NCBI GenBank assembly: GCA_902613595.1 | Contig: CACMHY010000005.1 | Span: forward strand, 1-64,000 | Direction of reading: 5' to 3' | Length of the DNA stretch: 64,000 bases | Source: an uncultured Bacteroidota bacterium | GTDB taxonomy: Bacteria; Bacteroidota; Bacteroidia; Flavobacteriales; Flavobacteriaceae | Shown: positions 1 through 64,000 of the stretch, piece by piece | Position numbering within the stretch: position 1 is the first letter of the stretch | Layout: the number at the start of each line of letters is the position of its first letter | Notes under the pieces: model-generated | Database searches by the model: none | What the model was told of the DNA's origin: nothing | What the model saw: the letters and a program-made list of their open reading frames with translations, nothing else | Translations under genes and position numbers: made by a program

Positions 1-7
1 TTATAAA

Positions 8-784
8 ATGAATAAAGCAATATTATCAACCTTAAACTATAGAATTCTAATTGTAATCGTAGAAACAATCTTAGTTTTCATACTATATAAGCAATACGAA
101 ATATACATCGAAGTGGACTTTTTCATTTTCAGTATAGCTATCGTATTCCCCTTAGTATTTTCAATTACTAGTGCTTATCAAAGGCGCCAAGAAGCCATAA
201 TGATATTCTCAGAATTTCGTAACAAAATAATTGATACTTCAAACATTTTATATGCTGTTAATGGCATTCATAAAAAAGATTACGATAAAATTTTTAGTGG
301 CCTAATTGACATCCAAAAGGATTTTATAGATCATTTAAAAAATGATAAAGACATTGATAATTTCCAGAGAATTAGACAGAAAAGAAAAAATATTTTTAAG
401 GAAATAATATCCTACAAAGATCTTTACAATGAAAGGGAGAAGGATAGTTTAATTGCGACTAAAAATGAAATTTTTCTTTGTATGGAAAAATTAAATGGGC
501 TTAAACTCCACAGCACACCTGTTTCACTAAGAAGGTACTGCCTTATCTTTATTTACCTTTCACCATTTTTGTTCAACACAAAATTAATTACAGAAGGCCA
601 ATTTGAAATGTCACTTGGCATTGACCTTCCAGTTTCAATCCTTTTTTCAATCACAATAAGTTTTATTCTTATGGCTCTGTATAATATACAGGATTATATA
701 GAAAATCCATTTGATCAAAAAGGACTTGACGATCTTCAAATAGATCAAATGCAAATTTTTAAAAAGGAAAGCCTTTACGAGTAG
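8..784 (+). CDS. Bestrophin-like integral membrane protein (copy 1)
   Basis: Function is not established. The 258-residue protein has two hydrophobic segments near the N-terminus (about 12-30 and 36-52) and two near the C-terminus (about 178-195 and 207-225), with a charged helical middle. After the second segment it reads PLVFSITSAYQRRQEA, resembling the LVFRTNSxYxRWWEA region of bacterial bestrophin anion channels. Near the end it reads YIENPFDQKGLDDL, resembling the bestrophin ENPFGxDxxDL motif. These matches are by eye and remote. A paralog of 245 residues lies 3.5 kb downstream on the other strand with the same motifs. The start aligns with that of the paralog, so the gene appears complete although it begins 8 bases into the window. 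Its stop region overlaps the convergent symporter gene by 10 nt. DUF4239-type proteins are an alternative assignment. Confidence 0.6.
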   Translation: MNKAILSTLNYRILIVIVETILVFILYKQYEIYIEVDFFIFSIAIVFPLVFSITSAYQRRQEAIMIFSEFRNKIIDTSNILYAVNGIHKKDYDKIFSGLIDIQKDFIDHLKNDKDIDNFQRIRQKRKNIFKEIISYKDLYNEREKDSLIATKNEIFLCMEKLNGLKLHSTPVSLRRYCLIFIYLSPFLFNTKLITEGQFEMSLGIDLPVSILFSITISFILMALYNIQDYIENPFDQKGLDDLQIDQMQIFKKESLYE

Positions 785-2355
785 GTTCCAAGACCTATAT
801 AGATAAGTATAGTTACAAGACAAAGAATCGCCGATAAGTGCTTGGTATATTTCCAAGTGCTCAAATCCAAGATATAAGTATCTTTTTCCTCTACGACTTT
901 ATTACTTGGATAGAAGTAAGAGACGGTAAACATTACTATCATATTAAGGATAAATTCAATACCCCAAATATGAACAAAATGCAAATCAACAGGGACAATA
1001 AAGGTGCAGATTAAATAAAAAGAAAGACCAACGATCAAAGATAATTTAGCAGCTATAGCTGAAATATTTTTTGTAAAAAAACCGGCAATCATTATTGAAG
1101 CTATAGGGATAAAGAAAATTCCGTTTAATTGTTGTAAAAGCTGATATAAACCATCAGGAGCATTAGCTACTAGTGGTGCAACAAGAATTGCAAATAATGC
1201 CAGAATAGTTGAAGTAATTTTACCTACTCGAACTAGTTTTGAGTCAGAACTTTTACGATTTATATAACCCTTGTAAAGGTCAATACTAAAAATAGTTGCA
1301 GCACTGTTAAGCACACTATTAAATGTACTTAAAACTGCTCCCATTATAATTGCCGCAAAGATACCTATAAGACTTACTGGGAAGATTTTTTTTACCAGTT
1401 CAGGATAGATCATATCTTGCTCATCATATAAAGAATTTCCATAATAATAATATCCAATTACCCCTGGAAGGATAATAATCAATGGAACTAAAATTTTTAA
1501 AACCCCTGTAAAAAGTAGTCCTTTTTGGGCTTCAATTAAGTTTTTAGCACCTAATGCTCTTTGTATTATCGTTTGGTTCATACTCCAGAAATAAAGCTGG
1601 TTTATAATAAGTCCAGTAAAAAGGACTTCAAATGGTAAAACGGAATCTGCACTTCCTACCACGTTAAACTTTTCAGGGGCAAATTCATATACTGACTTTA
1701 GGCCATTAAATAAATTTCCATTTCCAATATTATATAAGGCTATACAAGGAATAGCAAGCCCTCCTATCAAAAGACCATATCCATTTAATGTATCCGATAC
1801 AGCGACAGCCTTAAGTCCTCCCATAATAGCATAGAGAGAACCAATTAGTCCAATAACTATAACTGTAAGGGTAATACCCTGTTGCTTTGAAATTTGAAAG
1901 GTCTTAGAAATATCAAAAATACTTTCTAGGTTTATTGCACCAGTATAAAGTACAATGGGAAGAATAGTCACTACGAATGAGATCATCAAAAAAAAGGCTA
2001 CAAGGGCACGCGTTTGTTTATCAAATCTTTTTTCAAGATATTCTGGAATTGTGGTAAGTCCCATTTTTAAATATTTTGGAACAAAATAAACAGCAGCAGC
2101 TACAAGGGCAAGTGCTGAAGTTACCTCCCAGGCAATGATTATAAAACCGTTTTTGTAAGAGGAGCCATTCATCCCAATTAGATGTTCGGTAGAAATATTT
2201 GTAAGCAGCATTGATCCTGCAATTACAACTCCAGTTAAGCTTCTACCTCCTAAAAAATATCCGTCTTGAGAATTTAAATTTTCCTTTCTAAGGCGGTACC
2301 ATGAATAAACTGCTACGAAAAGTGTGTAGGCTAAAAATGATAATCCTGTAGTCAA
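775..2355 (-). CDS. Sodium:solute symporter, SSS (SLC5) family
   Basis: This is a secondary transporter that would use the sodium gradient to import an organic solute; the substrate cannot be named from sequence. The 526 residues form about 13-14 hydrophobic helices. The N-terminal region carries GYFLGGRSLTG and SMLLTNISTEHLIGMNG, typical of the YidK/SGLT branch of the SSS family. A later helix has the AIIMGAVLSTFNSVLNSAAT stretch, matching the conserved ALxSTxxSxLNSxxT sodium-site helix. The start is a TTG codon; no in-frame ATG lies between it and the upstream stop, and it places the first helix correctly. It is downstream of the DUF885 gene on the same strand with a gap of about 120 nt, and it converges on the first bestrophin-like gene. 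A marine-type bacterium with Na+-NQR would supply the driving gradient. Confidence 0.9.
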   Translation of the reverse strand: MTTGLSFLAYTLFVAVYSWYRLRKENLNSQDGYFLGGRSLTGVVIAGSMLLTNISTEHLIGMNGSSYKNGFIIIAWEVTSALALVAAAVYFVPKYLKMGLTTIPEYLEKRFDKQTRALVAFFLMISFVVTILPIVLYTGAINLESIFDISKTFQISKQQGITLTVIVIGLIGSLYAIMGGLKAVAVSDTLNGYGLLIGGLAIPCIALYNIGNGNLFNGLKSVYEFAPEKFNVVGSADSVLPFEVLFTGLIINQLYFWSMNQTIIQRALGAKNLIEAQKGLLFTGVLKILVPLIIILPGVIGYYYYGNSLYDEQDMIYPELVKKIFPVSLIGIFAAIIMGAVLSTFNSVLNSAATIFSIDLYKGYINRKSSDSKLVRVGKITSTILALFAILVAPLVANAPDGLYQLLQQLNGIFFIPIASIMIAGFFTKNISAIAAKLSLIVGLSFYLICTFIVPVDLHFVHIWGIEFILNMIVMFTVSYFYPSNKVVEEKDTYILDLSTWKYTKHLSAILCLVTILIYIGLGTYS

Positions 2356-2473
2356 AATATAATGAGTTAAAATATTTTAATAGCTATTAGTTAAGACATT
2401 AGTCATTTGAATCGGTCAAAAAATAAAAATAACTAGCGTCCCCAAGTTAGCCAGCCTATTTGTTATTAAAAAA

Positions 2474-4180
2474 TTATTTACTTGAAATTATATACTTATT
2501 AACCCTTTCCTCCAATATAGGTAGGGTTACAGTTCCTATTTCTAAAATTACTTCATGGAATTGGCGAATATCAAAAAGATCACCTAACTCTCTCTCAGCC
2601 TTACTTCTTAATTCTCTAATTTTCATTTCACCTGTTTTATAGGCTAAGGCTTGACCAGGCCAAGATATATATCTATCAATTTCAGTATTTATTTCATGAA
2701 TGGATAGCGATGTGTTTTCTTCCATAAATGATACGGCCTCATCTCTTGTCCATCCAAAAGCATGAATTCCTGTATCGACGACTAATCTGCAAGCACGCCA
2801 CATTTCGTAGGTAAACTTTCCAAATTTTTCATATGCAGTAGTGTATATTCCCATTTCTTCTGCTAAAAATTCTGTGTACAGACCCCAGCCCTCACCATAC
2901 GCTGATAGATAAAGATTTCGTCTGAATTTGGGAATAGTTTCAGGTAGTTCATTATTTAGACTTCCCTGAAGGTGATGTCCTGGAACTGCCTCATGAGCTG
3001 TGAGCGAAGGGATTAAATATAAAGGTCTACTTGGAAGGTTGTAAGTATTTACCCAATAGTAACCTGGATCTGTACTTTCAGCAGAAGTCCCTATGTATCT
3101 TCCAGCTGTATACTTTGGAGCAATTGCATCCGGTACTGGAGCTACTCCATAGGGTTTTCTAGGTAAAGTTTTAAAAAAACGAGGTAATTGTTCATCTAAT
3201 TTTTTTGCAATATTCCTAGCATGTTTCAAAAGTTCATCAGCTGTTTTAGGATAAAACTGGGGATCAGTTCTTAGGAATTTGATAAATGATTTTAAACTTC
3301 CTTTATAACCTAACCCTTTAACTATCAATTTCATTTCTTTTTTTATTCTGGAAACTTCTTGTAATCCTTTTTCATGAATACTTTCCGCAGATTCATTTGT
3401 TTGAGTAGTATAAAAATCGATACGACTTTGATAATAATCACTTCCATTTGGAGTCTGAGAGACACCTATTGATTTTCTTGTATTTGGATAATAGGTAGTT
3501 TCAAAAAACTCTTTTACGGATTTAAAAGCAGGAATGACTTCATTACTTACAACATCTCTTGCAGCCAGTTGAAGGGAATCTTTATCTTTTTTTGACAACT
3601 GCGACGGAAGTTTTAAAAAAGGGGAGTAGTAAAAGTTTTCTTCTGCACTATCTGTAATGTGTAGGTTATAAGAGGATTCATATCCTTTAAAAATAACTAA
3701 AGGCTGACCCATTCCTGCATTTAAACCTTTTTTAATTAAAACTTTTTGCTGATTGATGTAATCAGGAATTGCTTTTAAAAGTTTTAGATATTTAATGGCA
3801 CTTTTCTTATCTGTTAGAGGCCTAACGCGAAAAGTCAAACTGAGATGAAAACCTCCATCAGATAGAATCGGATTCCAATGTGTTTTGAATTTATATTTAA
3901 CTATTGTTTCATTCAAGACAAAATTTAAAAGGTTATACGAAATTTGAGAATCCTCAGATAATTTTTCAATATTAACTGATTCTAGTTGTGTTTTGAGTGA
4001 ATCGCAAAAGTGCGCATAATCCTCAAAACGTGACTCGGTATATTGCCCAAGAGGTGAATCATCTCCTTTAGCATTATAGTTCTCATAAGAATCAATTATT
4101 GTATTTAATTGTCTCTCGCTTTTCGGTTTAGAACAGCTAAAAAGGAAAAAAAATGAAATCAGAATAATTTTTACTTTCAT
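2474..4180 (-). CDS. DUF885 family lipoprotein, putative metallopeptidase
   Basis: This is a predicted lipoprotein of 568 residues: the N-terminus MKVKIILISFFFLFSC ends in a lipobox-like FSC, with the modified Cys near residue 16. It belongs to the DUF885 family, which resembles M32-type carboxypeptidases. The zinc-binding signature is visible as HEAVPGHH at about residues 396-403, followed by YGEGWGLYTE about 30 residues later, which supplies the third ligand. The substrate is unknown; family members are regarded as peptidases of the cell envelope. The length is usual for the family and both motif halves are intact. It is followed on the same strand by the sodium symporter, so uptake of a product could be linked to cleavage outside the cytoplasm, but this is inference. 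Confidence 0.88.
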   Translation of the reverse strand: MKVKIILISFFFLFSCSKPKSERQLNTIIDSYENYNAKGDDSPLGQYTESRFEDYAHFCDSLKTQLESVNIEKLSEDSQISYNLLNFVLNETIVKYKFKTHWNPILSDGGFHLSLTFRVRPLTDKKSAIKYLKLLKAIPDYINQQKVLIKKGLNAGMGQPLVIFKGYESSYNLHITDSAEENFYYSPFLKLPSQLSKKDKDSLQLAARDVVSNEVIPAFKSVKEFFETTYYPNTRKSIGVSQTPNGSDYYQSRIDFYTTQTNESAESIHEKGLQEVSRIKKEMKLIVKGLGYKGSLKSFIKFLRTDPQFYPKTADELLKHARNIAKKLDEQLPRFFKTLPRKPYGVAPVPDAIAPKYTAGRYIGTSAESTDPGYYWVNTYNLPSRPLYLIPSLTAHEAVPGHHLQGSLNNELPETIPKFRRNLYLSAYGEGWGLYTEFLAEEMGIYTTAYEKFGKFTYEMWRACRLVVDTGIHAFGWTRDEAVSFMEENTSLSIHEINTEIDRYISWPGQALAYKTGEMKIRELRSKAERELGDLFDIRQFHEVILEIGTVTLPILEERVNKYIISSK

Positions 4181-4259
4181 TAAATTAAGACTAGATTTTT
4201 CGGATTAAAACATTTATAATCTATCAATACCAAGTTTGTAGATTAGGTAGAATATAGAA

Positions 4260-4997
4260 TTATTTACGACCTATTTTAAAAAGCTTGAATTTAATATCGT
4301 CCAGTCCCTCATCATCAAAAGGATACTCCATTTGATCTTGAATATTATATAGTGAAATTAAAATGAACTCACTCAATACGACTATAAAATAAGTAAGCCA
4401 GCTAGGGTTTTCAAAGCCTATTTTATTAATTATGGTGGGAGTATATACTGCCGGAAAAATATAAATAAATATTAAACAGTAAGCCTTAAGACTCACAGGT
4501 GTTCTGTGGGAGTGGATGGCGATAAGATTATCCGCGCTGTCAATCACATCTCTTAAAAAACGAAATATTTTTTCTTTTGTTCCTCTACCAATTAATTCCC
4601 CGTTGACTTTTATAAACTCTGAAATAGCTTTGAGTTTGACATCATAGTCTGAGGTATTTTCACTTTTTGTGTTAAGGTGCGAAAATAATGCTACATTGAT
4701 TTGTTCCAGCAGCTTTTGACTATCTGATTTAAGTTCATCGGTAAGTTTTGAATGTTGGAAAAAGTGCTCAACTGTTTTAAGTCCAGCTCTAAACCTGCTT
4801 AAATGTTCTAATGCCTTTTCTCTTCTTCTAAAAGCTCCTCTTATTGTAAATACTAAAGGAAAAATGATAGCAATACTCATAAGAGTTAAGTCAATATTAT
4901 AAACAACTTTAAAATTGTAGGCTATATATGGTACAAGAAGTGATAAGGCCAAAGTAATCAGTGTCCTAAAATTGATTATTATGAGGTAACGAGACAT
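4260..4997 (-). CDS. Bestrophin-like integral membrane protein (copy 2)
   Basis: This is the paralog of the first gene in the window, 245 residues. It has the same architecture: two N-terminal hydrophobic helices, a charged helical middle of about 110 residues, then two further helices. The shared signature pieces are PLVFTIRGAFRRREKA after helix 2, HRTPVSLKAYCLIFIY before helix 3, and ALYNIQ-like LYNIQDQMEYPFDDEGLDD near the end. The PFD-x(3)-GLDD piece resembles the PFGxDxxDL motif of bestrophins. Function is therefore only suggested: an anion channel-like membrane protein. It is divergently arranged with the CotH-like gene, with about 40 nt between starts, and lies just upstream of the DUF885 gene on the same strand (79 nt gap). 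Confidence 0.6.
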   Translation of the reverse strand: MSRYLIIINFRTLITLALSLLVPYIAYNFKVVYNIDLTLMSIAIIFPLVFTIRGAFRRREKALEHLSRFRAGLKTVEHFFQHSKLTDELKSDSQKLLEQINVALFSHLNTKSENTSDYDVKLKAISEFIKVNGELIGRGTKEKIFRFLRDVIDSADNLIAIHSHRTPVSLKAYCLIFIYIFPAVYTPTIINKIGFENPSWLTYFIVVLSEFILISLYNIQDQMEYPFDDEGLDDIKFKLFKIGRK

Positions 4998-5009
4998 AAA
5001 AACAATTGT

Positions 5010-5017
5010 TATATTTG
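5010..5017 (+). promoter_or_regulatory. Possible -7 element (TAnnTTTG) for the CotH-like gene
   Basis: TATATTTG matches the Bacteroidetes -7 consensus TAnnTTTG and lies 21 nt before the ATG at 5039. No TTTG is found at the expected -33 distance, so only the -7 box supports the call. Confidence 0.35.
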
Positions 5018-5038
5018 AGTAAATTTATTATTAAAATC

Positions 5039-6058
5039 ATGAAGAAACAAGTAATATCCCTGTTCATTATTTTGCTGTCTACGATAATTTCAGCACAAAA
5101 ACCTTTAAAATCTGATCTACTCTATTCTGATCAATCTCCTCTAGAGATCAAATTAAGCTATTCGAACAAAGAAATGAACCAAAAAACTGATGATTCAACA
5201 TATATAAAAGTTCCTATGGAGTTTTTTCATGGTGACAAATGGTCAACTATCGAAGTTAGGTTAAGAGCGAGAGGAAATTTTAGACGTAATACTTGCTATT
5301 TTCCGCCCATAAAAATGAAAATCAAAAAAGACCAAACTGCAGGAACAATTTTTGAAGGCAATAAAACAATGAAACTGGTTTTACCATGTAAGTTAGAATC
5401 AGAAAACAATGATAATATCTTACAAGAGTTTATAGCTTACAAAATTTATGAAATGGTTTCTCCCTATCATTTTAAAACAAAGAGAGTAAACATTGATTTC
5501 AATGAAATTAGGGGTAAAAAAACAAAAAATTTCAAATTGAAGGGATTCTTAATTGAGGACGACAAACGTGTTGCTAAACGTCATGAGGGGAAAGTATTTG
5601 AACGATTTGTTCATCCAATGGGAATGCAGCATTTAACTTCGGTACATAACGCATTTTTTCAATTTCTTCTTGGTAATACGGACTTTTCAGTAGCATACCA
5701 GCATAATGGAAAGTTACTTTACGTAGATAAACAAATTATCCCCCTGCCTTATGATTTTGATATGACGGGTTGGGTAAACCCTAGTTATGCAACTGTAAAC
5801 CAATCTTTGGGAATAAAATCTGTTCAAGAAAGAGTTTATCGTGGTTTCAAAAGAGAACAAAAATATTTTGATCAAGTTAGGTCAGAATTTATCTCAAGAA
5901 AGACTGAACTTTTAGATATGGTTTCAAGCTTTAAATCAGAGTTTTCTAATCCAAAAGAATTCGAAAATATGTTTGAATTCATGAACGACTTTTATGAAAT
6001 ATTAGAAGATGATTCAAAATTTGATAAGAGAATTGTATCACAAGCGAGGACAAAGTAA
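5039..6058 (+). CDS. Secreted CotH-like protein of unknown function
   Basis: I do not recognise this as a named family member. The start at MKKQVISLF is preferred over an in-frame codon 11 residues upstream, because it leaves a clean Sec signal peptide ending near ISAQ. The mature protein of about 320 residues begins with a beta-rich part carrying VRLRARGNFRR, similar in pattern to the RxRGN motif of CotH spore-coat kinases. It then has LVLPCKLESENNDNILQEFI, similar to CotH stretches where the chain is loaded. Later it has a PLPYDFDMTG motif that parallels the catalytic DxD loop (PWDFD) of CotH. Together these suggest a remote CotH/atypical protein-kinase fold acting in the periplasm or on the surface. 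This is inference; structure prediction would decide. It stands between a divergent membrane protein and a convergent phosphatase (3 nt gap). Confidence 0.6.
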   Translation: MKKQVISLFIILLSTIISAQKPLKSDLLYSDQSPLEIKLSYSNKEMNQKTDDSTYIKVPMEFFHGDKWSTIEVRLRARGNFRRNTCYFPPIKMKIKKDQTAGTIFEGNKTMKLVLPCKLESENNDNILQEFIAYKIYEMVSPYHFKTKRVNIDFNEIRGKKTKNFKLKGFLIEDDKRVAKRHEGKVFERFVHPMGMQHLTSVHNAFFQFLLGNTDFSVAYQHNGKLLYVDKQIIPLPYDFDMTGWVNPSYATVNQSLGIKSVQERVYRGFKREQKYFDQVRSEFISRKTELLDMVSSFKSEFSNPKEFENMFEFMNDFYEILEDDSKFDKRIVSQARTK

Positions 6059-6061
6059 TTT

Positions 6062-7108
6062 TTATTGCTGAATTGCCTCAAGCATTTTGTGAAAAATAGC
6101 TGTATTTTCATAGATTCCTGAAAATAGCTCTGAATTTGGCCCATAGCTAAAGACAGGCACCATTGTAGCACTGTGCCCGCCTGTATTAAATTTTCCTTTT
6201 ACCTTTGATTGACTTAAACTTCCACCAGTCAGAGCTAGTCCACCTGTTTCGTGGTCAGCAGTTACAATGACTAGTGTATTACCGTCATTTTTCGCAAAAT
6301 CTAAAACACTTTGGATAGTTTTATCGAATTCTTTGAATTCAGAAAGAACATAATCTATGTCATTTGCATGACCACCCCAATCGATTTGTGAGCCCTCAAC
6401 AAGCATAAAAAACGAACTTTTCTTTGTACTTAATTTCTCTAAACTAATTGAAACTAAATCATCCAGGTCTGGATTTCTACCTTCTATTTTACTAGGAGGT
6501 TCACCATTGTAGGTTAAATACGCTATTTTGTTAGATTGAGAACTTTTAAAATCATTAATTCTGCTGACAAACTCATATTCACTCATTTCATTAATTAAGT
6601 TTCTATTGTCCTCCCTTTTTGTAAAATAATCTTTTCCTCCACCGACAAAAAGATCAACATTATGCTGACTAAGTTGAAAAGCAATTTTTTCATATAATCT
6701 TCTTGATACAACCTTGGCATAAAATGATGCAGGAGTCGCATGCACAATACTGGAAGTTGCTACAAGTCCGGTTTTATAGCCTTTCTCCTGACATATTTCA
6801 AGTATACTGGGTTGACTTTTATTTTTTCCATCAATCCCAATAACACCATTATAAGTTTTAACTCCACAGGCCATTGCCGTTCCACTTGCTGCTGAATCTG
6901 TTACTAGTTTTCCTAATGCATGTGTTTTTGAAAGGCCCACATATTCAAATCCTTCTAAAGCGGTACTATTGTTATTTGCATACATGCCTGAACTAATTTG
7001 CGTTAATCCCATACCGTCTCCAATCATTATTATGATGTTTGGCAATTTTTCTTGACAATATAAGTTGCTAAGAGATGTAAATAGAAGTAAAATGAAAAGA
7101 CTTCGCAT
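6062..7108 (-). CDS. Alkaline phosphatase, PhoA family
   Basis: This is a secreted phosphomonoesterase that would release phosphate from organic phosphate outside the cytoplasm. An N-terminal Sec signal (MRSLFILLLFTSL, cleavage near residue 18-19) precedes the catalytic domain. The first metal motif is IGDGMG (Asp31), and the nucleophile is Ser72 in VTDSAASGTA. Further ligand motifs are EGSQIDWGGHAND, VTADHETGG and the late TGGHSATMVPVF. All core catalytic motifs are present. At 348 residues it is shorter than E. coli PhoA (about 450-470 residues), lacking some peripheral insertions rather than the active site. It converges on the CotH-like gene and is divergent from the Stealth gene. A minus-strand TATCTTTA, one base off TAnnTTTG, lies upstream of the start; no PHO-box-like repeat was apparent. 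Confidence 0.93.
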   Translation of the reverse strand: MRSLFILLLFTSLSNLYCQEKLPNIIIMIGDGMGLTQISSGMYANNNSTALEGFEYVGLSKTHALGKLVTDSAASGTAMACGVKTYNGVIGIDGKNKSQPSILEICQEKGYKTGLVATSSIVHATPASFYAKVVSRRLYEKIAFQLSQHNVDLFVGGGKDYFTKREDNRNLINEMSEYEFVSRINDFKSSQSNKIAYLTYNGEPPSKIEGRNPDLDDLVSISLEKLSTKKSSFFMLVEGSQIDWGGHANDIDYVLSEFKEFDKTIQSVLDFAKNDGNTLVIVTADHETGGLALTGGSLSQSKVKGKFNTGGHSATMVPVFSYGPNSELFSGIYENTAIFHKMLEAIQQ

Positions 7109-7216
7109 TTATTCAAATTTGTTTTTAAAGATACAATTCCTTGTTTAACTCATTTAATTCCTGTCATTTTTTTTGCTTTTATAAGCGATTATTCTAATTC
7201 TTATATTTGGTTATAA

Positions 7217-8227
7217 ATGGAAAATAAAAAGTCTCCTGAAATTGATGCAGTTATTGCCTGGGTAGATGGATCTGACCCAAATTTAATCAAAAGGCAACAA
7301 AAATATTTGAAATTTGAACCTGATAAAAACTTAGCCGGAGCTAAAAAAACACGTTTTAATTCATTATATGAAATAAAGTATTGTTTAATATCTATATTAA
7401 AGTTCGCACCATATCTAAGAAAAATATTTATAGTCACTGATCGGCAAGACCCTAATATTTATCCAATAGTTAAAAAATATTTTCCAAAACGGATTAATGA
7501 CATTTATCTCGTAGATCATGTCGAAATTTTTGAAGGTTTCGAATCCTATTTACCGACATTTAATAGTATTTGTATCTCAAATATGTTATGGAAAATTAAA
7601 GGCCTGTCAGATCAGTTTATTTATTTTAATGATGATGTTTTTATAGTTCGTCCAACAAACCCATCTACATTTTTTAAAAATAATAAACCTGTTTTAAGAG
7701 GAAAATGGAGGCTACCTCCTTATGAGAGAATTTTATGGGATAAATCAAAATATTTTTTTGAAAAACTTTTTATGGGTGTAGAAAAAGAAAAAACCCCTTC
7801 ATTTCAAATTAATCAATGGAATGCCGCTAAATTGCTGGGTTTTAATTTTAGATTTCTTATGTCAGGGCATATTCCCTTAGCATTGAATAAAAAAAAATTA
7901 GAAGAATTTTTTACTGATAATCCGGAAATTCTAAAACAAAATATTGTTTATCGTTTTAGGAGTTATAATCAGTTTAATACAGTTTCACTTGCAAATCATA
8001 TTGAGTATAATAAAGGAAATTTAAATGTGGTCACTTCTAATGGTTTATATTTAAAACCTTACAAACGGAATGATAACTATATTTTGAAAAAGTTTTTGAA
8101 TTACCAAAAGGATAAAGAAATATTATTTCTTTGTATTCAAAGTTTGGATTTGGCATCAAAGTCAATTCAACATCTTGTCCAAAAAAAAATGAATGAAATC
8201 CTGGAAGTCAATCTTCAAATTTTATGA
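7217..8227 (+). CDS. Stealth family capsular polysaccharide phosphotransferase
   Basis: Stealth proteins transfer hexose-1-phosphate to build phosphodiester-linked surface glycans. The 336-residue protein starts with the CR1 motif IDAVIAWVDGSDPN (residues 9-22). CR2 follows with TRFNSLYEIKYCLISILKF, an IVTDRQDP turn and FIYFNDDVFI. A CR3-like HIPLALNKKKLEEF and a short CR4-like region (YRFRSYNQFNTVSLAN) complete the set, so all conserved regions are represented. No membrane segment is seen, suggesting a cytoplasmic enzyme. The next gene starts within its stop codon (ATGA overlap), so the two are translationally coupled. A TATATTTG box lies only 8 nt before the ATG, too close for a normal leader. 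The acceptor glycan is unknown because no capsule or export genes are in the window. Confidence 0.88.
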   Translation: MENKKSPEIDAVIAWVDGSDPNLIKRQQKYLKFEPDKNLAGAKKTRFNSLYEIKYCLISILKFAPYLRKIFIVTDRQDPNIYPIVKKYFPKRINDIYLVDHVEIFEGFESYLPTFNSICISNMLWKIKGLSDQFIYFNDDVFIVRPTNPSTFFKNNKPVLRGKWRLPPYERILWDKSKYFFEKLFMGVEKEKTPSFQINQWNAAKLLGFNFRFLMSGHIPLALNKKKLEEFFTDNPEILKQNIVYRFRSYNQFNTVSLANHIEYNKGNLNVVTSNGLYLKPYKRNDNYILKKFLNYQKDKEILFLCIQSLDLASKSIQHLVQKKMNEILEVNLQIL

Positions 8228-9060
8228 AAAAAAAAATAGCAGCTGTTTCAATGTGTCGAAATGATTCTTTTTTTTTAGAGAGATGGATTTCTTACTACGG
8301 CAAGATATTGGGCTATAAAAATTTATATCTTTTTATTGATGGTATTGATCAAAAGCTGCCTTTAAGAGCTGATAAAATTAATTGTTTTCAAATTAGTCAC
8401 ATAAAGTTGAACAGGCTGAAAGCTGACCGCTATAGGGCAAAGAGAATTTCAGATTTTGCTAAAGAATTACATAAGAGATATGATGTTGTATTAGCTACTG
8501 ATATAGACGAATTTTTAGTATTGGATCCTAATACAGGTCTTAAATTAAAAGAATATTTAAGCAAAAATTTTATTTCATCCTCTCTTTCTGCATTAGGAAT
8601 AGACGTTGCTCAGCATCCAACTTTTGAAAAATCAATTGATAAAAAAAAGCCTTTTTTGTCACAGCGTAAATATGCTTTTGTTTCTGATCGTTATACTAAG
8701 CCAATAATAAGTTTAAAACCTTTAAATTGGGGATCAGGTTTTCATAGGGTAAAGGGCAAAGATTTTACTATTGATCCAAACTTATTTTTATTCCATTTTG
8801 GTCTAGCCGACATTCAAATATTGCAAAATAAGTTCAAGAATAATGAACTAATTTCTTTAGGTTGGAACAACCATTTTAAAAGAAGATATAAGTTGTATGA
8901 GAAAATTAAAAATCAAATTCCAGTTGAAGCAGAACAATTATTTCAAAAAGCAAGAGAATATTTTAAAAAAAACAGGAAATTAATTGCTTGGAATAAACCT
9001 TCAAGTTTAAAAATGCCAAGTCTAATAAAAATTCCAAAAAGATTCAAAGGTTTAGTTTGA
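8224..9060 (+). CDS. Glycosyltransferase, GT2/GT92-like (Glyco_tranf_2_4)
   Basis: This is a predicted cytoplasmic glycosyltransferase of 278 residues. The N-terminus has CRNDSFFLERWISYYGKILG, the typical opening of the Glyco_tranf_2_4/GT92-like group, where a KNE-like motif is followed by an aromatic-rich helix. The metal-binding DxD equivalent is the VLATDIDEFLVLDP segment at about residues 93-106. A C-terminal basic tail rich in Lys and Pro follows the catalytic domain. The ATG overlaps the Stealth stop codon by 4 nt, so both proteins likely act on the same surface glycan. The start codon is followed by a run of ten A residues, which is prone to slippage. Donor and acceptor sugars cannot be inferred. 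Confidence 0.82.
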   Translation: MKKKIAAVSMCRNDSFFLERWISYYGKILGYKNLYLFIDGIDQKLPLRADKINCFQISHIKLNRLKADRYRAKRISDFAKELHKRYDVVLATDIDEFLVLDPNTGLKLKEYLSKNFISSSLSALGIDVAQHPTFEKSIDKKKPFLSQRKYAFVSDRYTKPIISLKPLNWGSGFHRVKGKDFTIDPNLFLFHFGLADIQILQNKFKNNELISLGWNNHFKRRYKLYEKIKNQIPVEAEQLFQKAREYFKKNRKLIAWNKPSSLKMPSLIKIPKRFKGLV

Positions 9061-9068
9061 TGTATAAA

Positions 9069-9088
9069 TTTCAAAAGTATTTTTGAAA
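9069..9088. terminator. Possible bidirectional terminator hairpin
   Basis: TTTCAAAA and TTTTGAAA form a perfect 8-bp stem with a 4-nt loop, between the convergent glycosyltransferase and fabD genes. The location favours a terminator. The stem is A/T-rich and no strong U tract follows on either strand, so the call is tentative. Confidence 0.4.
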
Positions 9089-9097
9089 GTAAAAAAA

Positions 9098-9985
9098 TTA
9101 AAATGTAGGATTTCCGGAATAAGTTTTAACAGATCTATCAATTTTTCTAACTAAACCCTGAAGTACATTTCCAGGTCCAACTTCAGTAAAAGTTGAAGCA
9201 CCGTCTTTTATCATTTTCTGTATAGTTTGAGTCCACCTAACAGGAGCTGTTAATTGAGCTATTAAATTTTCTTTTAACTCTTCTGGATCTATAACTCCTT
9301 TTGCACAGACATTTTGATATACAGGGCAGATAGGTTTTAAAAAAGTTATATTTTTTATTGCTTTCGATAATCGAGATTTGGCAGGATCCATTAATGAAGA
9401 ATGAAAAGCTCCTCCCACCGGTAATAAAATTGCTCTTCTTGCACCAGCATTTGTTAATTTATCACATGCTTCTTTTATTTGATCTCTGGCACCTGAAATT
9501 ACTAGTTGTCCGGGACAATTATAATTTGCAGGACCCACTACACCCTTTATATCATTACAGATAGATTCTACTATTTTATTTTCTAAACCCAAGATGGCCG
9601 CCATTGTCCCATCAGTTTGGTCACAAGCCTCTTGCATGGCCAAAGCTCTTTCTTTCACTAGGTTTAAACCATCCTCATATGACAAAACTCCAGCGGCAAC
9701 TAAAGCTGAAAACTCTCCCAAAGAGTGACCAGCAACCATTTCAGGAATAAAAAGTTCATCCATTACTTCACTTAGAATAAAGGAGTGAATAAAAATACTA
9801 GGTTGAGTTACTTTTGTTGCTTTTAATTTTTCAGCATCTTCTCCAAACATAATTTCTTGAATGTTAAACCCAAGGATTTCATTAGCTTGTTCGAAGTGTT
9901 TTTTGCCTTTTTTAGAATTTTCATAAAGTTCCTTTCCCATACCTAGAAACTGTGATCCTTGACCAGGAAAAATAAAAGCTTTCAT
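9098..9985 (-). CDS. fabD: Malonyl-CoA:ACP transacylase
   Basis: The enzyme moves malonyl groups from CoA to acyl carrier protein to feed type II fatty acid synthesis in the cytoplasm. The 295-residue protein begins with FPGQGSQFLGMGKEL, the oxyanion-region motif. The nucleophile is Ser88 in GHSLGE, and the conserved QPS motif (about 61-63) and FHSSLM (catalytic His) are present. Length is normal for FabD. The gene start overlaps the folA stop by 4 nt, so folA and fabD are co-transcribed and coupled on the minus strand. No other fatty acid synthesis genes are adjacent. Confidence 0.97.
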   Translation of the reverse strand: MKAFIFPGQGSQFLGMGKELYENSKKGKKHFEQANEILGFNIQEIMFGEDAEKLKATKVTQPSIFIHSFILSEVMDELFIPEMVAGHSLGEFSALVAAGVLSYEDGLNLVKERALAMQEACDQTDGTMAAILGLENKIVESICNDIKGVVGPANYNCPGQLVISGARDQIKEACDKLTNAGARRAILLPVGGAFHSSLMDPAKSRLSKAIKNITFLKPICPVYQNVCAKGVIDPEELKENLIAQLTAPVRWTQTIQKMIKDGASTFTEVGPGNVLQGLVRKIDRSVKTYSGNPTF

Positions 9986-10491
9986 TTAATTTTAGTATAT
10001 GTTAAAAATGAATAGTTATAAGGTTGATTGACACTTGAATTATTCTTTTCAGATGAATGCAGAATCCATTTTGACATATCAATTTTGGGAAAAAAAGCAT
10101 CACCCTCGAAAGTCTTGTGTACGCGAGTTAGTTCAATTTTATCTGCAATTGGAAGAAATAAAGAATAAATTTCTCCACCACCAATTACGTATGGTAATGG
10201 ATCATCCCCAGAAAGCTTAAGTGCCTCATGAATAGAATGGGCAATAAATGCGTCTTTAGCATCATATTTTTTATTTCGAGTTAAAATTATATTTTTTCTT
10301 CCAGGTAAAGCAGCTGGCATCGACTCGAATGTCTTTCTACCCATAATTATGGCATGTCCATTAGTTAACTTTTTAAATCGCTTTAGGTCTTCTGAGATGT
10401 GCCAAATGAGTTTGTTATCTCTACCCAAAACGTTGTTTTCTGAAACTGCAGCGATTAAAATAATTTCTTTTGAATAATTTGTTTTAATCAT
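9982..10491 (-). CDS. folA: Dihydrofolate reductase
   Basis: The enzyme reduces dihydrofolate to tetrahydrofolate with NADPH, regenerating the cofactor consumed by thymidylate synthase. The 169-residue length is typical. Motifs include IAAVSENNVLGRDNKLIWH (substrate pocket and Trp of the mobile loop), then the acidic residue in SEDLKRFK, the NADPH-binding IIMGRKTFESMP, and PYVIGGGEIY near residue 110. The gene is upstream of fabD with a 4-nt overlap. thyA, its partner in the thymidylate cycle, is about 1.1 kb away on the same strand, separated by a plus-strand aminotransferase gene. Confidence 0.97.
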   Translation of the reverse strand: MIKTNYSKEIILIAAVSENNVLGRDNKLIWHISEDLKRFKKLTNGHAIIMGRKTFESMPAALPGRKNIILTRNKKYDAKDAFIAHSIHEALKLSGDDPLPYVIGGGEIYSLFLPIADKIELTRVHKTFEGDAFFPKIDMSKWILHSSEKNNSSVNQPYNYSFLTYTKIK

Positions 10492-10543
10492 TGTTATTAA
10501 AAGATTAATTTTGATAGCAAAAATACACTTTTCTACTTCTAAA

Positions 10544-11581
10544 ATGTATTCTAAAATTTTTCCGCTATTATCAAAAGGTGTTTACTTAAACACAGCCTAT
10601 GTAGGATTAATGTCTAAAGAATTAGTAGAATTTAGAGCCAACAACGAAAAAGATTATTTACAGAAAGGTGAGGACTATAAAAAAAATTCATACAAAATCT
10701 TAGAAGAAGCACATACTACAATTTCTCGTTTTTTTGGGGTTAATTTAAATAATGCTTTTGTAGTTAATAATTTCTCCGCAGGGATCAGACATGCGATCCG
10801 TTTTATTCCAAAAAAATTAAATGTCCTTTTAATTGAAAATGATTACCCTTCCTTAATTTCAGCATTTGAAGAGGAGGACTTTTTAATTCATAAAGTTCCT
10901 ATGTTAGATTTGGGACTAGAAGATCAAATTGATGATTATATTTCGAAAAATCAGATCGACATTTTAGCGTTAAGTATTGTACAATATTCAACTGGCCTTC
11001 TAATTGATATAAATTTTTTAAAGAGCCTTAAATTAAAATACCCAAATTTAATTTTAATAGGTGACGGGACTCAATTTATAGGAGCCCATAAATTTAGTTT
11101 TGACTTATCTCCTTTTGATGTTTTAGCAGCAAGTGGATATAAATGGTTGTTAGCAGGTTTTGGAAACGGAGTATTGATGATATCCAAAAAGTACCTTGAC
11201 TTAATTAATAAAGAATCCTCTGTTATACGTGATATTATTTTTAAAGGACATTTTAATATTTTAGCAACTGCAAGTTTAAACTTTGCAATAAAATCACTAG
11301 AAACGCAAGACTTTGAAAATTTAATGAATCAAAAAGCACTACTAACTGAAAAAGTTAAAAATTCACTTTCCGAAATAAATCAAATTGGCTCTTGGGTTTC
11401 AAAAAGAAAACAACATAGTGGCATATTTATTTTAGAAGGAAATAAGGATTTATTTAAAAATCTAACTAAGTCTAAAATCCATTGTGTATTGAGAGGAAAA
11501 GGAATAAGAATATCATTTCATTATTACAATACTGAAGAGGATTTATTTTACTTAAAAAATGTGCTTAAGGAAAATAATTAA
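10544..11581 (+). CDS. Class V aminotransferase-fold PLP enzyme
   Basis: This is a PLP-dependent enzyme of the aminotransferase class V/cysteine desulfurase fold; the substrate is not clear. The ATG giving [19 protein letters not shown] is chosen over an in-frame TTG 33 nt upstream, because family proteins begin just before the YLNxAxxG motif. The Schiff-base lysine lies in [11 protein letters not shown] and the PLP-phosphate region includes [11 protein letters not shown]. The total of 345 residues is slightly short for the family and lacks an obvious active-site Cys loop of NifS-type desulfurases, so an aminotransferase or lyase role is more likely. It converges on thyA with an exact 4-nt stop overlap and is divergent from folA. 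A TAATTTTG box at 10506-10513 may serve as its -7 element. Confidence 0.82.
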
Positions 11582-12402
11582 ATTGATACAGCACCAGGAA
11601 TTAAGGGATGAGGATCATAGTTAATAATTTCAAAATCACTGTAAGTAAATTCAAAAATGGAGGTTACATTTTTATTCAATCTCATAATAGGAAGTGGCTT
11701 TGGAGAACGAGATAACTGTTCTTTTACTTGTTCTTCATGATTAGAATATATATGAACATCTCCGAAGGTGTGCACAAAATCTCCAGGCCTATAATTACAA
11801 ACTTGAGCTACCATCATTGTTAATAATGCGTATGAGGCGATGTTAAAAGGTACTCCTAAGAAAACATCTGCACTTCTTTGGTATAATTGGCAAGAAAGCT
11901 TGTCGTTGGAAACATAAAATTGGAAAAAAGCATGACAAGGAGGGAGTGCTGCTTTTTGATTTGAAATATTTTCGTCAAAAGATAAATTAGGATTTGGTAA
12001 AACACTAGGGTTCCATGCTGAAACAAGCATTCTTCGTGAGTCTGGATTTATTTTTAGGGTTTTAATAACTTCATTAATTTGATCGATACCGTCGCTATTC
12101 CAATTTCGCCATTGATGACCGTAAATTGGACCTAAATCCCCGTTTTCGTTTGCCCACTCGTTCCAGATTCTTACACCATTATCTTGAAGATAGGATATAT
12201 TTGTTGAGCCTTTTAGAAACCAAAGAAGTTCATGAATTACAGATTTCACATGAATTTTTTTTGTCGTAACTAAAGGGAATCCTTTTGAAAGATCAAAACG
12301 CATTTGATATCCAAATATACTTTTTGTTCCTGTTCCAGTTCGATCAGCCTTTTTAACACCCTTAGATTGTACATGTCTAAGTAAATTTAGATATTGTTCC
12401 AT
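11578..12402 (-). CDS. thyA: Thymidylate synthase
   Basis: The enzyme methylates dUMP to dTMP with methylene-tetrahydrofolate, leaving dihydrofolate for FolA. The 274-residue protein has [12 protein letters not shown] near the N-terminus and the dUMP-binding arginines in [14 protein letters not shown]. The catalytic Cys156 lies in [12 protein letters not shown], followed by [18 protein letters not shown]. An extra segment of roughly 15 residues, relative to the E. coli enzyme, lies just before the catalytic loop (about residues 136-151); such insertions occur in other ThyA proteins. It shares a 4-nt TTAA overlap with the convergent PLP enzyme gene. Confidence 0.97.
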
Positions 12403-12489
12403 GTATAAAAATTTAAATCAAATGTATATTATTTGATTTATAAAAAAGTTTAAACTTTAAAAGTTTATTAAAATAAATTAACAAATAAA

Positions 12490-13104
12490 TTAGCTTTTGC
12501 GTTTTGAAAGCTCATCTCTTACCTTAGCGGCCTTTTCATAGTTTTCTTGACTTACAAGTTTTGTAAGAAGAGATTTCAATTTACTTACAGAAAGTTTCTT
12601 TAGATCTCCAATATCCTCGTTTCTGTTGCTTTGTTCCTTCACAAAATTTTGAATCCATTTATCTTCAGATAATTTTTCTGAATTTTCAGAAATTGCTGCT
12701 GTAAAACCTGCTTTTTTAAGTATAGAATCATAGGCATAAATTGGGGCATTATATCGAATAGCTAGCGCAATTGCATCAGAGGTGCGAGCATCAATAATTT
12801 CCTCTATTTTATCACGTTCGCAAATAAGGCTTGAAAAAAATATACCATCAACTAACTTATGTATGATGACTTGTTTTACATAGATATTAAATCTTTCACC
12901 AAAACTTTTAAACAGGTCGTGAGTTAGTGGACGAGAGGGCTTGACTTCTTGTTCGAGAGCAATAGCTATTGATTGAGCTTCAAAACCTCCAATTATAATT
13001 GGCAGTTTTCTTTCTCCCTTTTCTTCATTTAATATAAGTGCATAGGCTCCAGTTTGCGTTTCGCTGTAAGAAATTCCTCTAACTGTCATTTGAATTAAAT
13101 CCAT
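12490..13104 (-). CDS. Bifunctional nuclease family protein (DUF151) with UVR motif
   Basis: The 204 residues hold two parts. Residues 1-140 form a DUF151 (BFN) domain, recognisable from YALILNEEKGERKLPIIIGG, the AQSIAIALE helix and DARTSDAIALAIRYNAPIY. The last 40 residues are a UVR-type helical motif (LKSLLTKLVSQENYEKAAKV) like that linking UvrB and UvrC. Plant and bacterial DUF151 proteins have reported nuclease activity, but a precise role here is unproved. This two-domain layout is common in Bacteroidetes. The gene lies 87 nt upstream of thyA on the same strand and is divergent from the pyruvate dehydrogenase gene. Confidence 0.9.
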   Translation of the reverse strand: MDLIQMTVRGISYSETQTGAYALILNEEKGERKLPIIIGGFEAQSIAIALEQEVKPSRPLTHDLFKSFGERFNIYVKQVIIHKLVDGIFFSSLICERDKIEEIIDARTSDAIALAIRYNAPIYAYDSILKKAGFTAAISENSEKLSEDKWIQNFVKEQSNRNEDIGDLKKLSVSKLKSLLTKLVSQENYEKAAKVRDELSKRKS

Positions 13105-13212
13105 TTTCCTGGTTTATATTTGAATACTAAATATTATAATAGCCAACCTAATATTATATCAAAACGAAATATTTCATAGTTTATTGAGTTAAATTAATAT
13201 ATAATTAATGAT

Positions 13213-13220
13213 TAAATTTG
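13213..13220 (+). promoter_or_regulatory. Possible -7 element (TAnnTTTG) for pdhB
   Basis: TAAATTTG lies 21 nt before the pdhB ATG in the 137-nt divergent gap. No -33 TTTG occurs at the usual 17-19 nt distance, and the only TTG is 26 nt upstream, so support is partial. Confidence 0.35.
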
Positions 13221-13241
13221 TTACGCATTGTAATTTAAGTA

Positions 13242-14225
13242 ATGAAAACGATTCAATTCAGGGAGGCAATAGCTCAAGCCATGAGCGAAGAAATGAGAAG
13301 AGACAAGACTATTTATCTTATGGGTGAAGAGGTCGCAGAATATAATGGTGCTTATAAAGCTTCAAAAGGAATGTTAGATGAGTTTGGTGACAAAAGAGTA
13401 ATTGATACACCTATATCTGAAGCTGGATTTTCTGGAATCGGAGTTGGATCAACTATGACTGGTAATCGACCAATCATTGAGTATATGACTTTTAATTTTG
13501 CTTTGGTTGGTATTGATCAAATTATCAATAATGCTGCTAAAATTAGACAAATGTCAGGAGGACAATTTAGTTGTCCGATTGTTTTTAGAGGTCCTACTGC
13601 GTCTGCCGGTCAGCTCGCCGCCACCCATTCACAAGCATTTGAAAGCTGGTACGCTAATTGCCCTGGTTTGAAGGTAATAGTTCCGTCAAATCCCTATGAT
13701 GCTAAAGGACTTTTGAAGTCTGCTATAAGGGATGACGATCCTGTTATTTTTATGGAATCAGAGCAAATGTATGGAGATAAGGGTGAAGTGCCAGAAGGCG
13801 AATATACTTTACCTATTGGCGTTGCCGATGTAAAACGTTCTGGAAAAGATGTTACTTTAGTCTCTTTTGGCAAAATTTTAAAAGAAGGTGTCAAAGCTGC
13901 AGAAGAATTAGAAAAAGAAGGGATTGAAGTTGAACTTATCGATTTAAGAACAATACGACCATTAGATTACCAAACTATTTTTGATTCTGTCAAAAAAACT
14001 AATAGACTTGTGATTTTAGAGGAATCATGGCCATTTGGGAATATTTCAACCGAAATTACTTATCAAGTTCAAAATCATGTTTTTGATTATTTAGACGCAC
14101 CAATTGAAAAGATTAATACTGCAGATACTCCAGCTCCATATTCTCCTGTTCTATTAAAAGAATGGTTGCCAAATTTCAAAGATGTTATTAAGGCAATTAA
14201 AAAAGTAATGTACATTGCCAAATAG
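13242..14225 (+). CDS. pdhB: Pyruvate dehydrogenase E1 component, beta subunit
   Basis: This subunit pairs with an E1 alpha chain to decarboxylate pyruvate with thiamine diphosphate and pass the acetyl unit to E2. The 327 residues match the usual length. Visible motifs are REAIAQAMSEEMRRD at the start, YLMGEEVAEYNGAYK (ThDP-region Glu), DTPISEAGFSGIGVG and the C-terminal DLRTIRPLDYQTI with EESWPFGNIS. The paired alpha subunit and the E2 gene are not in the window, so E1 beta is separated from its partners or belongs to a split locus. A 2-oxoisovalerate dehydrogenase beta chain is a lesser alternative because the two families are similar. Confidence 0.92.
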   Translation: MKTIQFREAIAQAMSEEMRRDKTIYLMGEEVAEYNGAYKASKGMLDEFGDKRVIDTPISEAGFSGIGVGSTMTGNRPIIEYMTFNFALVGIDQIINNAAKIRQMSGGQFSCPIVFRGPTASAGQLAATHSQAFESWYANCPGLKVIVPSNPYDAKGLLKSAIRDDDPVIFMESEQMYGDKGEVPEGEYTLPIGVADVKRSGKDVTLVSFGKILKEGVKAAEELEKEGIEVELIDLRTIRPLDYQTIFDSVKKTNRLVILEESWPFGNISTEITYQVQNHVFDYLDAPIEKINTADTPAPYSPVLLKEWLPNFKDVIKAIKKVMYIAK

Positions 14226-14329
14226 GATATTTAGTTTCAGTAAATAATTTTAATTCTTAGCATACGGAAATAGATTTTATATTCTGGAATGTTTTGCTAT
14301 TTTTACGCACACTTTTCAAAACAACTCAA

Positions 14330-16570
14330 ATGGAACTAATGATTCAATTTCTACCTGCCTTCGGAATACTAGCACTTATTTTTGTATTTATTAAAAATAG
14401 ATGGGTTACAAAGCAAGATATAGGAAATGAAAAAATGGCTCGTATTGCTCAAAATATCGCTGAAGGAGCAATGTCCTTTCTAAAAGCAGAATACAAAATT
14501 TTATCAGTTTTTGTTGTAGCTGTAGCTATTTTGTTATTTTTCAAGGGTCAATCAGAGACTGGATCTAACGGAATGGTTGCCGTTTCATTTATAGTAGGTG
14601 CAGTTTGTTCTGCACTTGCAGGATTTATTGGTATGAAAGTTGCAACTAAGGCAAATGTAAGAACAACAAATGCAGCTCAAAAATCATTAGGTAAAGCCTT
14701 AGAAGTAGCATTTGCTGGTGGTGCAGTTATGGGATTAGGTGTCGTTGGGCTCGGCGTTTTGGGCTTGAGTGGGCTTTTTGCATTTTATAGTTCTCAAGGC
14801 TGGAATATAACAGAAATATTAAATGTGCTTTCAGGATTTTCATTAGGAGCATCTTCGATAGCTCTTTTTGCAAGAGTTGGAGGAGGAATCTACACTAAAG
14901 CTGCAGATGTAGGTGCAGATCTTGTTGGAAAAGTAGAAGCAGGAATACCAGAAGACCATCCTCTAAACCCCGCAACAATTGCTGATAACGTTGGAGACAA
15001 TGTTGGCGATGTAGCAGGTATGGGAGCTGACCTTTTTGAATCATATGTAGGTTCAATTATTGGAACAATGGTTTTGGGGGCCTTAATCACAACACCAAAT
15101 TTTAATGGGCTTGGGGCCGTTTATCTACCTATGGCACTAGCTGCAGTTGGAATTATCATGTCTATTATTGGAACATTTTTTGTTAGAGTAAAGGAAGGTG
15201 GTTCTCCTCATAAGGCATTAAATATTGGTGAGTTTGGTTCAGCAGGACTCATGCTAATTGCTTCCTATTTTTTAATAAAAGCATTTATTCCAGAATCAGT
15301 TGATGGGCTCCCATATGGAGCAAATGGGGTTTTCTTTGCTACAATCGCTGGGTTATTTGCGGGTTTAGCTGTTGGTAAAGTAACAGAGTACTATACCGGA
15401 ACAGGCAAAAAACCAGTCAAATCGATCGTAAAGCAATCTGAGACTGGTGCAGCTACAAATATAATATCTGGGCTAGGAGTTGGTATGATGTCAACTGCTA
15501 TTCCAATTATATTAATAGCTTCAGCTATACTAGTATCACACTATTTTGCGGATCTATATGGTATTGCTATTGCTGCAGTTGGTATGCTTGCAAATACAGG
15601 GATACAATTAGCAGTCGATGCATATGGCCCCATCTCAGATAATGCAGGGGGTATAGCTGAAATGGCAGAACTCAACCCTGAAGTAAGAGAGCGTACTGAT
15701 AAACTTGATGCTGTTGGTAATACAACAGCTGCAATCGGTAAGGGATTTGCAATAGCATCTGCTGCATTAACGGCTTTAGCCTTATTTGCTGCTTATATGA
15801 AAACTGCTGGAATTTCTTCAATCGATGTCTCTCAGCCTAAAATAATGGCTGGACTGTTAGTTGGCGGAATGTTACCTTTTGTTTTTTCTGCACTGTCAAT
15901 GAATGCAGTTGGTAGAGCTGCGATGGCAATGATAGAAGAAGTAAGAAGGCAATTTAGAGATATTCCTGCGCTTAAGGCAGCTCTTGAAGTAATGAAAAAA
16001 AATAATTCTGATATGTCTAAGGCCTCAAAAGCTGACCAAAAAATATTTAATGCTGCAGTTGGTATCGCTGAGTATGACAAGTGTGTTGCAATTTCGACAA
16101 CGGCTTCAATCAAAGAAATGGTACTTCCAGGAATTCTAGCTATCATTGTCCCTGTCGGAGTTGGATTTTTTGGTGGAGCTGAAATGTTAGGGGGTTTATT
16201 GGCAGGTGTTACAACTTGTGGAGTCTTAATGGCAATTTTTCAGTCGAATGCAGGGGGCGCATGGGATAATGCAAAAAAAATGATAGAAGAAAAAGGTAAA
16301 AAGGGAACTGATGCCCACAAAGCCGCAGTAGTCGGAGATACAGTTGGAGATCCCTTTAAAGATACTTCTGGTCCATCATTAAATATTTTACTTAAATTGA
16401 TGTCTGTAGTTGCATTAGTAATTGCCCCTAGTATATCAGTAAGTCAAGAGAATATGACTGAGTATTTAGAAACAAATTCAGAAAATAATTTATCAGAAAT
16501 TTATTTTGATGATAGTTTTTTAACACTTGGTAGCGATAAAATAGCAGTTTTAATTACAAAAAGTGACTAA
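14330..16570 (+). CDS. hppA: Membrane-bound ion-translocating pyrophosphatase (K+-dependent type)
   Basis: The enzyme hydrolyses cytoplasmic pyrophosphate and pumps H+ and/or Na+ across the inner membrane. The ATG giving [12 protein letters not shown] is preferred over one 36 nt upstream because it leads straight into the first membrane helix. The roughly 746 residues form about 16 helices. The catalytic acidic loops are [13 protein letters not shown], followed by [15 protein letters not shown] and [10 protein letters not shown], and later [12 protein letters not shown] and a C-terminal [19 protein letters not shown]. The motif [10 protein letters not shown] has Ala where K+-independent enzymes have Lys, indicating potassium dependence. 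The Glu in DLFESY is at the position used by Na+-pumping and some H+-pumping enzymes, so the ion is not settled. A 50-residue polar tail follows the last helix. A near-consensus TATTTTTA box lies upstream at 14298-14305. Confidence 0.96.
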
Positions 16571-16573
16571 GTT

Positions 16574-16602
16574 TAAATTTATAAACAACTACCATAAATT
16601 TA
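16574..16602. terminator. Possible terminator stem between convergent hppA and kinase gene
   Basis: TAAATTTAT (16574-16582) and ATAAATTTA (16594-16602) form a perfect but purely A/T 9-bp stem with an 11-nt loop between convergent genes. The second arm includes the kinase stop codon. Stability would be low, so the call is weak. Confidence 0.3.
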
Positions 16603-17220
16603 GGCAGCGCCAATTTCTTTTAATTCACCATCAAGTTTTTCAACTATAATTTCGAAATCTTTTTTGTTTTCAACGAAATCTAATTCATCAACATCGATCG
16701 TAATTAGTTTTCCTTTATTATAAGTAGAAGTCCACGCTTCATACCTTTCATTTAGTCTACTTAGGTACTCTATGCTTATTGAATTCTCATAATACCTTCC
16801 ACGTTTATGTATTTTGTTAACCAAGTTTGGGATGTTACTTCTAAGGTAAATTAAAAGGTTGGGACCTTGAATCTGTGATTCCATTAGTTCAAAAAGTTCC
16901 TGATAGTTTTTAAAGTCTCTTAGATTCATAAGACCCATTGATTTAAGATTTGGAGCAAAGATGTGTGCATCCTCATAGATAGTTCTGTCTTGAACGATTG
17001 AACCATCATTATTTTTGATTTTCAATAGTTGCTCAAAACGACTTTTTAAAAAGTAAATCTGAAGGTTAAACGACCACCTTTCCATGTGATTGTAAAAATC
17101 ATTAAGATAAGGGTTGTCTATTACATCCTCAAAATGTGCTTCCCATCCATAATGTTTAGCCAATAATTCTGTAAGGCTAGTTTTACCGGCTCCAATGTTC
17201 CCTGCAATTGCAATATGCAT
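16600..17220 (-). CDS. Deoxynucleoside kinase (deoxyadenosine/deoxycytidine kinase family)
   Basis: The enzyme phosphorylates deoxynucleosides in the salvage pathway. The ATG giving MHIAIAGNIGAGKTSL is chosen; an in-frame TTG three codons earlier is less likely, because relatives start at this Met. The P-loop is GNIGAGKT. Further features are the substrate-binding FEDVIDNPYLNDFY, the WSFNLQIYFLKSRFEQL helix and the DRTIYEDAHIF motif with catalytic Glu/Arg. YLRSNIPNLVNKIHKRGR forms the LID-like region. The total of 206 residues fits the dNK family. Substrate preference among dA, dG and dC cannot be read. It is divergent from metK and convergent with hppA. Together with thyA and folA it adds to dNTP supply in this region. 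Confidence 0.9.
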   Translation of the reverse strand: MHIAIAGNIGAGKTSLTELLAKHYGWEAHFEDVIDNPYLNDFYNHMERWSFNLQIYFLKSRFEQLLKIKNNDGSIVQDRTIYEDAHIFAPNLKSMGLMNLRDFKNYQELFELMESQIQGPNLLIYLRSNIPNLVNKIHKRGRYYENSISIEYLSRLNERYEAWTSTYNKGKLITIDVDELDFVENKKDFEIIVEKLDGELKEIGAA

Positions 17221-17359
17221 ATTAGACAAATTGTTATTTTAATTTGCAAAGTAGTTTATTTTGAACAATAATTATTGTGTTACATTAAAAATTATGATTG
17301 CTTCACGAAATTTTTTTTAAAAAAAAATCAAAACAAGTTTATTAAACAAAAAAAATATG

Positions 17360-17367
17360 TAATTTTG
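17360..17367 (+). promoter_or_regulatory. -7 element (TAnnTTTG) for the metK leader
   Basis: TAATTTTG matches TAnnTTTG. Initiation 6-8 nt downstream would start the transcript at about 17373-17375, just before the first riboswitch stem at 17377. No good -33 TTTG is present. The position relative to the aptamer is the main support. Confidence 0.5.
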
Positions 17368-17372
17368 ACCTA

Positions 17373-17475
17373 CAAACGAGGAAGGATTTGACTGATTGCA
17401 AACCTCGAAAAAAAAATGCTAAAGCAGTATTGCTTTTCAAAACTCTTTAGTTAATTCCTTCCAAAAAGCAATGTA
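17373..17475 (+). promoter_or_regulatory. SAM-II-like riboswitch in the metK leader
   Basis: A 5-bp stem CGAGG (17377-17381)/CCTCG (17403-17407) encloses a loop containing GGATTT and GATTGCAAA. This parallels SAM-II aptamers, where a stem encloses GATTT...ATTGCAA. After an A-rich link comes ATGCTAAAG, matching the SAM-II GCTAAA segment. AAGGA in the loop (17382-17386) can pair with TCCTT (17456-17460), giving the pseudoknot that defines the class. An extra hairpin, CTAAAG (17419-17424)/CTTTAG (17445-17450), sits in the long connector as in reported long-loop variants. The 3' pseudoknot strand lies 16 nt before the metK ATG, so SAM binding would plausibly block ribosome entry. SAM-V shares the same core and is the main alternative. 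The gene content downstream (metK, metY, metX) fits SAM control. Confidence 0.75.
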
Positions 17476-18732
17476 ATGTCACATTTTTATACTTCAGAAT
17501 CTGTAAGTGAAGGACACCCTGATAAAATCTCCGATCAAATCAGTGATGCTTTACTTGATAACTTCTTAGCTTTTGATTCTGAAAGTAGAGTGGCATGTGA
17601 AACCCTTGTTACTACTGGTCAGGTTATATTAGCAGGTGAGGTAAAAAGTAAAACCTATCTTGATGTTCAAAATATTGCACGTAATACTATAAACTCTATT
17701 GGGTATACTAAAAGCTCATATCAATTTAGCGGGGATTCCTGTGGTGTAATTTCATTAATTCATGAACAATCACAAGACATTAACAGGGGAGTAGGATCTG
17801 AACTCAAAGAGAAGCAAGGAGCAGGAGATCAAGGAATTATGTTTGGCTATGCTACAAATGAAACAGACACATATATCCCACTTGCACTTCATCTTTCTCA
17901 TCAAATTTTAATTGAGCTTTCCATACTAAGAAAGGAAAATAATTTAATAAAATATCTGCGCCCAGACTCTAAATCCCAAGTGACAATCGAATACGACGAA
18001 AATAATAATCCGTTTCGTGTTGACACAATTGTAATATCAACTCAGCACGATGAGTTTGATTATGATGATAACAGAATGCGAGAAAAAATAAAATCAGACT
18101 TAATTAAAATTTTAATTCCTAGAGTTATAAATAAGCTACCCGATAATTCAAAAAAACTCTTTGGGAATGATATAAAATATCATATAAATCCGACTGGAAA
18201 GTTCGTAATTGGTGGACCCCATGGAGATACTGGTTTGACGGGCAGAAAAATTATAGTAGATACCTATGGTGGTAAAGGAGCACATGGTGGAGGAGCATTC
18301 AGCGGCAAGGATCCAAGCAAGGTTGATCGGAGTGCCGCTTATGCTGCAAGGCACATGGCAAAGAATTTGGTGGCTGCTGGAATAGCTGACGAAATATTAG
18401 TACAAATTAGCTATGCAATAGGAGTAATTGATCCAACCTCCGTAAATATAAACACTTATGGTACCTCAAAACTAAATCTAACTGATGATGAAATCGCAGT
18501 TAGGTCTTCAAAACTTTTTGATTTGAGACCTTACGCTATAGAGCAGCGTCTCAAATTAAGAAACCCAATTTATTTTGAAACTTCTTCTTATGGACATATG
18601 GGGCGTCAGCCTCAGAAGGTTAAAAAAACCTTTAAATCTCCTTACAATGGTGAGATAACTAAAGAGGTGGAATTATTTACTTGGGAAAAACTAGATTATT
18701 TAAAATTAATTAAAAATGAATTTCAATTATGA
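17476..18732 (+). CDS. metK: S-adenosylmethionine synthetase
   Basis: The enzyme makes S-adenosylmethionine from methionine and ATP. The 418 residues carry the standard motifs: ESVSEGHPDKISDQISDALL at the N-terminus, GAGDQGIMFGYA (signature 1), GGPHGDTGLTGRKIIVDTYG and GGGAFSGKDPSKVDRSAAY (signature 2), with the final NPIYFETSSYGHMGR. It heads an operon with metY and metX; its stop codon overlaps the metY ATG (ATGA). The SAM-II-like leader in front gives a direct feedback loop, since the product of this enzyme would be the ligand. Confidence 0.98.
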   Translation: MSHFYTSESVSEGHPDKISDQISDALLDNFLAFDSESRVACETLVTTGQVILAGEVKSKTYLDVQNIARNTINSIGYTKSSYQFSGDSCGVISLIHEQSQDINRGVGSELKEKQGAGDQGIMFGYATNETDTYIPLALHLSHQILIELSILRKENNLIKYLRPDSKSQVTIEYDENNNPFRVDTIVISTQHDEFDYDDNRMREKIKSDLIKILIPRVINKLPDNSKKLFGNDIKYHINPTGKFVIGGPHGDTGLTGRKIIVDTYGGKGAHGGGAFSGKDPSKVDRSAAYAARHMAKNLVAAGIADEILVQISYAIGVIDPTSVNINTYGTSKLNLTDDEIAVRSSKLFDLRPYAIEQRLKLRNPIYFETSSYGHMGRQPQKVKKTFKSPYNGEITKEVELFTWEKLDYLKLIKNEFQL

Positions 18733-20000
18733 GTACACAATTATCAACACAAGCACTTCATGCGGGGCATGATGTAATTAAATCACAGGGAACTCAAGCA
18801 GTCCCAATTTATCAAACAACCTCTTATGTATTTAATGATTCCGATCATGCAGCGAGTTTATTCTCCCTTGCAGAACCTGGATATATTTACACACGTTTAA
18901 ACAATCCTACAAATGATGTACTAGAACAGCGGCTAGCCGCATTAGAAGGAGGTGTTGCAGCTGTAGCAACTGCATCAGGAACATCAGCAATAGCAACCTC
19001 CCTAATGGTCATACTTAGAACAGGTGATCACATTGTTGCATCTAATAGTTTGTACGGAGGGACTTATAATTTACTTGCAAACACATTGCCACGTTTCGGT
19101 ATAACAACAACTTTTGTTGACCCTGATGATCCAACTGAATTCACAAAAGCAGTAAAATCTAATACTCGCGCTTTTTTTGCTGAATCATTAGGTAATCCCA
19201 AACTAGATGTTTTAGATTTAAAAGCGATTTCTGAAGCTGCAAAAAAAGCCAAAGTACCATTTCTTGTTGACAATACAGTCGCATCTCCAGCTCTATTAAA
19301 TCCTATCGAACATGGAGCAAATATTGTTATACATTCTTTAACAAAGTATCTCACTGGAAATGGCACAAGTATGGGTGGTGTTATTATTGACGCTGGAACA
19401 TTTAATTGGGGCAATGGAAATTTCCCAGAGTTTACAGAACCTAACCCAAGTTATCATGGCTTAAATTATCATGAGGCACTTGGGAATATAGCCTTCATCG
19501 CAAAGGTTCGTGTTGAAGGGCTAAGGGATTTAGGAAGTGCTCCAAGTCCTTTCAATAGCTTTCAAACTATCCAAGGAATAGAAACCTTAGATATACGCAT
19601 GCAAAAACATTCTGAAAATGCAATAAAAATTGCTGCTTGGCTTTCCACAAGAGATGAAGTAGCATGGGTAAATTATCCTGGTTTAAAAACATCAAAATAT
19701 AATGAATTAGCCCAAAAATATCTCCCAAAAGGACAAAGTGGCATTGTTACATTTGGATTAAAAAAAGGATTTGAAGCAGGTAAAAAAGTTGCTGACAACA
19801 CAAAACTATTTTCAATTTTAGCAAATATTGGAGATACTAAATCTTTAGTTATTCATCCAGCAAGCACAACTCACCAACAGTTAGACGAGGATGCACAAAA
19901 AACAACTGGAGTAACTGCAGATTTGATCCGTTTATCAGTAGGTTTGGAAGATGTCAATGATTTGATTGCTGATTTAGAGTCTGCATTTAGTCAGATATAA
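18729..20000 (+). CDS. metY: O-acetylhomoserine sulfhydrylase (aminocarboxypropyltransferase)
   Basis: This PLP enzyme of the Cys/Met metabolism family joins O-acetylhomoserine with sulfide to form homocysteine. The 423 residues are the usual length for MetY, longer than MetB or MetC. Motifs include TQALHAGHD and AVPIYQTTSYVFNDSDHAA near the start, YTRLNNPTNDVLEQRLAALE and SGTSAIATSL. The PLP lysine is in VIHSLTKYLTGNG, and HPASTTHQQL lies near the C-terminus. It starts inside the metK stop codon and is followed after 4 nt by metX, which makes its substrate. The pair therefore forms the direct sulfhydrylation route. Confidence 0.96.
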   Translation: MSTQLSTQALHAGHDVIKSQGTQAVPIYQTTSYVFNDSDHAASLFSLAEPGYIYTRLNNPTNDVLEQRLAALEGGVAAVATASGTSAIATSLMVILRTGDHIVASNSLYGGTYNLLANTLPRFGITTTFVDPDDPTEFTKAVKSNTRAFFAESLGNPKLDVLDLKAISEAAKKAKVPFLVDNTVASPALLNPIEHGANIVIHSLTKYLTGNGTSMGGVIIDAGTFNWGNGNFPEFTEPNPSYHGLNYHEALGNIAFIAKVRVEGLRDLGSAPSPFNSFQTIQGIETLDIRMQKHSENAIKIAAWLSTRDEVAWVNYPGLKTSKYNELAQKYLPKGQSGIVTFGLKKGFEAGKKVADNTKLFSILANIGDTKSLVIHPASTTHQQLDEDAQKTTGVTADLIRLSVGLEDVNDLIADLESAFSQI

Positions 20001-20004
20001 ATCT

Positions 20005-20964
20005 ATGTTAGAGATCAGTACGATTTCAATAAAAAACTTTAAAACACACTCGGGTGCTATCTATCCTAAAATTAATTTGTATTATCAGCAATTTGGAAGG
20101 CAAATAGGTAAAGCACCCATTGTTTTAGTGAATCATTCACTTACTGGAGATGCTAATCTCACTGGTGACGGGGGTTGGTGGACAGAGATTATTGGAAAGG
20201 GAAAAATTATTGATACTGATAAATATACTATATTAGGATTCAATATACCCGGTAATGGTGTTAAAGGTCAAATCTTCAATAAACCAGAGGATTTTCATAC
20301 GGGTGATATTGCTTCACTTTTTTTATTAGGTTTAAGCAATTTAAAGATCAAAAAACTTTATGCACTTATTGGGGGATCTATCGGGGGAGGTATTGCATGG
20401 GAGATGGCCGCAATCTCTAAAGATATTACCAAATTTTTAGTTCCTGTTGCTGCAGATTGGAAATCAAATGACTGGATAATTGCAAATACGTTTCTGCAAA
20501 GACGAATTATAGAAAATTCTAAACAGCCCCTTCAGGATGCTAGAATACACGCAATGTTAACTTATAGAACCCCTCAATCATTTGAGAATAGATTTGGAAG
20601 GACATTAAATAAAGAACAAGGTATTTTTAATATTGAAAGTTGGTTAATTTATCATGGAGAAAAATTGCAAAAACGTTTTCAACTAAAGGCTTATATAATG
20701 ATGAATCATTTGCTATCTTCAATTAATATTGAACGTGAGGGAGAAATTGCTTTAAATATTATAAAAAATATAAAATCAGAAATACATATGGTGGCTATAG
20801 ATAGTGATTTATTTTTTACACCCATTGAGGATCAGAAAACCTTTAACTCTTGCAAAAAAGTAAAGAAAAATATTTATTACCATGAGATAAAATCACTTCA
20901 TGGACATGATGCCTTTTTGATTGAAAGTCAGAGTATGGAAAAAATTTTGTCAAAAATATTTTAA
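20005..20964 (+). CDS. metX: Homoserine O-acetyltransferase (alpha/beta hydrolase fold)
   Basis: The enzyme activates homoserine by acylation with an acyl-CoA, supplying MetY. The 319-residue protein has VLVNHSLTGDANLTGDGGWW and NIPGNGVKGQIFN near the N-terminus. The nucleophile elbow is IGGSIGGGIAWEMA, with catalytic Asp in AIDSDLFFTP and His in SLHGHDAFLIE. It is shorter than many MetX proteins (about 350-380 residues), mainly in the lid region, but the triad is intact. Acetyl versus succinyl donor choice is not certain. It lies 4 nt after metY in the metK-metY-metX operon. Confidence 0.93.
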   Translation: MLEISTISIKNFKTHSGAIYPKINLYYQQFGRQIGKAPIVLVNHSLTGDANLTGDGGWWTEIIGKGKIIDTDKYTILGFNIPGNGVKGQIFNKPEDFHTGDIASLFLLGLSNLKIKKLYALIGGSIGGGIAWEMAAISKDITKFLVPVAADWKSNDWIIANTFLQRRIIENSKQPLQDARIHAMLTYRTPQSFENRFGRTLNKEQGIFNIESWLIYHGEKLQKRFQLKAYIMMNHLLSSINIEREGEIALNIIKNIKSEIHMVAIDSDLFFTPIEDQKTFNSCKKVKKNIYYHEIKSLHGHDAFLIESQSMEKILSKIF

Positions 20965-20980
20965 TATTAACTAAATAATT

Positions 20981-21406
20981 ATGAATGTTTCATTAGAACG
21001 AATAAATAAAGATTATCTTTTTCAAGTATCAAATTCTGATGGTAAATCTGTATTACTTGATAACAAGTCTAAATCTTTTGGGGAAATCCAAGGAATAAGT
21101 CCGATGGAGTTACTTCTAATGGGTATTGCTGGATGTAGCAGTATAGACATTATTGCAATTCTTGATAAGCAAAAAATTAATCCAATATCGTTAAAAATGG
21201 ATGTGAAAGGACACAGACATGAAAACCAAGTTCCAGCGTTATTTTATCAAATTGATATTAATATTTACCTTGAAGGAAGTTTTTCACCTGAAAAAGCAAA
21301 GCGGGCTGCAAAACTCTCTTTTGAAAAATATTGTTCGGTTTCTAAAACTTTAGAATCCACAGCTAAAATTAATCATAAAGTATACTTAAACGGTACCGAG
21401 GTTTAA
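20981..21406 (+). CDS. OsmC family protein (peroxiredoxin-like)
   Basis: OsmC/Ohr proteins reduce organic hydroperoxides with a cysteine pair. The 141-residue protein has the first conserved Cys in MGIAGCSSIDIIAIL and the second in FEKYCSVSKTL, so both redox cysteines are retained. It belongs to the general OsmC/YhfA-like group rather than classic Ohr. It starts 17 nt after metX and is probably the last gene of the operon. A link to sulfur chemistry is plausible because these proteins handle thiols and some are found next to methionine genes, but this is inference. Confidence 0.9.
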   Translation: MNVSLERINKDYLFQVSNSDGKSVLLDNKSKSFGEIQGISPMELLLMGIAGCSSIDIIAILDKQKINPISLKMDVKGHRHENQVPALFYQIDINIYLEGSFSPEKAKRAAKLSFEKYCSVSKTLESTAKINHKVYLNGTEV

Positions 21407-21457
21407 ATCTTATAATAGAATTTTAAAACGCTATAATTTAGGCTTAACAATAAGATT

Positions 21458-22351
21458 CTATTTAGTCAAACTATTAAAAAGTTCTTCTAAACTCTCATTT
21501 TTTTGGTTTAAACTTAATATTTTTAAACCGTTCTCTTTAGCGAAATCAAATATAGCTGAGCGTTTATCTTTATTACCTTTAGTTTCTATTTCATAACTAA
21601 AACCCCCTATATTTCTGACATGTTTTACATCCTCGATTTTAAGTAAAGCAACAGTTTCAACACGGTAATCAAAACTAACTTGGATGATTTTCTTTTTATT
21701 TTTTCTAAGATTTTTTAATTTTTCGTCGAGAACAATTTCACCCTGATTAATTATTAATACTCTATCACAAATTGCATCTACTTCCTGTAAAATATGAGTA
21801 GATAGTAAAACAATTTTTTTATCACCCAATTCACGAATTAGTTTTCTGATTTCAAGAAGTTGGTTTGGATCTAAACCTGTGGTAGGCTCATCAAGAATTA
21901 CTAATTTAGGATCGTTAATTAGTGCAGCTGCAATTCCTACTCTTTGCTTATAACCTTTGGAGAGAAATCTAATTTTTTTGTCATAATGTCTTAATAACCC
22001 CATTTTATTTATTAACTGATCAATTGGAGCTTTTTTACGTCCAAATAATTCAGCCACATATTTTAAATATTCTATTACATACATATCAGGATATAGTGGA
22101 TTATTTTCAGTCAAATAACCAACCTCATTTTTGATACCTTTTAGATGATTTCTATAACTTTTTTCGAAAAAATTTACATCTCCATCCCAATTTGTGTAGT
22201 ATCCTGAAAGTATTCTCATTAATGTTGATTTACCTGCTCCATTTGGACCGAGAAGACCTACAACTTCTCCTTCCTTTAGGGTGAAACTTATTCCACTCAG
22301 GGCTTTTGTAGCACCAAAACTTTTTGCAACTTTCTTTAATTCAAGGCTCAT
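21458..22351 (-). CDS. gldA: ABC transporter ATP-binding protein, GldA-like
   Basis: This is the ATPase subunit of an ABC transporter resembling GldA of the gliding-associated GldAFG system. An ATG start (MSLELKKVAKSFG) is chosen over a TTG one codon earlier. The 297 residues contain Walker A GPNGAGKST, a Q-loop near YLTENNPLYPDM, the ABC signature LSKGYKQRVG (diverged from LSGGQ), Walker B KLVILDEPTTGLDP and the H-loop LSTHILQEV. A C-terminal domain of about 80 residues follows, as in GldA. The membrane partners GldF and GldG are not adjacent, so the assignment as GldA depends on the whole-length match and is not proven. It is followed on the other strand by the convergent osmC gene. Confidence 0.75.
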   Translation of the reverse strand: MSLELKKVAKSFGATKALSGISFTLKEGEVVGLLGPNGAGKSTLMRILSGYYTNWDGDVNFFEKSYRNHLKGIKNEVGYLTENNPLYPDMYVIEYLKYVAELFGRKKAPIDQLINKMGLLRHYDKKIRFLSKGYKQRVGIAAALINDPKLVILDEPTTGLDPNQLLEIRKLIRELGDKKIVLLSTHILQEVDAICDRVLIINQGEIVLDEKLKNLRKNKKKIIQVSFDYRVETVALLKIEDVKHVRNIGGFSYEIETKGNKDKRSAIFDFAKENGLKILSLNQKNESLEELFNSLTK

Positions 22352-22375
22352 CAAGAATAAATATACATTTTTATA

Positions 22376-23248
22376 TTAGGAATTTTTTTCTTTTGATTTT
22401 ATGCTTTCAATTACCACTGTGCTGAGAATTATAATTCCACCTACAACATTTTTAAAATTTGGAATTTCGTTTAATAAAATTACACTCATAATGATACCAA
22501 AAAGTGGTTGGATACTACTTATAATACTTGCAGTACTAATACTGAAATGCGAGAAACTTGAAAGAAAAAGTGTGTGGCCTAATGCTGTTGTAATAAACCC
22601 TAACATAAGTAAATACGGTAAATCAGGTTGAATTTGATAGTCAGAATAAATAAAAAATACAGGTAATAAAATTATTATAACGACAAAGAGTTGATAAATC
22701 ATTTGTATTGATCCATCTGCCATAGAGTTGTGTTTCTTTAAAATTAAGTTTCTTAAAGAGTACGCGAGAGCAGAAAATAGTCCCATTAATAAACCTTGAG
22801 TAGCTTTATTATTAAAATCAAAATTAGGTACCAAAAAGAATACACCAATTAAAATTAAAATTCCAAAAATAATATGTCTTGCTTTTAATTTTACAGATAT
22901 AAATAATGGTTCTAGTAAAACTGTAATAATAGGGTAAGTAAAAAGAGATAACATACCTACAGTGACATTGCTCCATTGCAAAGCAAAAAAATAAGTAATC
23001 CAGTGAATACTCATAAATAGTCCGCTAAGTAATAAAGCTAAGCCATGATTATTTAAGTTTATTTTAAATGAAGTTTTTTTTAATAAGGCATAAATAATTA
23101 AACATAAAATAGCAATCAATGAACGAAACCATATTGTAATTGGAGGCGGGAGAGAAATATATCTTCCCAATGGGCCTGAGGTACTTATAAACAACATAGC
23201 CAGATTTAAAATTATGATATAATAAAGATTATTATTTTTTATGTTCAA
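22376..23248 (-). CDS. EamA/DMT family transporter
   Basis: This inner-membrane permease of the drug/metabolite transporter superfamily probably exports a small metabolite or amino acid. The 290 residues hold ten hydrophobic helices arranged as two EamA repeats. The first contains the STSGPLGRYISLPPPITIWF region with the conserved Arg, and the second contains AYSLRNLILKK and ASIISSIQPLFGIIMSVILL, the typical last-repeat motif. The start is a TTG codon; the nearest downstream ATG (residue 18) would cut the first helix. It is upstream of the GldA-like gene by 24 nt and divergent from the aromatic leader. The substrate is unknown, though the proximity to aromatic amino acid genes may be coincidental. 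Confidence 0.88.
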   Translation of the reverse strand: MNIKNNNLYYIIILNLAMLFISTSGPLGRYISLPPPITIWFRSLIAILCLIIYALLKKTSFKINLNNHGLALLLSGLFMSIHWITYFFALQWSNVTVGMLSLFTYPIITVLLEPLFISVKLKARHIIFGILILIGVFFLVPNFDFNNKATQGLLMGLFSALAYSLRNLILKKHNSMADGSIQMIYQLFVVIIILLPVFFIYSDYQIQPDLPYLLMLGFITTALGHTLFLSSFSHFSISTASIISSIQPLFGIIMSVILLNEIPNFKNVVGGIIILSTVVIESIKSKEKNS

Positions 23249-23293
23249 TGCGATAAATTAAGATAACGTAATATTAAAAAAAAACTTCAAAAG

Positions 23294-23324
23294 TTTGTTT
23301 TTGAAAAAAGCAATAGTAATTTTG
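23294..23324 (+). promoter_or_regulatory. Bacteroidetes-type promoter of the aromatic amino acid operon
   Basis: TTTG (23294-23297) and TAATTTTG (23317-23324) are separated by 19 nt and match the -33 TTTG and -7 TAnnTTTG elements of Bacteroidetes housekeeping promoters. The box lies 18 nt before the leader-peptide ATG, giving a short 5' end. Confidence 0.7.
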
Positions 23325-23342
23325 TCGAGAAATTATTAATTG

Positions 23343-23408
23343 ATGAAATTATATTCATACTACAATAACTACTATTACTTCTGTATTGAAGAGATCAGGT
23401 CTGTTTAG
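23343..23408 (+). CDS. Tyrosine-rich leader peptide of the attenuator
   Basis: A 21-codon ORF reads MKLYSYYNNYYYFC and continues to a stop at 23406-23408. Six of 21 codons are tyrosine (TAT or TAC), including three in a row at codons 10-12 followed by a phenylalanine codon. Such clustering is very unlikely by chance and is the mark of an amino-acid-sensing leader peptide. A matching promoter lies just upstream, and a terminator lies between this ORF and pheA. The stop codon is placed so that a ribosome reaching it would cover the antiterminator segment at 23392-23399. Confidence 0.85.
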   Translation: MKLYSYYNNYYYFCIEEIRSV

Positions 23409-23462
23409 TATTATGAAAACATTTTATATAAAGTCCTGATCTGTTCAGGACTTTTTTTTTAT
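23392..23462 (+). terminator. Transcription attenuator (terminator/antiterminator) before pheA
   Basis: AAGTCCTGA (23431-23439) and TCAGGACTT (23445-23453) form a perfect 9-bp stem with a 5-nt loop, followed by a run of T residues: a textbook intrinsic terminator. AGATCAGG (23392-23399), at the end of the leader ORF, is perfectly complementary to CCTGATCT (23435-23442), the left arm and loop of that terminator, giving a competing 8-bp antiterminator. A ribosome stalled at the Tyr codons would leave 23392-23399 free, so the antiterminator forms and pheA is transcribed. A ribosome that reaches the stop covers it and the terminator forms. Confidence 0.87.
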
Positions 23463-23463
23463 A

Positions 23464-24297
23464 ATGAAAACTAAGAAAAACATTGCAATACAAGGTAAGA
23501 AGGGATCCTTTCATCATATTGTTGCTGAAAGATATTTTGGGGAAAACCTTTCTTTAATATTATGTGACACTTTTGATAAAACTGTAACTAAACTCATCAA
23601 AGGAGAGGCTGATTATGTTGTAATGGCGATTGAAAATTCAATAGCAGGTTCCATAATACCAAATTATGCACTAATTGATCAGAATAATGTAAAAATTATT
23701 GGAGAATACGGATTAAGTATAAGCCATAATTTTATGGGGTTAAAGGGACAGCAAATTAATGACATTAAAGAAGTTTACTCTCACCCTATGGCATTATTGC
23801 AGTGCAAAAGTTTTTTTAATAATTATCCTCATATACGTCTTGTTGAATCAGAAGACACCGCCGAAGAAGCACAAAGAATATTTAAAAATAACATGAAAGG
23901 TATTGGCGCTATTGCGAGCAAGGAAGCTGCCGAAATGTATAATTTGTCAATTTTCGCTTCCTCTATACAGACAATTAAAAATAATGTCACTCGATTTGTC
24001 ATTCTTAACAATGATGGTAATTTAATTTCAAAAGAAAATATCAATAAAGCTGCCCTTAAATTTATTTTAGATCATCAAAGAGGTAGTTTAGCAGCAATAT
24101 TGAATGTTATGAGTGATTGTCAGCTCAACTTAACAAAAATTCAATCCTTACCTGTAATTGAGACTCCTGGCAAATATGCTTTTTTTGTAGATGTTACCTT
24201 TGATGAGCTTGGACATTATTTAAAAGCAAAAAAATTAATTTCAATAATGGCATCAGAGTTTAAAATTCTTGGGGAATTTACCCAGCATCAAAAATGA
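23464..24297 (+). CDS. pheA: Prephenate dehydratase
   Basis: The enzyme converts prephenate to phenylpyruvate for phenylalanine synthesis. The 277-residue protein opens with IAIQGKKGSFHHIVAERYFG. The core includes IENSIAGSIIPNYALID and the catalytic TRF in NNVTRFVIL. A C-terminal ACT domain (from about residue 197) begins with GSLAAILNVMSDCQLNLTKI, the usual site of phenylalanine inhibition. There is no N-terminal chorismate mutase domain; that activity is fused to aroF in this operon. It is the first structural gene after the attenuator, and the following aminotransferase starts within its stop codon. Confidence 0.96.
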   Translation: MKTKKNIAIQGKKGSFHHIVAERYFGENLSLILCDTFDKTVTKLIKGEADYVVMAIENSIAGSIIPNYALIDQNNVKIIGEYGLSISHNFMGLKGQQINDIKEVYSHPMALLQCKSFFNNYPHIRLVESEDTAEEAQRIFKNNMKGIGAIASKEAAEMYNLSIFASSIQTIKNNVTRFVILNNDGNLISKENINKAALKFILDHQRGSLAAILNVMSDCQLNLTKIQSLPVIETPGKYAFFVDVTFDELGHYLKAKKLISIMASEFKILGEFTQHQK

Positions 24298-25442
24298 AAA
24301 CGGCTAAAAGATTAAATAATATAAAAGAATACTATTTCTCAAGAAAGCTGAGAGAGGTAGGAGAAATGATAAAGGTCGGAAAACCAATAATTAATATGGG
24401 AATCGGCAGTCCAGATTTGGATCCTCACCCTGATATAGTAAAAGCTCTTGAAAAATCAATACTTGAGCCTAAGGCCCACATGTACCAAAATTATAAGGGA
24501 ATACCAGAACTTAGAAAATCTATAACAGAATTTTACAAGACCCATTATGATGTAGATTTGGATCCAGATTCGCAAGTTCTACCGCTCATGGGTTCTAAGG
24601 AAGGAATAATGCATATATCTATGGCTTATCTTAATCCTGGGGATGAAGTTTTGATTCCAAACCCTGGTTATCCGACTTATGCTTCTGTAACAAGATTGAT
24701 GCAAGCTAAAGCAATTACATATGACTTAAAACTTTCTAATGATTGGCAACCTGATTTTAAGGAATTAGAAAATTTAGATACTTCAAAAGTAAAAATCATG
24801 TGGCTAAATTACCCTCATATGCCAACAGGAGCTGAATTTTTAGAATCTACTTTTAGTTTTTTGGTTAAATGGGCTTATGAACGTAATATTCTTTTAGTAA
24901 ATGATAATCCATATAGTTTTATTTTAACTAAAAAACCAAAAAGTATATTATCCATACCTGGTGCTGATTCAGTTGCAGTTGAATTAAATTCTTTAAGTAA
25001 GTCTTTTAATATGGCTGGTTGGAGAGTAGGAATGTTATCTGGAAAAAAATCAGTTATAAGTGAAGTCCTCAAAGTTAAAAGCAATATGGATTCAGGAATG
25101 TTTTTTGGTATTCAAAAAGGTGCTATAGCTGCGTTAAAAATGAAACCTGAATGGTTTGAAAAATTAAATGAAGTCTATAATAAAAGAAAGGAGCTTATTT
25201 TAACACTAATTAATAAAATTGGGGCTAAAATCGAGTCAAAAAGTGTTGGTTTATTTTTGTGGGCTAAAATTCCCGAAGGTAATATTAGTTCGGAAGAATT
25301 CGTAGATAAAATACTTTATGAAAAAAATATATTTATAACACCAGGAACTGTATTTGGTATGCAAGGTGAGGGCTATATTCGTTTTTCACTTTGTGTTTCA
25401 GAAGAAATTATAATTGAAGCTATAAATCGGTTTAAATCATGA
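24294..25442 (+). CDS. Class I/II aminotransferase of the aromatic operon
   Basis: This PLP-dependent transaminase of 382 residues has LPLMGSKEGIMHISMAYLNP and the cofactor loop NPGYPTYASV. The AspAT-type binding segment is LNYPHMPTGA, and the Schiff-base lysine lies in NSLSKSFNMAGWRVGML. RFSLC near the C-terminus supplies the conserved carboxylate-binding Arg. Its position between pheA and tyrA, with 4-nt overlaps on both sides, implies it transaminates phenylpyruvate and 4-hydroxyphenylpyruvate, or an earlier intermediate. Similarity to LL-diaminopimelate aminotransferases is noticeable, so substrate should not be taken as fixed. Confidence 0.9.
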   Translation: MKTAKRLNNIKEYYFSRKLREVGEMIKVGKPIINMGIGSPDLDPHPDIVKALEKSILEPKAHMYQNYKGIPELRKSITEFYKTHYDVDLDPDSQVLPLMGSKEGIMHISMAYLNPGDEVLIPNPGYPTYASVTRLMQAKAITYDLKLSNDWQPDFKELENLDTSKVKIMWLNYPHMPTGAEFLESTFSFLVKWAYERNILLVNDNPYSFILTKKPKSILSIPGADSVAVELNSLSKSFNMAGWRVGMLSGKKSVISEVLKVKSNMDSGMFFGIQKGAIAALKMKPEWFEKLNEVYNKRKELILTLINKIGAKIESKSVGLFLWAKIPEGNISSEEFVDKILYEKNIFITPGTVFGMQGEGYIRFSLCVSEEIIIEAINRFKS

Positions 25443-26287
25443 AAATAGGTGTAATTGGTCTTGGATTAATTGGAGGCTCATTTGCTTTATCAGCAAAAAA
25501 AAGTATAAGAGATTGTAGTTTATTTGGGATGGATAATAATCCTGAACACTTAAGTCAAGCATTTGAATTAGGAATTATAAATCAATCCTTGACACCTTTA
25601 AATTACTCTCATATGGATGTAATTATTTTAGCGATACCTGTTAATGCAGTTTTAGAAATAATTTTGACACTTTTAGACCAAATAAATGATAACGCCCTTT
25701 TAATTGATGTTGGATCAACTAAGGAAATGATATGTGAAAAAGTAAAACTGCATTCTAAGCGTAGTCAATTTTTAGCAACTCACCCAATTGCAGGAACAGA
25801 GTTTTCTGGACCTTCAGCTGCAAACAAAAATCTATTCAAAGGGAAAGCTCAAATTTTGTGTGAAGTAAATAAAACAAGACCTGATCTATTGGAATGGGCA
25901 GTCCAATGGTTTAAAAATATGGAAATGAAACTTCAAGAGATGGATCCTATTGAACACGATCAACACATAGCATATGTCTCACATATTTCTCATATTTCTT
26001 CATTTATGCTTGGTAAAACTGTAATGGAGAAAGAAAAAGATGAGAAAGCAATTTTTGATATGGCTGGAAGTGGTTTCGCCTCTACTGTGAGATTAGCAAA
26101 AAGCTCTCCCTCTATGTGGGCACCAATTTTTATTCAGAATAAAAAAAATATTTTAGACGTATTGACAGAATATATTTCAAATTTGGAAGAATTTAAAAAA
26201 TTAATACAGGCTAATGATTACAAGTCAATATATGAGAAAATTGAGCAGACAAATGCCATCAAAGGAATTTTAGAGGGAATAAAATAA
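25439..26287 (+). CDS. tyrA: Prephenate dehydrogenase
   Basis: The enzyme oxidatively decarboxylates prephenate to 4-hydroxyphenylpyruvate for tyrosine. The 282 residues start with a Rossmann nucleotide-binding motif GVIGLGLIGGSFALSA. Substrate-site motifs include DVGSTKEMI, THPIAGTEFSGP, EHDQHIAYVSHISHI and the late GSGFASTVRLAKSSP. No ACT regulatory domain is present, unlike some TyrA proteins, which leaves attenuation and DAHP synthase regulation as the likely control points. It starts within the stop codon of the aminotransferase gene. Confidence 0.95.
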   Translation: MKIGVIGLGLIGGSFALSAKKSIRDCSLFGMDNNPEHLSQAFELGIINQSLTPLNYSHMDVIILAIPVNAVLEIILTLLDQINDNALLIDVGSTKEMICEKVKLHSKRSQFLATHPIAGTEFSGPSAANKNLFKGKAQILCEVNKTRPDLLEWAVQWFKNMEMKLQEMDPIEHDQHIAYVSHISHISSFMLGKTVMEKEKDEKAIFDMAGSGFASTVRLAKSSPSMWAPIFIQNKKNILDVLTEYISNLEEFKKLIQANDYKSIYEKIEQTNAIKGILEGIK

Positions 26288-26311
26288 ATCAAATAAAAAA
26301 GACAGAATAAA

Positions 26312-27397
26312 ATGGAAAATAAAAAGAACATGCGCAAGTGGTTAAATGATTTTGAACTTAGTCATCCCCTGGTTATAGGTGGTCCATGTAGCGCTGAAAC
26401 AGAAGAGCAAGTGCTAAAGATCGCAAATCAGTTGAAAGATAGTGATGTTAGCGTATACAGAGCGGGAATTTGGAAACCAAGAACACGCCCTGGTATGTTT
26501 GAGGGCGTAGGGGCAATAGGGTTGAACTGGCTAAAAAAAGTAAAAGAGCAAACAGGTTTATTAACTGCTACAGAGGTAGCAAATAAAGATCATGTTAAAT
26601 TAGCTATTGAAAATGACATTGATATTTTATGGATTGGAGCCCGGTCTACAGTTAGTCCTTTCATTATGCAAGAATTAGCTGACGCTTTGGAAGGAACTGA
26701 GAAAATTATTTTGGTAAAAAACCCAGTTAACCCAGACTTAGCGCTATGGTTAGGAGGCGTTGAACGTCTTTATAGCGCAAAGATTAGAAAGTTAGGTCTA
26801 ATTCACCGCGGATTCTCAACTTATGAGAAAACTAAATACCGAAATAATCCTGAATGGCAAATAGCAATTGAGGTAAAAAATCGTTTTCCAGACCTTCCAA
26901 TGATATGCGACCCTTCACATATTTCAGGACGCAGAGATTTGATTTTTGATATTTCACAAACAGCTTTAGATCTCAACTTTGATGGATTGATGATAGAATC
27001 TCATTGGGATCCAGATAATGCTTGGAGCGATGCTAAACAGCAGGTTACCCCTTCGCGTTTAATTGAGATTATGCGAGATTTAAAAGTGAGAAATAAAACA
27101 ACTGAAGAAGAGGCATACAAAAATAAGCTAGGTTCTCTAAGAGCTCAAATTGATGTTGCTGATCAAACACTTCTTGATGCATTAGGAAAACGAATGAAAA
27201 TTGCAAAGGAAATAGGATTATTGAAAAAAGATAATAACGTTGCTGTTCTCCAAAATAAGAGGTGGAATGAAATATTAGGTAAAATGATTTTAGATGGACA
27301 AGAGCGTGAATTGTCTGAAGAATTTATATTGAGAGTTTTTAAAGCAATTCATCAGGAATCAATTAATAAACAGGATAAAATTTTAAATAAAAATTAA
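26312..27397 (+). CDS. aroF: DAHP synthase – chorismate mutase fusion
   Basis: This 361-residue fusion catalyses the first committed step of the shikimate pathway and the chorismate-to-prephenate step. Residues 1-265 form a type I DAHP synthase with GGPCSAETEEQVLKIA, YRAGIWKPRTRPG, IGARSTVSPF, VKNPVNPDLALWLGG, the IHRGF motif, CDPSHISGRRD and IESHWDPDNAW. The last ~85 residues are an AroQ-type chorismate mutase with LRAQIDVADQTLLDALGKRM and IAKEIGLLKKDNN. C-terminal fusion of this kind is frequent in Bacteroidetes, and the mutase domain is thought to give prephenate or chorismate feedback. It follows tyrA by 24 nt in the attenuated operon. Confidence 0.96.
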   Translation: MENKKNMRKWLNDFELSHPLVIGGPCSAETEEQVLKIANQLKDSDVSVYRAGIWKPRTRPGMFEGVGAIGLNWLKKVKEQTGLLTATEVANKDHVKLAIENDIDILWIGARSTVSPFIMQELADALEGTEKIILVKNPVNPDLALWLGGVERLYSAKIRKLGLIHRGFSTYEKTKYRNNPEWQIAIEVKNRFPDLPMICDPSHISGRRDLIFDISQTALDLNFDGLMIESHWDPDNAWSDAKQQVTPSRLIEIMRDLKVRNKTTEEEAYKNKLGSLRAQIDVADQTLLDALGKRMKIAKEIGLLKKDNNVAVLQNKRWNEILGKMILDGQERELSEEFILRVFKAIHQESINKQDKILNKN

Positions 27398-27409
27398 ACA
27401 TAATAATTT

Positions 27410-28000
27410 GTGAATTTGTCAGAATTAATCTACAATTCAAGAAATCAACTTAAGCCTAGTTGGCTATTATCTTCAGTCATTTGTATTTTTTATGCATTAA
27501 TTATTTCAGTTCCTTCTGAGTTAAATGCCTTTGGTGAATTACTATCAATTTTATTGGCAGGTCCGTTGCAGTTGGGTTTATGTATATACTTTTTAAAAAT
27601 TTCTAAAGGATCTAATCCATCTTTTAATTACATATTTGACGGCTTTAAACCATTATTAAATATTTTATTAGCTTTTTTATCAATTAACTTAATTACGTTG
27701 ATTGGATTATTTTTTTTTATTCTTCCAGGCATAATTTTGAGTTTGGGATTATCTATGACTTACTATATAATTGCTGAAAACCCTGAAATTTCCTTTCACA
27801 AGGCTATAGAGAAAAGTTGGAAAATTATGGATGGACATAAAATGCAGCTATTCAAGTTGCATCTATATTTTATACCGTGGTATATTCTTGGTATTCTGTT
27901 TTTTATTGTAGGAGTTTTTGTAGTGATGCCATGGCATAATCTCAGCTTAGCAAACTATTACAAAGTAATTAGTGAAAATAATTTTGAGCTTACTAATTAG
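27410..28000 (+). CDS. DUF975-like integral membrane protein
   Basis: Function is unknown. The 196-residue protein has about five hydrophobic helices, with LLAGPLQLGLCIYFLKISKG, a DGFKPLLN segment, and the last third reading ISFHKAIEKSWKIMDGHKM then FIPWYILGILFF. These match the DUF975 pattern, in which a cytoplasmic AhExSwkiMkGnK segment precedes the FIPWxxLG helix. The start codon is GTG, 12 nt after the aroF stop. No ATG gives a longer plausible N-terminus. It is probably the last gene of the aromatic operon, though a functional link is unproved. Its end overlaps the convergent tsaC gene by 8 nt. Confidence 0.8.
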   Translation: MNLSELIYNSRNQLKPSWLLSSVICIFYALIISVPSELNAFGELLSILLAGPLQLGLCIYFLKISKGSNPSFNYIFDGFKPLLNILLAFLSINLITLIGLFFFILPGIILSLGLSMTYYIIAENPEISFHKAIEKSWKIMDGHKMQLFKLHLYFIPWYILGILFFIVGVFVVMPWHNLSLANYYKVISENNFELTN

Positions 28001-28952
28001 CTACAGCTCTTTTTAATCTATCATTAATCGTTTTCCCTAACCCTTTTTCTGGTAAAAGTGTTGTTATAATAATATCCAAGTTCTTACTATCGAGTGAATG
28101 AAGGGCTGAATAAAAATTTTTAGCAGCCTCATTAATATCACCGCTTTTAGAAAGTATTTCATGTTTAGTACCTAATGTAAAGCCTTCCTTATTTTCAAAG
28201 CTTAAAACACCTATTTTTTTATGTTTATTTTCATAAATGTACTTGGATAAATTGTTGATTAGAATTATAGGAGTCCTCGGGGAATAGTGTCGCGAAAACA
28301 TACCTGGTGAACTGGGATTAAGATCATTTTTAATCTTTTTACCTATTGTTCCGATACAATCTTCTAAATCACTAATTGGAATTGCACCATGGCGATAAAG
28401 TATTGGATTATCATCTTCAAAACCTATAATTGTTGATTCTAAACCTTTACTACATAATCCACCATTTAGAATTACATCAAGACCATCTTTAAAAAAATTT
28501 GAAACATGTGAGGCAGATGTTGGACTTATGAATCCAGAGGGATTTGCACTTGGAGCAGCAACGGGGAAGTCAATAGAATTTAATAACTTCAGCGTTAAAG
28601 GATGATTAGGGACTCTTACAGCAATAGTTGATTTTCCAGCCGAAACAGTATTTGAGATTTTATTTTTCTTTTCAAGTACCAAAGTTAGTGGGCCTGGCCA
28701 AAACTTTTTTGCTAGTTTTTTCGCCTTAAAAGGTATATTTTTTACAATTTCTTGAAGCTTCTCATAGCTTGAAATATGCAAAATTAATGGGTTGCTTTTA
28801 GGCCTTTTTTTTAGAATAAATATTTGCTCTACTGCTTTTTCGTTTAATGCGTCTCCAGCTAATCCATAAACAGTTTCTGTTGGTATTGCAACAAGTTTTC
28901 CAATTTTTAAAGAATTTATTGCAAGATTTATATCAGTAGTTATTTTTTGCAT
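27993..28952 (-). CDS. tsaC: Threonylcarbamoyl-AMP synthase (Sua5/YrdC family)
   Basis: The enzyme makes threonylcarbamoyl-AMP for the t6A37 modification of ANN-decoding tRNAs. The start ATG giving MQKITTDINLAINSLKIG is preferred to a TTG two codons earlier. The YrdC domain has AIPTETVYGLAGDA, the basic KRPKSNPLILHIS motif, WPGPLTLVLEKK and SANPSGFISPTSA. A second, Sua5-type C-terminal domain of about 120 residues begins after SPGMFSRHYSPRTPI. The total of 319 residues identifies the two-domain Sua5 form rather than the short TsaC form. It overlaps the convergent DUF975 gene at the stop codons. Confidence 0.94.
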   Translation of the reverse strand: MQKITTDINLAINSLKIGKLVAIPTETVYGLAGDALNEKAVEQIFILKKRPKSNPLILHISSYEKLQEIVKNIPFKAKKLAKKFWPGPLTLVLEKKNKISNTVSAGKSTIAVRVPNHPLTLKLLNSIDFPVAAPSANPSGFISPTSASHVSNFFKDGLDVILNGGLCSKGLESTIIGFEDDNPILYRHGAIPISDLEDCIGTIGKKIKNDLNPSSPGMFSRHYSPRTPIILINNLSKYIYENKHKKIGVLSFENKEGFTLGTKHEILSKSGDINEAAKNFYSALHSLDSKNLDIIITTLLPEKGLGKTINDRLKRAVAN

Positions 28953-28988
28953 TTTCAATTTTAAAAACTGTATAACTAGAATTAAATT

Positions 28989-30173
28989 TTATTTCAATGC
29001 TGATGAAATTCTTTCAATAGCTAAGCGAATTTTTTCTTCAGACGCAGCGTATGAAATTCTAATACAATTTCCATTTCCAAATGCTTCACCAGTTACTGTT
29101 GCAACGTGTGCTTTTTCCAAAAGGTATAGAGCAAAATCAGTGGCATTTTTAATTTTTTTACCATTTAGAACTTTTCCAAAATAAGAAGAAACATCTGGAA
29201 ATACATAAAAGGCTCCACTAGGTTTATTTAATTTTATTCCAGGAATATCTTTAAGTAATTCGATAATAATTTCTCTTCTTTTTGCAAATTCATCTATCAT
29301 GTATTGAATTTTTGTTATTGGTTCGTTGAGAGCAGTAATGGTAGCCCTCTGAGCAATACAATTGGCTCCAGATGTAATTTGACCTTGCATTTTATTACAT
29401 GCTTTAGCGATCCATTCGGGTGCCCCAATGTATCCAATTCTCCAGCCAGTCATTGCAAAAGCTTTTGCAACTCCATTTACAGTAATTGTTCTATCGTAAA
29501 GGTCGGGTATTCCTGCAATACTAAAATGAGGAGTACCGTAATTTATATGTTCGTAAATTTCATCGGAAAGAATATAAACATCTGGATATTTTTTTAAAAT
29601 TTCACCCATAGCTTCAAGTTCTTTTTTAGTATAAATTGTTCCGCTTGGGTTATTTGGTGAGTTAAACATTACAAGCTTAGTCTTTGAATTAATAGATCCT
29701 TCCAATTGTTCTGGTGAAATTTTAAAATCATTTTCAATAGTTGAGGGAATTATAACCGATTTTGCTTCTGCAAGTGTAGCTATTGCAGAATAGCTGACCC
29801 AATATGGTGCTGGTAATAAAACCTCATCTCCAGGATTTAAAAGTACCATACAGACATTAGCAATTGATTGTTTGGCACCAGTAGAAACTACTATTTGAGA
29901 TGGTTTATATTGGATGTTATTATCCCTTTTAAATTTTTTACATATCGCTTCTTTTAAATCAGCATAACCGTCAACTGGAGAATATGAATTCCAATTTTCT
30001 TCAACAGCATTTATTGCAGCTTGCTTTATAAATTCAGGTGTGTTAAAATCTGGTTCACCAAGACTAAGACCGATAACATCAACTCCCTTACTCTTCAATT
30101 CTCTTGCTTTAGAAGCCATTGCAAGGGTTGCAGATACTGGTAAACTATTAATTCTTTCTGATAGTATATCCAT
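28989..30173 (-). CDS. Aspartate-type aminotransferase, class I
   Basis: This PLP-dependent transaminase is most like bacterial aspartate aminotransferases of subgroup I-beta. The 394 residues include LSLGEPDFNTPEFI, YSPVDGYADLKEAI, FNSPNNPSGTIYTKKELE, YILSDEIYEHINYG, the PLP lysine in VNGVAKAFAMTGWRIG and a C-terminal CIRISYAASEE. The SLGEPDFNTP motif is characteristic of AspC from Thermus-like enzymes. Prephenate aminotransferase activity occurs in some close relatives and cannot be excluded. It is flanked on the same strand by the desaturase gene upstream and tsaC downstream, with gaps of 3 and 36 nt. Confidence 0.92.
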   Translation of the reverse strand: MDILSERINSLPVSATLAMASKARELKSKGVDVIGLSLGEPDFNTPEFIKQAAINAVEENWNSYSPVDGYADLKEAICKKFKRDNNIQYKPSQIVVSTGAKQSIANVCMVLLNPGDEVLLPAPYWVSYSAIATLAEAKSVIIPSTIENDFKISPEQLEGSINSKTKLVMFNSPNNPSGTIYTKKELEAMGEILKKYPDVYILSDEIYEHINYGTPHFSIAGIPDLYDRTITVNGVAKAFAMTGWRIGYIGAPEWIAKACNKMQGQITSGANCIAQRATITALNEPITKIQYMIDEFAKRREIIIELLKDIPGIKLNKPSGAFYVFPDVSSYFGKVLNGKKIKNATDFALYLLEKAHVATVTGEAFGNGNCIRISYAASEEKIRLAIERISSALK

Positions 30174-30176
30174 ATT

Positions 30177-31274
30177 TTAAAAACTTTTTTTTGCTCCCAT
30201 TTTTTTTAAAAATTTAAAGTGTGAAAATAGGGCACTTCTAGTTGTTTTATGTTCATTATAAGGGAGATTAAATTCTGCTACAGTTTTTTTTACAATTATA
30301 CCAATTTCAGTGTAGTGAATATGGCTTATATGTGGGAAAAAATGGTGTTCAATTTGATGATTTAAACCTCCGGTAAACCAGTTGATTAAACTATTATTTG
30401 TTGAAAAATTTACAGTTGTCATAAGTTGGTGTATTGCCCAAGTATTTTTCATTGTACCAGTTTCATGAGCCTTAAACATTTTAGTATCCTCCATAACGTG
30501 GGCAAGTTGGAATACTAAACTCAAAATAAGACCTGCTGTGTAATGCATCAAGATGAATCCAAGCACAATGCTCCACCATTTGATTTTTAAAAAAATAATC
30601 GGGAGTATTAACCAGAATAAAAAATAAAAAATTTTAGAAATTATTAAACCGATCCATTGCAGATTAGGAGATTTACTGTCAGTATAGATTATTTTTCTTG
30701 AAGTGTAATTCTTCAATTGATGAAAATCGTCGTAAACTGCCCATTTGAGTGTTAAAAGCCCGTATAAAAAAATGAAATAAAATTGTTGGAATCTATGATA
30801 AGGAAACCACTTTGAGAATTGTGAAAATCTTAAAATGCCACCAGTATCAATATCTTCATCATGACCATGAATGTTGGTGTATGTGTGGTGTAAAATATTA
30901 TGTTGTACTTTCCAATTGAAGACATTTCCAGCTAAAATATAAATGCTACCACCCATAATTTTATTTACCCAATTATGTCTTGAGTAAGAACCATGGTTTC
31001 CATCATGCATCACATTCATACCGACACCTGCCATTCCAATACCCATCAAAATACACATAAAAAATTTGATCCATAAGCTGAAATCGATAAAATAAAATAA
31101 AAAATATGGTGTAAAAAGTATTGAAAACATAATTAATGTTTTTAAATATAGTTTCCAATTCCCTGTTTTCCTTATTCGCTTCTCTTTAAAATAATTATTA
31201 ACTCGAGTATTTAAAGTCTTAAAAAATTTTTTGGGATCTTCGCGAGAAAAACGAAGACTTTGCTTAGATGTCAT
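30177..31274 (-). CDS. Fatty acid desaturase (acyl-CoA/front-end-like)
   Basis: This membrane di-iron desaturase introduces a double bond into an acyl chain. The ATG giving MTSKQSLRFSRED is chosen over a TTG 7 codons earlier. Four hydrophobic segments surround three histidine boxes: HDGNH at about 90-94, HNILHH at 125-130 and QIEHH at 307-311. The Gln in the third box is the variant seen in front-end (delta-6/delta-5-like) and linoleoyl-CoA desaturases, but there is no fused cytochrome b5 domain, so it likely depends on a separate electron carrier. Regiospecificity cannot be deduced. It is divergent from rsmG. Confidence 0.9.
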   Translation of the reverse strand: MTSKQSLRFSREDPKKFFKTLNTRVNNYFKEKRIRKTGNWKLYLKTLIMFSILFTPYFLFYFIDFSLWIKFFMCILMGIGMAGVGMNVMHDGNHGSYSRHNWVNKIMGGSIYILAGNVFNWKVQHNILHHTYTNIHGHDEDIDTGGILRFSQFSKWFPYHRFQQFYFIFLYGLLTLKWAVYDDFHQLKNYTSRKIIYTDSKSPNLQWIGLIISKIFYFLFWLILPIIFLKIKWWSIVLGFILMHYTAGLILSLVFQLAHVMEDTKMFKAHETGTMKNTWAIHQLMTTVNFSTNNSLINWFTGGLNHQIEHHFFPHISHIHYTEIGIIVKKTVAEFNLPYNEHKTTRSALFSHFKFLKKMGAKKSF

Positions 31275-31340
31275 ATAATTTTTAGTTTCATACAAAATAA
31301 ATTAAAATTTAATTTTTAATATGCATAAATAAAAAAAGTT

Positions 31341-31958
31341 GTGGAAAACATTATTAAATACTTTCCAAATTTATCTGAAAAACAGCTTTTTCAATTCCAA
31401 GCTCTTTTACCACTGTACACAAAATGGAATTATAAAATAAATGTTATATCTAGAAAGGATATGGAAGATTTTTACATCCATCATGTACTTCACTCATTGG
31501 GGATTTCAAAGTTTATTTCATTTATACCCCGAACTGAAATTTTGGATTTCGGAACTGGAGGTGGATTTCCAGGAATTCCTTTAGCAATAATGTTCCCTCA
31601 CGTAAAATTTTATTTAGTTGATAGTATTGGAAAAAAAATTAAAGTAGTTAAAAATATCTCTCAAGAAATAGGATTGGAAAATGTTCATGCTGAAAATATA
31701 CGAGGTGAACAATTTTCAAAAAAAGTTGATTTTATCATAAGTCGTGCAGTTTCAAGAATGGATGTATTTGTACCTTGGGTAGAAAATAAAATAAATTCAA
31801 TAAGTAAAAACAAGATAAATAATGGAATCATTTATTTAAAGGGGGGAGATTTAAAAGACGAACTAACGTCATTTCCAGAATCAAAAGTTTATAGTCTCAA
31901 CACTCATTTTGAACATTCTTACTTCGAAACAAAAAAATTGGTATACTTATCAATTTGA
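31341..31958 (+). CDS. rsmG: 16S rRNA (guanine527-N7)-methyltransferase
   Basis: The enzyme methylates G527 of 16S rRNA with SAM. The 205-residue protein starts with GTG and contains the SAM-binding motif ILDFGTGGGFPGIPLAI. Preceding it, YTKWNYKINVISRKD and HHVLHSLGISKF match the GidB N-terminal helices. FYLVDSIGKKIKVVKN and the VDFIISRAVSRM motif complete the RsmG signature. It ends 12 nt before the convergent pruA gene. Confidence 0.95.
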   Translation: MENIIKYFPNLSEKQLFQFQALLPLYTKWNYKINVISRKDMEDFYIHHVLHSLGISKFISFIPRTEILDFGTGGGFPGIPLAIMFPHVKFYLVDSIGKKIKVVKNISQEIGLENVHAENIRGEQFSKKVDFIISRAVSRMDVFVPWVENKINSISKNKINNGIIYLKGGDLKDELTSFPESKVYSLNTHFEHSYFETKKLVYLSI

Positions 31959-31970
31959 AAAGTAAAAATC

Positions 31971-33599
31971 TTATTCTTCTAGGAATGGATATCGATAATT
32001 AGATACTGGTAAAAAAGATTCTTTTATTAATCTTGGTGAGACCCATTTGATAAGGTTAAAAATTGAGCCAGCCTTATCATTTGTTCCTGAACCGCGAGCA
32101 CCCCCAAAGGGCTGCTGTCCCACGATTGCTCCAGTTGGCTTATCATTTATATAAATATTTCCAGCACTGTTTTCTAGTAATGATAAAGCTTCTTCTAATG
32201 CGTATCTGTCTTTTGAAAATATAGCTCCTGTTAATGCATATTCTGAGGTTTGATCAATCAGCTTGAGAGTTTGTATCCAATTTTTATCTTCAAAACAGTA
32301 AATTGTGACAAGAGGTCCAAATAATTCTCTAGACATTGTTTCATATTGCGGATCTTCAGTTAGTACAACTGTTGGCTCAATAAAAAACCCTTCTTTGTCA
32401 TTATAATTCCCTCCAAATACAATTTTAGCATTTTGACTTTCTTTAATTCTATTAATTGTTTCGACTATCCTGTCAAACGCTTCTTTATGTATTACTGCAG
32501 TAATAAAGTTTTTGAAATTTTCTGGTGAGCCCATTGAAATGGTCTTTAAATCAGACTTAATATATCTGATAACTTCATCCCCAATAGATTTTGGCAGATA
32601 GATTCGTGATGCAGCAGAACATTTTTGACCTTGGAATTCGAATGCACCTCTGACCACCGCGGTAGCAACTTCTTTTGGATCAGCGGAAGGATGAGCAACA
32701 ACAAAATCTTTTCCACCAGTCTCGCCAACAATTTTTGGATAAGAACGATATCTATTAATATTATTGCCAATTTTTCTCCATATATCTCTAAAGACATGTG
32801 TTGATCCTGTAAAGTGGAGACCAGAAAAATCTTTACTCTCCAGTATAGTGTCAGTTATCATCTCAGCCTCTCCGAATACCATATTAATCACTCCATCTGG
32901 TAAACCAGACTCTCTAAATACATCCATTAGAATTTTTGCAGAATAAATTTGATAATCGCTAGGTTTCCATACAACTACATTACCCATTAATGCTGCACTT
33001 GCAGGTAAATTACCAGCAATAGCCGTAAAATTAAATGGACTTATCGCATATACAAACCCTTCTAAAGGACGGTATTCTAATCGATTCCATATTTCAGGTG
33101 TATTATCAGGTTGTTTTTCATAGATATCGCTCATAAACTGAACATTAAATCTTAGAAAGTCAATAAATTCACAAGCAGCATCAATCTCAGCTTGATAAAT
33201 AGTTTTTGACTGTGCAATCATGGTAGCTGCATTAATCTTAGAGCGATAAGGTCCTGCAACTAAATTTGCAGCTTTTAAAAAAATAGCAGCTCTTGATTCC
33301 CAGGGCATTTTACTCCACTTTTTCTTTGCTTCTAAAGCGCAATCAATCGCTGTTTCAATATTCTTTTTATTTGCTTTATGATAAAAACCCAGTTTATGTT
33401 GATGATCGTGTGGAGGACACATTGGCGAAGTATCTCCTGTTTTAACATCTTTATCTCCAATCCTCATTTTTATTTCTACTGGATTTTCGAAAAGAGCCTT
33501 ATACTGCTCTAAAACTTCCTTTTTTTCTTTACTTCCAGAGCTATAAGATAAAATAGGTTCGTTTTTAGCTATTGGAACTTTTGGAATAATATTAGCCAT
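31971..33599 (-). CDS. pruA: L-glutamate gamma-semialdehyde dehydrogenase
   Basis: The enzyme oxidises glutamate semialdehyde (P5C) to glutamate in proline catabolism. The 542-residue length fits the class 4A (PruA/RocA) type found in Bacteroidetes. Motifs include PWESRAAIFLKAANLV, YAISPFNFTAIAGNLPASAA (NAD pocket), GLHFTGSTHVFRDIW, VGETGGKDFVV (general-base Glu), FEFQGQKCSAASRIYLP (nucleophilic Cys), and INDKPTGAIVGQQPFGGARG. Proline dehydrogenase is not in the window, so the two steps are encoded separately. It lies downstream of apaG on the same strand with 50 nt between. Confidence 0.96.
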   Translation of the reverse strand: MANIIPKVPIAKNEPILSYSSGSKEKKEVLEQYKALFENPVEIKMRIGDKDVKTGDTSPMCPPHDHQHKLGFYHKANKKNIETAIDCALEAKKKWSKMPWESRAAIFLKAANLVAGPYRSKINAATMIAQSKTIYQAEIDAACEFIDFLRFNVQFMSDIYEKQPDNTPEIWNRLEYRPLEGFVYAISPFNFTAIAGNLPASAALMGNVVVWKPSDYQIYSAKILMDVFRESGLPDGVINMVFGEAEMITDTILESKDFSGLHFTGSTHVFRDIWRKIGNNINRYRSYPKIVGETGGKDFVVAHPSADPKEVATAVVRGAFEFQGQKCSAASRIYLPKSIGDEVIRYIKSDLKTISMGSPENFKNFITAVIHKEAFDRIVETINRIKESQNAKIVFGGNYNDKEGFFIEPTVVLTEDPQYETMSRELFGPLVTIYCFEDKNWIQTLKLIDQTSEYALTGAIFSKDRYALEEALSLLENSAGNIYINDKPTGAIVGQQPFGGARGSGTNDKAGSIFNLIKWVSPRLIKESFLPVSNYRYPFLEE

Positions 33600-33649
33600 A
33601 TTGATTTAATTAAATTATTTATTTTAAAGATAGCTTCGAAAAAACATTA

Positions 33650-34036
33650 TCAGTTTAATATATGTGGTGCATTCAATTTAAAGCTTGGAACCAGAACATT
33701 AAACTTTTTTGCGTTACTAAAATTAACCATAATAAAACTACCAGACATACAAGCCATAGGTGATGTAACTAAACTTCCTGACTGGTACTTATGTGAATCT
33801 CCAGGTTTAAGTATTGGTTTTTTTCCAACTATACCTACTCCATTGATATAAGAGGTTCTAAAAATAGCTTCACTTATCTTCCAATGTCTTGTAAGTAGTT
33901 GAACAATATTTTTACTTTGATTCTCAATTGTTATGAAATACATGAATGCATAGTGCAAAATATTTTCTTTCAGAAAACTACCCTCAAATTTTGTCTCAAC
34001 AGAAATCTTAATGCCACTTGTAATTTGTTGTGCCAC
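33650..34036 (-). CDS. apaG: ApaG domain protein
   Basis: ApaG is a small beta-sandwich protein linked in enterics to Co2+ and Mg2+ resistance and diadenosine tetraphosphate metabolism; its exact activity is unknown. The 128 residues begin with GTG and read ITSGIKISVETKFEGSF, the opening strand of the family. Further motifs are TIENQSKNIVQLLTRHWKI, GVGIVGKKPILKPGDSHKY and SPMACMSGSFIMV, matching the conserved RHWxIxd...GVVGxQPxxxPG...GxMxGxY pattern. It precedes pruA and follows the T9SS plug gene on the same strand. Confidence 0.93.
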   Translation of the reverse strand: MAQQITSGIKISVETKFEGSFLKENILHYAFMYFITIENQSKNIVQLLTRHWKISEAIFRTSYINGVGIVGKKPILKPGDSHKYQSGSLVTSPMACMSGSFIMVNFSNAKKFNVLVPSFKLNAPHILN

Positions 34037-34093
34037 AATAATTTATTTAATCAATGATAAAATTAAAGGTAATAAAAACTCTATTAAGCTTTA

Positions 34094-35341
34094 TTAATTT
34101 TTAAGGTTAAAAGAGTTACATTGACCAATGCCAATTAATGAGTCATATTGTTCCCCAATATCTCTAAAATAAACAAAAATCAAATAGTCATTTTCTGTTA
34201 ATGCATGTGAACCACTAATTGCATTATGATTAATAACTTCTCCATTTTTTAATACATACTTATAATTGTAAAATCCTTGTTTTAGTAAAATCACTCCCTC
34301 ATATATGCCAAGAGAGGGATTAAAATACATACGGTTTGAATCGCTTGTTTGATAGTTATTAAAACCACCATAAACGTATATTTCACTTTCACCTAGTTTA
34401 TAGTCACTCGCTAAACTAAAATAAACATAACTATAGTCTGCCTCAATATCTGGATTCCCTGGCCTCATTATGTTTCTTATTTCAAAACTTCCATTTATAT
34501 CCTGAATGAAAGTATAATCTTCATAAAATTGTGGTATATCAACATTGAGATATATTTCATAAAGCTCAGATCTATTAGTATAACTTATGTTTGGAGTAGT
34601 AACTCTTAGATCTTTTGAGTCAAAAAAATAAAATTCGTTTCCGCCTTCAAATTGAGATGACTGTTCATAAAAGTATTCAAGAGTCCTACCAGAAAAATAT
34701 TGTGGTTTTAAATCTTTTATTTCATTACTCCATTGTCTGTTCTGAATTAGATGAACAAACAAATTTTTTTCTGGATTTCTAAAAATTCCTTTTAGTGGAG
34801 TTATTGAAAAATGAATTGACTGATGTGAATTGAATCTATCCATGTTTTGTGGGCGATATACGGCGGAACTTACATTTGCAAGTTCTTCATAAATGCAAAA
34901 CTTTCTTGAAAATATTAATTCATCATTGATGTTATAAATTTTTATGAGATAATTCCCAGTAATTAACAAATTAATGTTGTTATTTGGAATTTCTAAACGA
35001 TAATTAGTATAGCTTTGTAATGTATTAAAGGAATTAAAATAGTTTTCTATCCTAATATTGTCATATCCATTTAAGTATTGATTTTTTAAAAGCCCTGATG
35101 GTGTCCAGTCATGATTGAAGTGATCTATTTTGTAATAATAGTCTTTTTCATTACCATCAAGATCATCGAAAATTAAAGTAATCTTTTCTCCTAATTTTAC
35201 TACAGGGAAGTTGTCAGTTGCTTTTGATCCAAAAAATTTTATTGTTTTTATATTTTCAGGTGGGAAAGTTTCATAAACAACTTGACCAAAGTTTATTTTA
35301 TGGATAAATAGTATAAACAAAAAAATCAGGTTTTTTTTCAT
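34094..35341 (-). CDS. Type IX secretion plug-domain protein (DUF5103)
   Basis: DUF5103 proteins are found in Bacteroidetes with the type IX secretion system; the family has been described as the periplasmic plug of the Sov/SprA translocon. The 415 residues include a Sec signal (MKKNLIFLFILFIHKINFGQ), a first domain with YYYKIDHFNHDWTPSGLL (a conserved Y-x-I-x-H-x(2)-x-W pattern), LRVTTPNISYTNRSELYEIY and a late DYSYVYFSLASDY. No other T9SS genes lie nearby, which is usual for this factor. It is divergent from nqrA, separated by 168 nt. Confidence 0.88.
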   Translation of the reverse strand: MKKNLIFLFILFIHKINFGQVVYETFPPENIKTIKFFGSKATDNFPVVKLGEKITLIFDDLDGNEKDYYYKIDHFNHDWTPSGLLKNQYLNGYDNIRIENYFNSFNTLQSYTNYRLEIPNNNINLLITGNYLIKIYNINDELIFSRKFCIYEELANVSSAVYRPQNMDRFNSHQSIHFSITPLKGIFRNPEKNLFVHLIQNRQWSNEIKDLKPQYFSGRTLEYFYEQSSQFEGGNEFYFFDSKDLRVTTPNISYTNRSELYEIYLNVDIPQFYEDYTFIQDINGSFEIRNIMRPGNPDIEADYSYVYFSLASDYKLGESEIYVYGGFNNYQTSDSNRMYFNPSLGIYEGVILLKQGFYNYKYVLKNGEVINHNAISGSHALTENDYLIFVYFRDIGEQYDSLIGIGQCNSFNLKN

Positions 35342-35455
35342 TCTGAGTAAAAATATGTGTTCATTTTCTGACCTCCAAATTGCTTATTATTTAAAAAAAC
35401 GTTCAACACTTATTTAGAATGAATATAAATAAGCTATTTCCATCGATATTTGTTT

Positions 35456-35484
35456 TTTGTAAAAGCCTTTAGTTATTAAATTTG
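35456..35484 (+). promoter_or_regulatory. Bacteroidetes-type promoter of the nqr operon
   Basis: TTTG (35456-35459), 17 nt, then TAAATTTG (35477-35484), with the ATG 25 nt downstream. Both elements match the TTTG/TAnnTTTG consensus. The 168-nt gap also holds the divergent plug-gene promoter, which I could not place. Confidence 0.6.
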
Positions 35485-35509
35485 ATATGATTTTATGAAT
35501 TAGGATTTA

Positions 35510-36868
35510 ATGGAAGTTATAAAGGATATTCGGTCACGTAAAGGTGCGAATCTCAACTTAAAAGGCGGTGCAGAGAAAATTTTAGACACGACTGTTTTAC
35601 CTTCAATCTTTGCTCTTCGTCCTGACGATTTTTTTGGAACCACCCCTAAACTTCTTCTGAAAGAGGGTGCTAGAGTAAAGAAGGGTTCTCCAATCTACTT
35701 TAGTAAAAAAAATCCTAGCGTCAAAATAGTATCACCAGTATCTGGTATTATTCAAAATATTGAAAGAGGACCCAAAAGAAAAATTGAGAAAATTGTTATA
35801 GAATCTTCCGACATACAAGATTCTATTAAACATTCTGTATCAGACTGGGAAAAAAAAAATCGAGAGGACTTAAAGCTTCTACTCGCTGAAAGTGGAAATT
35901 GGCCATTCATTCATCAAAGACCTTATGGTACAATGGCTAATCCAACTGATACACCAAAAGCCATTTTTGTTTCGACTGTGAAAACAGACCCTTTGCATGT
36001 AGATGTTCAATTTATTTTAAAAGATCAAAAAAATGATTTTCAGTTAGGTATAGACTTGCTAAATAAATTGGTAGACCAACCTGTTTTTTTGGGTGTAGAA
36101 AAAATATTTTCTGACTATTTTGGATCAATAGAAGGAGTTCAGCATTATACTGTACAAGGTCCACACCCAGCGGGTAATTTAAGTTTACACATCCAGAAAT
36201 TATGTCCTTTAAATATAGGAGAACGTATTTGGACTGTAAATGCTGAGGATGTTGCTAATTTAGGAAGATTTATTAGTTCAGGAATTTTTTGTTCTAGGCG
36301 AACTATTGCAATATCTGGCAATGCAGTTGAGCACCCTAAATATTTTCAGACAAGTATTGGTGCAGACTTACAACCATTTTTAAAAAAAGTTGGAATAATT
36401 AAGGAAAAAATAAGGGTTGTTAATGGTGATGTTCTTACAGGGGATACATCATTTGATAGACCATTTTTAGGATATTTCAATAACCTAGTAAGCATTATAC
36501 CAGAGGGGGATAAATATAGAATGTTTGGGTGGCTGCCTTTTATTGATAATAATATTTTGAGTTTGTCTAATACTTCTTTATCAAGGATTTTTAATCGTAA
36601 GGGTTTTGATGTCGATACAAATCTAAATGGAGAGGAACGGGCCCTTGTTGTCACGGGTGAGATGGAAAAAATATTTCCATTAGATATTTACCCAATGCAA
36701 CTCATAAAAGCTTGCATGGCGGGTGACATTGAAAAAATGGAAGTTCTTGGAATTTATGAAGTAGTTCCTGAGGACTTTGGGCTTGTAGATTATTCAAATA
36801 CCTCTAAGATTGAGGCTCAAGAAATTATCCGTCAGGGAATTGAATTAATGATTAGTGAAGTAGGTTAA
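35510..36868 (+). CDS. nqrA: Na+-translocating NADH:quinone reductase subunit A
   Basis: NqrA is the soluble, cytoplasmic-face subunit of the Na+-NQR, which couples NADH oxidation by ubiquinone/menaquinone to Na+ export and lies near the quinone site. The 452 residues match the family length. The N-terminal domain (IRSRKGANLNLKGGAEKILD) and the central lobe with QRPYGTMANPTDTPKAIFV and VQGPHPAGNLSLHIQ are recognisable, as is ALVVTGEMEKIFPLDIYPMQ near the end. It is the first gene of an nqrABCDEF operon with short gaps or overlaps. The operon has its own promoter and no further regulatory structure is visible. Confidence 0.97.
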   Translation: MEVIKDIRSRKGANLNLKGGAEKILDTTVLPSIFALRPDDFFGTTPKLLLKEGARVKKGSPIYFSKKNPSVKIVSPVSGIIQNIERGPKRKIEKIVIESSDIQDSIKHSVSDWEKKNREDLKLLLAESGNWPFIHQRPYGTMANPTDTPKAIFVSTVKTDPLHVDVQFILKDQKNDFQLGIDLLNKLVDQPVFLGVEKIFSDYFGSIEGVQHYTVQGPHPAGNLSLHIQKLCPLNIGERIWTVNAEDVANLGRFISSGIFCSRRTIAISGNAVEHPKYFQTSIGADLQPFLKKVGIIKEKIRVVNGDVLTGDTSFDRPFLGYFNNLVSIIPEGDKYRMFGWLPFIDNNILSLSNTSLSRIFNRKGFDVDTNLNGEERALVVTGEMEKIFPLDIYPMQLIKACMAGDIEKMEVLGIYEVVPEDFGLVDYSNTSKIEAQEIIRQGIELMISEVG

Positions 36869-36877
36869 AAAAAATAT

Positions 36878-38041
36878 ATGAATATTTTGAGAAGAACATT
36901 AGATAGAATAAAGCAACCATTTGGTAAAGGCCAAAAATTTGAAAAATTTGCCCCGGCAATAAATGCATTTGATACATTTTTATTTGTACCAAATCATACG
37001 ACAAAAAAAGGTGCACATATTCGTGACGCTATTGATCTTAAAAGAACGATGGTAACTGTTATAATAGCACTTTTACCTGCATTATTATATGGTATATACA
37101 ATACAGGATACCAATATTTAATTCAAACTGGAAGTCCTTTTACATTTGTAGAAGCCTTTATCCATGGAAGTTGGAAAATTGTACCAATGATAATTGTTTC
37201 TTATGTTGTAGGGTTATCAATTGAGTTTGGCTTTGCAGTTTATAGGGGTCACGAAGTAAATGAAGGTTATTTAGTCACTGGCCTCTTAATACCAATGATA
37301 ATGCCTGTTGACATACCTCTTTGGATGGTTGGTTTATCGACTGCTTTTGCTGTTTTGGTCGCTAAAGAGGCTTTCGGGGGAACAGGTATGAATATCCTTA
37401 ACCCTGCTCTCACAGCTAGAGCATTTGCATTTTTTGCTTATCCAACATACATGTCAGGAAATAAAGTATGGGTTTCTGAGGCTTCAAATATAGATGCAAT
37501 TTCAGGTGAAACTATTCTGGGAACTTTAGCTGCTGGAGGAAAAGTAAATTATTCTGCTATGGAAATGTTTCAAGGTTCAATACCAGGTTCGATAGCAGAA
37601 ACTTCGACCTTATGGGTAGCTGTTGGTGCATTAATTTTAATTCTAACAGGTATAGGAAGTTGGCGAATTATCGTTGGGGGTATTTTAGGCGCGTCATTCA
37701 TGGGCTTTTTATTTAATCTTTGGGCAGCAAATGAACTAATGAGCTTTTCTTGGATTAATCATCTTATAGTTGGAGGCTTTGCTTTTGGTATTGTATTTAT
37801 GGCGACAGATCCAGTGTCAGCTGCCCAAACAAACCAAGGAAAATGGATATATGGTGTTTTGGTAGGAATTTTTTGTATAATGATTCGCGTTTTTAATCCC
37901 GCTTATCCAGAGGGAGTAATGCTTGCAATTTTGTTAATGAATGTATTTGCACCAACTATTGATCATTATGTAATAAATGGAAATATTAAGAAGCGAAGAA
38001 AACGTTGGGAAAGTTCTGTAAACCAACTTAAAACCATTTAA
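36878..38041 (+). CDS. nqrB: Na+-NQR subunit B
   Basis: NqrB is a ten-helix membrane subunit with covalently bound FMN and a riboflavin, central to Na+ coupling. The 387 residues carry RDAIDLKRTMVTVIIALLP, GHEVNEGYLVTGLLIPMIMP, AKEAFGGTGMNILNPALTAR and FMATDPVSAAQTN. The segment corresponding to the FMN attachment site reads DAISGET at residues about 206-212; the Thr to be flavinylated is kept, but the Ala of the usual D-x-x-S-G-A-T motif is Glu. ApbE, the flavin transferase, is encoded 6.8 kb downstream. The gene starts 9 nt after nqrA. Confidence 0.96.
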   Translation: MNILRRTLDRIKQPFGKGQKFEKFAPAINAFDTFLFVPNHTTKKGAHIRDAIDLKRTMVTVIIALLPALLYGIYNTGYQYLIQTGSPFTFVEAFIHGSWKIVPMIIVSYVVGLSIEFGFAVYRGHEVNEGYLVTGLLIPMIMPVDIPLWMVGLSTAFAVLVAKEAFGGTGMNILNPALTARAFAFFAYPTYMSGNKVWVSEASNIDAISGETILGTLAAGGKVNYSAMEMFQGSIPGSIAETSTLWVAVGALILILTGIGSWRIIVGGILGASFMGFLFNLWAANELMSFSWINHLIVGGFAFGIVFMATDPVSAAQTNQGKWIYGVLVGIFCIMIRVFNPAYPEGVMLAILLMNVFAPTIDHYVINGNIKKRRKRWESSVNQLKTI

Positions 38042-38773
38042 ATGAATAGAGATAGTAATGTTTATACCTTTTTGTTTGCAACATTAATGGTTCTTATTGT
38101 AGCCTCTTCATTAGCTTTTACAGCAAGTTCACTTAAAGAGCGTCAAATATCAAACGTGCGTAAAGAAAAAATGCAAAATATACTCGCTACAATTGGAATT
38201 GAAACTGAGAGAGAGGAAGCTGAGGCATTATATAATAAATACATAACCGAAGAACTTACCCTGAAAGAAGATGGGAGTATTGATCCAGAGATAAATGCTT
38301 TTGATATCAAATTAAATAATGAATTGAGAAAGAGTTATTCTGACCAACGGTTTCCTATTTATGTAGCTTCGGTTGAAGAAGAAAAATACTATGTCATCCC
38401 TTTGCGTGGAAAAGGACTTTGGGATGCAATATGGGGATATATCGCTTTAGAAGAAGATAAAAATACAATTAAAGGTGCAGTATTTGATCATAAAGCTGAA
38501 ACTGCTGGTCTTGGAGCTGAAATAACTCAGCAATGGTTTCAAAACCGTTTTTTGGGTGAAAAGGTTTTTGACTCTCAAGGCAGTTTGGTTGGAATAAATG
38601 TATCTAAGACAAATAATGACCCCAAGGACTTAGATAAAGATGATCATGAAGTAGATGCAATATCTGGTGCAACAATTACAGGTGACGGTGTAACGGATAT
38701 GATCAAGGAAAGGTTGACACATTATCTGCCCTATTTGAAACAAGAAAAAAGCATTGTTGCATTATATAATTGA
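38042..38773 (+). CDS. nqrC: Na+-NQR subunit C
   Basis: NqrC carries one N-terminal helix (TFLFATLMVLIVASSLAFTA) and a periplasmic domain with covalent FMN. The 243 residues include LWDAIWGYIALEEDKNTIKG and the flavinylation motif DAISGATITGDGVTDM, where the Thr of SGAT is the FMN acceptor. Both match the family. It directly abuts nqrB (the ATG begins at the base after the nqrB stop) and is 4 nt before the nqrD start. Confidence 0.97.
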   Translation: MNRDSNVYTFLFATLMVLIVASSLAFTASSLKERQISNVRKEKMQNILATIGIETEREEAEALYNKYITEELTLKEDGSIDPEINAFDIKLNNELRKSYSDQRFPIYVASVEEEKYYVIPLRGKGLWDAIWGYIALEEDKNTIKGAVFDHKAETAGLGAEITQQWFQNRFLGEKVFDSQGSLVGINVSKTNNDPKDLDKDDHEVDAISGATITGDGVTDMIKERLTHYLPYLKQEKSIVALYN

Positions 38774-38777
38774 ATCA

Positions 38778-39473
38778 ATGAAAAATAAAAAAAAATTAAA
38801 TACAGAATCGACAAGTATTTTTTTTGTTAATAAAGAGAAAGAGCCTCTTTTATCAAAAAAAAATCGGAAGCTTCTAACAGATCCCATGGATGATAACAAT
38901 CCAATAACTGTTCAAGTTCTAGGTATCTGTTCAGCACTTGCTATAACAGTTCAGTTAAAACCAGCATTAGTAATGAGTATATCAGTTATGGCAGTTATGG
39001 CTGCGAGCAATGTAATCATATCCTTGCTTAGGAATCTTATACCAAACAGAATTAGAATAATTGTTCAGTTAGTCGTAGTTGCATCTATGGTTATTTTGGT
39101 AGATCAAATTTTGAGAGCTTTTGCATATGATGTAAGTAAAGAGCTATCCATCTTTATTGGCTTAATAATAACAAATTGTATTGTAATGGGAAGACTTGAA
39201 GCATTTGCTTTAGGTAACGGTGTTTGGAAATCATTTCTTGATGGTATCGGAAATGCAGCTGGATATGGTTTCATTTTAATACTTGTTGCCTTTTTCAGAG
39301 AGCTGTTCGGTTCAGGAAAACTATTTGGCTATCAAGTTATCCCTGATTCATTTTATGAAATGGGCTATGTAAATAATGGTTTAATGTTACTTTCTCCTAT
39401 GGCACTAATTACTGTAGGTCTAATTATTTGGATTCAAAGATATCGTAACAGGATACTTATTGAAAAAAACTAG
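38778..39473 (+). CDS. nqrD: Na+-NQR subunit D
   Basis: NqrD is a six-helix membrane subunit that, with NqrE, holds an intramembrane iron-sulfur centre. The ATG giving [11 protein letters not shown] is chosen; a longer frame from 38754 uses a non-ATG codon inside nqrC. The 231 residues have [19 protein letters not shown] with the conserved Cys, [20 protein letters not shown], and [20 protein letters not shown] with the second Cys. An unusual hydrophilic N-terminal stretch of about 40 residues precedes the first helix. It sits 5 nt ahead of nqrE. Confidence 0.96.
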
Positions 39474-39478
39474 AGAAA

Positions 39479-40096
39479 ATGGAATCATATTTAAATCTAT
39501 TTGTAAAAAGTATTTTTGTTGAAAACATGATCTTTGCTTATTTCTTGGGAATGTGTTCCTATTTAGCTGTTTCTAAAACCGTTAAGACAGCAGTAGGTTT
39601 AGGCTTTGCAGTAATATTCGTTTTAGCAATAACAGTACCCATAAATTTTTTACTGGATACATATCTTCTAAGGCCAGGTGCTCTTTCTTGGTTTGATAAG
39701 AGCTATGCTGATCTGGATTTAAGTTTTCTAAGCTTTATTATGTTTATAGCTGTTATTGCTTCTATGGTTCAGTTAGTCGAGATGGTTGTTGAAAAATTTG
39801 CTCCTGCCCTTTATGGAGCTTTAGGAATTTTTTTGCCACTAATTGCAGTTAACTGCGCCATACTTGGAGGGTCATTATTTATGCAGCAAAAAGATTTTTC
39901 AGGAATAACAGAATCGGCAATTTATGGATTAGGTTCTGGTGTAGGGTGGTTACTTGCAATTCTAGCTATAGCTGCTATTCGAGAAAAAATTACTTATTCA
40001 AATGTACCTGCACCCTTGAGAGGCCTGGGTATTACTTTTATTATTACGGGACTTATGGCTTTGGGATTTATGAGTTTTATGGGAATTAAAATATAA
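39479..40096 (+). CDS. nqrE: Na+-NQR subunit E
   Basis: NqrE mirrors NqrD in an inverted arrangement and completes the membrane Fe-S site. The 205 residues have six helices, with [20 protein letters not shown] (first conserved Cys), [19 protein letters not shown], and [20 protein letters not shown] (second Cys). The length and motifs are typical. It lies between nqrD and nqrF with short spacers of 5 and 7 nt. Confidence 0.97.
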
Positions 40097-40103
40097 TTTA
40101 AAA

Positions 40104-41399
40104 ATGGAATTTACAGTTGTTTTTGCGAGTATTATAGTTTTTTTAGTAGTTACCTTTATTCTAGTCGGAATGCTTTTAGGAGTTAAAGCAAAACTCTTAC
40201 CATCTGGTCCTGTATCACTTTTGATTAACGGTGAAAATAAAGTAGAGGTCTCATCAGGGAGTACACTGCTGAGCACTTTAGGGAACAACAAAATATTTTT
40301 ACCCTCAGCTTGTGGAGGTGGTGGGACATGTATTCAATGCAAATGCCAAGTTTTAGATGGAGGAGGAGAAATCCTTCCGACTGAAACACCACATTTTTCA
40401 AGAAAAGAGGTTGCGGATGGTTGGCGTTTGGGCTGTCAAGTTAAAGTCAAACAAGACATGGTAATCAAAGTACCAGAAGAAATTTTTGGAATTAAAAAGT
40501 ATGAAGCAACTGTTGTGAGAAATTGGAATGTAGCTTCATTTATAAAAGAATTTGTCGTTGAAATCCCTGAAGAGATGGACTATAAGGCTGGAGGCTATAT
40601 TCAAATAGAAATACCACAGTGTGAAGTTAAATATGAGGATATTGATATTTCTGCTCACCCTGATGAGCACCCTGGAGACCCTGACAAATTCAAGTTAGAA
40701 TGGGATAAATTTGGTTTATGGCCATTAGTGATGAAGAACCCAGATATAGTCGAACGTGCTTATTCAATGGCTTCATACCCAGCTGAAGGCAAAGAGATAA
40801 TGCTAAACGTACGTATTGCAACACCACCTTTTGATAGGGCTAAAAACACCTGGAGTGACCTTAATCCTGGAGTAGCTTCTTCATATATATTTTCAAAAAA
40901 ACCTGGGGATAAAGTTACAATATCAGGTCCTTATGGTGAGTTCTTCATAAATGAATCAGACTCAGAAATGCTCTATGTTGGTGGAGGAGCTGGAATGGCA
41001 CCAATGCGGTCACACCTTTATGAACTTTTTAGGACATTAAAAACTGGAAGAAAAGTCACTTTTTGGTATGGAGGGCGATCTAAAAGAGAGTTATTTTATA
41101 TTGATCATTTTAAAGCTTTGGAGAAAGACTTCTCGAATTTTAAGTTTTACATAGCCCTTTCTGAACCCCTAGAGGAGGACAATTGGACAGAAAAATCTTC
41201 TTTAGATTCTAAAGGTGATGGGTTTACGGGGTTTGTTCATCAAGTAGTAATTGATCAATATCTTTCTAATCATGATTCGCCTGAGGATATTGAAGTTTAC
41301 TTTTGTGGACCACCACTTATGAATCAAGCTGTAGAAAAAATGGCTGAAGATTTTGGTGTTCCACCTGAAAATGTAAGATTCGACGATTTTGGTGGTTAA
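40104..41399 (+). CDS. nqrF: Na+-NQR subunit F (NADH dehydrogenase component)
   Basis: NqrF accepts electrons from NADH through FAD and passes them to a 2Fe-2S cluster. The 431 residues start with one helix (VVFASIIVFLVVTFILVGML). The 2Fe-2S domain has SACGGGGTCIQCKCQV and the fourth Cys in LGCQVKVK. The FAD domain shows RAYS-like ERAYSMASYPAEG, and the NADH domain has LYVGGGAGMAPMRSH and the late EVYFCGPPLMNQA. All four cluster Cys and the flavin motifs are intact. It closes the nqr operon and converges on the M16 peptidase gene. Confidence 0.97.
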   Translation: MEFTVVFASIIVFLVVTFILVGMLLGVKAKLLPSGPVSLLINGENKVEVSSGSTLLSTLGNNKIFLPSACGGGGTCIQCKCQVLDGGGEILPTETPHFSRKEVADGWRLGCQVKVKQDMVIKVPEEIFGIKKYEATVVRNWNVASFIKEFVVEIPEEMDYKAGGYIQIEIPQCEVKYEDIDISAHPDEHPGDPDKFKLEWDKFGLWPLVMKNPDIVERAYSMASYPAEGKEIMLNVRIATPPFDRAKNTWSDLNPGVASSYIFSKKPGDKVTISGPYGEFFINESDSEMLYVGGGAGMAPMRSHLYELFRTLKTGRKVTFWYGGRSKRELFYIDHFKALEKDFSNFKFYIALSEPLEEDNWTEKSSLDSKGDGFTGFVHQVVIDQYLSNHDSPEDIEVYFCGPPLMNQAVEKMAEDFGVPPENVRFDDFGG

Positions 41400-41424
41400 T
41401 TACATTCTTATTTTTTTACTTTAG

Positions 41425-44376
41425 TCAAAATCCAAAGAGTGTTTCAAGAGAAACTTCTCTTATTGTACCATATTTTTTCAAATTCTTAAAATTTATATTA
41501 TCACGATTTCCTATCAACAATATGTTGTGAGGCTTATCCTTTATATATTTTTCATGAAATCTTTTTAGTTTTTCAAGTGTCATAGTTTTGACCTCATCAT
41601 AAATTTTTTCTCTTATATCATAATCAACACCTTTTTTTTCTGCACTCAAATAGTATGATAAAACGGATGATTTAGTAATGCGCTCACTTTCTATTTTATT
41701 TAAAATAGCTTTTTTTGCTATTTCAAACGCTTGCTCCGATTTAGGTAATTCATTAATTAACCCAAACATAGAGGATAAAGCTTCTCTTTGCTTATCATTT
41801 TGAACACCCACGTATGATAATAGATAATCTGATCGGTCAGTTTTACTCGCCTGACTGTAATTAGAAAAAACAGCATAAGCTAAGCCTTGAGCTTCTCTAA
41901 TTTCCTGAAAAACTATAGAATTCATTCCACCACCAAAGTATTGATTAAATAAATTAATTGCTGCTGTTTTTTCATTATCTAAAGGCTCAAGCCTAGAGAG
42001 AAGTATAATTTCAGTTTGTACCATGTCAAAATTTGTCCAGAAAACATAATTTTTTTTGTAATCTTTTTCCTGGTATTTTTTGATTTTATTTTTTACCTCC
42101 AAAAATTTGAGTGGTATTTTGTGATACTTTTTAAGAAGAGATGTCAATGATTTTCTATCCTTATTACCGTAGTATAAAATACGATGGGAATAGCTGGGTA
42201 ATGATTTGATCAACTCAGTTAATTCTTCTTGTTTGATTTTTTTTAACTCAGAAGGTGTTAAAACATCAGAAGCTGGATTTTTTTCACCATAAATACTAAA
42301 AGATAACAATTGTCTCCTATGAATTATATTTTTGTCCTTTTTTGCATCTAATCGAGATTTAATCAAACGTTCTACCAATTTATCCACAACATCTTGTGTT
42401 GTGATAGGATTAATTAATAAATTTTCAAAAAGTTTAATGGAAGCTTCCATATTTTCACTGAGTCCACTTAAAGTAACTGAGGTCTCTTCACCATCGGAGG
42501 ATGTTTGAAAACTATATTCTGCACCTAGGTTATAAAATGCCTTTTTTAAATTATCTGGACTTAAGCTGTCAACTCCAACATAATTCATCAATCCCGCAGC
42601 CAATCCAATTTTAGGATTTAGATTTTTACCAAAATCAAATTGATAAGTCAATTTAAATAAATCGTTTTCTTTGTTTTCTTTAGCAATAACTTCTATAGGA
42701 CCAATATTATAAAAATCTAAGTCGATTTTGAAGTCAAGAAATTTTGGATTTAATTTTTTTATAGCAGTATTTGCGATAGCTTCATGGGTTTTTGATCGAA
42801 CCTCTCTATTTAATGGGACTTTAGTGATCGATGGTTTTTCAATTTTTTTAACAGAATTATCTTTTCCAGTATTTTTATAAACTACAGCATAATTACTTTT
42901 GTAATATTTGTTTGTAAATTCTATGATATCCTTTTTATTTATTTCAGAAAGTCTTTCAAAGTATGAAACTTTCTCACTCCAGTCCTCGTCTCTTGTAAAA
43001 GCCTGAACCATCGCATCAGCTCTGTAATAATTTGCAGCGTCTGAATCATCTTTTTGCATGACTGTTTTTTTCAAGTCATTTAATACAGCTATTAAAAGTT
43101 CATCGTCAAATAATCCTTTTTTAATATTATCTATTTCTGCTAAAAGTAAATTTTCAACTTCTTTTAGACTTTGCCCTTCCTTTGGTGTTCCACTTAAAAT
43201 ATGAATTGAATAATCATTCATTTCTTCAATAGTGGCAAATGCCCCTAAAACTTTTTGTTTCTGAACTAAATTTAAATCGATTAGTCCTGCAGCACTGTTT
43301 GAGAGTAACATGTCTATTAATTCAACATGCATTAATCCCTCTTTATCTTTGCCATTAAATCTGAAACCCAAAAGAACAGATTCTTTTTCTGGACCCATAA
43401 CTTCTCTTCTAATCGGACTTTCAATTTCTTTCAAGGGATCATATTTTGTTTTTTTAAGTTCTAAGTTTGGTTTCCAATCCCCAAAATGCTTATCGATTAA
43501 CGATATGGTTTTATCAAAATCTAATTCACCGCTCATACATATCGCAACGTTGTTAGGCTTATAATACTTATTGAAATATTTACGAATTTCAGTTATAGAA
43601 GGATTTTTTAAATGGTCAACAGTGCCTAAAACTGATTGTTTACCATATGGATGAGAGGGGAAAAGACTTTCAAATAGTGCCCTATACTGTTTTCTTAAGT
43701 CATTATCTAAAGCCCTATTTTTTTCCTCATAAACTGCTTCAAGTTCTGTATGAAAAAGACGATTAACAATTTGCTTAAATCGCAAACCCTCAATTGTTAA
43801 AAAGCGTTCTAATTCATTTGAGGGTATATCAACGGTATAAACAGTTCTGTCCTCTGTTGTATATGCATTTAACGACTTACCGCCAATTAATGATATCATT
43901 TTGTCATATTCATTTGGAATGGCGTACGACGCTGCTTTATTTGATATAGCATCAATTTTTTTATAAAATCTTTTACGTTCCTCATTGTTTGAAATTTCAG
44001 CATATCTGTTAAATAAATTTTCTATAGAATCTAGAAGTGGCTTTTCCTTTTCGTAGTCTTTTGTACCGAAAAATTTATTGCCCTTAAACATTATATGTTC
44101 GAGATAGTGAGCCAAACCTGTATTATTTTCTGGGTCATCTTTTCCTCCCGCTTTTACCGCAGTAAAAACATGTATTCTTGGAGCATTTTCAAATTTGCTT
44201 AAATAAACCTTCAACCCGTTATCTAAGGTATATATTCTTGTTTTTGTTGGGTCAGCAGTAACATATTCATAGCTATATTTTCCTGAAGAATTCGTTAGAG
44301 TTTGAAATGGTTTTGTTGAGCAACCTATTGATAACAATATAAAAGTAACAACAAAGAAAAATTTTCTATAATGCAT
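41425..44376 (-). CDS. M16 family zinc metalloprotease, lipoprotein
   Basis: This is a periplasmic or outer-membrane peptidase of the insulinase family, two M16 halves in one chain of 983 residues. A lipobox is visible in LLSIGCST (Cys19). The active-site inverted motif HYLEH is at residues 90-94 within GLAHYLEHIMFKG, with the downstream ELEAVYEEKNR supplying the third ligand. The C-terminal half lacks the motif, as is usual, and has GGGMNSIVFQEIREAQGLAY. The likely substrates are peptides or misfolded outer-membrane proteins. It sits between nqrF and the small gene before apbE on the opposite strand, splitting the NQR locus. Confidence 0.93.
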   Translation of the reverse strand: MHYRKFFFVVTFILLSIGCSTKPFQTLTNSSGKYSYEYVTADPTKTRIYTLDNGLKVYLSKFENAPRIHVFTAVKAGGKDDPENNTGLAHYLEHIMFKGNKFFGTKDYEKEKPLLDSIENLFNRYAEISNNEERKRFYKKIDAISNKAASYAIPNEYDKMISLIGGKSLNAYTTEDRTVYTVDIPSNELERFLTIEGLRFKQIVNRLFHTELEAVYEEKNRALDNDLRKQYRALFESLFPSHPYGKQSVLGTVDHLKNPSITEIRKYFNKYYKPNNVAICMSGELDFDKTISLIDKHFGDWKPNLELKKTKYDPLKEIESPIRREVMGPEKESVLLGFRFNGKDKEGLMHVELIDMLLSNSAAGLIDLNLVQKQKVLGAFATIEEMNDYSIHILSGTPKEGQSLKEVENLLLAEIDNIKKGLFDDELLIAVLNDLKKTVMQKDDSDAANYYRADAMVQAFTRDEDWSEKVSYFERLSEINKKDIIEFTNKYYKSNYAVVYKNTGKDNSVKKIEKPSITKVPLNREVRSKTHEAIANTAIKKLNPKFLDFKIDLDFYNIGPIEVIAKENKENDLFKLTYQFDFGKNLNPKIGLAAGLMNYVGVDSLSPDNLKKAFYNLGAEYSFQTSSDGEETSVTLSGLSENMEASIKLFENLLINPITTQDVVDKLVERLIKSRLDAKKDKNIIHRRQLLSFSIYGEKNPASDVLTPSELKKIKQEELTELIKSLPSYSHRILYYGNKDRKSLTSLLKKYHKIPLKFLEVKNKIKKYQEKDYKKNYVFWTNFDMVQTEIILLSRLEPLDNEKTAAINLFNQYFGGGMNSIVFQEIREAQGLAYAVFSNYSQASKTDRSDYLLSYVGVQNDKQREALSSMFGLINELPKSEQAFEIAKKAILNKIESERITKSSVLSYYLSAEKKGVDYDIREKIYDEVKTMTLEKLKRFHEKYIKDKPHNILLIGNRDNINFKNLKKYGTIREVSLETLFGF

Positions 44377-44459
44377 AAGTTTTTTTTAAGTTCGCAAATT
44401 AATTATTTTAAAAGTGATATGGCAACAAATTAAGCTTTTCATTTAATTTTGTTTTAATT

Positions 44460-44819
44460 ATGCAACCACTTAATAAACAAGAAATTCATCAGCTTGCGAT
44501 GCAAGAAGTAGGAAACTTTTTAGAAGAAAATGGATATGAATTTTTAGCCGTTAATTCTAAAAGAAATCGATCACCACAATTCGTATGTGTTAAAGATAAA
44601 TTGCTGTTCTTTATAGTAGTAAAGGGATCTTTATACCCACAATCTCCAAAACATTATGATATTGAATCAATGGAAAAAGTAAAAATACATGCGAAGAAAA
44701 ATAATGCTAAACTTTATTATGGTGGTGTAGGATTTGCAAATGCAAAAGATTATGATATGCCTCTAAAAAAAAATAATCCTTATGTTGTCAATTTTAATGG
44801 TCTTGAGAAAATTTTATAG
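44460..44819 (+). CDS. Conserved small protein upstream of apbE
   Basis: I recognise no domain in this 119-residue protein. It has no signal peptide or membrane helix and is predicted alpha/beta, with QLAMQEVGNFLEENGYEFLA, KRNRSPQFVCVKDKLLFFIV and LYYGGVGFANAKDYDMPLKK. As I recall, homologs in flavobacteria are often labelled 'NADH-quinone reductase subunit F' from their location, but no flavin or Fe-S motif is visible here, so that label is not supported. Its stop overlaps the apbE start by 23 nt, implying co-translation. A role in NQR assembly or flavinylation is only inference. A TAATTTTG box occurs 8 nt before the ATG. Confidence 0.78.
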   Translation: MQPLNKQEIHQLAMQEVGNFLEENGYEFLAVNSKRNRSPQFVCVKDKLLFFIVVKGSLYPQSPKHYDIESMEKVKIHAKKNNAKLYYGGVGFANAKDYDMPLKKNNPYVVNFNGLEKIL

Positions 44820-45819
44820 TGTTTTTGTTTTTTTACTACTTGTCAATTGTAAAAACAATCAAAAAGATGATTTCAATCAATTAAGAGGTTATGCATTAGG
44901 TACAACTTACTCAATATCTTATTCAAGCTCCAAACTAAGTAAGAATTTATTGTCACATAAAATTGATTCAATTATTAATGTCATAAATGTTTCAATGTCT
45001 ACTTATAGCAAAGATTCAGATATTTCAAAAATTAATAAAGGTGACAGTTTACTTGAAGTTGATACTCATTTTATAAAAGTCTATAATAAAGCAACTGAAG
45101 TTTGGAAAAAAACTAAAGGTTATTTTGATCCCACAGTTGGAGCTCTTGTAAATGCATATGGATTTGGTCCAAATAGAACTCATAAAACTGTTTCTCCATA
45201 TCAGCTAGAACAGATTTTAAAATATACAGGATGGGATAAAGCAAAATTGACATCAAAGAACACTATTCAAAAAAAACATCCAAACCTTTTTTTTGATTTC
45301 AATGCAATAGCAAAAGGCTACGCAGTTGATTTAATATCTGAATATTTAAGGTTAAATCAAGTTTCTTCTTTTTTAGTAGAAATAGGAGGTGAGATATTAG
45401 CTCAAGGAGTTAGTCCAAAATCAAATTTGCCTTGGAAAATTGCTATTGATAATCCAAAACAAGATGAAGAAAAAAGGTTTATTCAAACTATTTTTTTGAA
45501 TAATCAGGCATTAGCAACATCAGGAAATTACAGAAAATACAAATTAGATAAAAAAACAGGAAAACGTCATGTACATTCTATAAACCCCAAAACTGGTAAT
45601 TCTTTTCCTAGTGAAGTTTTAAGTGCCTCAGTTATTGCACCAAGTTGTATGGTTGCAGATGCGTTTGCCACAGCACTTATGGTTATGCCGTTTGAAAAAA
45701 GTAAACTCCTAATTGAGAAAGAACTGACACTAGAAGCCCTTTGGATTATTGAAAATAAAAAAGGTGTAGTTGAACAACACTTTTCTAAAGGGTTCTATAA
45801 AAATTTGTCAGAAAATTAG
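44797..45819 (+). CDS. apbE: FAD:protein FMN transferase
   Basis: ApbE transfers FMN from FAD onto Thr of NqrB, NqrC and RnfG-like proteins in the periplasm. The ATG giving MVLRKFYSVFVFLLL is preferred over one five codons earlier, since it begins a lipoprotein signal with lipobox LVNC. The 340 residues contain RGYALGTTYSISY, YFDPTVGALVNAYGFGP, FDFNAIAKGYAVDLI, VEIGGEILAQG and the C-terminal DAFATALMV. It lies about 3.4 kb from nqrF and is the natural partner for flavinylating the NQR subunits encoded here. Confidence 0.95.
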   Translation: MVLRKFYSVFVFLLLVNCKNNQKDDFNQLRGYALGTTYSISYSSSKLSKNLLSHKIDSIINVINVSMSTYSKDSDISKINKGDSLLEVDTHFIKVYNKATEVWKKTKGYFDPTVGALVNAYGFGPNRTHKTVSPYQLEQILKYTGWDKAKLTSKNTIQKKHPNLFFDFNAIAKGYAVDLISEYLRLNQVSSFLVEIGGEILAQGVSPKSNLPWKIAIDNPKQDEEKRFIQTIFLNNQALATSGNYRKYKLDKKTGKRHVHSINPKTGNSFPSEVLSASVIAPSCMVADAFATALMVMPFEKSKLLIEKELTLEALWIIENKKGVVEQHFSKGFYKNLSEN

Positions 45820-46568
45820 TTTTTGTAAGCTAAAGGGATATGATCAGTTTGAAGACTAAATTTTTTAATCTCATGTTTTGAAAGCTTCTCTGTGAAACTG
45901 ATACAATGTGACTCAAAACCGGCGCTATCTAATAAGTCGAAATAATCTTTTCCATAAATACGGACATGATCGTATTGACCAAAAATTTTTTTACGTTCTG
46001 CTTTATCAATTATAGAAGGGTCCTCAAATGTCATCTTACGATTAAGATCCAAGGGGACTTGTGCGATTAATACCCCACCTTTTTTTAGAACTCTAAATAA
46101 TTCCCTAATAGCTAATTTATCATTTAAAACATGCTCAAGTACGTGATTACAAAGGACAAGATCATACGAGTTATTTTCAAATGGTAAATTACATATATCT
46201 GCTTTAATTTCAGCCAAAGGAGAGTTAAGATCACAAGTTTTATATTCCCAATGTTTAAATTGTTTAAATTTTTTATAAAGTGGTTGTTCAGGAGCTATAT
46301 GTAAAACTTTTAATGCCTTTTCAAAGAATTTGGTTTCTCTTTCAAGAAAAAGCCAAAGTAGACGGTGTCTTTCTAGAGATAGAGTTCCAGGACAAAGTGC
46401 ATTTTCTCTTATTTTTTGGTAACCGTATGGAAGAAATTTTCGGTATGAACTACCGTCAATTGGGTCTGTCAAAATATTTCCTTTATATATTTGTTTTAAT
46501 ATTGGCCTAAACCATATGCTGATCTTTATTAACCATACTCTTGGAAAATTATTTAAAAGCCATTTCAT
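45816..46568 (-). CDS. SAM-dependent methyltransferase (type 11-like)
   Basis: The 250-residue protein has the later class I methyltransferase motifs: DICNLPFENNSYDLVLCNHV (motif II/III), LEHVLNDKLAIRELFRVLKKGG and LIAQVPLD. The SAM-binding motif I, normally D/E-x-G-x-G, reads VLHIAPEQPLYKKF, so the glycine-rich loop is replaced. Such variants are found in glycan-associated methyltransferases. Substrate is unknown. It starts within the stop codon of map (ATGA), so it is translationally coupled to it, and shares a 4-nt stop overlap with apbE. Confidence 0.8.
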   Translation of the reverse strand: MKWLLNNFPRVWLIKISIWFRPILKQIYKGNILTDPIDGSSYRKFLPYGYQKIRENALCPGTLSLERHRLLWLFLERETKFFEKALKVLHIAPEQPLYKKFKQFKHWEYKTCDLNSPLAEIKADICNLPFENNSYDLVLCNHVLEHVLNDKLAIRELFRVLKKGGVLIAQVPLDLNRKMTFEDPSIIDKAERKKIFGQYDHVRIYGKDYFDLLDSAGFESHCISFTEKLSKHEIKKFSLQTDHIPLAYKN

Positions 46569-47389
46569 AAAGCTAAATACTCTTTTCTAAAAGGCCTTTC
46601 CTCAGAACTACTTAAACCAAGAGCTTTGTAGATATAATCAAAAGTAGATAATAATTCAGGCTTGCCATTTATAAGAGCGACATTATGCTCAAAATGTGCA
46701 CTTACTTTTCCATCTGCAGTGAGAATTGTCCATCCGTCATCAAGTTGGTTAATTTTGTGAGTTCCCAGGTTTATCATTGGTTCAATTGCTAATACCATAC
46801 CATCTAATAATTTTTTACCTCTTCCTCTACGTCCATAATTAGGAATTTCAGGACCCTCGTGCATAGTCTTGCCCAATCCATGTCCTACAAGTTCTCGCAC
46901 AACACCAAAACCTTCTTTTTCACAATAATTTTGAATTGCATACCCTATATCACCAACTCTATTTCCTTTCTTAAAATTTTTAATTCCCTCGAAAAGAGAA
47001 GCCTTTGATACTTTAAGCAATTTTTCAATTTTAGGATCAATTTCACCAACTGCAAATGTATATGCATGGTCACCATAAAACCCATTTTTAATAGCACCAC
47101 AATCTATAGAAATAATATCACCTTCTTTTAGAGGTTCATTATTAGGAATTCCGTGCACAACTTGAGCATTAGGACTCATACAAAGTGTGTTTGGGAATTC
47201 ATAAAGGCCAAGAAAACCAGGTTCGGCTCCTAAATCACGAATATGGGTTTCTGCAATTTCATCTAGTCTAAGGGTAGAAATACCGGGTTTTATTTCTGAC
47301 GCCAAGATGCCTAATGTTTTTGAAACTATTAATGCACTTTCGCGTATCAACTCAATTTCTTCCTCAGTTTTTAAAACTACCTCTGCCAT
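46565..47389 (-). CDS. map: Methionine aminopeptidase type I
   Basis: The enzyme removes N-terminal Met from new proteins using two metal ions. The 274 residues contain TEEEIELIRESALIVSKTL, VVHGIPNNEPLKEGDIISID, the metal ligands in DCGAIKNGFYGDHAYTF, GHGLGKTMHEGPEIPNYG, LAIEPMINLG and the late FEHNVALI. All five ligands (two Asp, one His, two Glu) are present. It precedes the methyltransferase gene with a 4-nt overlap. A 102-nt gap separates it from gpmI upstream. Confidence 0.96.
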   Translation of the reverse strand: MAEVVLKTEEEIELIRESALIVSKTLGILASEIKPGISTLRLDEIAETHIRDLGAEPGFLGLYEFPNTLCMSPNAQVVHGIPNNEPLKEGDIISIDCGAIKNGFYGDHAYTFAVGEIDPKIEKLLKVSKASLFEGIKNFKKGNRVGDIGYAIQNYCEKEGFGVVRELVGHGLGKTMHEGPEIPNYGRRGRGKKLLDGMVLAIEPMINLGTHKINQLDDGWTILTADGKVSAHFEHNVALINGKPELLSTFDYIYKALGLSSSEERPFRKEYLAL

Positions 47390-47491
47390 CTAAAAATTTA
47401 TTAACGTTGATTTATATTGACTATTTTAAAATGATGTAAAAAAAAAATACTAAAATGAAAATTGATATAGAAAAGTTTACTTTTAATCATT

Positions 47492-49015
47492 CTAGATTAA
47501 GATTAGGGAATTTTGAGTCATTTTTTCTGGTACTTCAATTTCAAGCAAATCCAATATAGTTGGTGCAATATCACTTAGAATGCCTGACTTGATTTTTCTT
47601 TTTTTTGCATCAACTAAAATAATAGGCACAGGGTTTTTGGTATGAGCAGTATTTGGGCTTCCGTCAGGATTGATCATAGTTTCACAATTTCCATGATCTG
47701 CAATAATAAGTGTAACATAATTTTTTTCTAAAGCTTTTTTTACGACTGCAGCGGTACACTCGTCGACTACTTCACAAGCACGTATTGCAGCTTTAAAGTT
47801 TCCAGTATGCCCAACCATATCTGGGTTTGCAAAATTTAAACATAAAAAATCAGGGGTGTCTGATTCAATTTTTGCTATAGTTGAATCACGAATTTCATAT
47901 GCGCTCATTTCAGGTTTGAGATCATAAGTAGCTACTTTTGGAGATGGGCACAGGATTCTTTCTTCTCCTTGAAAAGGATTCTCTCTTCCTCCATTAAAGA
48001 AGAATGTAACATGAGGGTACTTTTCTGTCTCTGCAATTCGAACCTGTGTTTTCCCTTCATTAGATATTACTTCTCCAAGAGTTTTATCTAAATTATCTTT
48101 ATCAAATATAACTTCGATATTTTTAAAGGAATCGTCATAATTTGTTAAGGTTAAGTATTTTAATTTTTTTGGATACATATTATATTCAGGGAACGAACTC
48201 TGAGAAAGAACCTGAGTTAGTTCTCTACCTCTATCTGTGCGAAAGTTTAAAAAAAGTACAATATCTTCAGCTTCAATTTTTGTAATCGCTTTTCCTAAAT
48301 TGTCTTTTTTGTAAAGTGGTTTGATAAATTCATCTGTAACTCCTTCATCGTAACTTGATTTAAGAGATGATACAAAGTTATCGCTAGCCTCACCTTTCCC
48401 ATGAATCAGAAGATCGTAGGCTTCCTTAATTCTTTCCCATCTTTGATCCCGATCCATAGCATAGTAACGACCAATTAAACTTGCAAGCTTTCCATTTGTA
48501 TTTAACATTTTTTTTTCAATACTTTCTACAAAATGGATTCCAGATTGAGGATCAACATCTCTTCCATCAGTAAAAGCATGAAGGTAAAATTCTTTTAATT
48601 TATATTCTTCTAAAATATCAATAAATCCCTCAATATGTTTAATGTGTGAATGAACTCCACCATCTGAAAGTAATCCTAAAAGATGTATCTTTTTATTCGT
48701 TCTTTTAGCGTATTCGAGACAATCTCTCAAGACAGTTTTTTTTCTCAGCGTATTTTTTTCTAAAGCTTGATTTATTTTTGCCAAATCTTGATAAACAATT
48801 CGACCCGCACCCAAATTCATATGTCCTACTTCGCTATTACCCATTTGACCTTCAGGTAATCCAACATGTTTTCCGTCAGTTCTAAGAGTACTATGTTCGT
48901 ACTCATCATATAAGAAGTCAATATATGGAGTATTTGCTTGATCAACAGCAGATACATTTCGATTTTCTGACTTACCCCAGCCGTCTAGAATAATTAGGAG
49001 TGCTTTTTGAGCCAT
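47492..49015 (-). CDS. gpmI: Phosphoglycerate mutase, 2,3-BPG-independent
   Basis: The enzyme interconverts 3- and 2-phosphoglycerate in glycolysis using two Mn2+ ions. The 507 residues begin LLIILDGWGKSE. The phospho-acceptor is Ser61 in QMGNSEVGHMNLGAGR. Further motifs are HAFTDGRDVDP, GRYYAMDRDQRWERI, NFANPDMVGHTGN and IIADHGNCE. All belong to the alkaline phosphatase-like core and the inserted transferase domain. It lies upstream of map on the minus strand and is divergent from rsgA. Confidence 0.97.
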   Translation of the reverse strand: MAQKALLIILDGWGKSENRNVSAVDQANTPYIDFLYDEYEHSTLRTDGKHVGLPEGQMGNSEVGHMNLGAGRIVYQDLAKINQALEKNTLRKKTVLRDCLEYAKRTNKKIHLLGLLSDGGVHSHIKHIEGFIDILEEYKLKEFYLHAFTDGRDVDPQSGIHFVESIEKKMLNTNGKLASLIGRYYAMDRDQRWERIKEAYDLLIHGKGEASDNFVSSLKSSYDEGVTDEFIKPLYKKDNLGKAITKIEAEDIVLFLNFRTDRGRELTQVLSQSSFPEYNMYPKKLKYLTLTNYDDSFKNIEVIFDKDNLDKTLGEVISNEGKTQVRIAETEKYPHVTFFFNGGRENPFQGEERILCPSPKVATYDLKPEMSAYEIRDSTIAKIESDTPDFLCLNFANPDMVGHTGNFKAAIRACEVVDECTAAVVKKALEKNYVTLIIADHGNCETMINPDGSPNTAHTKNPVPIILVDAKKRKIKSGILSDIAPTILDLLEIEVPEKMTQNSLILI

Positions 49016-49105
49016 TGTTTTATTTATATAAAGATATGAATAACTCTGCTCTACTGATAAACATATAGGCTTAAAAAAAAAACTGTTTCTTTGTAAATAA
49101 AATTT

Positions 49106-50035
49106 TTGAAAAAAGGACTTATTTATCGCTCAACTGGAAGCTGGCATATAGTCGAGTCCGGTGGGGTTTTTTATTCATGTCGAATTAAGGGAAATTTGAG
49201 ACTTAAAGGAATAAAAAGTACTAATCCTGTTGCCGTTGGTGATCGTGTCATTTTTGAGGTTGAAAATAACTCAATTAAACCAGAGGGAAGGATAATCGAG
49301 GTAGAAGAGAGAAAAAATTATATTATTAGGAAGTCAGTTAATCTATCGAGACAAACTCATATTATTGCATCGAATATAGATCTAGCTTTTTTAATGATTA
49401 CGATTAATAATCCCCCAACTTTTACGGTCTTTATTGACCGATTTTTAGTTACCGCGGAGGCTTATAAAATTCAAGTAATTTTATTATTTAATAAAATTGA
49501 TACCTACATACAGAAAGATCTAAATACCATTAGCTCACTTAAAAAAATATATGAGGATATTGGTTATACAGCTTACGAAATATCAGCTAAAACGAGTGAA
49601 AATTTAGAAAATGTTAAAACACTAATGCAAAATAAAATAATAATGATATCAGGGCACAGTGGTGTTGGAAAATCAACATTTATTAATGCAATAGACCCAG
49701 ATGTTGATATAAAAACTTCTGCTATTTCAGATCAACATATGCAAGGAAAACATACAACTACTTTTGCAGAAATGCATAAATTGAAAGGAGGTATTAGAAT
49801 TATCGATACACCTGGGATTAAGGGATTTGGGATAGTAGAAATGGGACCTCAAGAAATTGGGAATTATTTCCCTGAATTTTTTCAAAGAAAAGATAAGTGT
49901 AAGTTCAACAATTGTCTTCATCATAATGAACCTAATTGCGCGATTAAAAGAGCTGTTAAGGATGGTTCAATAGCACTGAGTAGATTCAATAGTTATACTC
50001 AAATACTATCTGAAGATAGTAATTATAGAAATTAA
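49106..50035 (+). CDS. rsgA: Ribosome small subunit-dependent GTPase A
   Basis: RsgA is a circularly permuted GTPase that checks 30S subunit maturation. The start codon is TTG. The 309 residues have an OB-fold N-terminal domain, then G4 LLFNKIDT, G1 ISGHSGVGKSTFINAI, a switch region TTTFAEM and G3 DTPGIKGFG in permuted order. A zinc-binding C-terminal motif KCKFNNCLHHNEPNC follows. This is the full RsgA arrangement. dtd starts one nucleotide after its stop codon, so the two form a short operon. Confidence 0.95.
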   Translation: MKKGLIYRSTGSWHIVESGGVFYSCRIKGNLRLKGIKSTNPVAVGDRVIFEVENNSIKPEGRIIEVEERKNYIIRKSVNLSRQTHIIASNIDLAFLMITINNPPTFTVFIDRFLVTAEAYKIQVILLFNKIDTYIQKDLNTISSLKKIYEDIGYTAYEISAKTSENLENVKTLMQNKIIMISGHSGVGKSTFINAIDPDVDIKTSAISDQHMQGKHTTTFAEMHKLKGGIRIIDTPGIKGFGIVEMGPQEIGNYFPEFFQRKDKCKFNNCLHHNEPNCAIKRAVKDGSIALSRFNSYTQILSEDSNYRN

Positions 50036-50036
50036 T

Positions 50037-50489
50037 ATGAGAGCTGTAATACAAAGAGTTAAATATGCTCATGTGATTATTGACAGAAAAGAAAAAAGAA
50101 CATCTGGCCCTGGTTTGATGATATTGTTAGGAATAGGACATTCTGATAGTCAAGACGATGTAAAATGGTTAGCAAATAAAATTTTGAATTTGCGGATATT
50201 TAATGACGTAAAAGGTATCATGAACCATTCTATTAAAGAAATAAAAGGTCAGATTATGGTAATTAGCCAGTTCACTCTCATGGCTCAAACAAAAAAAGGA
50301 AACCGCCCTTCATATGGGAATGCTGCTAAACACGAACATGCGATTCCATTATATAATCTATTTAAAACCGTTACTCAAAATGGCCTTTCAAAGCCAGTTA
50401 TATCAGGGAAATTTGGTTCAAATATGAAAGTAGAAATTGTTAACGATGGCCCAGTAACGATTTGTATTGATACAAAAAATCGGGATTAA
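50037..50489 (+). CDS. dtd: D-aminoacyl-tRNA deacylase
   Basis: The enzyme hydrolyses D-aminoacyl-tRNAs and proofreads glycine mischarging. The 150 residues include MRAVIQRVKYAHVIID, GPGLMILLGIGHSD, LNLRIFNDVKGIMNHSI, VISQFTLMAQTKKGNRPSY (the SQFTL motif) and VEIVNDGPVTICIDT (the gly-cis-Pro-type NxGPVT motif). It immediately follows rsgA and ends 7 nt before the convergent murB. Confidence 0.96.
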   Translation: MRAVIQRVKYAHVIIDRKEKRTSGPGLMILLGIGHSDSQDDVKWLANKILNLRIFNDVKGIMNHSIKEIKGQIMVISQFTLMAQTKKGNRPSYGNAAKHEHAIPLYNLFKTVTQNGLSKPVISGKFGSNMKVEIVNDGPVTICIDTKNRD

Positions 50490-50496
50490 ATTGTAA

Positions 50497-51498
50497 TCAT
50501 AATAGATTTACTTCAAAGTCTAATCTAAGCCCATAAAAGTTAAATATCTTTTCTTTGACTTCTTCTGCTAGAGCCAAAATCTCTAAACCTTTTGCACTTC
50601 CGTAATTCACTAATACTAAAGCCTGTTTTTTGTGAATTCCCGCATCACCTTTCCTTTTTCCTTTGTATCCAATTTTTTCTATAAGCCAGCCTGCAGGTAA
50701 CTTAAAATGATTTTTGCTTTCTTTATAGTAAGGTATTTCAGGAAATTCGTTCTTAAGTGCTAAAAGTTTTTTTTGGGTCACAATAGGGTTTTTAAAAAAA
50801 CTTCCACTGTTTCCAATTTTTTCTGGATCAGGTAGTTTTGATTTTCTAGTCAATATAACTTGAGCTGCCACATTTTGTATGGTGTTTTCTTTTCCAATCA
50901 TTAATTTTTGAAGTTCACCATAGCTAACATTTATTTTATGAGGTTTTTTTCTCAACAAAAAACAAACACTAGTTATTATAACTTTTCCTTTTAATTCTTC
51001 TTTGAAAATTGAAGACCGATACTCAAATTTACAAGATTCCTTTTCGTAATTTTTAAATTTTAATGAACTTATTTCAAGAGCTCGACAGCTTTTAAATACT
51101 GAATTTAACTCTACTCCATATGCACCAATATTTTGAATAGGTGCAGCCCCAACGCTGCCTGGGATCAACGCTAAGTTTTCAATTCCAGAGTAGTCATTTT
51201 TTAAAGCCCATAAAACTAGGTCATGCCAAACCTCACCGGCTCCAACTTTAATCAAAACTTCTGTTTTTGTTTGATCTTGAACCTCTATACCTTTGTTTTT
51301 CATTATTATAGTATGCCCATCATAATTTTTTGTTAATAAAATATTACTTCCTGATCCTAAAACTCTGAAAGGTCCTTTTATTTTTGACTTTAATATTTTT
51401 AGAAGTTCACCTTCGGAGAAAATCTCCACGAGGAATTTTGTTTTAACGTCAATACCAAATGTATTGTGATTTTTTAGAGAAACATTTTCTTTAATCAT
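50497..51498 (-). CDS. murB: UDP-N-acetylenolpyruvoylglucosamine reductase
   Basis: MurB uses NADPH and FAD to reduce enolpyruvyl-UDP-GlcNAc to UDP-MurNAc in peptidoglycan synthesis. The 333 residues have the opening LKNHNTFGIDVKTKFLVEI, FAD-binding RVLGSGSNILLT, LIPGSVGAAPIQNIGAYGVE, CKFEYRSSIFKE with the catalytic Arg, and GNSGSFFKNPIV with the catalytic Ser. A C-terminal Glu-rich end (LALAEEVKEKIF) is usual. The length marks a type I enzyme. It overlaps the upstream aminotransferase gene by 4 nt. Confidence 0.96.
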   Translation of the reverse strand: MIKENVSLKNHNTFGIDVKTKFLVEIFSEGELLKILKSKIKGPFRVLGSGSNILLTKNYDGHTIIMKNKGIEVQDQTKTEVLIKVGAGEVWHDLVLWALKNDYSGIENLALIPGSVGAAPIQNIGAYGVELNSVFKSCRALEISSLKFKNYEKESCKFEYRSSIFKEELKGKVIITSVCFLLRKKPHKINVSYGELQKLMIGKENTIQNVAAQVILTRKSKLPDPEKIGNSGSFFKNPIVTQKKLLALKNEFPEIPYYKESKNHFKLPAGWLIEKIGYKGKRKGDAGIHKKQALVLVNYGSAKGLEILALAEEVKEKIFNFYGLRLDFEVNLL

Positions 51499-52706
51499 AC
51501 AACTGGTGATGTGTAGATTTTGTTGTATTTTTTAATTCCTTTTCTGATAATTTTTGTTGCCCTTAGAAGTTTTTTTTCATTTAAAACAAATGCAACACGA
51601 ACTTCATTTTTACCATAACCTGGAGTGGAATAAAAACCTGTAGCGGGAGCCAACATTACTGTCTGGCCTTTATCTTCAAATGAGGTTAACAAAAATTTAG
51701 AAAAATTTTCAGCATCATCAATGGGAAGTTTAACCATGCAATAAAATGCCCCCATTGGATGAGAAACTTTAACGTCAGGAATTTCCTCTAATGCTTTAAT
51801 TAGTACGTTTCTTCTTTTGCTATATTCACTTATCACCTTTTTAAGATAACTGTCTGGCGCATCAAGTGCAGCTTCACTTGCTATTAGAGCATATGTGGGT
51901 GGAGAAAGACGAAGTTGAGCAAATTTTAATAAATTTTGAATTAACAATTTATTTTTAGAAACGATACATCCAACCCTAGCACCACACAAGCTATAACGTT
52001 TTGATACTGAATCTATCATAATGGTATGTTTATGACCTTCTGGGTGACGTAAAACTGAATAATGTTCTATATCTTCATGAATAAATTCTCTATAAACTTC
52101 GTCGACTATAAGGAATATATTTTTTCTAATTGATAATTCACAAAGAGTATTGATTTCAAGTTTACTGTAAACATAGCCTGTTGGATTACTAGGATTACAT
52201 AGTAATATGGCTTTGGTTTTGGGAGTAATTTTACTGTCTATATTTTCCAAAGAAGGTAATTGGAATTGATTGTTAAATTCAGAGGCAACTGGAACTACTT
52301 TGACGCTAGACGCACTAGCAAAACCATTATAATTTGCGTAGAAAGGTTCAGGAATAATTATTTCATCTTCAGCATCACAAATTGAGTTTAAAACAAAAGT
52401 CAGTGCTTCACTAGCTCCTGTGGTTATTAAAATGTCCTCAGCGTTTATATTAATATTATGTTTAGAGTAATATTTAGATAGTTTTTTACGATATGAGAAA
52501 TTACCTTGAGATGGACCATATGGCAATAATTTAAGATTAGAGTTTTTGACTGCATCTAAAGCTATTCTTGGAGCTTCAATATCTGGCTGTCCAATGTTAA
52601 GATGTAAAACTTTAACACCTCTTGCTTTAGCTTGTTCAGAAAAAGCAACTAATTTTCTAATTGGTGAAACTGGAATATCAATTCCTTTTTTTGATAATTT
52701 GGGCAT
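51495..52706 (-). CDS. Class I aminotransferase (aspartate family)
   Basis: The 403 residues include VLHLNIGQPDIEAPRIALD, PYGPSQGNFSYRKKL, ILITTGASEALTFVLN, CNPSNPTGYVYSKLE, IVDEVYREFI and the PLP lysine in IDSVSKRYSLCGARVG. RVAFVL near the C-terminus supplies the carboxylate-binding Arg. The LNIGQPDIEAP opening is close to one subgroup of AspC-like transaminases, distinct from the aspartate-type enzyme upstream at 29-30 kb. The substrate is uncertain. It precedes murB with a 4-nt overlap and is divergent from valS. Confidence 0.88.
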   Translation of the reverse strand: MPKLSKKGIDIPVSPIRKLVAFSEQAKARGVKVLHLNIGQPDIEAPRIALDAVKNSNLKLLPYGPSQGNFSYRKKLSKYYSKHNININAEDILITTGASEALTFVLNSICDAEDEIIIPEPFYANYNGFASASSVKVVPVASEFNNQFQLPSLENIDSKITPKTKAILLCNPSNPTGYVYSKLEINTLCELSIRKNIFLIVDEVYREFIHEDIEHYSVLRHPEGHKHTIMIDSVSKRYSLCGARVGCIVSKNKLLIQNLLKFAQLRLSPPTYALIASEAALDAPDSYLKKVISEYSKRRNVLIKALEEIPDVKVSHPMGAFYCMVKLPIDDAENFSKFLLTSFEDKGQTVMLAPATGFYSTPGYGKNEVRVAFVLNEKKLLRATKIIRKGIKKYNKIYTSPVV

Positions 52707-52891
52707 TTTTGAATTAAAATGTAAAAATGCTAAAAAATACTATGAAACGCAATCATTGTAAAGCTTATGATGAAACTTTAAATTTATGTTTGAGTATTTG
52801 TATTAATCTTTTTTTTCAAATTTGAAACTCAATTTTTATTATAGAGTAAGTGTCCCTACTTTTATAGGATAAAATAAACCAAAAGGTTTTT

Positions 52892-55519
52892 ATGAATATT
52901 CCTTCCAAATTCAAATCTCAAAGTATTGAGAGTAAATGGTACAAATACTGGCAAAAAAACGGTTATTTCAGATCTAAACCTGATAAAAGGAAACCCTATA
53001 CCATAGTAATTCCACCACCAAATGTTACAGGTGTTTTGCATATGGGACATATGCTAAATAATTCATTGCAGGACATAATTATACGAAGGGCACGTATGAA
53101 AGGTTTCAATGCATGTTGGGTTCCAGGTACAGATCATGCGTCTATAGCAACTGAAGCTAAAGTTGTAGCAATGCTTAAAGAAAAGGGAATTGAAAAAAAT
53201 GATATAAGTAGAGAAGAATTTTTAAAGCATGCATGGGAATGGACTCATGAATATGGAGGTGTAATTTTAGAACAACTTAAAAAATTAGGTTGCAGTTGTG
53301 ACTGGCACAGAACAAAATTTACAATGGATAAAGATTTATCTGAATCGGTTATAAGAGTTTTTGTTGATCTTTACGAAAAGGGTCTTATTTATCGTGGTTA
53401 TAGAATGGTAAACTGGGATCCTGAGGCTGAAACGACACTTTCAGATGAGGAAGTTATTTACAAAGAAGTAAATGGAAAGCTCTACCATATAGCTTATAAA
53501 ATGGATCAATCTGATGAAAAAGTAATCATTGCTACTACACGCCCCGAAACACTTCTAGGCGACACTGCGATTTGTATTAATCCTAATGACAAAAGATACT
53601 CGCATTTAAAAGGAAAAAAAGTTTGTGTTCCTTTTACCAAAAGAAAAATTCCGATAATTCAAGATGAGTATGTGAGTATGGATTTTGGAACAGGCTGTTT
53701 GAAAGTAACCCCTGCCCATGATATTAATGATAAAATACTTGCAGAAAAACACAATTTAGATTTTATAGATATTTTTAATTCTAATGGTACTTTGAATAAA
53801 AATGGTTTAAAATATGAAAATTTAGATCGTTTTATTGCTAGAAAAAAAATTGTTAAAGATTTAGAGAAACAGGGTTTTCTCATAAAAACTGAACCTTACC
53901 AGCATAAAGTTGGAACATCTGAGCGAACTAATGCAGTTATTGAACCAAGACTTTCTGATCAATGGTTTTTATTAACAAAAAAAATTGCTAATCCAGCTAT
54001 TCACGGTGTATTAAATTCTAAGGAAATTGAAATAATTCCTAATAAATTCAAAAACATATATCGACATTGGATGGAAAACATACAGGATTGGAATATTTCA
54101 AGACAACTATGGTGGGGCCACCGCATTCCAGCATATTATTATGGCGATGATAAGAAAGATTTTGTTGTAGCAATAAATCCCCATCAAGCGATTGAAAAAA
54201 TAAGAAAATTAACTAAAAATAATAATCTAAATATATCAGATATTTCTCAAGACGAAGATGTTTTAGATACTTGGTTTTCATCATGGCTTTGGCCGATCAC
54301 TGTTTTTGATGGAATACGTAAACCCAATAATAAAGATATCAAATACTACTATCCAACTCAAGATTTGATTACAGGTCCTGACATTTTATTTTTTTGGGTA
54401 GCAAGAATGATAATGTCAGGATATGAATATCAAAAATCACCACCTTTTTCAAGGGTATATTTAACAGGTCTAGTAAGAGATAAAAAAGGGAGAAAAATGT
54501 CGAAACAACTTGGCAATTCTCCAGATGCTTTAAAACTAATTGATAATTATGGAGCAGATGCAGTAAGGGTTGGCTTGATGTTAAGCTCCTCTGCAGGGAA
54601 TGATTTACTTTTTGATGAAAGTCTTTGTCAGCAGGGGAAAAACTTTGCAAATAAGATTTGGAATTCTTATCGCTTAATTGAGGGTTGGGAAATAGATGAC
54701 CTTAAACCAACCTCAAAAGTATCAAATGAGGCATTATTATGGTATGACAATCAGTTTCAAAAAACACTAAACTTTGTAAATGAAAATTTTGAAAAATATA
54801 GGATTTCGGATGTTTTGATGTCAATCTATAAATTAATTTGGGATGATTTTTGTTCTTGGTTTTTAGAGTTGGTCAAGCCTTCTTATGGAGAAAGTATTGA
54901 TAAACACACTTATGATAAAATAAAAACCATGTTTGAGAATAACTTAAAAATTTTACATCCCTTTATGCCATTCTTAAGTGAAGAAATATGGCACTTCATT
55001 GCTCCTAGAAATAAAGAACAATCCCTAACAATAACATCATGGCCAAAAAATAAAAAATTTGATCAAAGGCAGATTGAATTATTTTCTTTAGCGAAAAATG
55101 TAGTTGCAGGGATTAGAAATTTTAGAAAACAATACAATATATCTTTTAAACAATCTATAGATATTTACGTTACAAAAAACAAAAAATCCTTACCCTTTGA
55201 AGAAACTATCAAAAAGTTAGGAGGAGTTGGTTCAATTATTTATGATACACCTAATGATATATCTGGGGGCACCTTCCGTATAGACAACTTTGAGTTTTTA
55301 ATTCCCTCTAAAAATATTAATGATATCAATTCAGAAAAAATGAGACTAACGGACGAATTAATATATATAAAAGGGTTTCTAGCTTCCGTAGAAAAAAAGC
55401 TATCTAACAAAAAGTTTGTTGAAAATGCTCCAAAGCAAATAGTATTAAATGAAAAGAAAAAAGTATCAGATGCAAAAGAAAAAATTAAGATACTTGAAAG
55501 AAGTCTTGCAGCTCTTTAG
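52892..55519 (+). CDS. valS: Valyl-tRNA synthetase
   Basis: The enzyme charges tRNA-Val, with a CP1 editing domain that removes threonine. The 875 residues have the HIGH-type motif HMGH at 50-53 in PPPNVTGVLHMGH, the editing-domain pieces ATTRPETLLGDTAI and GTGCLKVTPAHDIND, and WWGHRIPAYYYGD. The KMSKS motif reads KMSKQ at about 535-539 (followed by LGNSPD), a variant usual in Bacteroidetes. A C-terminal coiled-coil arm spans about residues 815-875. The leader of 185 nt holds a TACTTTTA near -7 but no T-box structure. Its end overlaps the convergent psd by 4 nt. Confidence 0.97.
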   Translation: MNIPSKFKSQSIESKWYKYWQKNGYFRSKPDKRKPYTIVIPPPNVTGVLHMGHMLNNSLQDIIIRRARMKGFNACWVPGTDHASIATEAKVVAMLKEKGIEKNDISREEFLKHAWEWTHEYGGVILEQLKKLGCSCDWHRTKFTMDKDLSESVIRVFVDLYEKGLIYRGYRMVNWDPEAETTLSDEEVIYKEVNGKLYHIAYKMDQSDEKVIIATTRPETLLGDTAICINPNDKRYSHLKGKKVCVPFTKRKIPIIQDEYVSMDFGTGCLKVTPAHDINDKILAEKHNLDFIDIFNSNGTLNKNGLKYENLDRFIARKKIVKDLEKQGFLIKTEPYQHKVGTSERTNAVIEPRLSDQWFLLTKKIANPAIHGVLNSKEIEIIPNKFKNIYRHWMENIQDWNISRQLWWGHRIPAYYYGDDKKDFVVAINPHQAIEKIRKLTKNNNLNISDISQDEDVLDTWFSSWLWPITVFDGIRKPNNKDIKYYYPTQDLITGPDILFFWVARMIMSGYEYQKSPPFSRVYLTGLVRDKKGRKMSKQLGNSPDALKLIDNYGADAVRVGLMLSSSAGNDLLFDESLCQQGKNFANKIWNSYRLIEGWEIDDLKPTSKVSNEALLWYDNQFQKTLNFVNENFEKYRISDVLMSIYKLIWDDFCSWFLELVKPSYGESIDKHTYDKIKTMFENNLKILHPFMPFLSEEIWHFIAPRNKEQSLTITSWPKNKKFDQRQIELFSLAKNVVAGIRNFRKQYNISFKQSIDIYVTKNKKSLPFEETIKKLGGVGSIIYDTPNDISGGTFRIDNFEFLIPSKNINDINSEKMRLTDELIYIKGFLASVEKKLSNKKFVENAPKQIVLNEKKKVSDAKEKIKILERSLAAL

Positions 55520-56172
55520 TTTTTATGACCTATGATTTGAATCCCACCTTTGACCGAGTCATTAAGTTTAATATTAAGTGGAGTGTTCAAGGGTAAAAAC
55601 ATATCTAATCTAGAACCAAATTTTATAAATCCTGCGTCTTCTCCTTGAATAACACTACTACCCTCTTGTGCATAATTAATTATTCTGCGTGCAACGGCTC
55701 CAGCTACTTGCCTGTAAAGAATTTCACCGAAAACATTATTACTTATAACAATTGTTGTTCTCTCATTAAGCTCGGATGACTTTGGATGCCAGGCTACCAA
55801 ATATTTACCTGGATGGTACTTACTAAACTTTATTTTACCACTCACACAATATCGAGTCACATGAACATTAATGGGTGACATAAAAATGGATACTTGAAGC
55901 CTCTTGTCTTTAAAATATTCTTTTTCATAAACTTCTTCTATAATAACAATTTTTCCATCTACAGGAGCAATTATATGATTTTCATTTCTTATTGTGTTTC
56001 TTTTTGGATTTCTAAAAAATTGCAGGATAATAACTAATTGAAATAGAGCCAATAGTTGAATTATCGTTTTGAAAATAAAAATATTACTTAATCCAAACTC
56101 TGCTAAAAGACAAGTTATAGATGCTAAAAAAAATGAAATGATTATTATGTTGTGCCCCTCTTTATGAAACAT
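55516..56172 (-). CDS. psd: Phosphatidylserine decarboxylase family protein
   Basis: The enzyme decarboxylates phosphatidylserine to phosphatidylethanolamine using a pyruvoyl group made by self-cleavage. The 218-residue protein matches the short, archaeal-type PSD form. Two N-terminal hydrophobic helices precede the catalytic domain with IAPVDGKIVII, VSIFMSPINVHVTRYCVSGK and GEDAGFIKFGSRLDMFLP, where cleavage would occur at the GS of FGSRLD. It is coupled to cdsA with an 11-nt overlap. PssA, which makes the substrate, is not in the window. Confidence 0.94.
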   Translation of the reverse strand: MFHKEGHNIIIISFFLASITCLLAEFGLSNIFIFKTIIQLLALFQLVIILQFFRNPKRNTIRNENHIIAPVDGKIVIIEEVYEKEYFKDKRLQVSIFMSPINVHVTRYCVSGKIKFSKYHPGKYLVAWHPKSSELNERTTIVISNNVFGEILYRQVAGAVARRIINYAQEGSSVIQGEDAGFIKFGSRLDMFLPLNTPLNIKLNDSVKGGIQIIGHKN

Positions 56173-56965
56173 AATTTAAAAACATTAAAAATAAAAAAAG
56201 GAATGGTGCTGAGAATAAAACGCTATCCATCCTGTCATAAAAACCACCGTGCCCAGGAATAAGTATTCCACTATCTTTTTTTAAAGCTAGGCGTTTGAAT
56301 TTTGATTGAATCAAATCACCAATTGTAGAAGTTCCAACGATAATAGTAGATAATAATGGGAATGTCCATTTTGGATATCCTGGATGAAACTGTACTAATA
56401 AAAAACTACTTAAAAAACATAGAACACCGCCTCCCAACATTCCTTCCCATGTTTTTTTTGGTGAAATTGAAGGAAAGAGATTTTTTTTACCAATTAGTTT
56501 GCCGATTACATAGGAAAAAGTATTATTTACCCATACCATGGTAAATAAACTTATCGAAACTCCATTCTCAATATTTGATTTTAAGGAAGATGTTGCAATT
56601 ATAAAATAACACGATGAAACTGGATAAAATAATGTTAGAGCAGTTTTTTGTAATGGTTTAATTTTAATTTTTTTATTAGAAAATAAAAAGAAAATTAACA
56701 AAATAGATATTGAGATGCTTAAAGCTAATAAAGATAGATGTAGGTAGGGATTTAGTTCTTGGTTATAAAATTGATAGATTATAACACTAAATAAAATAAA
56801 CGGTACGGGACTTTTATATTCAATAAGTTTTTGAAATTCATACAATGTTAAAGAAGAGAAAATAAAAATTAAAATAATGTAGCTCAAGTCAGAATATATA
56901 GCAGCAGAAAGTATTAAACCAGAATATAAAACACCTGAGATAGAACGTATAATTAAGTTTTTCAA
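56162..56965 (-). CDS. cdsA: Phosphatidate cytidylyltransferase
   Basis: CdsA makes CDP-diacylglycerol from phosphatidate and CTP, the entry point of phospholipid headgroup synthesis. The 267 residues form about eight hydrophobic helices. The C-terminal signature is visible as SPKKTWEGMLGG and GILIPGHGGFYDRMDSVLF. The start is TTG; no ATG precedes it before the upstream stop, and family proteins begin with a similar basic-hydrophobic N-terminus. It overlaps psd, so the two gene products act in consecutive parts of the same lipid route. Confidence 0.94.
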   Translation of the reverse strand: MKNLIIRSISGVLYSGLILSAAIYSDLSYIILIFIFSSLTLYEFQKLIEYKSPVPFILFSVIIYQFYNQELNPYLHLSLLALSISISILLIFFLFSNKKIKIKPLQKTALTLFYPVSSCYFIIATSSLKSNIENGVSISLFTMVWVNNTFSYVIGKLIGKKNLFPSISPKKTWEGMLGGGVLCFLSSFLLVQFHPGYPKWTFPLLSTIIVGTSTIGDLIQSKFKRLALKKDSGILIPGHGGFYDRMDSVLFSAPFLFLFLMFLNYVS

Positions 56966-57032
56966 TAATCTAAATTTTAATTTAATAATCGACTAAAATT
57001 AATTGTCAGAAAGAGGTTCAATCAACATTAAT

Positions 57033-57626
57033 TTAAAAATCTTCAAGTAACAAATATATGTTTTTTGAATCAGTCGTTTGACCGGTTATTTTTTCATTCT
57101 TTTCATTTTTTGAAATTGCTTTTAATGTGGTAATATTAGTTGGAAAATTTATTTTGTATTTATTTTTAAGATTAGACATAGCCTCACTGACATCTTTTGA
57201 AAATTGACTAATTTTGGCTGAAATTAAAATTGTTTTGGGAAGCTCAATAAGCTTTAGATGTTTTATTTGTTGATCACTCAGTAAAATTTTCCCAGAATTT
57301 GATATCAAGTATTCACACTTAATTAATAGAGCTTTGAATTTATTAAGTTTTGCAAAAGTTTTGTCCAAGTAGCTTACACTAAATAGTTCTGAAATTTCTT
57401 TTTCAAAACAGACTATTTCCTCTAACGCCCAACTATTTTCAAGACAAATTTTATCAAGATTCGAAAAAACAAGTTCCTTAGAATCGTTGTATAAGAAGTA
57501 TCCACCATTTGATGTGAAGTTTTTTACAAATCTGATGTCGATAGGATCTTCTATTTCAGGGAGGTATTTACTTTTTTTGGGTTTAGCTGAATGTTTTTTT
57601 CCGAAAAAAAAATCCCAAAGTCCCAT
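57033..57626 (-). CDS. LUD domain-containing protein
   Basis: The 197-residue protein matches the LUD (LutC/YkgG) domain found in lactate utilisation proteins and in a Bacteroidetes group encoded next to ftsH. It has a lysine-rich N-terminal stretch (MGLWDFFFGKKHSAKPKK) followed by IRFVKNFTSNGGYFLYNDSK and ILLSDQQIKHLKLIELPKTI, then TGQTTDSKNIYLLLEDF at the end. No iron-sulfur cysteines are present, and lutA or lutB are not adjacent. Its role in this locus is unknown. It follows ftsH by 8 nt on the minus strand. Confidence 0.8.
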   Translation of the reverse strand: MGLWDFFFGKKHSAKPKKSKYLPEIEDPIDIRFVKNFTSNGGYFLYNDSKELVFSNLDKICLENSWALEEIVCFEKEISELFSVSYLDKTFAKLNKFKALLIKCEYLISNSGKILLSDQQIKHLKLIELPKTILISAKISQFSKDVSEAMSNLKNKYKINFPTNITTLKAISKNEKNEKITGQTTDSKNIYLLLEDF

Positions 57627-57634
57627 CCTTGAAT

Positions 57635-59587
57635 TTATTTCTTTTCTCTTGAAGCTTTAAATTCTTCTATCTTCTCATCATTTGTCTTGTAGGGTCTTTT
57701 ACCCAAAATTATTTCTAAGTCGTCTTTGAAAATCACTTCTTTCTCCAATAGGCGATCCGCAAGTTTTTTCAATTTGTCTTTCGAATTTTTTAAAAGGGTA
57801 ATTGCTCTGTTATACTGTTTTTCAATAATTTTTGAAATCTCTTTATCGATAACTTGAGCGGTTTGCTCTGAATAAGGTTTTGAAAAATTAAAATCAGTTT
57901 GACCTGAAGAATCATAATACGTTATGTTACCTAATGTGTCATTCAGGCCATAAATTGAGACCATAGCTTTTGCCTGTCTAGTTACTTTTTCAAGATCACT
58001 TAAGGCACCAGTCGAAATTTTGTTAAAAATTATTTTTTCTGCTGCTCGACCACCTAGAGCGGCACACATTTCATCAAGCATTTGTTCTGTTCTAACAATT
58101 TGTCGTTCTTCGGGTAAATACCATGCTGCTCCTAGGGACTGACCTCTTGGAACAATAGTAACTTTAACAAGTGGAGCGGCATATTCTAAAAGCCAGCTTA
58201 CAATTGCATGACCAGCTTCATGATAAGCAATAGTCTCCTTTTCCTCAGGTGTAATAATTTTATTCTTCTTCTCTAATCCACCAACTATTCGATCTACAGC
58301 ATCAAGAAAGTCTTGCTTGCCAACCGATTTTCTATTTTTTCTCGCAGCAATTAATGCTGACTCATTGCAAACATTTGCAATATCAGCTCCTGAGAATCCA
58401 GGAGTCTGTTTTGCAAGAAAATCAATATCCAGACCTTTAACTACTTTAAGGGGTTTAAGATGTACTTTGAAAATCTCTTTCCTTTCATTTAAATCTGGTA
58501 AATCAACATAGATTTGTCTGTCAAAACGTCCAGCCCTCATTAAAGCCTTGTCGAGAACATCGGCCCGATTTGTGGCTGCTATTACAATGACATTTGTATT
58601 TGTACCGAATCCATCCATTTCGGTAAGTAATTGATTTAGTGTATTTTCACGCTCATCATTGGACCCAGTAATATTACTTTTTCCTCTTGCTCTTCCTATA
58701 GCATCAATCTCGTCAATAAAAATTATGGAAGGAGACTTATCTTTTGCTTGCTTAAATAAGTCTCTAACGCGGGAAGCTCCCACACCAACAAACATTTCAA
58801 CAAAATCTGATCCTGAAAGAGAAAAAAATGGAACTTTTGCCTCTCCAGCAACTGCTTTTGCTAAAAGGGTTTTTCCAGTTCCAGGTGAACCAACAAGCAG
58901 TGCACCTTTTGGAATCTTACCACCAAGTATTGTATATTTTTTTGGGTTTTTGAGAAAATCAACTATTTCTTGAATCTCTTCTTTAGCGCCTTCAAGGCCT
59001 GCCACGTCTTTAAAAGTTATTTTAACGTCCGTATTTTTATCAAATAGTTTAGCTTTAGATTTTCCAATACTGAAAATTTGACCTCCAGGCCCTCCTGCCC
59101 CACCACCAGACATTCTTCTCATTAAAAAAATCCATACTCCAATTATAATGATAATTGGTAAAAAACCAATTATGGTATCAAGCCATCTATTTTCAATTGT
59201 TATAAATTCTAATCGAAAATTAATGCCGTTGCTTCTCGCTTTCTCCAGTTTTTCTTCAAACAATTCTAAACTTCCTACTTCGAACTGATAATGAGGGCCC
59301 TTGATATTTTCCTGACCTAAAATATTTTTACCAACAACAGCTTGATGTTCACTGCTTCTTAAAGCATCAGGAGTGAGTGTTACTCTTACACTACTTTTGT
59401 TTCGGATTACAATGACTTCACTTACGTCTCCAGAATTGAGATACTTTTCAAAGTTAGAAATGTTGGTCTTACTCATAGTTTGCCAATCATTGCCTCCAAA
59501 AAGGCTAAGTCCTAGCAATACAAAAATGACTGCACCATATATCCAGTAGATGTTAAATTTAGGGGGAGTTGTGTTCTTCTTTTTCAT
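57635..59587 (-). CDS. ftsH: ATP-dependent zinc metalloprotease FtsH
   Basis: FtsH is an inner-membrane AAA+ protease for damaged membrane and some soluble proteins. The ATG giving [12 protein letters not shown] is chosen; a TTG three codons earlier overlaps rsfS. Two membrane helices (about 12-29 and 138-156) flank a periplasmic domain. The AAA domain has Walker [17 protein letters not shown], Walker [13 protein letters not shown] and an arginine finger in [12 protein letters not shown]. The zinc site is [14 protein letters not shown] glycine-rich linker ([13 protein letters not shown]) precedes the AAA domain. It is downstream of rsfS on the same strand. Confidence 0.97.
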
Positions 59588-59592
59588 AGGTT

Positions 59593-59964
59593 TCAATAAT
59601 TTGAAGCGATAGGAGTGTTTATTGCGTCACCCCAAAGTTCCTCGATGTTATAAAATTCTCGTGTTTTTTTTTGGAATACATGAACAACAATGTTTACATA
59701 ATCTATTAGTACCCATTCAGCAATTCTCAAACCTTCAATATGCAAAGGTTTTTCTTTTAGGATTTTACTTACGGATTTCTTTACTGAATTTACAATTGAA
59801 GAAACTTGTGTGTTTGAATTGCCACTACAAATTACAAAATACTCACATGGACTATTCTCTATTTCCCTTAGATCAATTTTATTTATATCTTGACCTTTCA
59901 TTTCTTCAATACCTTTAATAATTTCATTCAAAAGGGCCTGTGTATTTTCGTTTTTTTTAAACAT
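59593..59964 (-). CDS. rsfS: Ribosome silencing factor
   Basis: RsfS binds ribosomal protein L14 (uL14) and blocks subunit joining under nutrient limitation. The 123 residues match the length of the family, with GQDINKIDLREIENSPCEYF, FVICSGNSNTQVSSIVNSV and the core EGLRIAEWVLIDYVNIVVHV followed by FYNIEELWGDA. It is just upstream of ftsH and divergent from birA. A minus-strand TAAATTTG (59984-59991) lies 19 nt before the start and may be its -7 element, though no -33 TTTG is visible. Confidence 0.95.
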   Translation of the reverse strand: MFKKNENTQALLNEIIKGIEEMKGQDINKIDLREIENSPCEYFVICSGNSNTQVSSIVNSVKKSVSKILKEKPLHIEGLRIAEWVLIDYVNIVVHVFQKKTREFYNIEELWGDAINTPIASNY

Positions 59965-60020
59965 TAAGCTCTGTTCTTTTCTACAAATTTATTACATTTT
60001 ACGTCGATGAACTATCTTAA

Positions 60021-60767
60021 ATGAGCTATTTTAAAATTATCAAACTTAATGCCATACCGTCAACTAGTGATTATTTAAAAAAAAGATATAAATCTGGTAA
60101 AGTTTTCGATGGGGAGTTAGTGTGGACTGAAAATCAAACTTCAGGCAGAGGGCAGCGGAATAAAAAATGGATCTCAGAACCTTTTACATGTCTTACGTTT
60201 AGTATTTATAAGCAATTTAATCATCATTTAGTTAATCCATTCAAATTAAATGCTGTAGTTTGTTTGGCAATTATTAATGTTTTAGAAAAACTAAGTATAC
60301 CTGAATTATTGATAAAATGGCCTAACGACATTTTGTCAGAAAATAAAAAAATTGGTGGGATCTTAATTGAAAACTATTTCAACAAAAGCAAAATTAATGC
60401 TTCTGTGATTGGTGTTGGAATAAATTTAAATCAAGAAAAATTTGAAAATTTACCCAAAGCAACCTCTCTAAAAATAGTTACAGGTAAAAAATGGGTTTCT
60501 AAAATTATTTTAGATGCTCTAGTCCCTCTACTCGAAGAATACCTTTTCATGTTCGATTTTCAAGATTCATCAATTTTAGATCAATATCGGAAAAAGCTTT
60601 GGAGAAGAAACAAAACTGTCTTATTTAAGATGGATGGAAAATTGCATAAAGGAAAATTGAAAGGTGTTGATGAATCGGGAATGATAATTTTACAGGAACA
60701 GGGAAAAATGATTAACAAGTTCAATAATTCACAAATATCAATTCAATATGATGATTTTTTAAATTAA
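60021..60767 (+). CDS. birA: Biotin–[acetyl-CoA carboxylase] ligase
   Basis: The enzyme activates biotin as biotinyl-AMP and attaches it to BCCP. The 248 residues contain TSGRGQRNKKWISEPFTCLT (ATP/biotin site), LLIKWPNDILSENKKIGGIL (the KWPNDI motif) and VIGVGINLNQE. There is no N-terminal helix-turn-helix, so it is a ligase without repressor function, the usual form in this phylum. It overlaps the convergent pyrE stop by 4 nt and is divergent from rsfS. Confidence 0.96.
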   Translation: MSYFKIIKLNAIPSTSDYLKKRYKSGKVFDGELVWTENQTSGRGQRNKKWISEPFTCLTFSIYKQFNHHLVNPFKLNAVVCLAIINVLEKLSIPELLIKWPNDILSENKKIGGILIENYFNKSKINASVIGVGINLNQEKFENLPKATSLKIVTGKKWVSKIILDALVPLLEEYLFMFDFQDSSILDQYRKKLWRRNKTVLFKMDGKLHKGKLKGVDESGMIILQEQGKMINKFNNSQISIQYDDFLN

Positions 60768-61405
60768 TTATTCCACGCCGAAGGATCTTTTCTCCAAGTT
60801 TTTAATCTTTCTTTTTGAAATGCTGAAATTTCACCTTCACTTTCAGCAACACTCAATAAATGTTCATAATCACACAAGGTTTGAACCTTTACATTAGCAT
60901 TTATAAATGCTTTTTCTGCCATTTCGAATCCGTAGGTAAAAAGCGCAATCATCCCAATAACGTTTGCTCCCGCATTTTTGATTGAATTAACTGCATTAAG
61001 ACTACTTTTACCTGTACTAATTAAATCTTCAATTACCAAAACAGGTAACTTTGAGTTTAAATGACCTTCTATTTGGTTTTTTTGACCGTGTTTTTTTGGC
61101 TCGGGGCGAATATATATGAAAGGTAATTTCAATTTATCTGCTACAAGCATTGCGATTCCAATCGCACCTGTAGCTACCCCGGCAATAATTAGTGGATCAC
61201 TATGCTCTTGAGCAATTTTTTTTGATATAATATCACTTAAATGAGATCTAATCTTAGGGTATGAAAGTATAATTCGGTTATCGCAATATATAGGAGATTT
61301 CCAACCACTAGCCCATGTGAAAGGATTTTCAAGATTCAATTTTATTGCATTAATTTGCAAAAGATGTTTAGCTGTTTGTAGAGCTAAGTTTTTATTGAAA
61401 ATCAT
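60764..61405 (-). CDS. pyrE: Orotate phosphoribosyltransferase
   Basis: The enzyme joins orotate to PRPP to give OMP in pyrimidine synthesis. The start ATG giving MIFNKNLALQTAKHLL is chosen; a longer frame adds 14 residues not typical of the family. The 213 residues have NPFTWASGWKSPIYCDNRI and the PRPP motif PVLVIEDLISTGKSSL near residue 120. GVATGAIGIAMLVADKL precedes it. The start lies only 6 nt from the divergent NUDIX gene start. Confidence 0.95.
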   Translation of the reverse strand: MIFNKNLALQTAKHLLQINAIKLNLENPFTWASGWKSPIYCDNRIILSYPKIRSHLSDIISKKIAQEHSDPLIIAGVATGAIGIAMLVADKLKLPFIYIRPEPKKHGQKNQIEGHLNSKLPVLVIEDLISTGKSSLNAVNSIKNAGANVIGMIALFTYGFEMAEKAFINANVKVQTLCDYEHLLSVAESEGEISAFQKERLKTWRKDPSAWNN

Positions 61406-61411
61406 ACACAA

Positions 61412-62008
61412 ATGTATAAAGTTTTTTACAATCAGAAACCTATTCATTTTACTTCAGATTTGAGTAAAAGCTCACCTATTACCCCACTTATTTTTATAAA
61501 ATACGCTGAATCAAAATCAATTATAAAAGCACTAAAAGACAAAACTGTTGATGGAGTCTATTTATATCATCATAATAAACAAAAAATAGAGAAACATTTT
61601 TTTAAAATTTTCAAAGTTGTTGAGGCTGCAGGAGGACTTGTAAAAAATTCAAATGGAGCCTATTTATTTATTTTTAGAAATAAGAAATGGGACTTACCTA
61701 AAGGGAAAGTTCAAAAAAACGAAATTATAAATGAAGCCGCAATTCGTGAGGTTATTGAAGAAACTGGAGTTAAAAATCTGAGAATTAAAAAATCTTTATC
61801 TACAACATATCATGTTTATAAAGCAAACAAAAAGTTTAAATTAAAAAAGACATACTGGTTTCTTATGGAAACATCCTATAACGGCAATTTAGTTCCACAA
61901 ATTGATGAAAATATAGATCTAGCCATTTGGAAGTTCCCGGAAGAAATTCCAATACTAATGAAAAATGCATATGAGAATATTAAACTTTTAATTAATAAAC
62001 TTGATTAA
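61412..62008 (+). CDS. NUDIX hydrolase
   Basis: The 198-residue protein has about 70 N-terminal residues of unknown role, then a NUDIX domain. The domain carries the Nudix box GKVQKNEIINEAAIREVIEE followed by TGV, matching G-x5-E-x7-REUxEExGU. It also has WDLPKGKV, typical of diadenosine or nucleotide-sugar pyrophosphatases. Substrate is unknown. Its N-terminal part (MYKVFYNQKPIHFTSDLS) recurs in flavobacterial homologs, to my knowledge. It is divergent from pyrE, and ends 2 nt before the convergent coaD gene. Confidence 0.9.
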   Translation: MYKVFYNQKPIHFTSDLSKSSPITPLIFIKYAESKSIIKALKDKTVDGVYLYHHNKQKIEKHFFKIFKVVEAAGGLVKNSNGAYLFIFRNKKWDLPKGKVQKNEIINEAAIREVIEETGVKNLRIKKSLSTTYHVYKANKKFKLKKTYWFLMETSYNGNLVPQIDENIDLAIWKFPEEIPILMKNAYENIKLLINKLD

Positions 62009-62010
62009 CT

Positions 62011-62469
62011 TTATCTACTATTTTTTACTGCCTCAGGGACAAGTGACGAATAGTCTCCTTTATGAGAAATTATTTCCCTTACAATACTGCTACTTATATA
62101 TGAATAATCAGCTGCAGTTAAAAGAAAAAGAGTCTCGATACCTGAGAGTCTACGATTAGTTTGCGCTACACTTTTCTCAAACTCAAAGTCAGCAGGATTT
62201 CTTAGTCCTCTTACTATAGCAGTAGCATTTACATCTTTACAAAAATTTATTGTTAAACCTTGAAATGACAAAACTTTAATCTTTGGCTCTTTGTTATGGG
62301 TTTTAAAAATAAAATTCATCCTTTCATCTAGACTGTACAAATAATTTTTTTCTGAATTTTGGCCTACGCCAACTATTAATTCATCGCACATAGGTAAGGC
62401 CCTTTCAATTATATCTTTGTGCCCCAATGTCATAGGGTCAAAGGATCCAGGAAATACAAATCGTTTCAT
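62011..62469 (-). CDS. coaD: Pantetheine-phosphate adenylyltransferase
   Basis: The enzyme transfers AMP to 4'-phosphopantetheine in CoA synthesis. The 152 residues have FPGSFDPMTLGHKDII, with the nucleotidyltransferase TxGH motif, IVGVGQNSEKNYL, VRGLRNPADFEFEKS and the C-terminal YSYISSSIVREII (the ISSTxVR motif). The length is typical. It follows ddl by 10 nt on the minus strand, so they are likely co-transcribed. Confidence 0.97.
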   Translation of the reverse strand: MKRFVFPGSFDPMTLGHKDIIERALPMCDELIVGVGQNSEKNYLYSLDERMNFIFKTHNKEPKIKVLSFQGLTINFCKDVNATAIVRGLRNPADFEFEKSVAQTNRRLSGIETLFLLTAADYSYISSSIVREIISHKGDYSSLVPEAVKNSR

Positions 62470-62479
62470 TAATTATTTT

Positions 62480-63457
62480 TTATTCTATTGTTTGGATTAA
62501 AATTTTAGATAAGAAATCTGATAAATTCGTTTTCATCGCTTTAATTTGTTGAGGAATTATACTTTTTTCTGTCATACCAGGCACTGAATTAATCTCAAGT
62601 ATGTGTGGGATTTTATCAACAATTATAAATTCTGTGCGGACAAACCCTTTAAGTCCTAACTTTGAGTAAATTTTTTTTGATAAAACAACTAATTCATTTT
62701 CCAAACTTTTTTCGATTCGAGCAGGTGTTATTTCTTCAGATTGACCTTCATATTTTGCAGCATAATCAAAAAAATCATTATTAGGTATTATCTCAGTAAT
62801 TGGAAATACTTGAATTTCGTTCTCATATCTTGCGGTGCCAACTGAAACCTCCAGACCATTCAAGTTACTCTCTATAATGAGTTGATTGTCATATTTAAAA
62901 GCTTCTTTAATTGAAGGCATTAAGTTTACCCTATCGTATACTTTAAAAATTCCAAAACTACTTCCAGACCTATTTGCTTTAACAAAACAGGGTAGGCCTA
63001 ATTTTTTTATTATTAAGTCCACGTCAATATCATCATCTTTATCAATTGTAAAATATTTAGCTGTTGGAATTTTCCATTCTCTGAGAACCGAAAGACAATC
63101 TCTCTTGTTGAATGTTAAAGCAGCGTTATAACTGTCACAACTAGATATAGGAATTTCGAGAATTTCACAAAGTGCTGCTAACTGACCATTTTCGCCTAGT
63201 GAACCATGTATTAGATTAAATATTAAATCAATTTTTATAGTTTTTTCGTTAAATGTAAGTTTAAGATCACCCTTTGAGACACTGTAAATGTTTCCTCTAT
63301 CGTCTTTTCCTGACCATTTACTTTTTTCAACAATAATTAAAAAAGGTTCCCATTTTTTTCTATCTAGTTTTGAAAAAACTGTTTCTCCGCTTTCAATTGA
63401 TATTTTGTGTTCGGATGAATAACCCCCACAAACTACTCCTACTTTTTTCCTAATCAT
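62480..63457 (-). CDS. ddl: D-alanine–D-alanine ligase
   Basis: The enzyme makes D-Ala-D-Ala for peptidoglycan, using ATP. The 325 residues have the N-terminal VGVVCGGYSSEHKISIESG, NLIHGSLGENGQLAALCEI, the ATP-grasp LPCFVKANRSGSSFGI, GLKGFVRTEFIIVDK and the metal-binding ILEINSVPGMTEKSIIP. All are standard. It lies upstream of coaD and is divergent from the PASTA-domain gene. A fitting promoter is present upstream. Confidence 0.97.
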   Translation of the reverse strand: MIRKKVGVVCGGYSSEHKISIESGETVFSKLDRKKWEPFLIIVEKSKWSGKDDRGNIYSVSKGDLKLTFNEKTIKIDLIFNLIHGSLGENGQLAALCEILEIPISSCDSYNAALTFNKRDCLSVLREWKIPTAKYFTIDKDDDIDVDLIIKKLGLPCFVKANRSGSSFGIFKVYDRVNLMPSIKEAFKYDNQLIIESNLNGLEVSVGTARYENEIQVFPITEIIPNNDFFDYAAKYEGQSEEITPARIEKSLENELVVLSKKIYSKLGLKGFVRTEFIIVDKIPHILEINSVPGMTEKSIIPQQIKAMKTNLSDFLSKILIQTIE

Positions 63458-63474
63458 CTATATAGAATATAATG

Positions 63475-63504
63475 CAAATGTATGTGATTTCGAATCAACC
63501 CAAA
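63475..63504 (-). promoter_or_regulatory. Bacteroidetes-type promoter of ddl-coaD
   Basis: On the minus strand TTTG (63501-63504) is followed after 18 nt by TACATTTG (63475-63482), matching the TTTG/TAnnTTTG consensus. The -7 element ends 17 nt before the ddl ATG. Confidence 0.65.
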
Positions 63505-63543
63505 AGCATGGGTTTTTATTATCTTAGTATTTCAAATCATTCA

Positions 63544-64000
63544 ATGAATTTATTAAGATTTTTAATTAGCAAATCTTTTTTCAAACAATTGTTTTTTGCA
63601 GCATTATGTTCAGTATTTCTTTTCTTGATTATTTACTTTGGTCTTAACATTATTACTAAACATAATAGTTATCAAAAGGTGCCTGAATTAAGAGGTATAT
63701 CAATAAAAAAGTTGTCTGTTATTTTGGAAAAAGAAGGATTACGCTTCGAAATAATTGATTCTTCAAGATATATACCTTCAATGAAACCTATGACGGTAAT
63801 TTCCCACATACCCTTTGCTGGAAGAGAGGTTAAAAAAAATCGTAAAATTTACTTAACTGTAAACCCATCCGGTTATAAGAAAATTTCACTTCCTAACATA
63901 ATACAAATAACTAAAAGAAATGCTATTTCTCTGTTAAAATCAGTTGGTTTTGAAGTAGGTGAATACACCTATAAAGATAATATAGGAAAAGATATGGTAT
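63544..64000 (+). CDS. PASTA domain-containing membrane protein (truncated by window end)
   Basis: This partial gene runs off the right edge; about 152 residues are visible. The start reads MNLLRFLISKSFFKQL, a short cytoplasmic part before a single helix (about residues 17-38). Then comes a first PASTA-like repeat with KVPELRGISIKKLSVILEKE and VISHIPFAGREVKKN, and a second beginning ISLPNIIQITKRNAISLLK. PASTA domains bind uncrosslinked peptidoglycan stems. No kinase domain is present, so it is not a PknB-type protein. Its neighbourhood next to ddl fits a cell-wall role. Confidence 0.88.
   Translation, partial: MNLLRFLISKSFFKQLFFAALCSVFLFLIIYFGLNIITKHNSYQKVPELRGISIKKLSVILEKEGLRFEIIDSSRYIPSMKPMTVISHIPFAGREVKKNRKIYLTVNPSGYKKISLPNIIQITKRNAISLLKSVGFEVGEYTYKDNIGKDMV

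Follow-up and report, generated by a model that had tools for sequence, protein, structure and literature searches.

A probable ribosome-mediated attenuator with a tyrosine-weighted leader peptide upstream of the pheA operon in an uncultured member of the Flavobacteriaceae

The leader stretch and the genes around it

The window (i.e., the whole 64,000-nucleotide stretch of contig CACMHY010000005.1 that was analyzed) contains a leader stretch at positions 23294-23462 (plus strand), which is flanked by pheA and by a divergently oriented gene for an EamA-type transporter. The pheA gene (23464..24297, plus strand) encodes a prephenate dehydratase (PF00800, together with a weak ACT-domain match below the cut-off), in which the domain search found no match to a chorismate mutase domain. 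It is followed on the same strand by genes encoding a class I/II aminotransferase (24294..25442; PF00155), the prephenate dehydrogenase TyrA (25439..26287; NF006307, above the cut-off), and a DAHP synthase fused to chorismate mutase (aroF/CM; 26312..27397; PF00793 and PF01817). A previous reading of the locus, which was made from the sequence only, described a pheA-tyrA-aroF operon. These genes are indeed present; pheA and tyrA are separated by the aminotransferase gene, and the aroF product includes a chorismate mutase domain. Among relatives, all four genes occur in this order in 17 of the 20 loci of one set and in 9 of the 13 of another. The divergent neighbor (22376-23248, minus strand) is weakly YddG-like, below the cut-off, and might export aromatic amino acids; a match was found upstream of pheA in 18 of the 30 genus loci inspected, a set that includes truncated loci. 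Elsewhere in the window, a SAM-II riboswitch (17372-17432, plus strand; 76.5 bits, above the Rfam cut-off) precedes an ORF starting at 17476.

The promoter (23294..23324, plus strand) consists of TTTG at 23294-23297, a 19-nucleotide spacer, and TAATTTTG at 23317-23324. The sequence-only reading had also placed a promoter here. The TAATTTTG element fits the TAnnTTTG box of Flavobacterium and was absent from the output of a generic sigma-70 scan. Both the box and the upstream TTTG are also present in the genus alignment. Since one study positions the Flavobacterium box at -12 to -5 (PMC9723704), transcription is predicted to start near position 23329.

The leader ORF (MKLYSYYNNYYYFCIEEIRSV; 23343..23408, plus strand) has 21 codons, including six Tyr codons and one Phe codon, with three consecutive Tyr codons followed directly by Phe, and ends at a stop codon, exactly as had been described. 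Thus, like a leader-peptide attenuator, it is rich in codons for the products of its operon. Among 56 upstream regions in the window, only that of pheA includes a short ORF with at least 7 Phe/Tyr codons in 13, and this region has a terminator; one other region reaches 6 in 13 and has none. The intrinsic terminator (23430..23462, plus strand) comprises a stem-loop of 10 base pairs (23430-23454; previously read as 9) and a T tract, and is conserved in the genus alignments. A single terminator-like site occurs in 801 bases (shuffle mean, 0.1), and the region 23425-23463 has a fold z score of -5.3. It does not represent the end of an upstream gene, because the neighbor at 22376-23248 is on the opposite strand.

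Segment 2 of the leader (AGATCAGG; 23392..23399, plus strand) is a candidate antiterminator, all 8 bases of which are complementary to 23435-23442. The perfect pairing noted earlier therefore stands, but its target is not the left arm alone (i.e., five left-arm bases and three loop bases). The antiterminator is the predicted fold of the 84 bases from 23380 onward (-23.6 kcal/mol; z = -3.6). For 23320-23463, the predicted fold is a 1:2 (protector) hairpin together with the terminator (-28.9 kcal/mol; z = -2.4).

Conservation of the leader in the genus and the class

The sequence-only reading had proposed that relatives be checked for conservation. We searched 120 genomes, including that of the window, at the protein level and found pheA in 86; the upstream DNA was read for 80 of them, the other six being one gene without a start and five very distant hits. 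A class-wide search gave a match in 73 of 247 genomes, of which 60 were read, one (G000) was already included, and 12 were left out, and a scan of named genomes contributed the best 80 of 586 loci. Removal of entries with identical last 200 bases left 214 of 220 upstream regions, among which at least one genome (L101/L203) probably still appears two times.

A short ORF with at least 6 Phe/Tyr codons in 13 was found in 187 of the 214 distinct regions and in 8.9% of 2,140 shuffles; since the sequences are related, these counts are not independent. The corresponding values were 177 regions versus 1.7% of the 2,140 shuffles for at least 7 codons, and 143 regions versus 0.3% for at least 8. Some of the 187 ORFs must be due to chance (e.g., L075). 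A terminator followed 170 of the 187 leaders, and the 17 that lacked one according to a second finder were dropped from later counts. The 27 regions below the threshold include all eight of family f27 and all three of family f30. Two others (G086 and G097) are one residue short and have a terminator. In G050 and Gelidibacter, also below the threshold, the leader or its tail lies with the terminator further upstream, displaced by repeats. Four short-repeat copies are located between the attenuator terminator and pheA in both the Gelidibacter locus (L196; approximately 1095-1500) and that of G050 (L252), and most of these copies have a GC-rich hairpin. A Trp leader was considered for family f30 (G207, G236, and G351) and rejected, as the short Trp ORFs fall within a longer open frame just upstream of pheA, which matches EPSP synthase in G207, the one of the three genomes tested. 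In the loci of this family (L108, L110, and L113), the open frame reaches pheA, and no aromatic leader precedes the gene.

Within the genus, a pheA match was obtained for 33 of 38 genomes, and a Phe/Tyr-rich leader precedes it in all 33. A covariance model built from 28 genus leaders matched all 33 at pheA, including the five outside the build. A second match in G005 lies next to a second pheA fragment, while the window's genome yielded no further match at an E value of 0.001. A candidate second aromatic leader in G095 (contig C21; E = 9e-4) was rejected, as it is a terminator after another gene. The model was too narrow outside the genus (2 of 23 genomes matched, one of them spuriously). The conservation in relatives supports the proposal of an attenuator with codons matching the operon's products. 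On the basis of these sequences, attenuators of a comparable kind very probably precede pheA across the class, with Phe and Tyr codons mixed.

Pairing partners and computed switch behavior

The RNAalifold consensus of the 28 genus leaders contains both the terminator and a 1:2 hairpin that joins the Tyr codons to the end of the ORF. In this consensus, segment 1 of the predicted protector (Tyr codons 6-7; 23358..23364, plus strand) pairs with 23404..23410 (plus strand), which spans the leader stop codon, and six of the seven pairs are kept in the window; the window's own minimum free energy (MFE) structure instead pairs 23354-23363 with 23408-23417. Pairing in the outer 1:2 helix holds in 93.4% of the alignment cells, and two of its seven pairs have changed on both sides; for the whole consensus structure, the number of pairs with two-sided changes was equaled by 36 of 500 shuffles. 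The choice of synonymous codons favors leader folding on average (mean MFE z = -1.06 for four leaders of the window's clade, -1.71 for 29 genus leaders, and -1.54 for 137 others), while the signal of the window's leader is mixed (1:2 duplex z = -1.88; MFE z = -0.23). The consensus hairpin and the average codon bias make a full classical design with a 1:2 protector probable. This departs from the earlier view of a minimal design lacking that hairpin, although the codon preference for it is weak in the window itself.

Segments were also found to pair preferentially with their own terminators. In the window, the segment-arm pairing amounts to -15.4 kcal/mol, compared with a mean of -7.5 kcal/mol with other genomes' arms, 1.4% of which are equally good. 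Across lineages, segments average -11.4 kcal/mol with their own terminator and -7.9 kcal/mol with foreign arms, and for 37 of 39 arm cores, the own arm gave the better average. The median rank of own arms among foreign ones was 17% (43 of 158 in the top 5%). For antiterminator complementarity, 106 of 172 leaders lie above the 95% null. The antiterminator helix of the genus, formed by AGGACTTT and AAAGTCCT, shows pairing in 91.1% of cells, and a search within the genus for compensatory changes in this helix found none. The window's clade retains the AGG:CCT core, but its helix is extended in the opposite direction, to AGATCAGG:CCTGATCT, and a single mismatch is present in each of the other three loci (internal in L002; at the end in L003 and L004).

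We computed terminator probabilities for ribosomes stalled along the leader, with the leading edge placed 12 bases beyond the first A-site base. For the window, the probability was 0.88 without a ribosome, 0.02 to 0.64 (mostly around one half) with the A site on codons 2 to 13, and 1.00 from codon 14 on. Every Tyr codon and the Phe codon are thus on the antitermination side. The predicted antiterminator would be blocked by a ribosome at the stop codon and free on a stall, as expected of an attenuator. In the same scan, the Escherichia coli pheL leader behaved like that of the window (i.e., the probability falls on the Phe codons and rises at the end). At equilibrium, however, the value flipped below 0.5 in only 54 of 170 leaders (3 of 33 in the genus and 51 of 137 others). 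The mean probabilities at Phe/Tyr codons were 0.94 (genus) and 0.78 (others), so that the full terminator is favored in most relatives. Of the four leaders in the window's clade, two (L001 and L003) flip; the value for L002 is 0.9 or higher throughout, and that for L004 never falls below 0.8.

A terminator that is favored at equilibrium even on a stall implies that the mechanism needs co-transcriptional ordering. Given the small number of equilibrium switches, we also computed transcripts cut before the right arm. In these, the left arm was held on Phe/Tyr stalls and freed at the stop codon in 165 of 170 leaders. Shuffled segments held the arm too, at 0.35 to 0.44 versus 0.58 to 0.68 for real ones, and in 71 of 170 leaders none of 15 shuffles reached the real value. 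Without a ribosome, the arm was held almost as well as on a stall (0.64, 0.46, and 0.52). The effect of the protector is therefore not visible in the cut-transcript calculation, which leaves ribosome-free termination as the step of the mechanism with the least support.

Amino acids probably sensed, alternative explanations, and relation to known attenuators

When 28 genus leaders are aligned with MAFFT, Phe codon 13 begins with TT in every sequence, and the first bases of the preceding Tyr codons are retained. Third bases switch among 33 anchored leaders (TAT in 24 and TAC in 9 at position -2; TTC in 28 and TTT in 5 at position 0, where Phe stands by construction because the table is anchored on the last aromatic triplet). 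TAC at position -1 is kept in 29 of the 33, which would fit a structural constraint. The conservation of the Phe codon beside the Tyr run suggests that phenylalanine is probably sensed as well as tyrosine, and sensing of tyrosine only was rejected as a certainty for the same reason.

The leaders of the window's clade (G000, G010, G029, and G016), with 6 or 7 Tyr codons and one Phe codon, have Tyr fractions of 0.86 to 0.88, the top of all 187. The other 29 genus leaders range from 0.43 to 0.78 (median, 0.56), and the remaining 154 range from 0.0 to 0.67 (median, 0.40), a few of these (e.g., L075) being probably chance ORFs. In a tree of pheA proteins (38 rows, midpoint-rooted for drawing), the four Tyr-heavy genomes form a clade inside the genus (support, 100/99) that adjoins G020 (three Tyr and four Phe codons; support, 97/77). 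Because of this nesting, the Tyr weighting looks derived in the window's clade, in which tyrosine would be the main in vivo signal. The sequence-only reading had proposed a tyrosine-sensing and possibly lineage-specific element. The leader is Tyr-heavy as stated, but the tyrosine-sensing view is only partly supported, given the Phe codon conserved in all 28 aligned leaders, the mixed leaders of relatives, and a Phe-only genome (G095). Likewise, the Tyr bias and the antiterminator register are specific to four genomes, while the element itself is not lineage specific.

G095 carries two tandem leaders, both Phe-only, and has no tyrA match in the fetched stretch. The idea that Tyr codons track the presence of tyrA in the operon was not borne out, as G044 and G253, without an adjacent tyrA match, still keep them. 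Tandem aromatic leader ORFs precede pheA in L080 (G095), L152 (G287), and L141 (G250), each followed by a hairpin and a T run as judged by eye, and two aromatic ORFs are also listed before pheA in L159 (G173). We tentatively propose, at somewhat less than an even chance, that the class-wide attenuator is an evolvable two-amino-acid dial. Mixed leaders would respond to scarcity of either Phe or Tyr, the ratio would drift from Phe-only (G095) to Tyr-dominant, and the window's clade would have been retuned to tyrosine with a move of its antiterminator register. If so, this would be a leader-peptide attenuator sensing mainly tyrosine, a kind of which our literature searches found no example.

The hairpin is located just before the pheA start codon, and it might block translation initiation there, making the leader a mainly translational or a dual control element. 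In the window and the genus, the pheA ATG does follow the end of the T tract by 2 to about 10 bases, but a sequestering hairpin would not need this tract, which is conserved, and in four genomes of the same family (G055, G056, G054, and G038), the hairpin ends approximately 59 to 66 bases before the start, as extrapolated from the protein match. We consider this mode of control improbable. A constitutive terminator that merely lowers expression, behind an ORF that is Tyr-rich by chance, would be in keeping with the fact that AT-rich DNA yields short Phe/Tyr-rich ORFs, since 1.7% of shuffles match the window's density. That density, however, recurs in 177 of the 214 relatives' regions, the aromatic codons of the genus leaders are kept despite synonymous change, and both the own-partner pairing and the average codon bias speak against coincidence. 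A chance ORF is thus strongly disfavored, and its probability appears very small.

The ORF would also be incidental if the region were a metabolite- or protein-sensing 5' element (i.e., a riboswitch, a T-box, or the target of an RNA-binding regulator). The region is structured, and PMC9723704 ranks the pheA 5' element, which has no Rfam hit, among the probably original cis-regulatory elements. Nevertheless, the conserved parts are the codon tract and the arms, and no Rfam family reached its cut-off at the element in the window or in 14 relatives' loci. The best subthreshold match at the window's element was to the leader of the Thr operon (Thr_leader; 28.6 bits versus a cut-off of 55), which is also a leader-peptide attenuator. 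A sensing element of this type therefore seems very unlikely to us, and ribosome-mediated attenuation is the reading that we retain.

The closest known counterpart is the E. coli pheL-pheA system (Rfam Phe_leader), which shares with the window's element an aromatic codon run, alternative pairings, and the control of prephenate dehydratase. It has Phe codons and no Tyr codons, whereas the window's leader is Tyr-weighted and precedes a joint Phe/Tyr/DAHP operon. Phe_leader had no match in the window, either at the gathering cut-off or among the 27 matches up to an E value of 10. In enteric bacteria, tyrosine control of aromatic synthesis is exerted via the TyrR repressor. A comparative study of proteobacterial attenuators by Vitreschak et al. 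reportedly also predicted some in Bacteroidetes/Chlorobi. Within the mostly open-access literature searched, we found no description of a Tyr-codon leader attenuator. The window's genome itself has a His-rich leader ORF before hisG (MKTLLHHIHHFENCSNEK; C6:77217-77273; L241) and a Trp-Trp leader ORF before trpE (MKNFICNINWWYAEQQILV; C1:358457-358516; L243), each followed by a terminator-like hairpin and a T run as seen by eye. These are likened to the pheA leader through ORF and hairpin, and they differ from it in codons and operons.

For Flavobacterium psychrophilum, PMC9723704 describes a structured 5' element upstream of pheA that occurs in other genera and lacks an Rfam hit, and it mentions "strong clues" of leader-peptide attenuation before amino acid operons. 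This element shares its gene and bacterial family with that of the window, and the two are likely identical. Thus, a structured pheA 5' element in the Flavobacteriaceae and the suspected leader attenuation of amino acid operons are already in print. Long 5' regions with short ORFs reminiscent of leader peptides are described for Bacteroides thetaiotaomicron in PMC7366714. The actinobacterial trp and leuS attenuators, as presented in PMC1262725, have a classical leader peptide, antiterminator, and terminator like the window's element. The same paper names T-boxes as the RNA regulators for tyrosine; upstream of the phenylalanine and tyrosine operons of Actinobacteria, it found no conserved RNA structures.

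Overall, we consider it very likely that the element is a ribosome-mediated transcription attenuator preceding the pheA-aminotransferase-tyrA-aroF/CM operon. The basis is provided by the sequence parts, their conservation, the own-partner pairing across lineages, the average codon bias, and the predicted structures, and from these we infer the transcription start, stalling, read-through, and the amino acids sensed. RNA polymerase would start near 23329, with a ribosome following on the leader ORF. When charged tRNA-Tyr (or tRNA-Phe, via codon 13) is scarce, the ribosome would stall on codons 4 to 13, and segment 2 (23392-23399) would remain accessible and could bind the left arm and loop (23435-23442) ahead of right-arm synthesis, so that the polymerase may continue into pheA, the aminotransferase gene, tyrA, and aroF. 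When both charged tRNAs are plentiful, a ribosome at the stop codon would cover segment 2, the terminator would form, and transcription would end. In the weakest step, without a ribosome, the 1:2 hairpin probably permits the terminator to form. In the window's clade, the signal should lean toward tyrosine.

The attenuator is very probably of a known kind and class-wide in occurrence, and its distinctive part is the lineage-specific tyrosine weighting. The more than 100 natural variants, which extend from Phe-only to Tyr-dominant, make the relationship of codon identity and position to attenuator specificity directly testable. Joint reading of Tyr and Phe codons by one leader would provide a single switch for a joint Phe/Tyr/DAHP operon.
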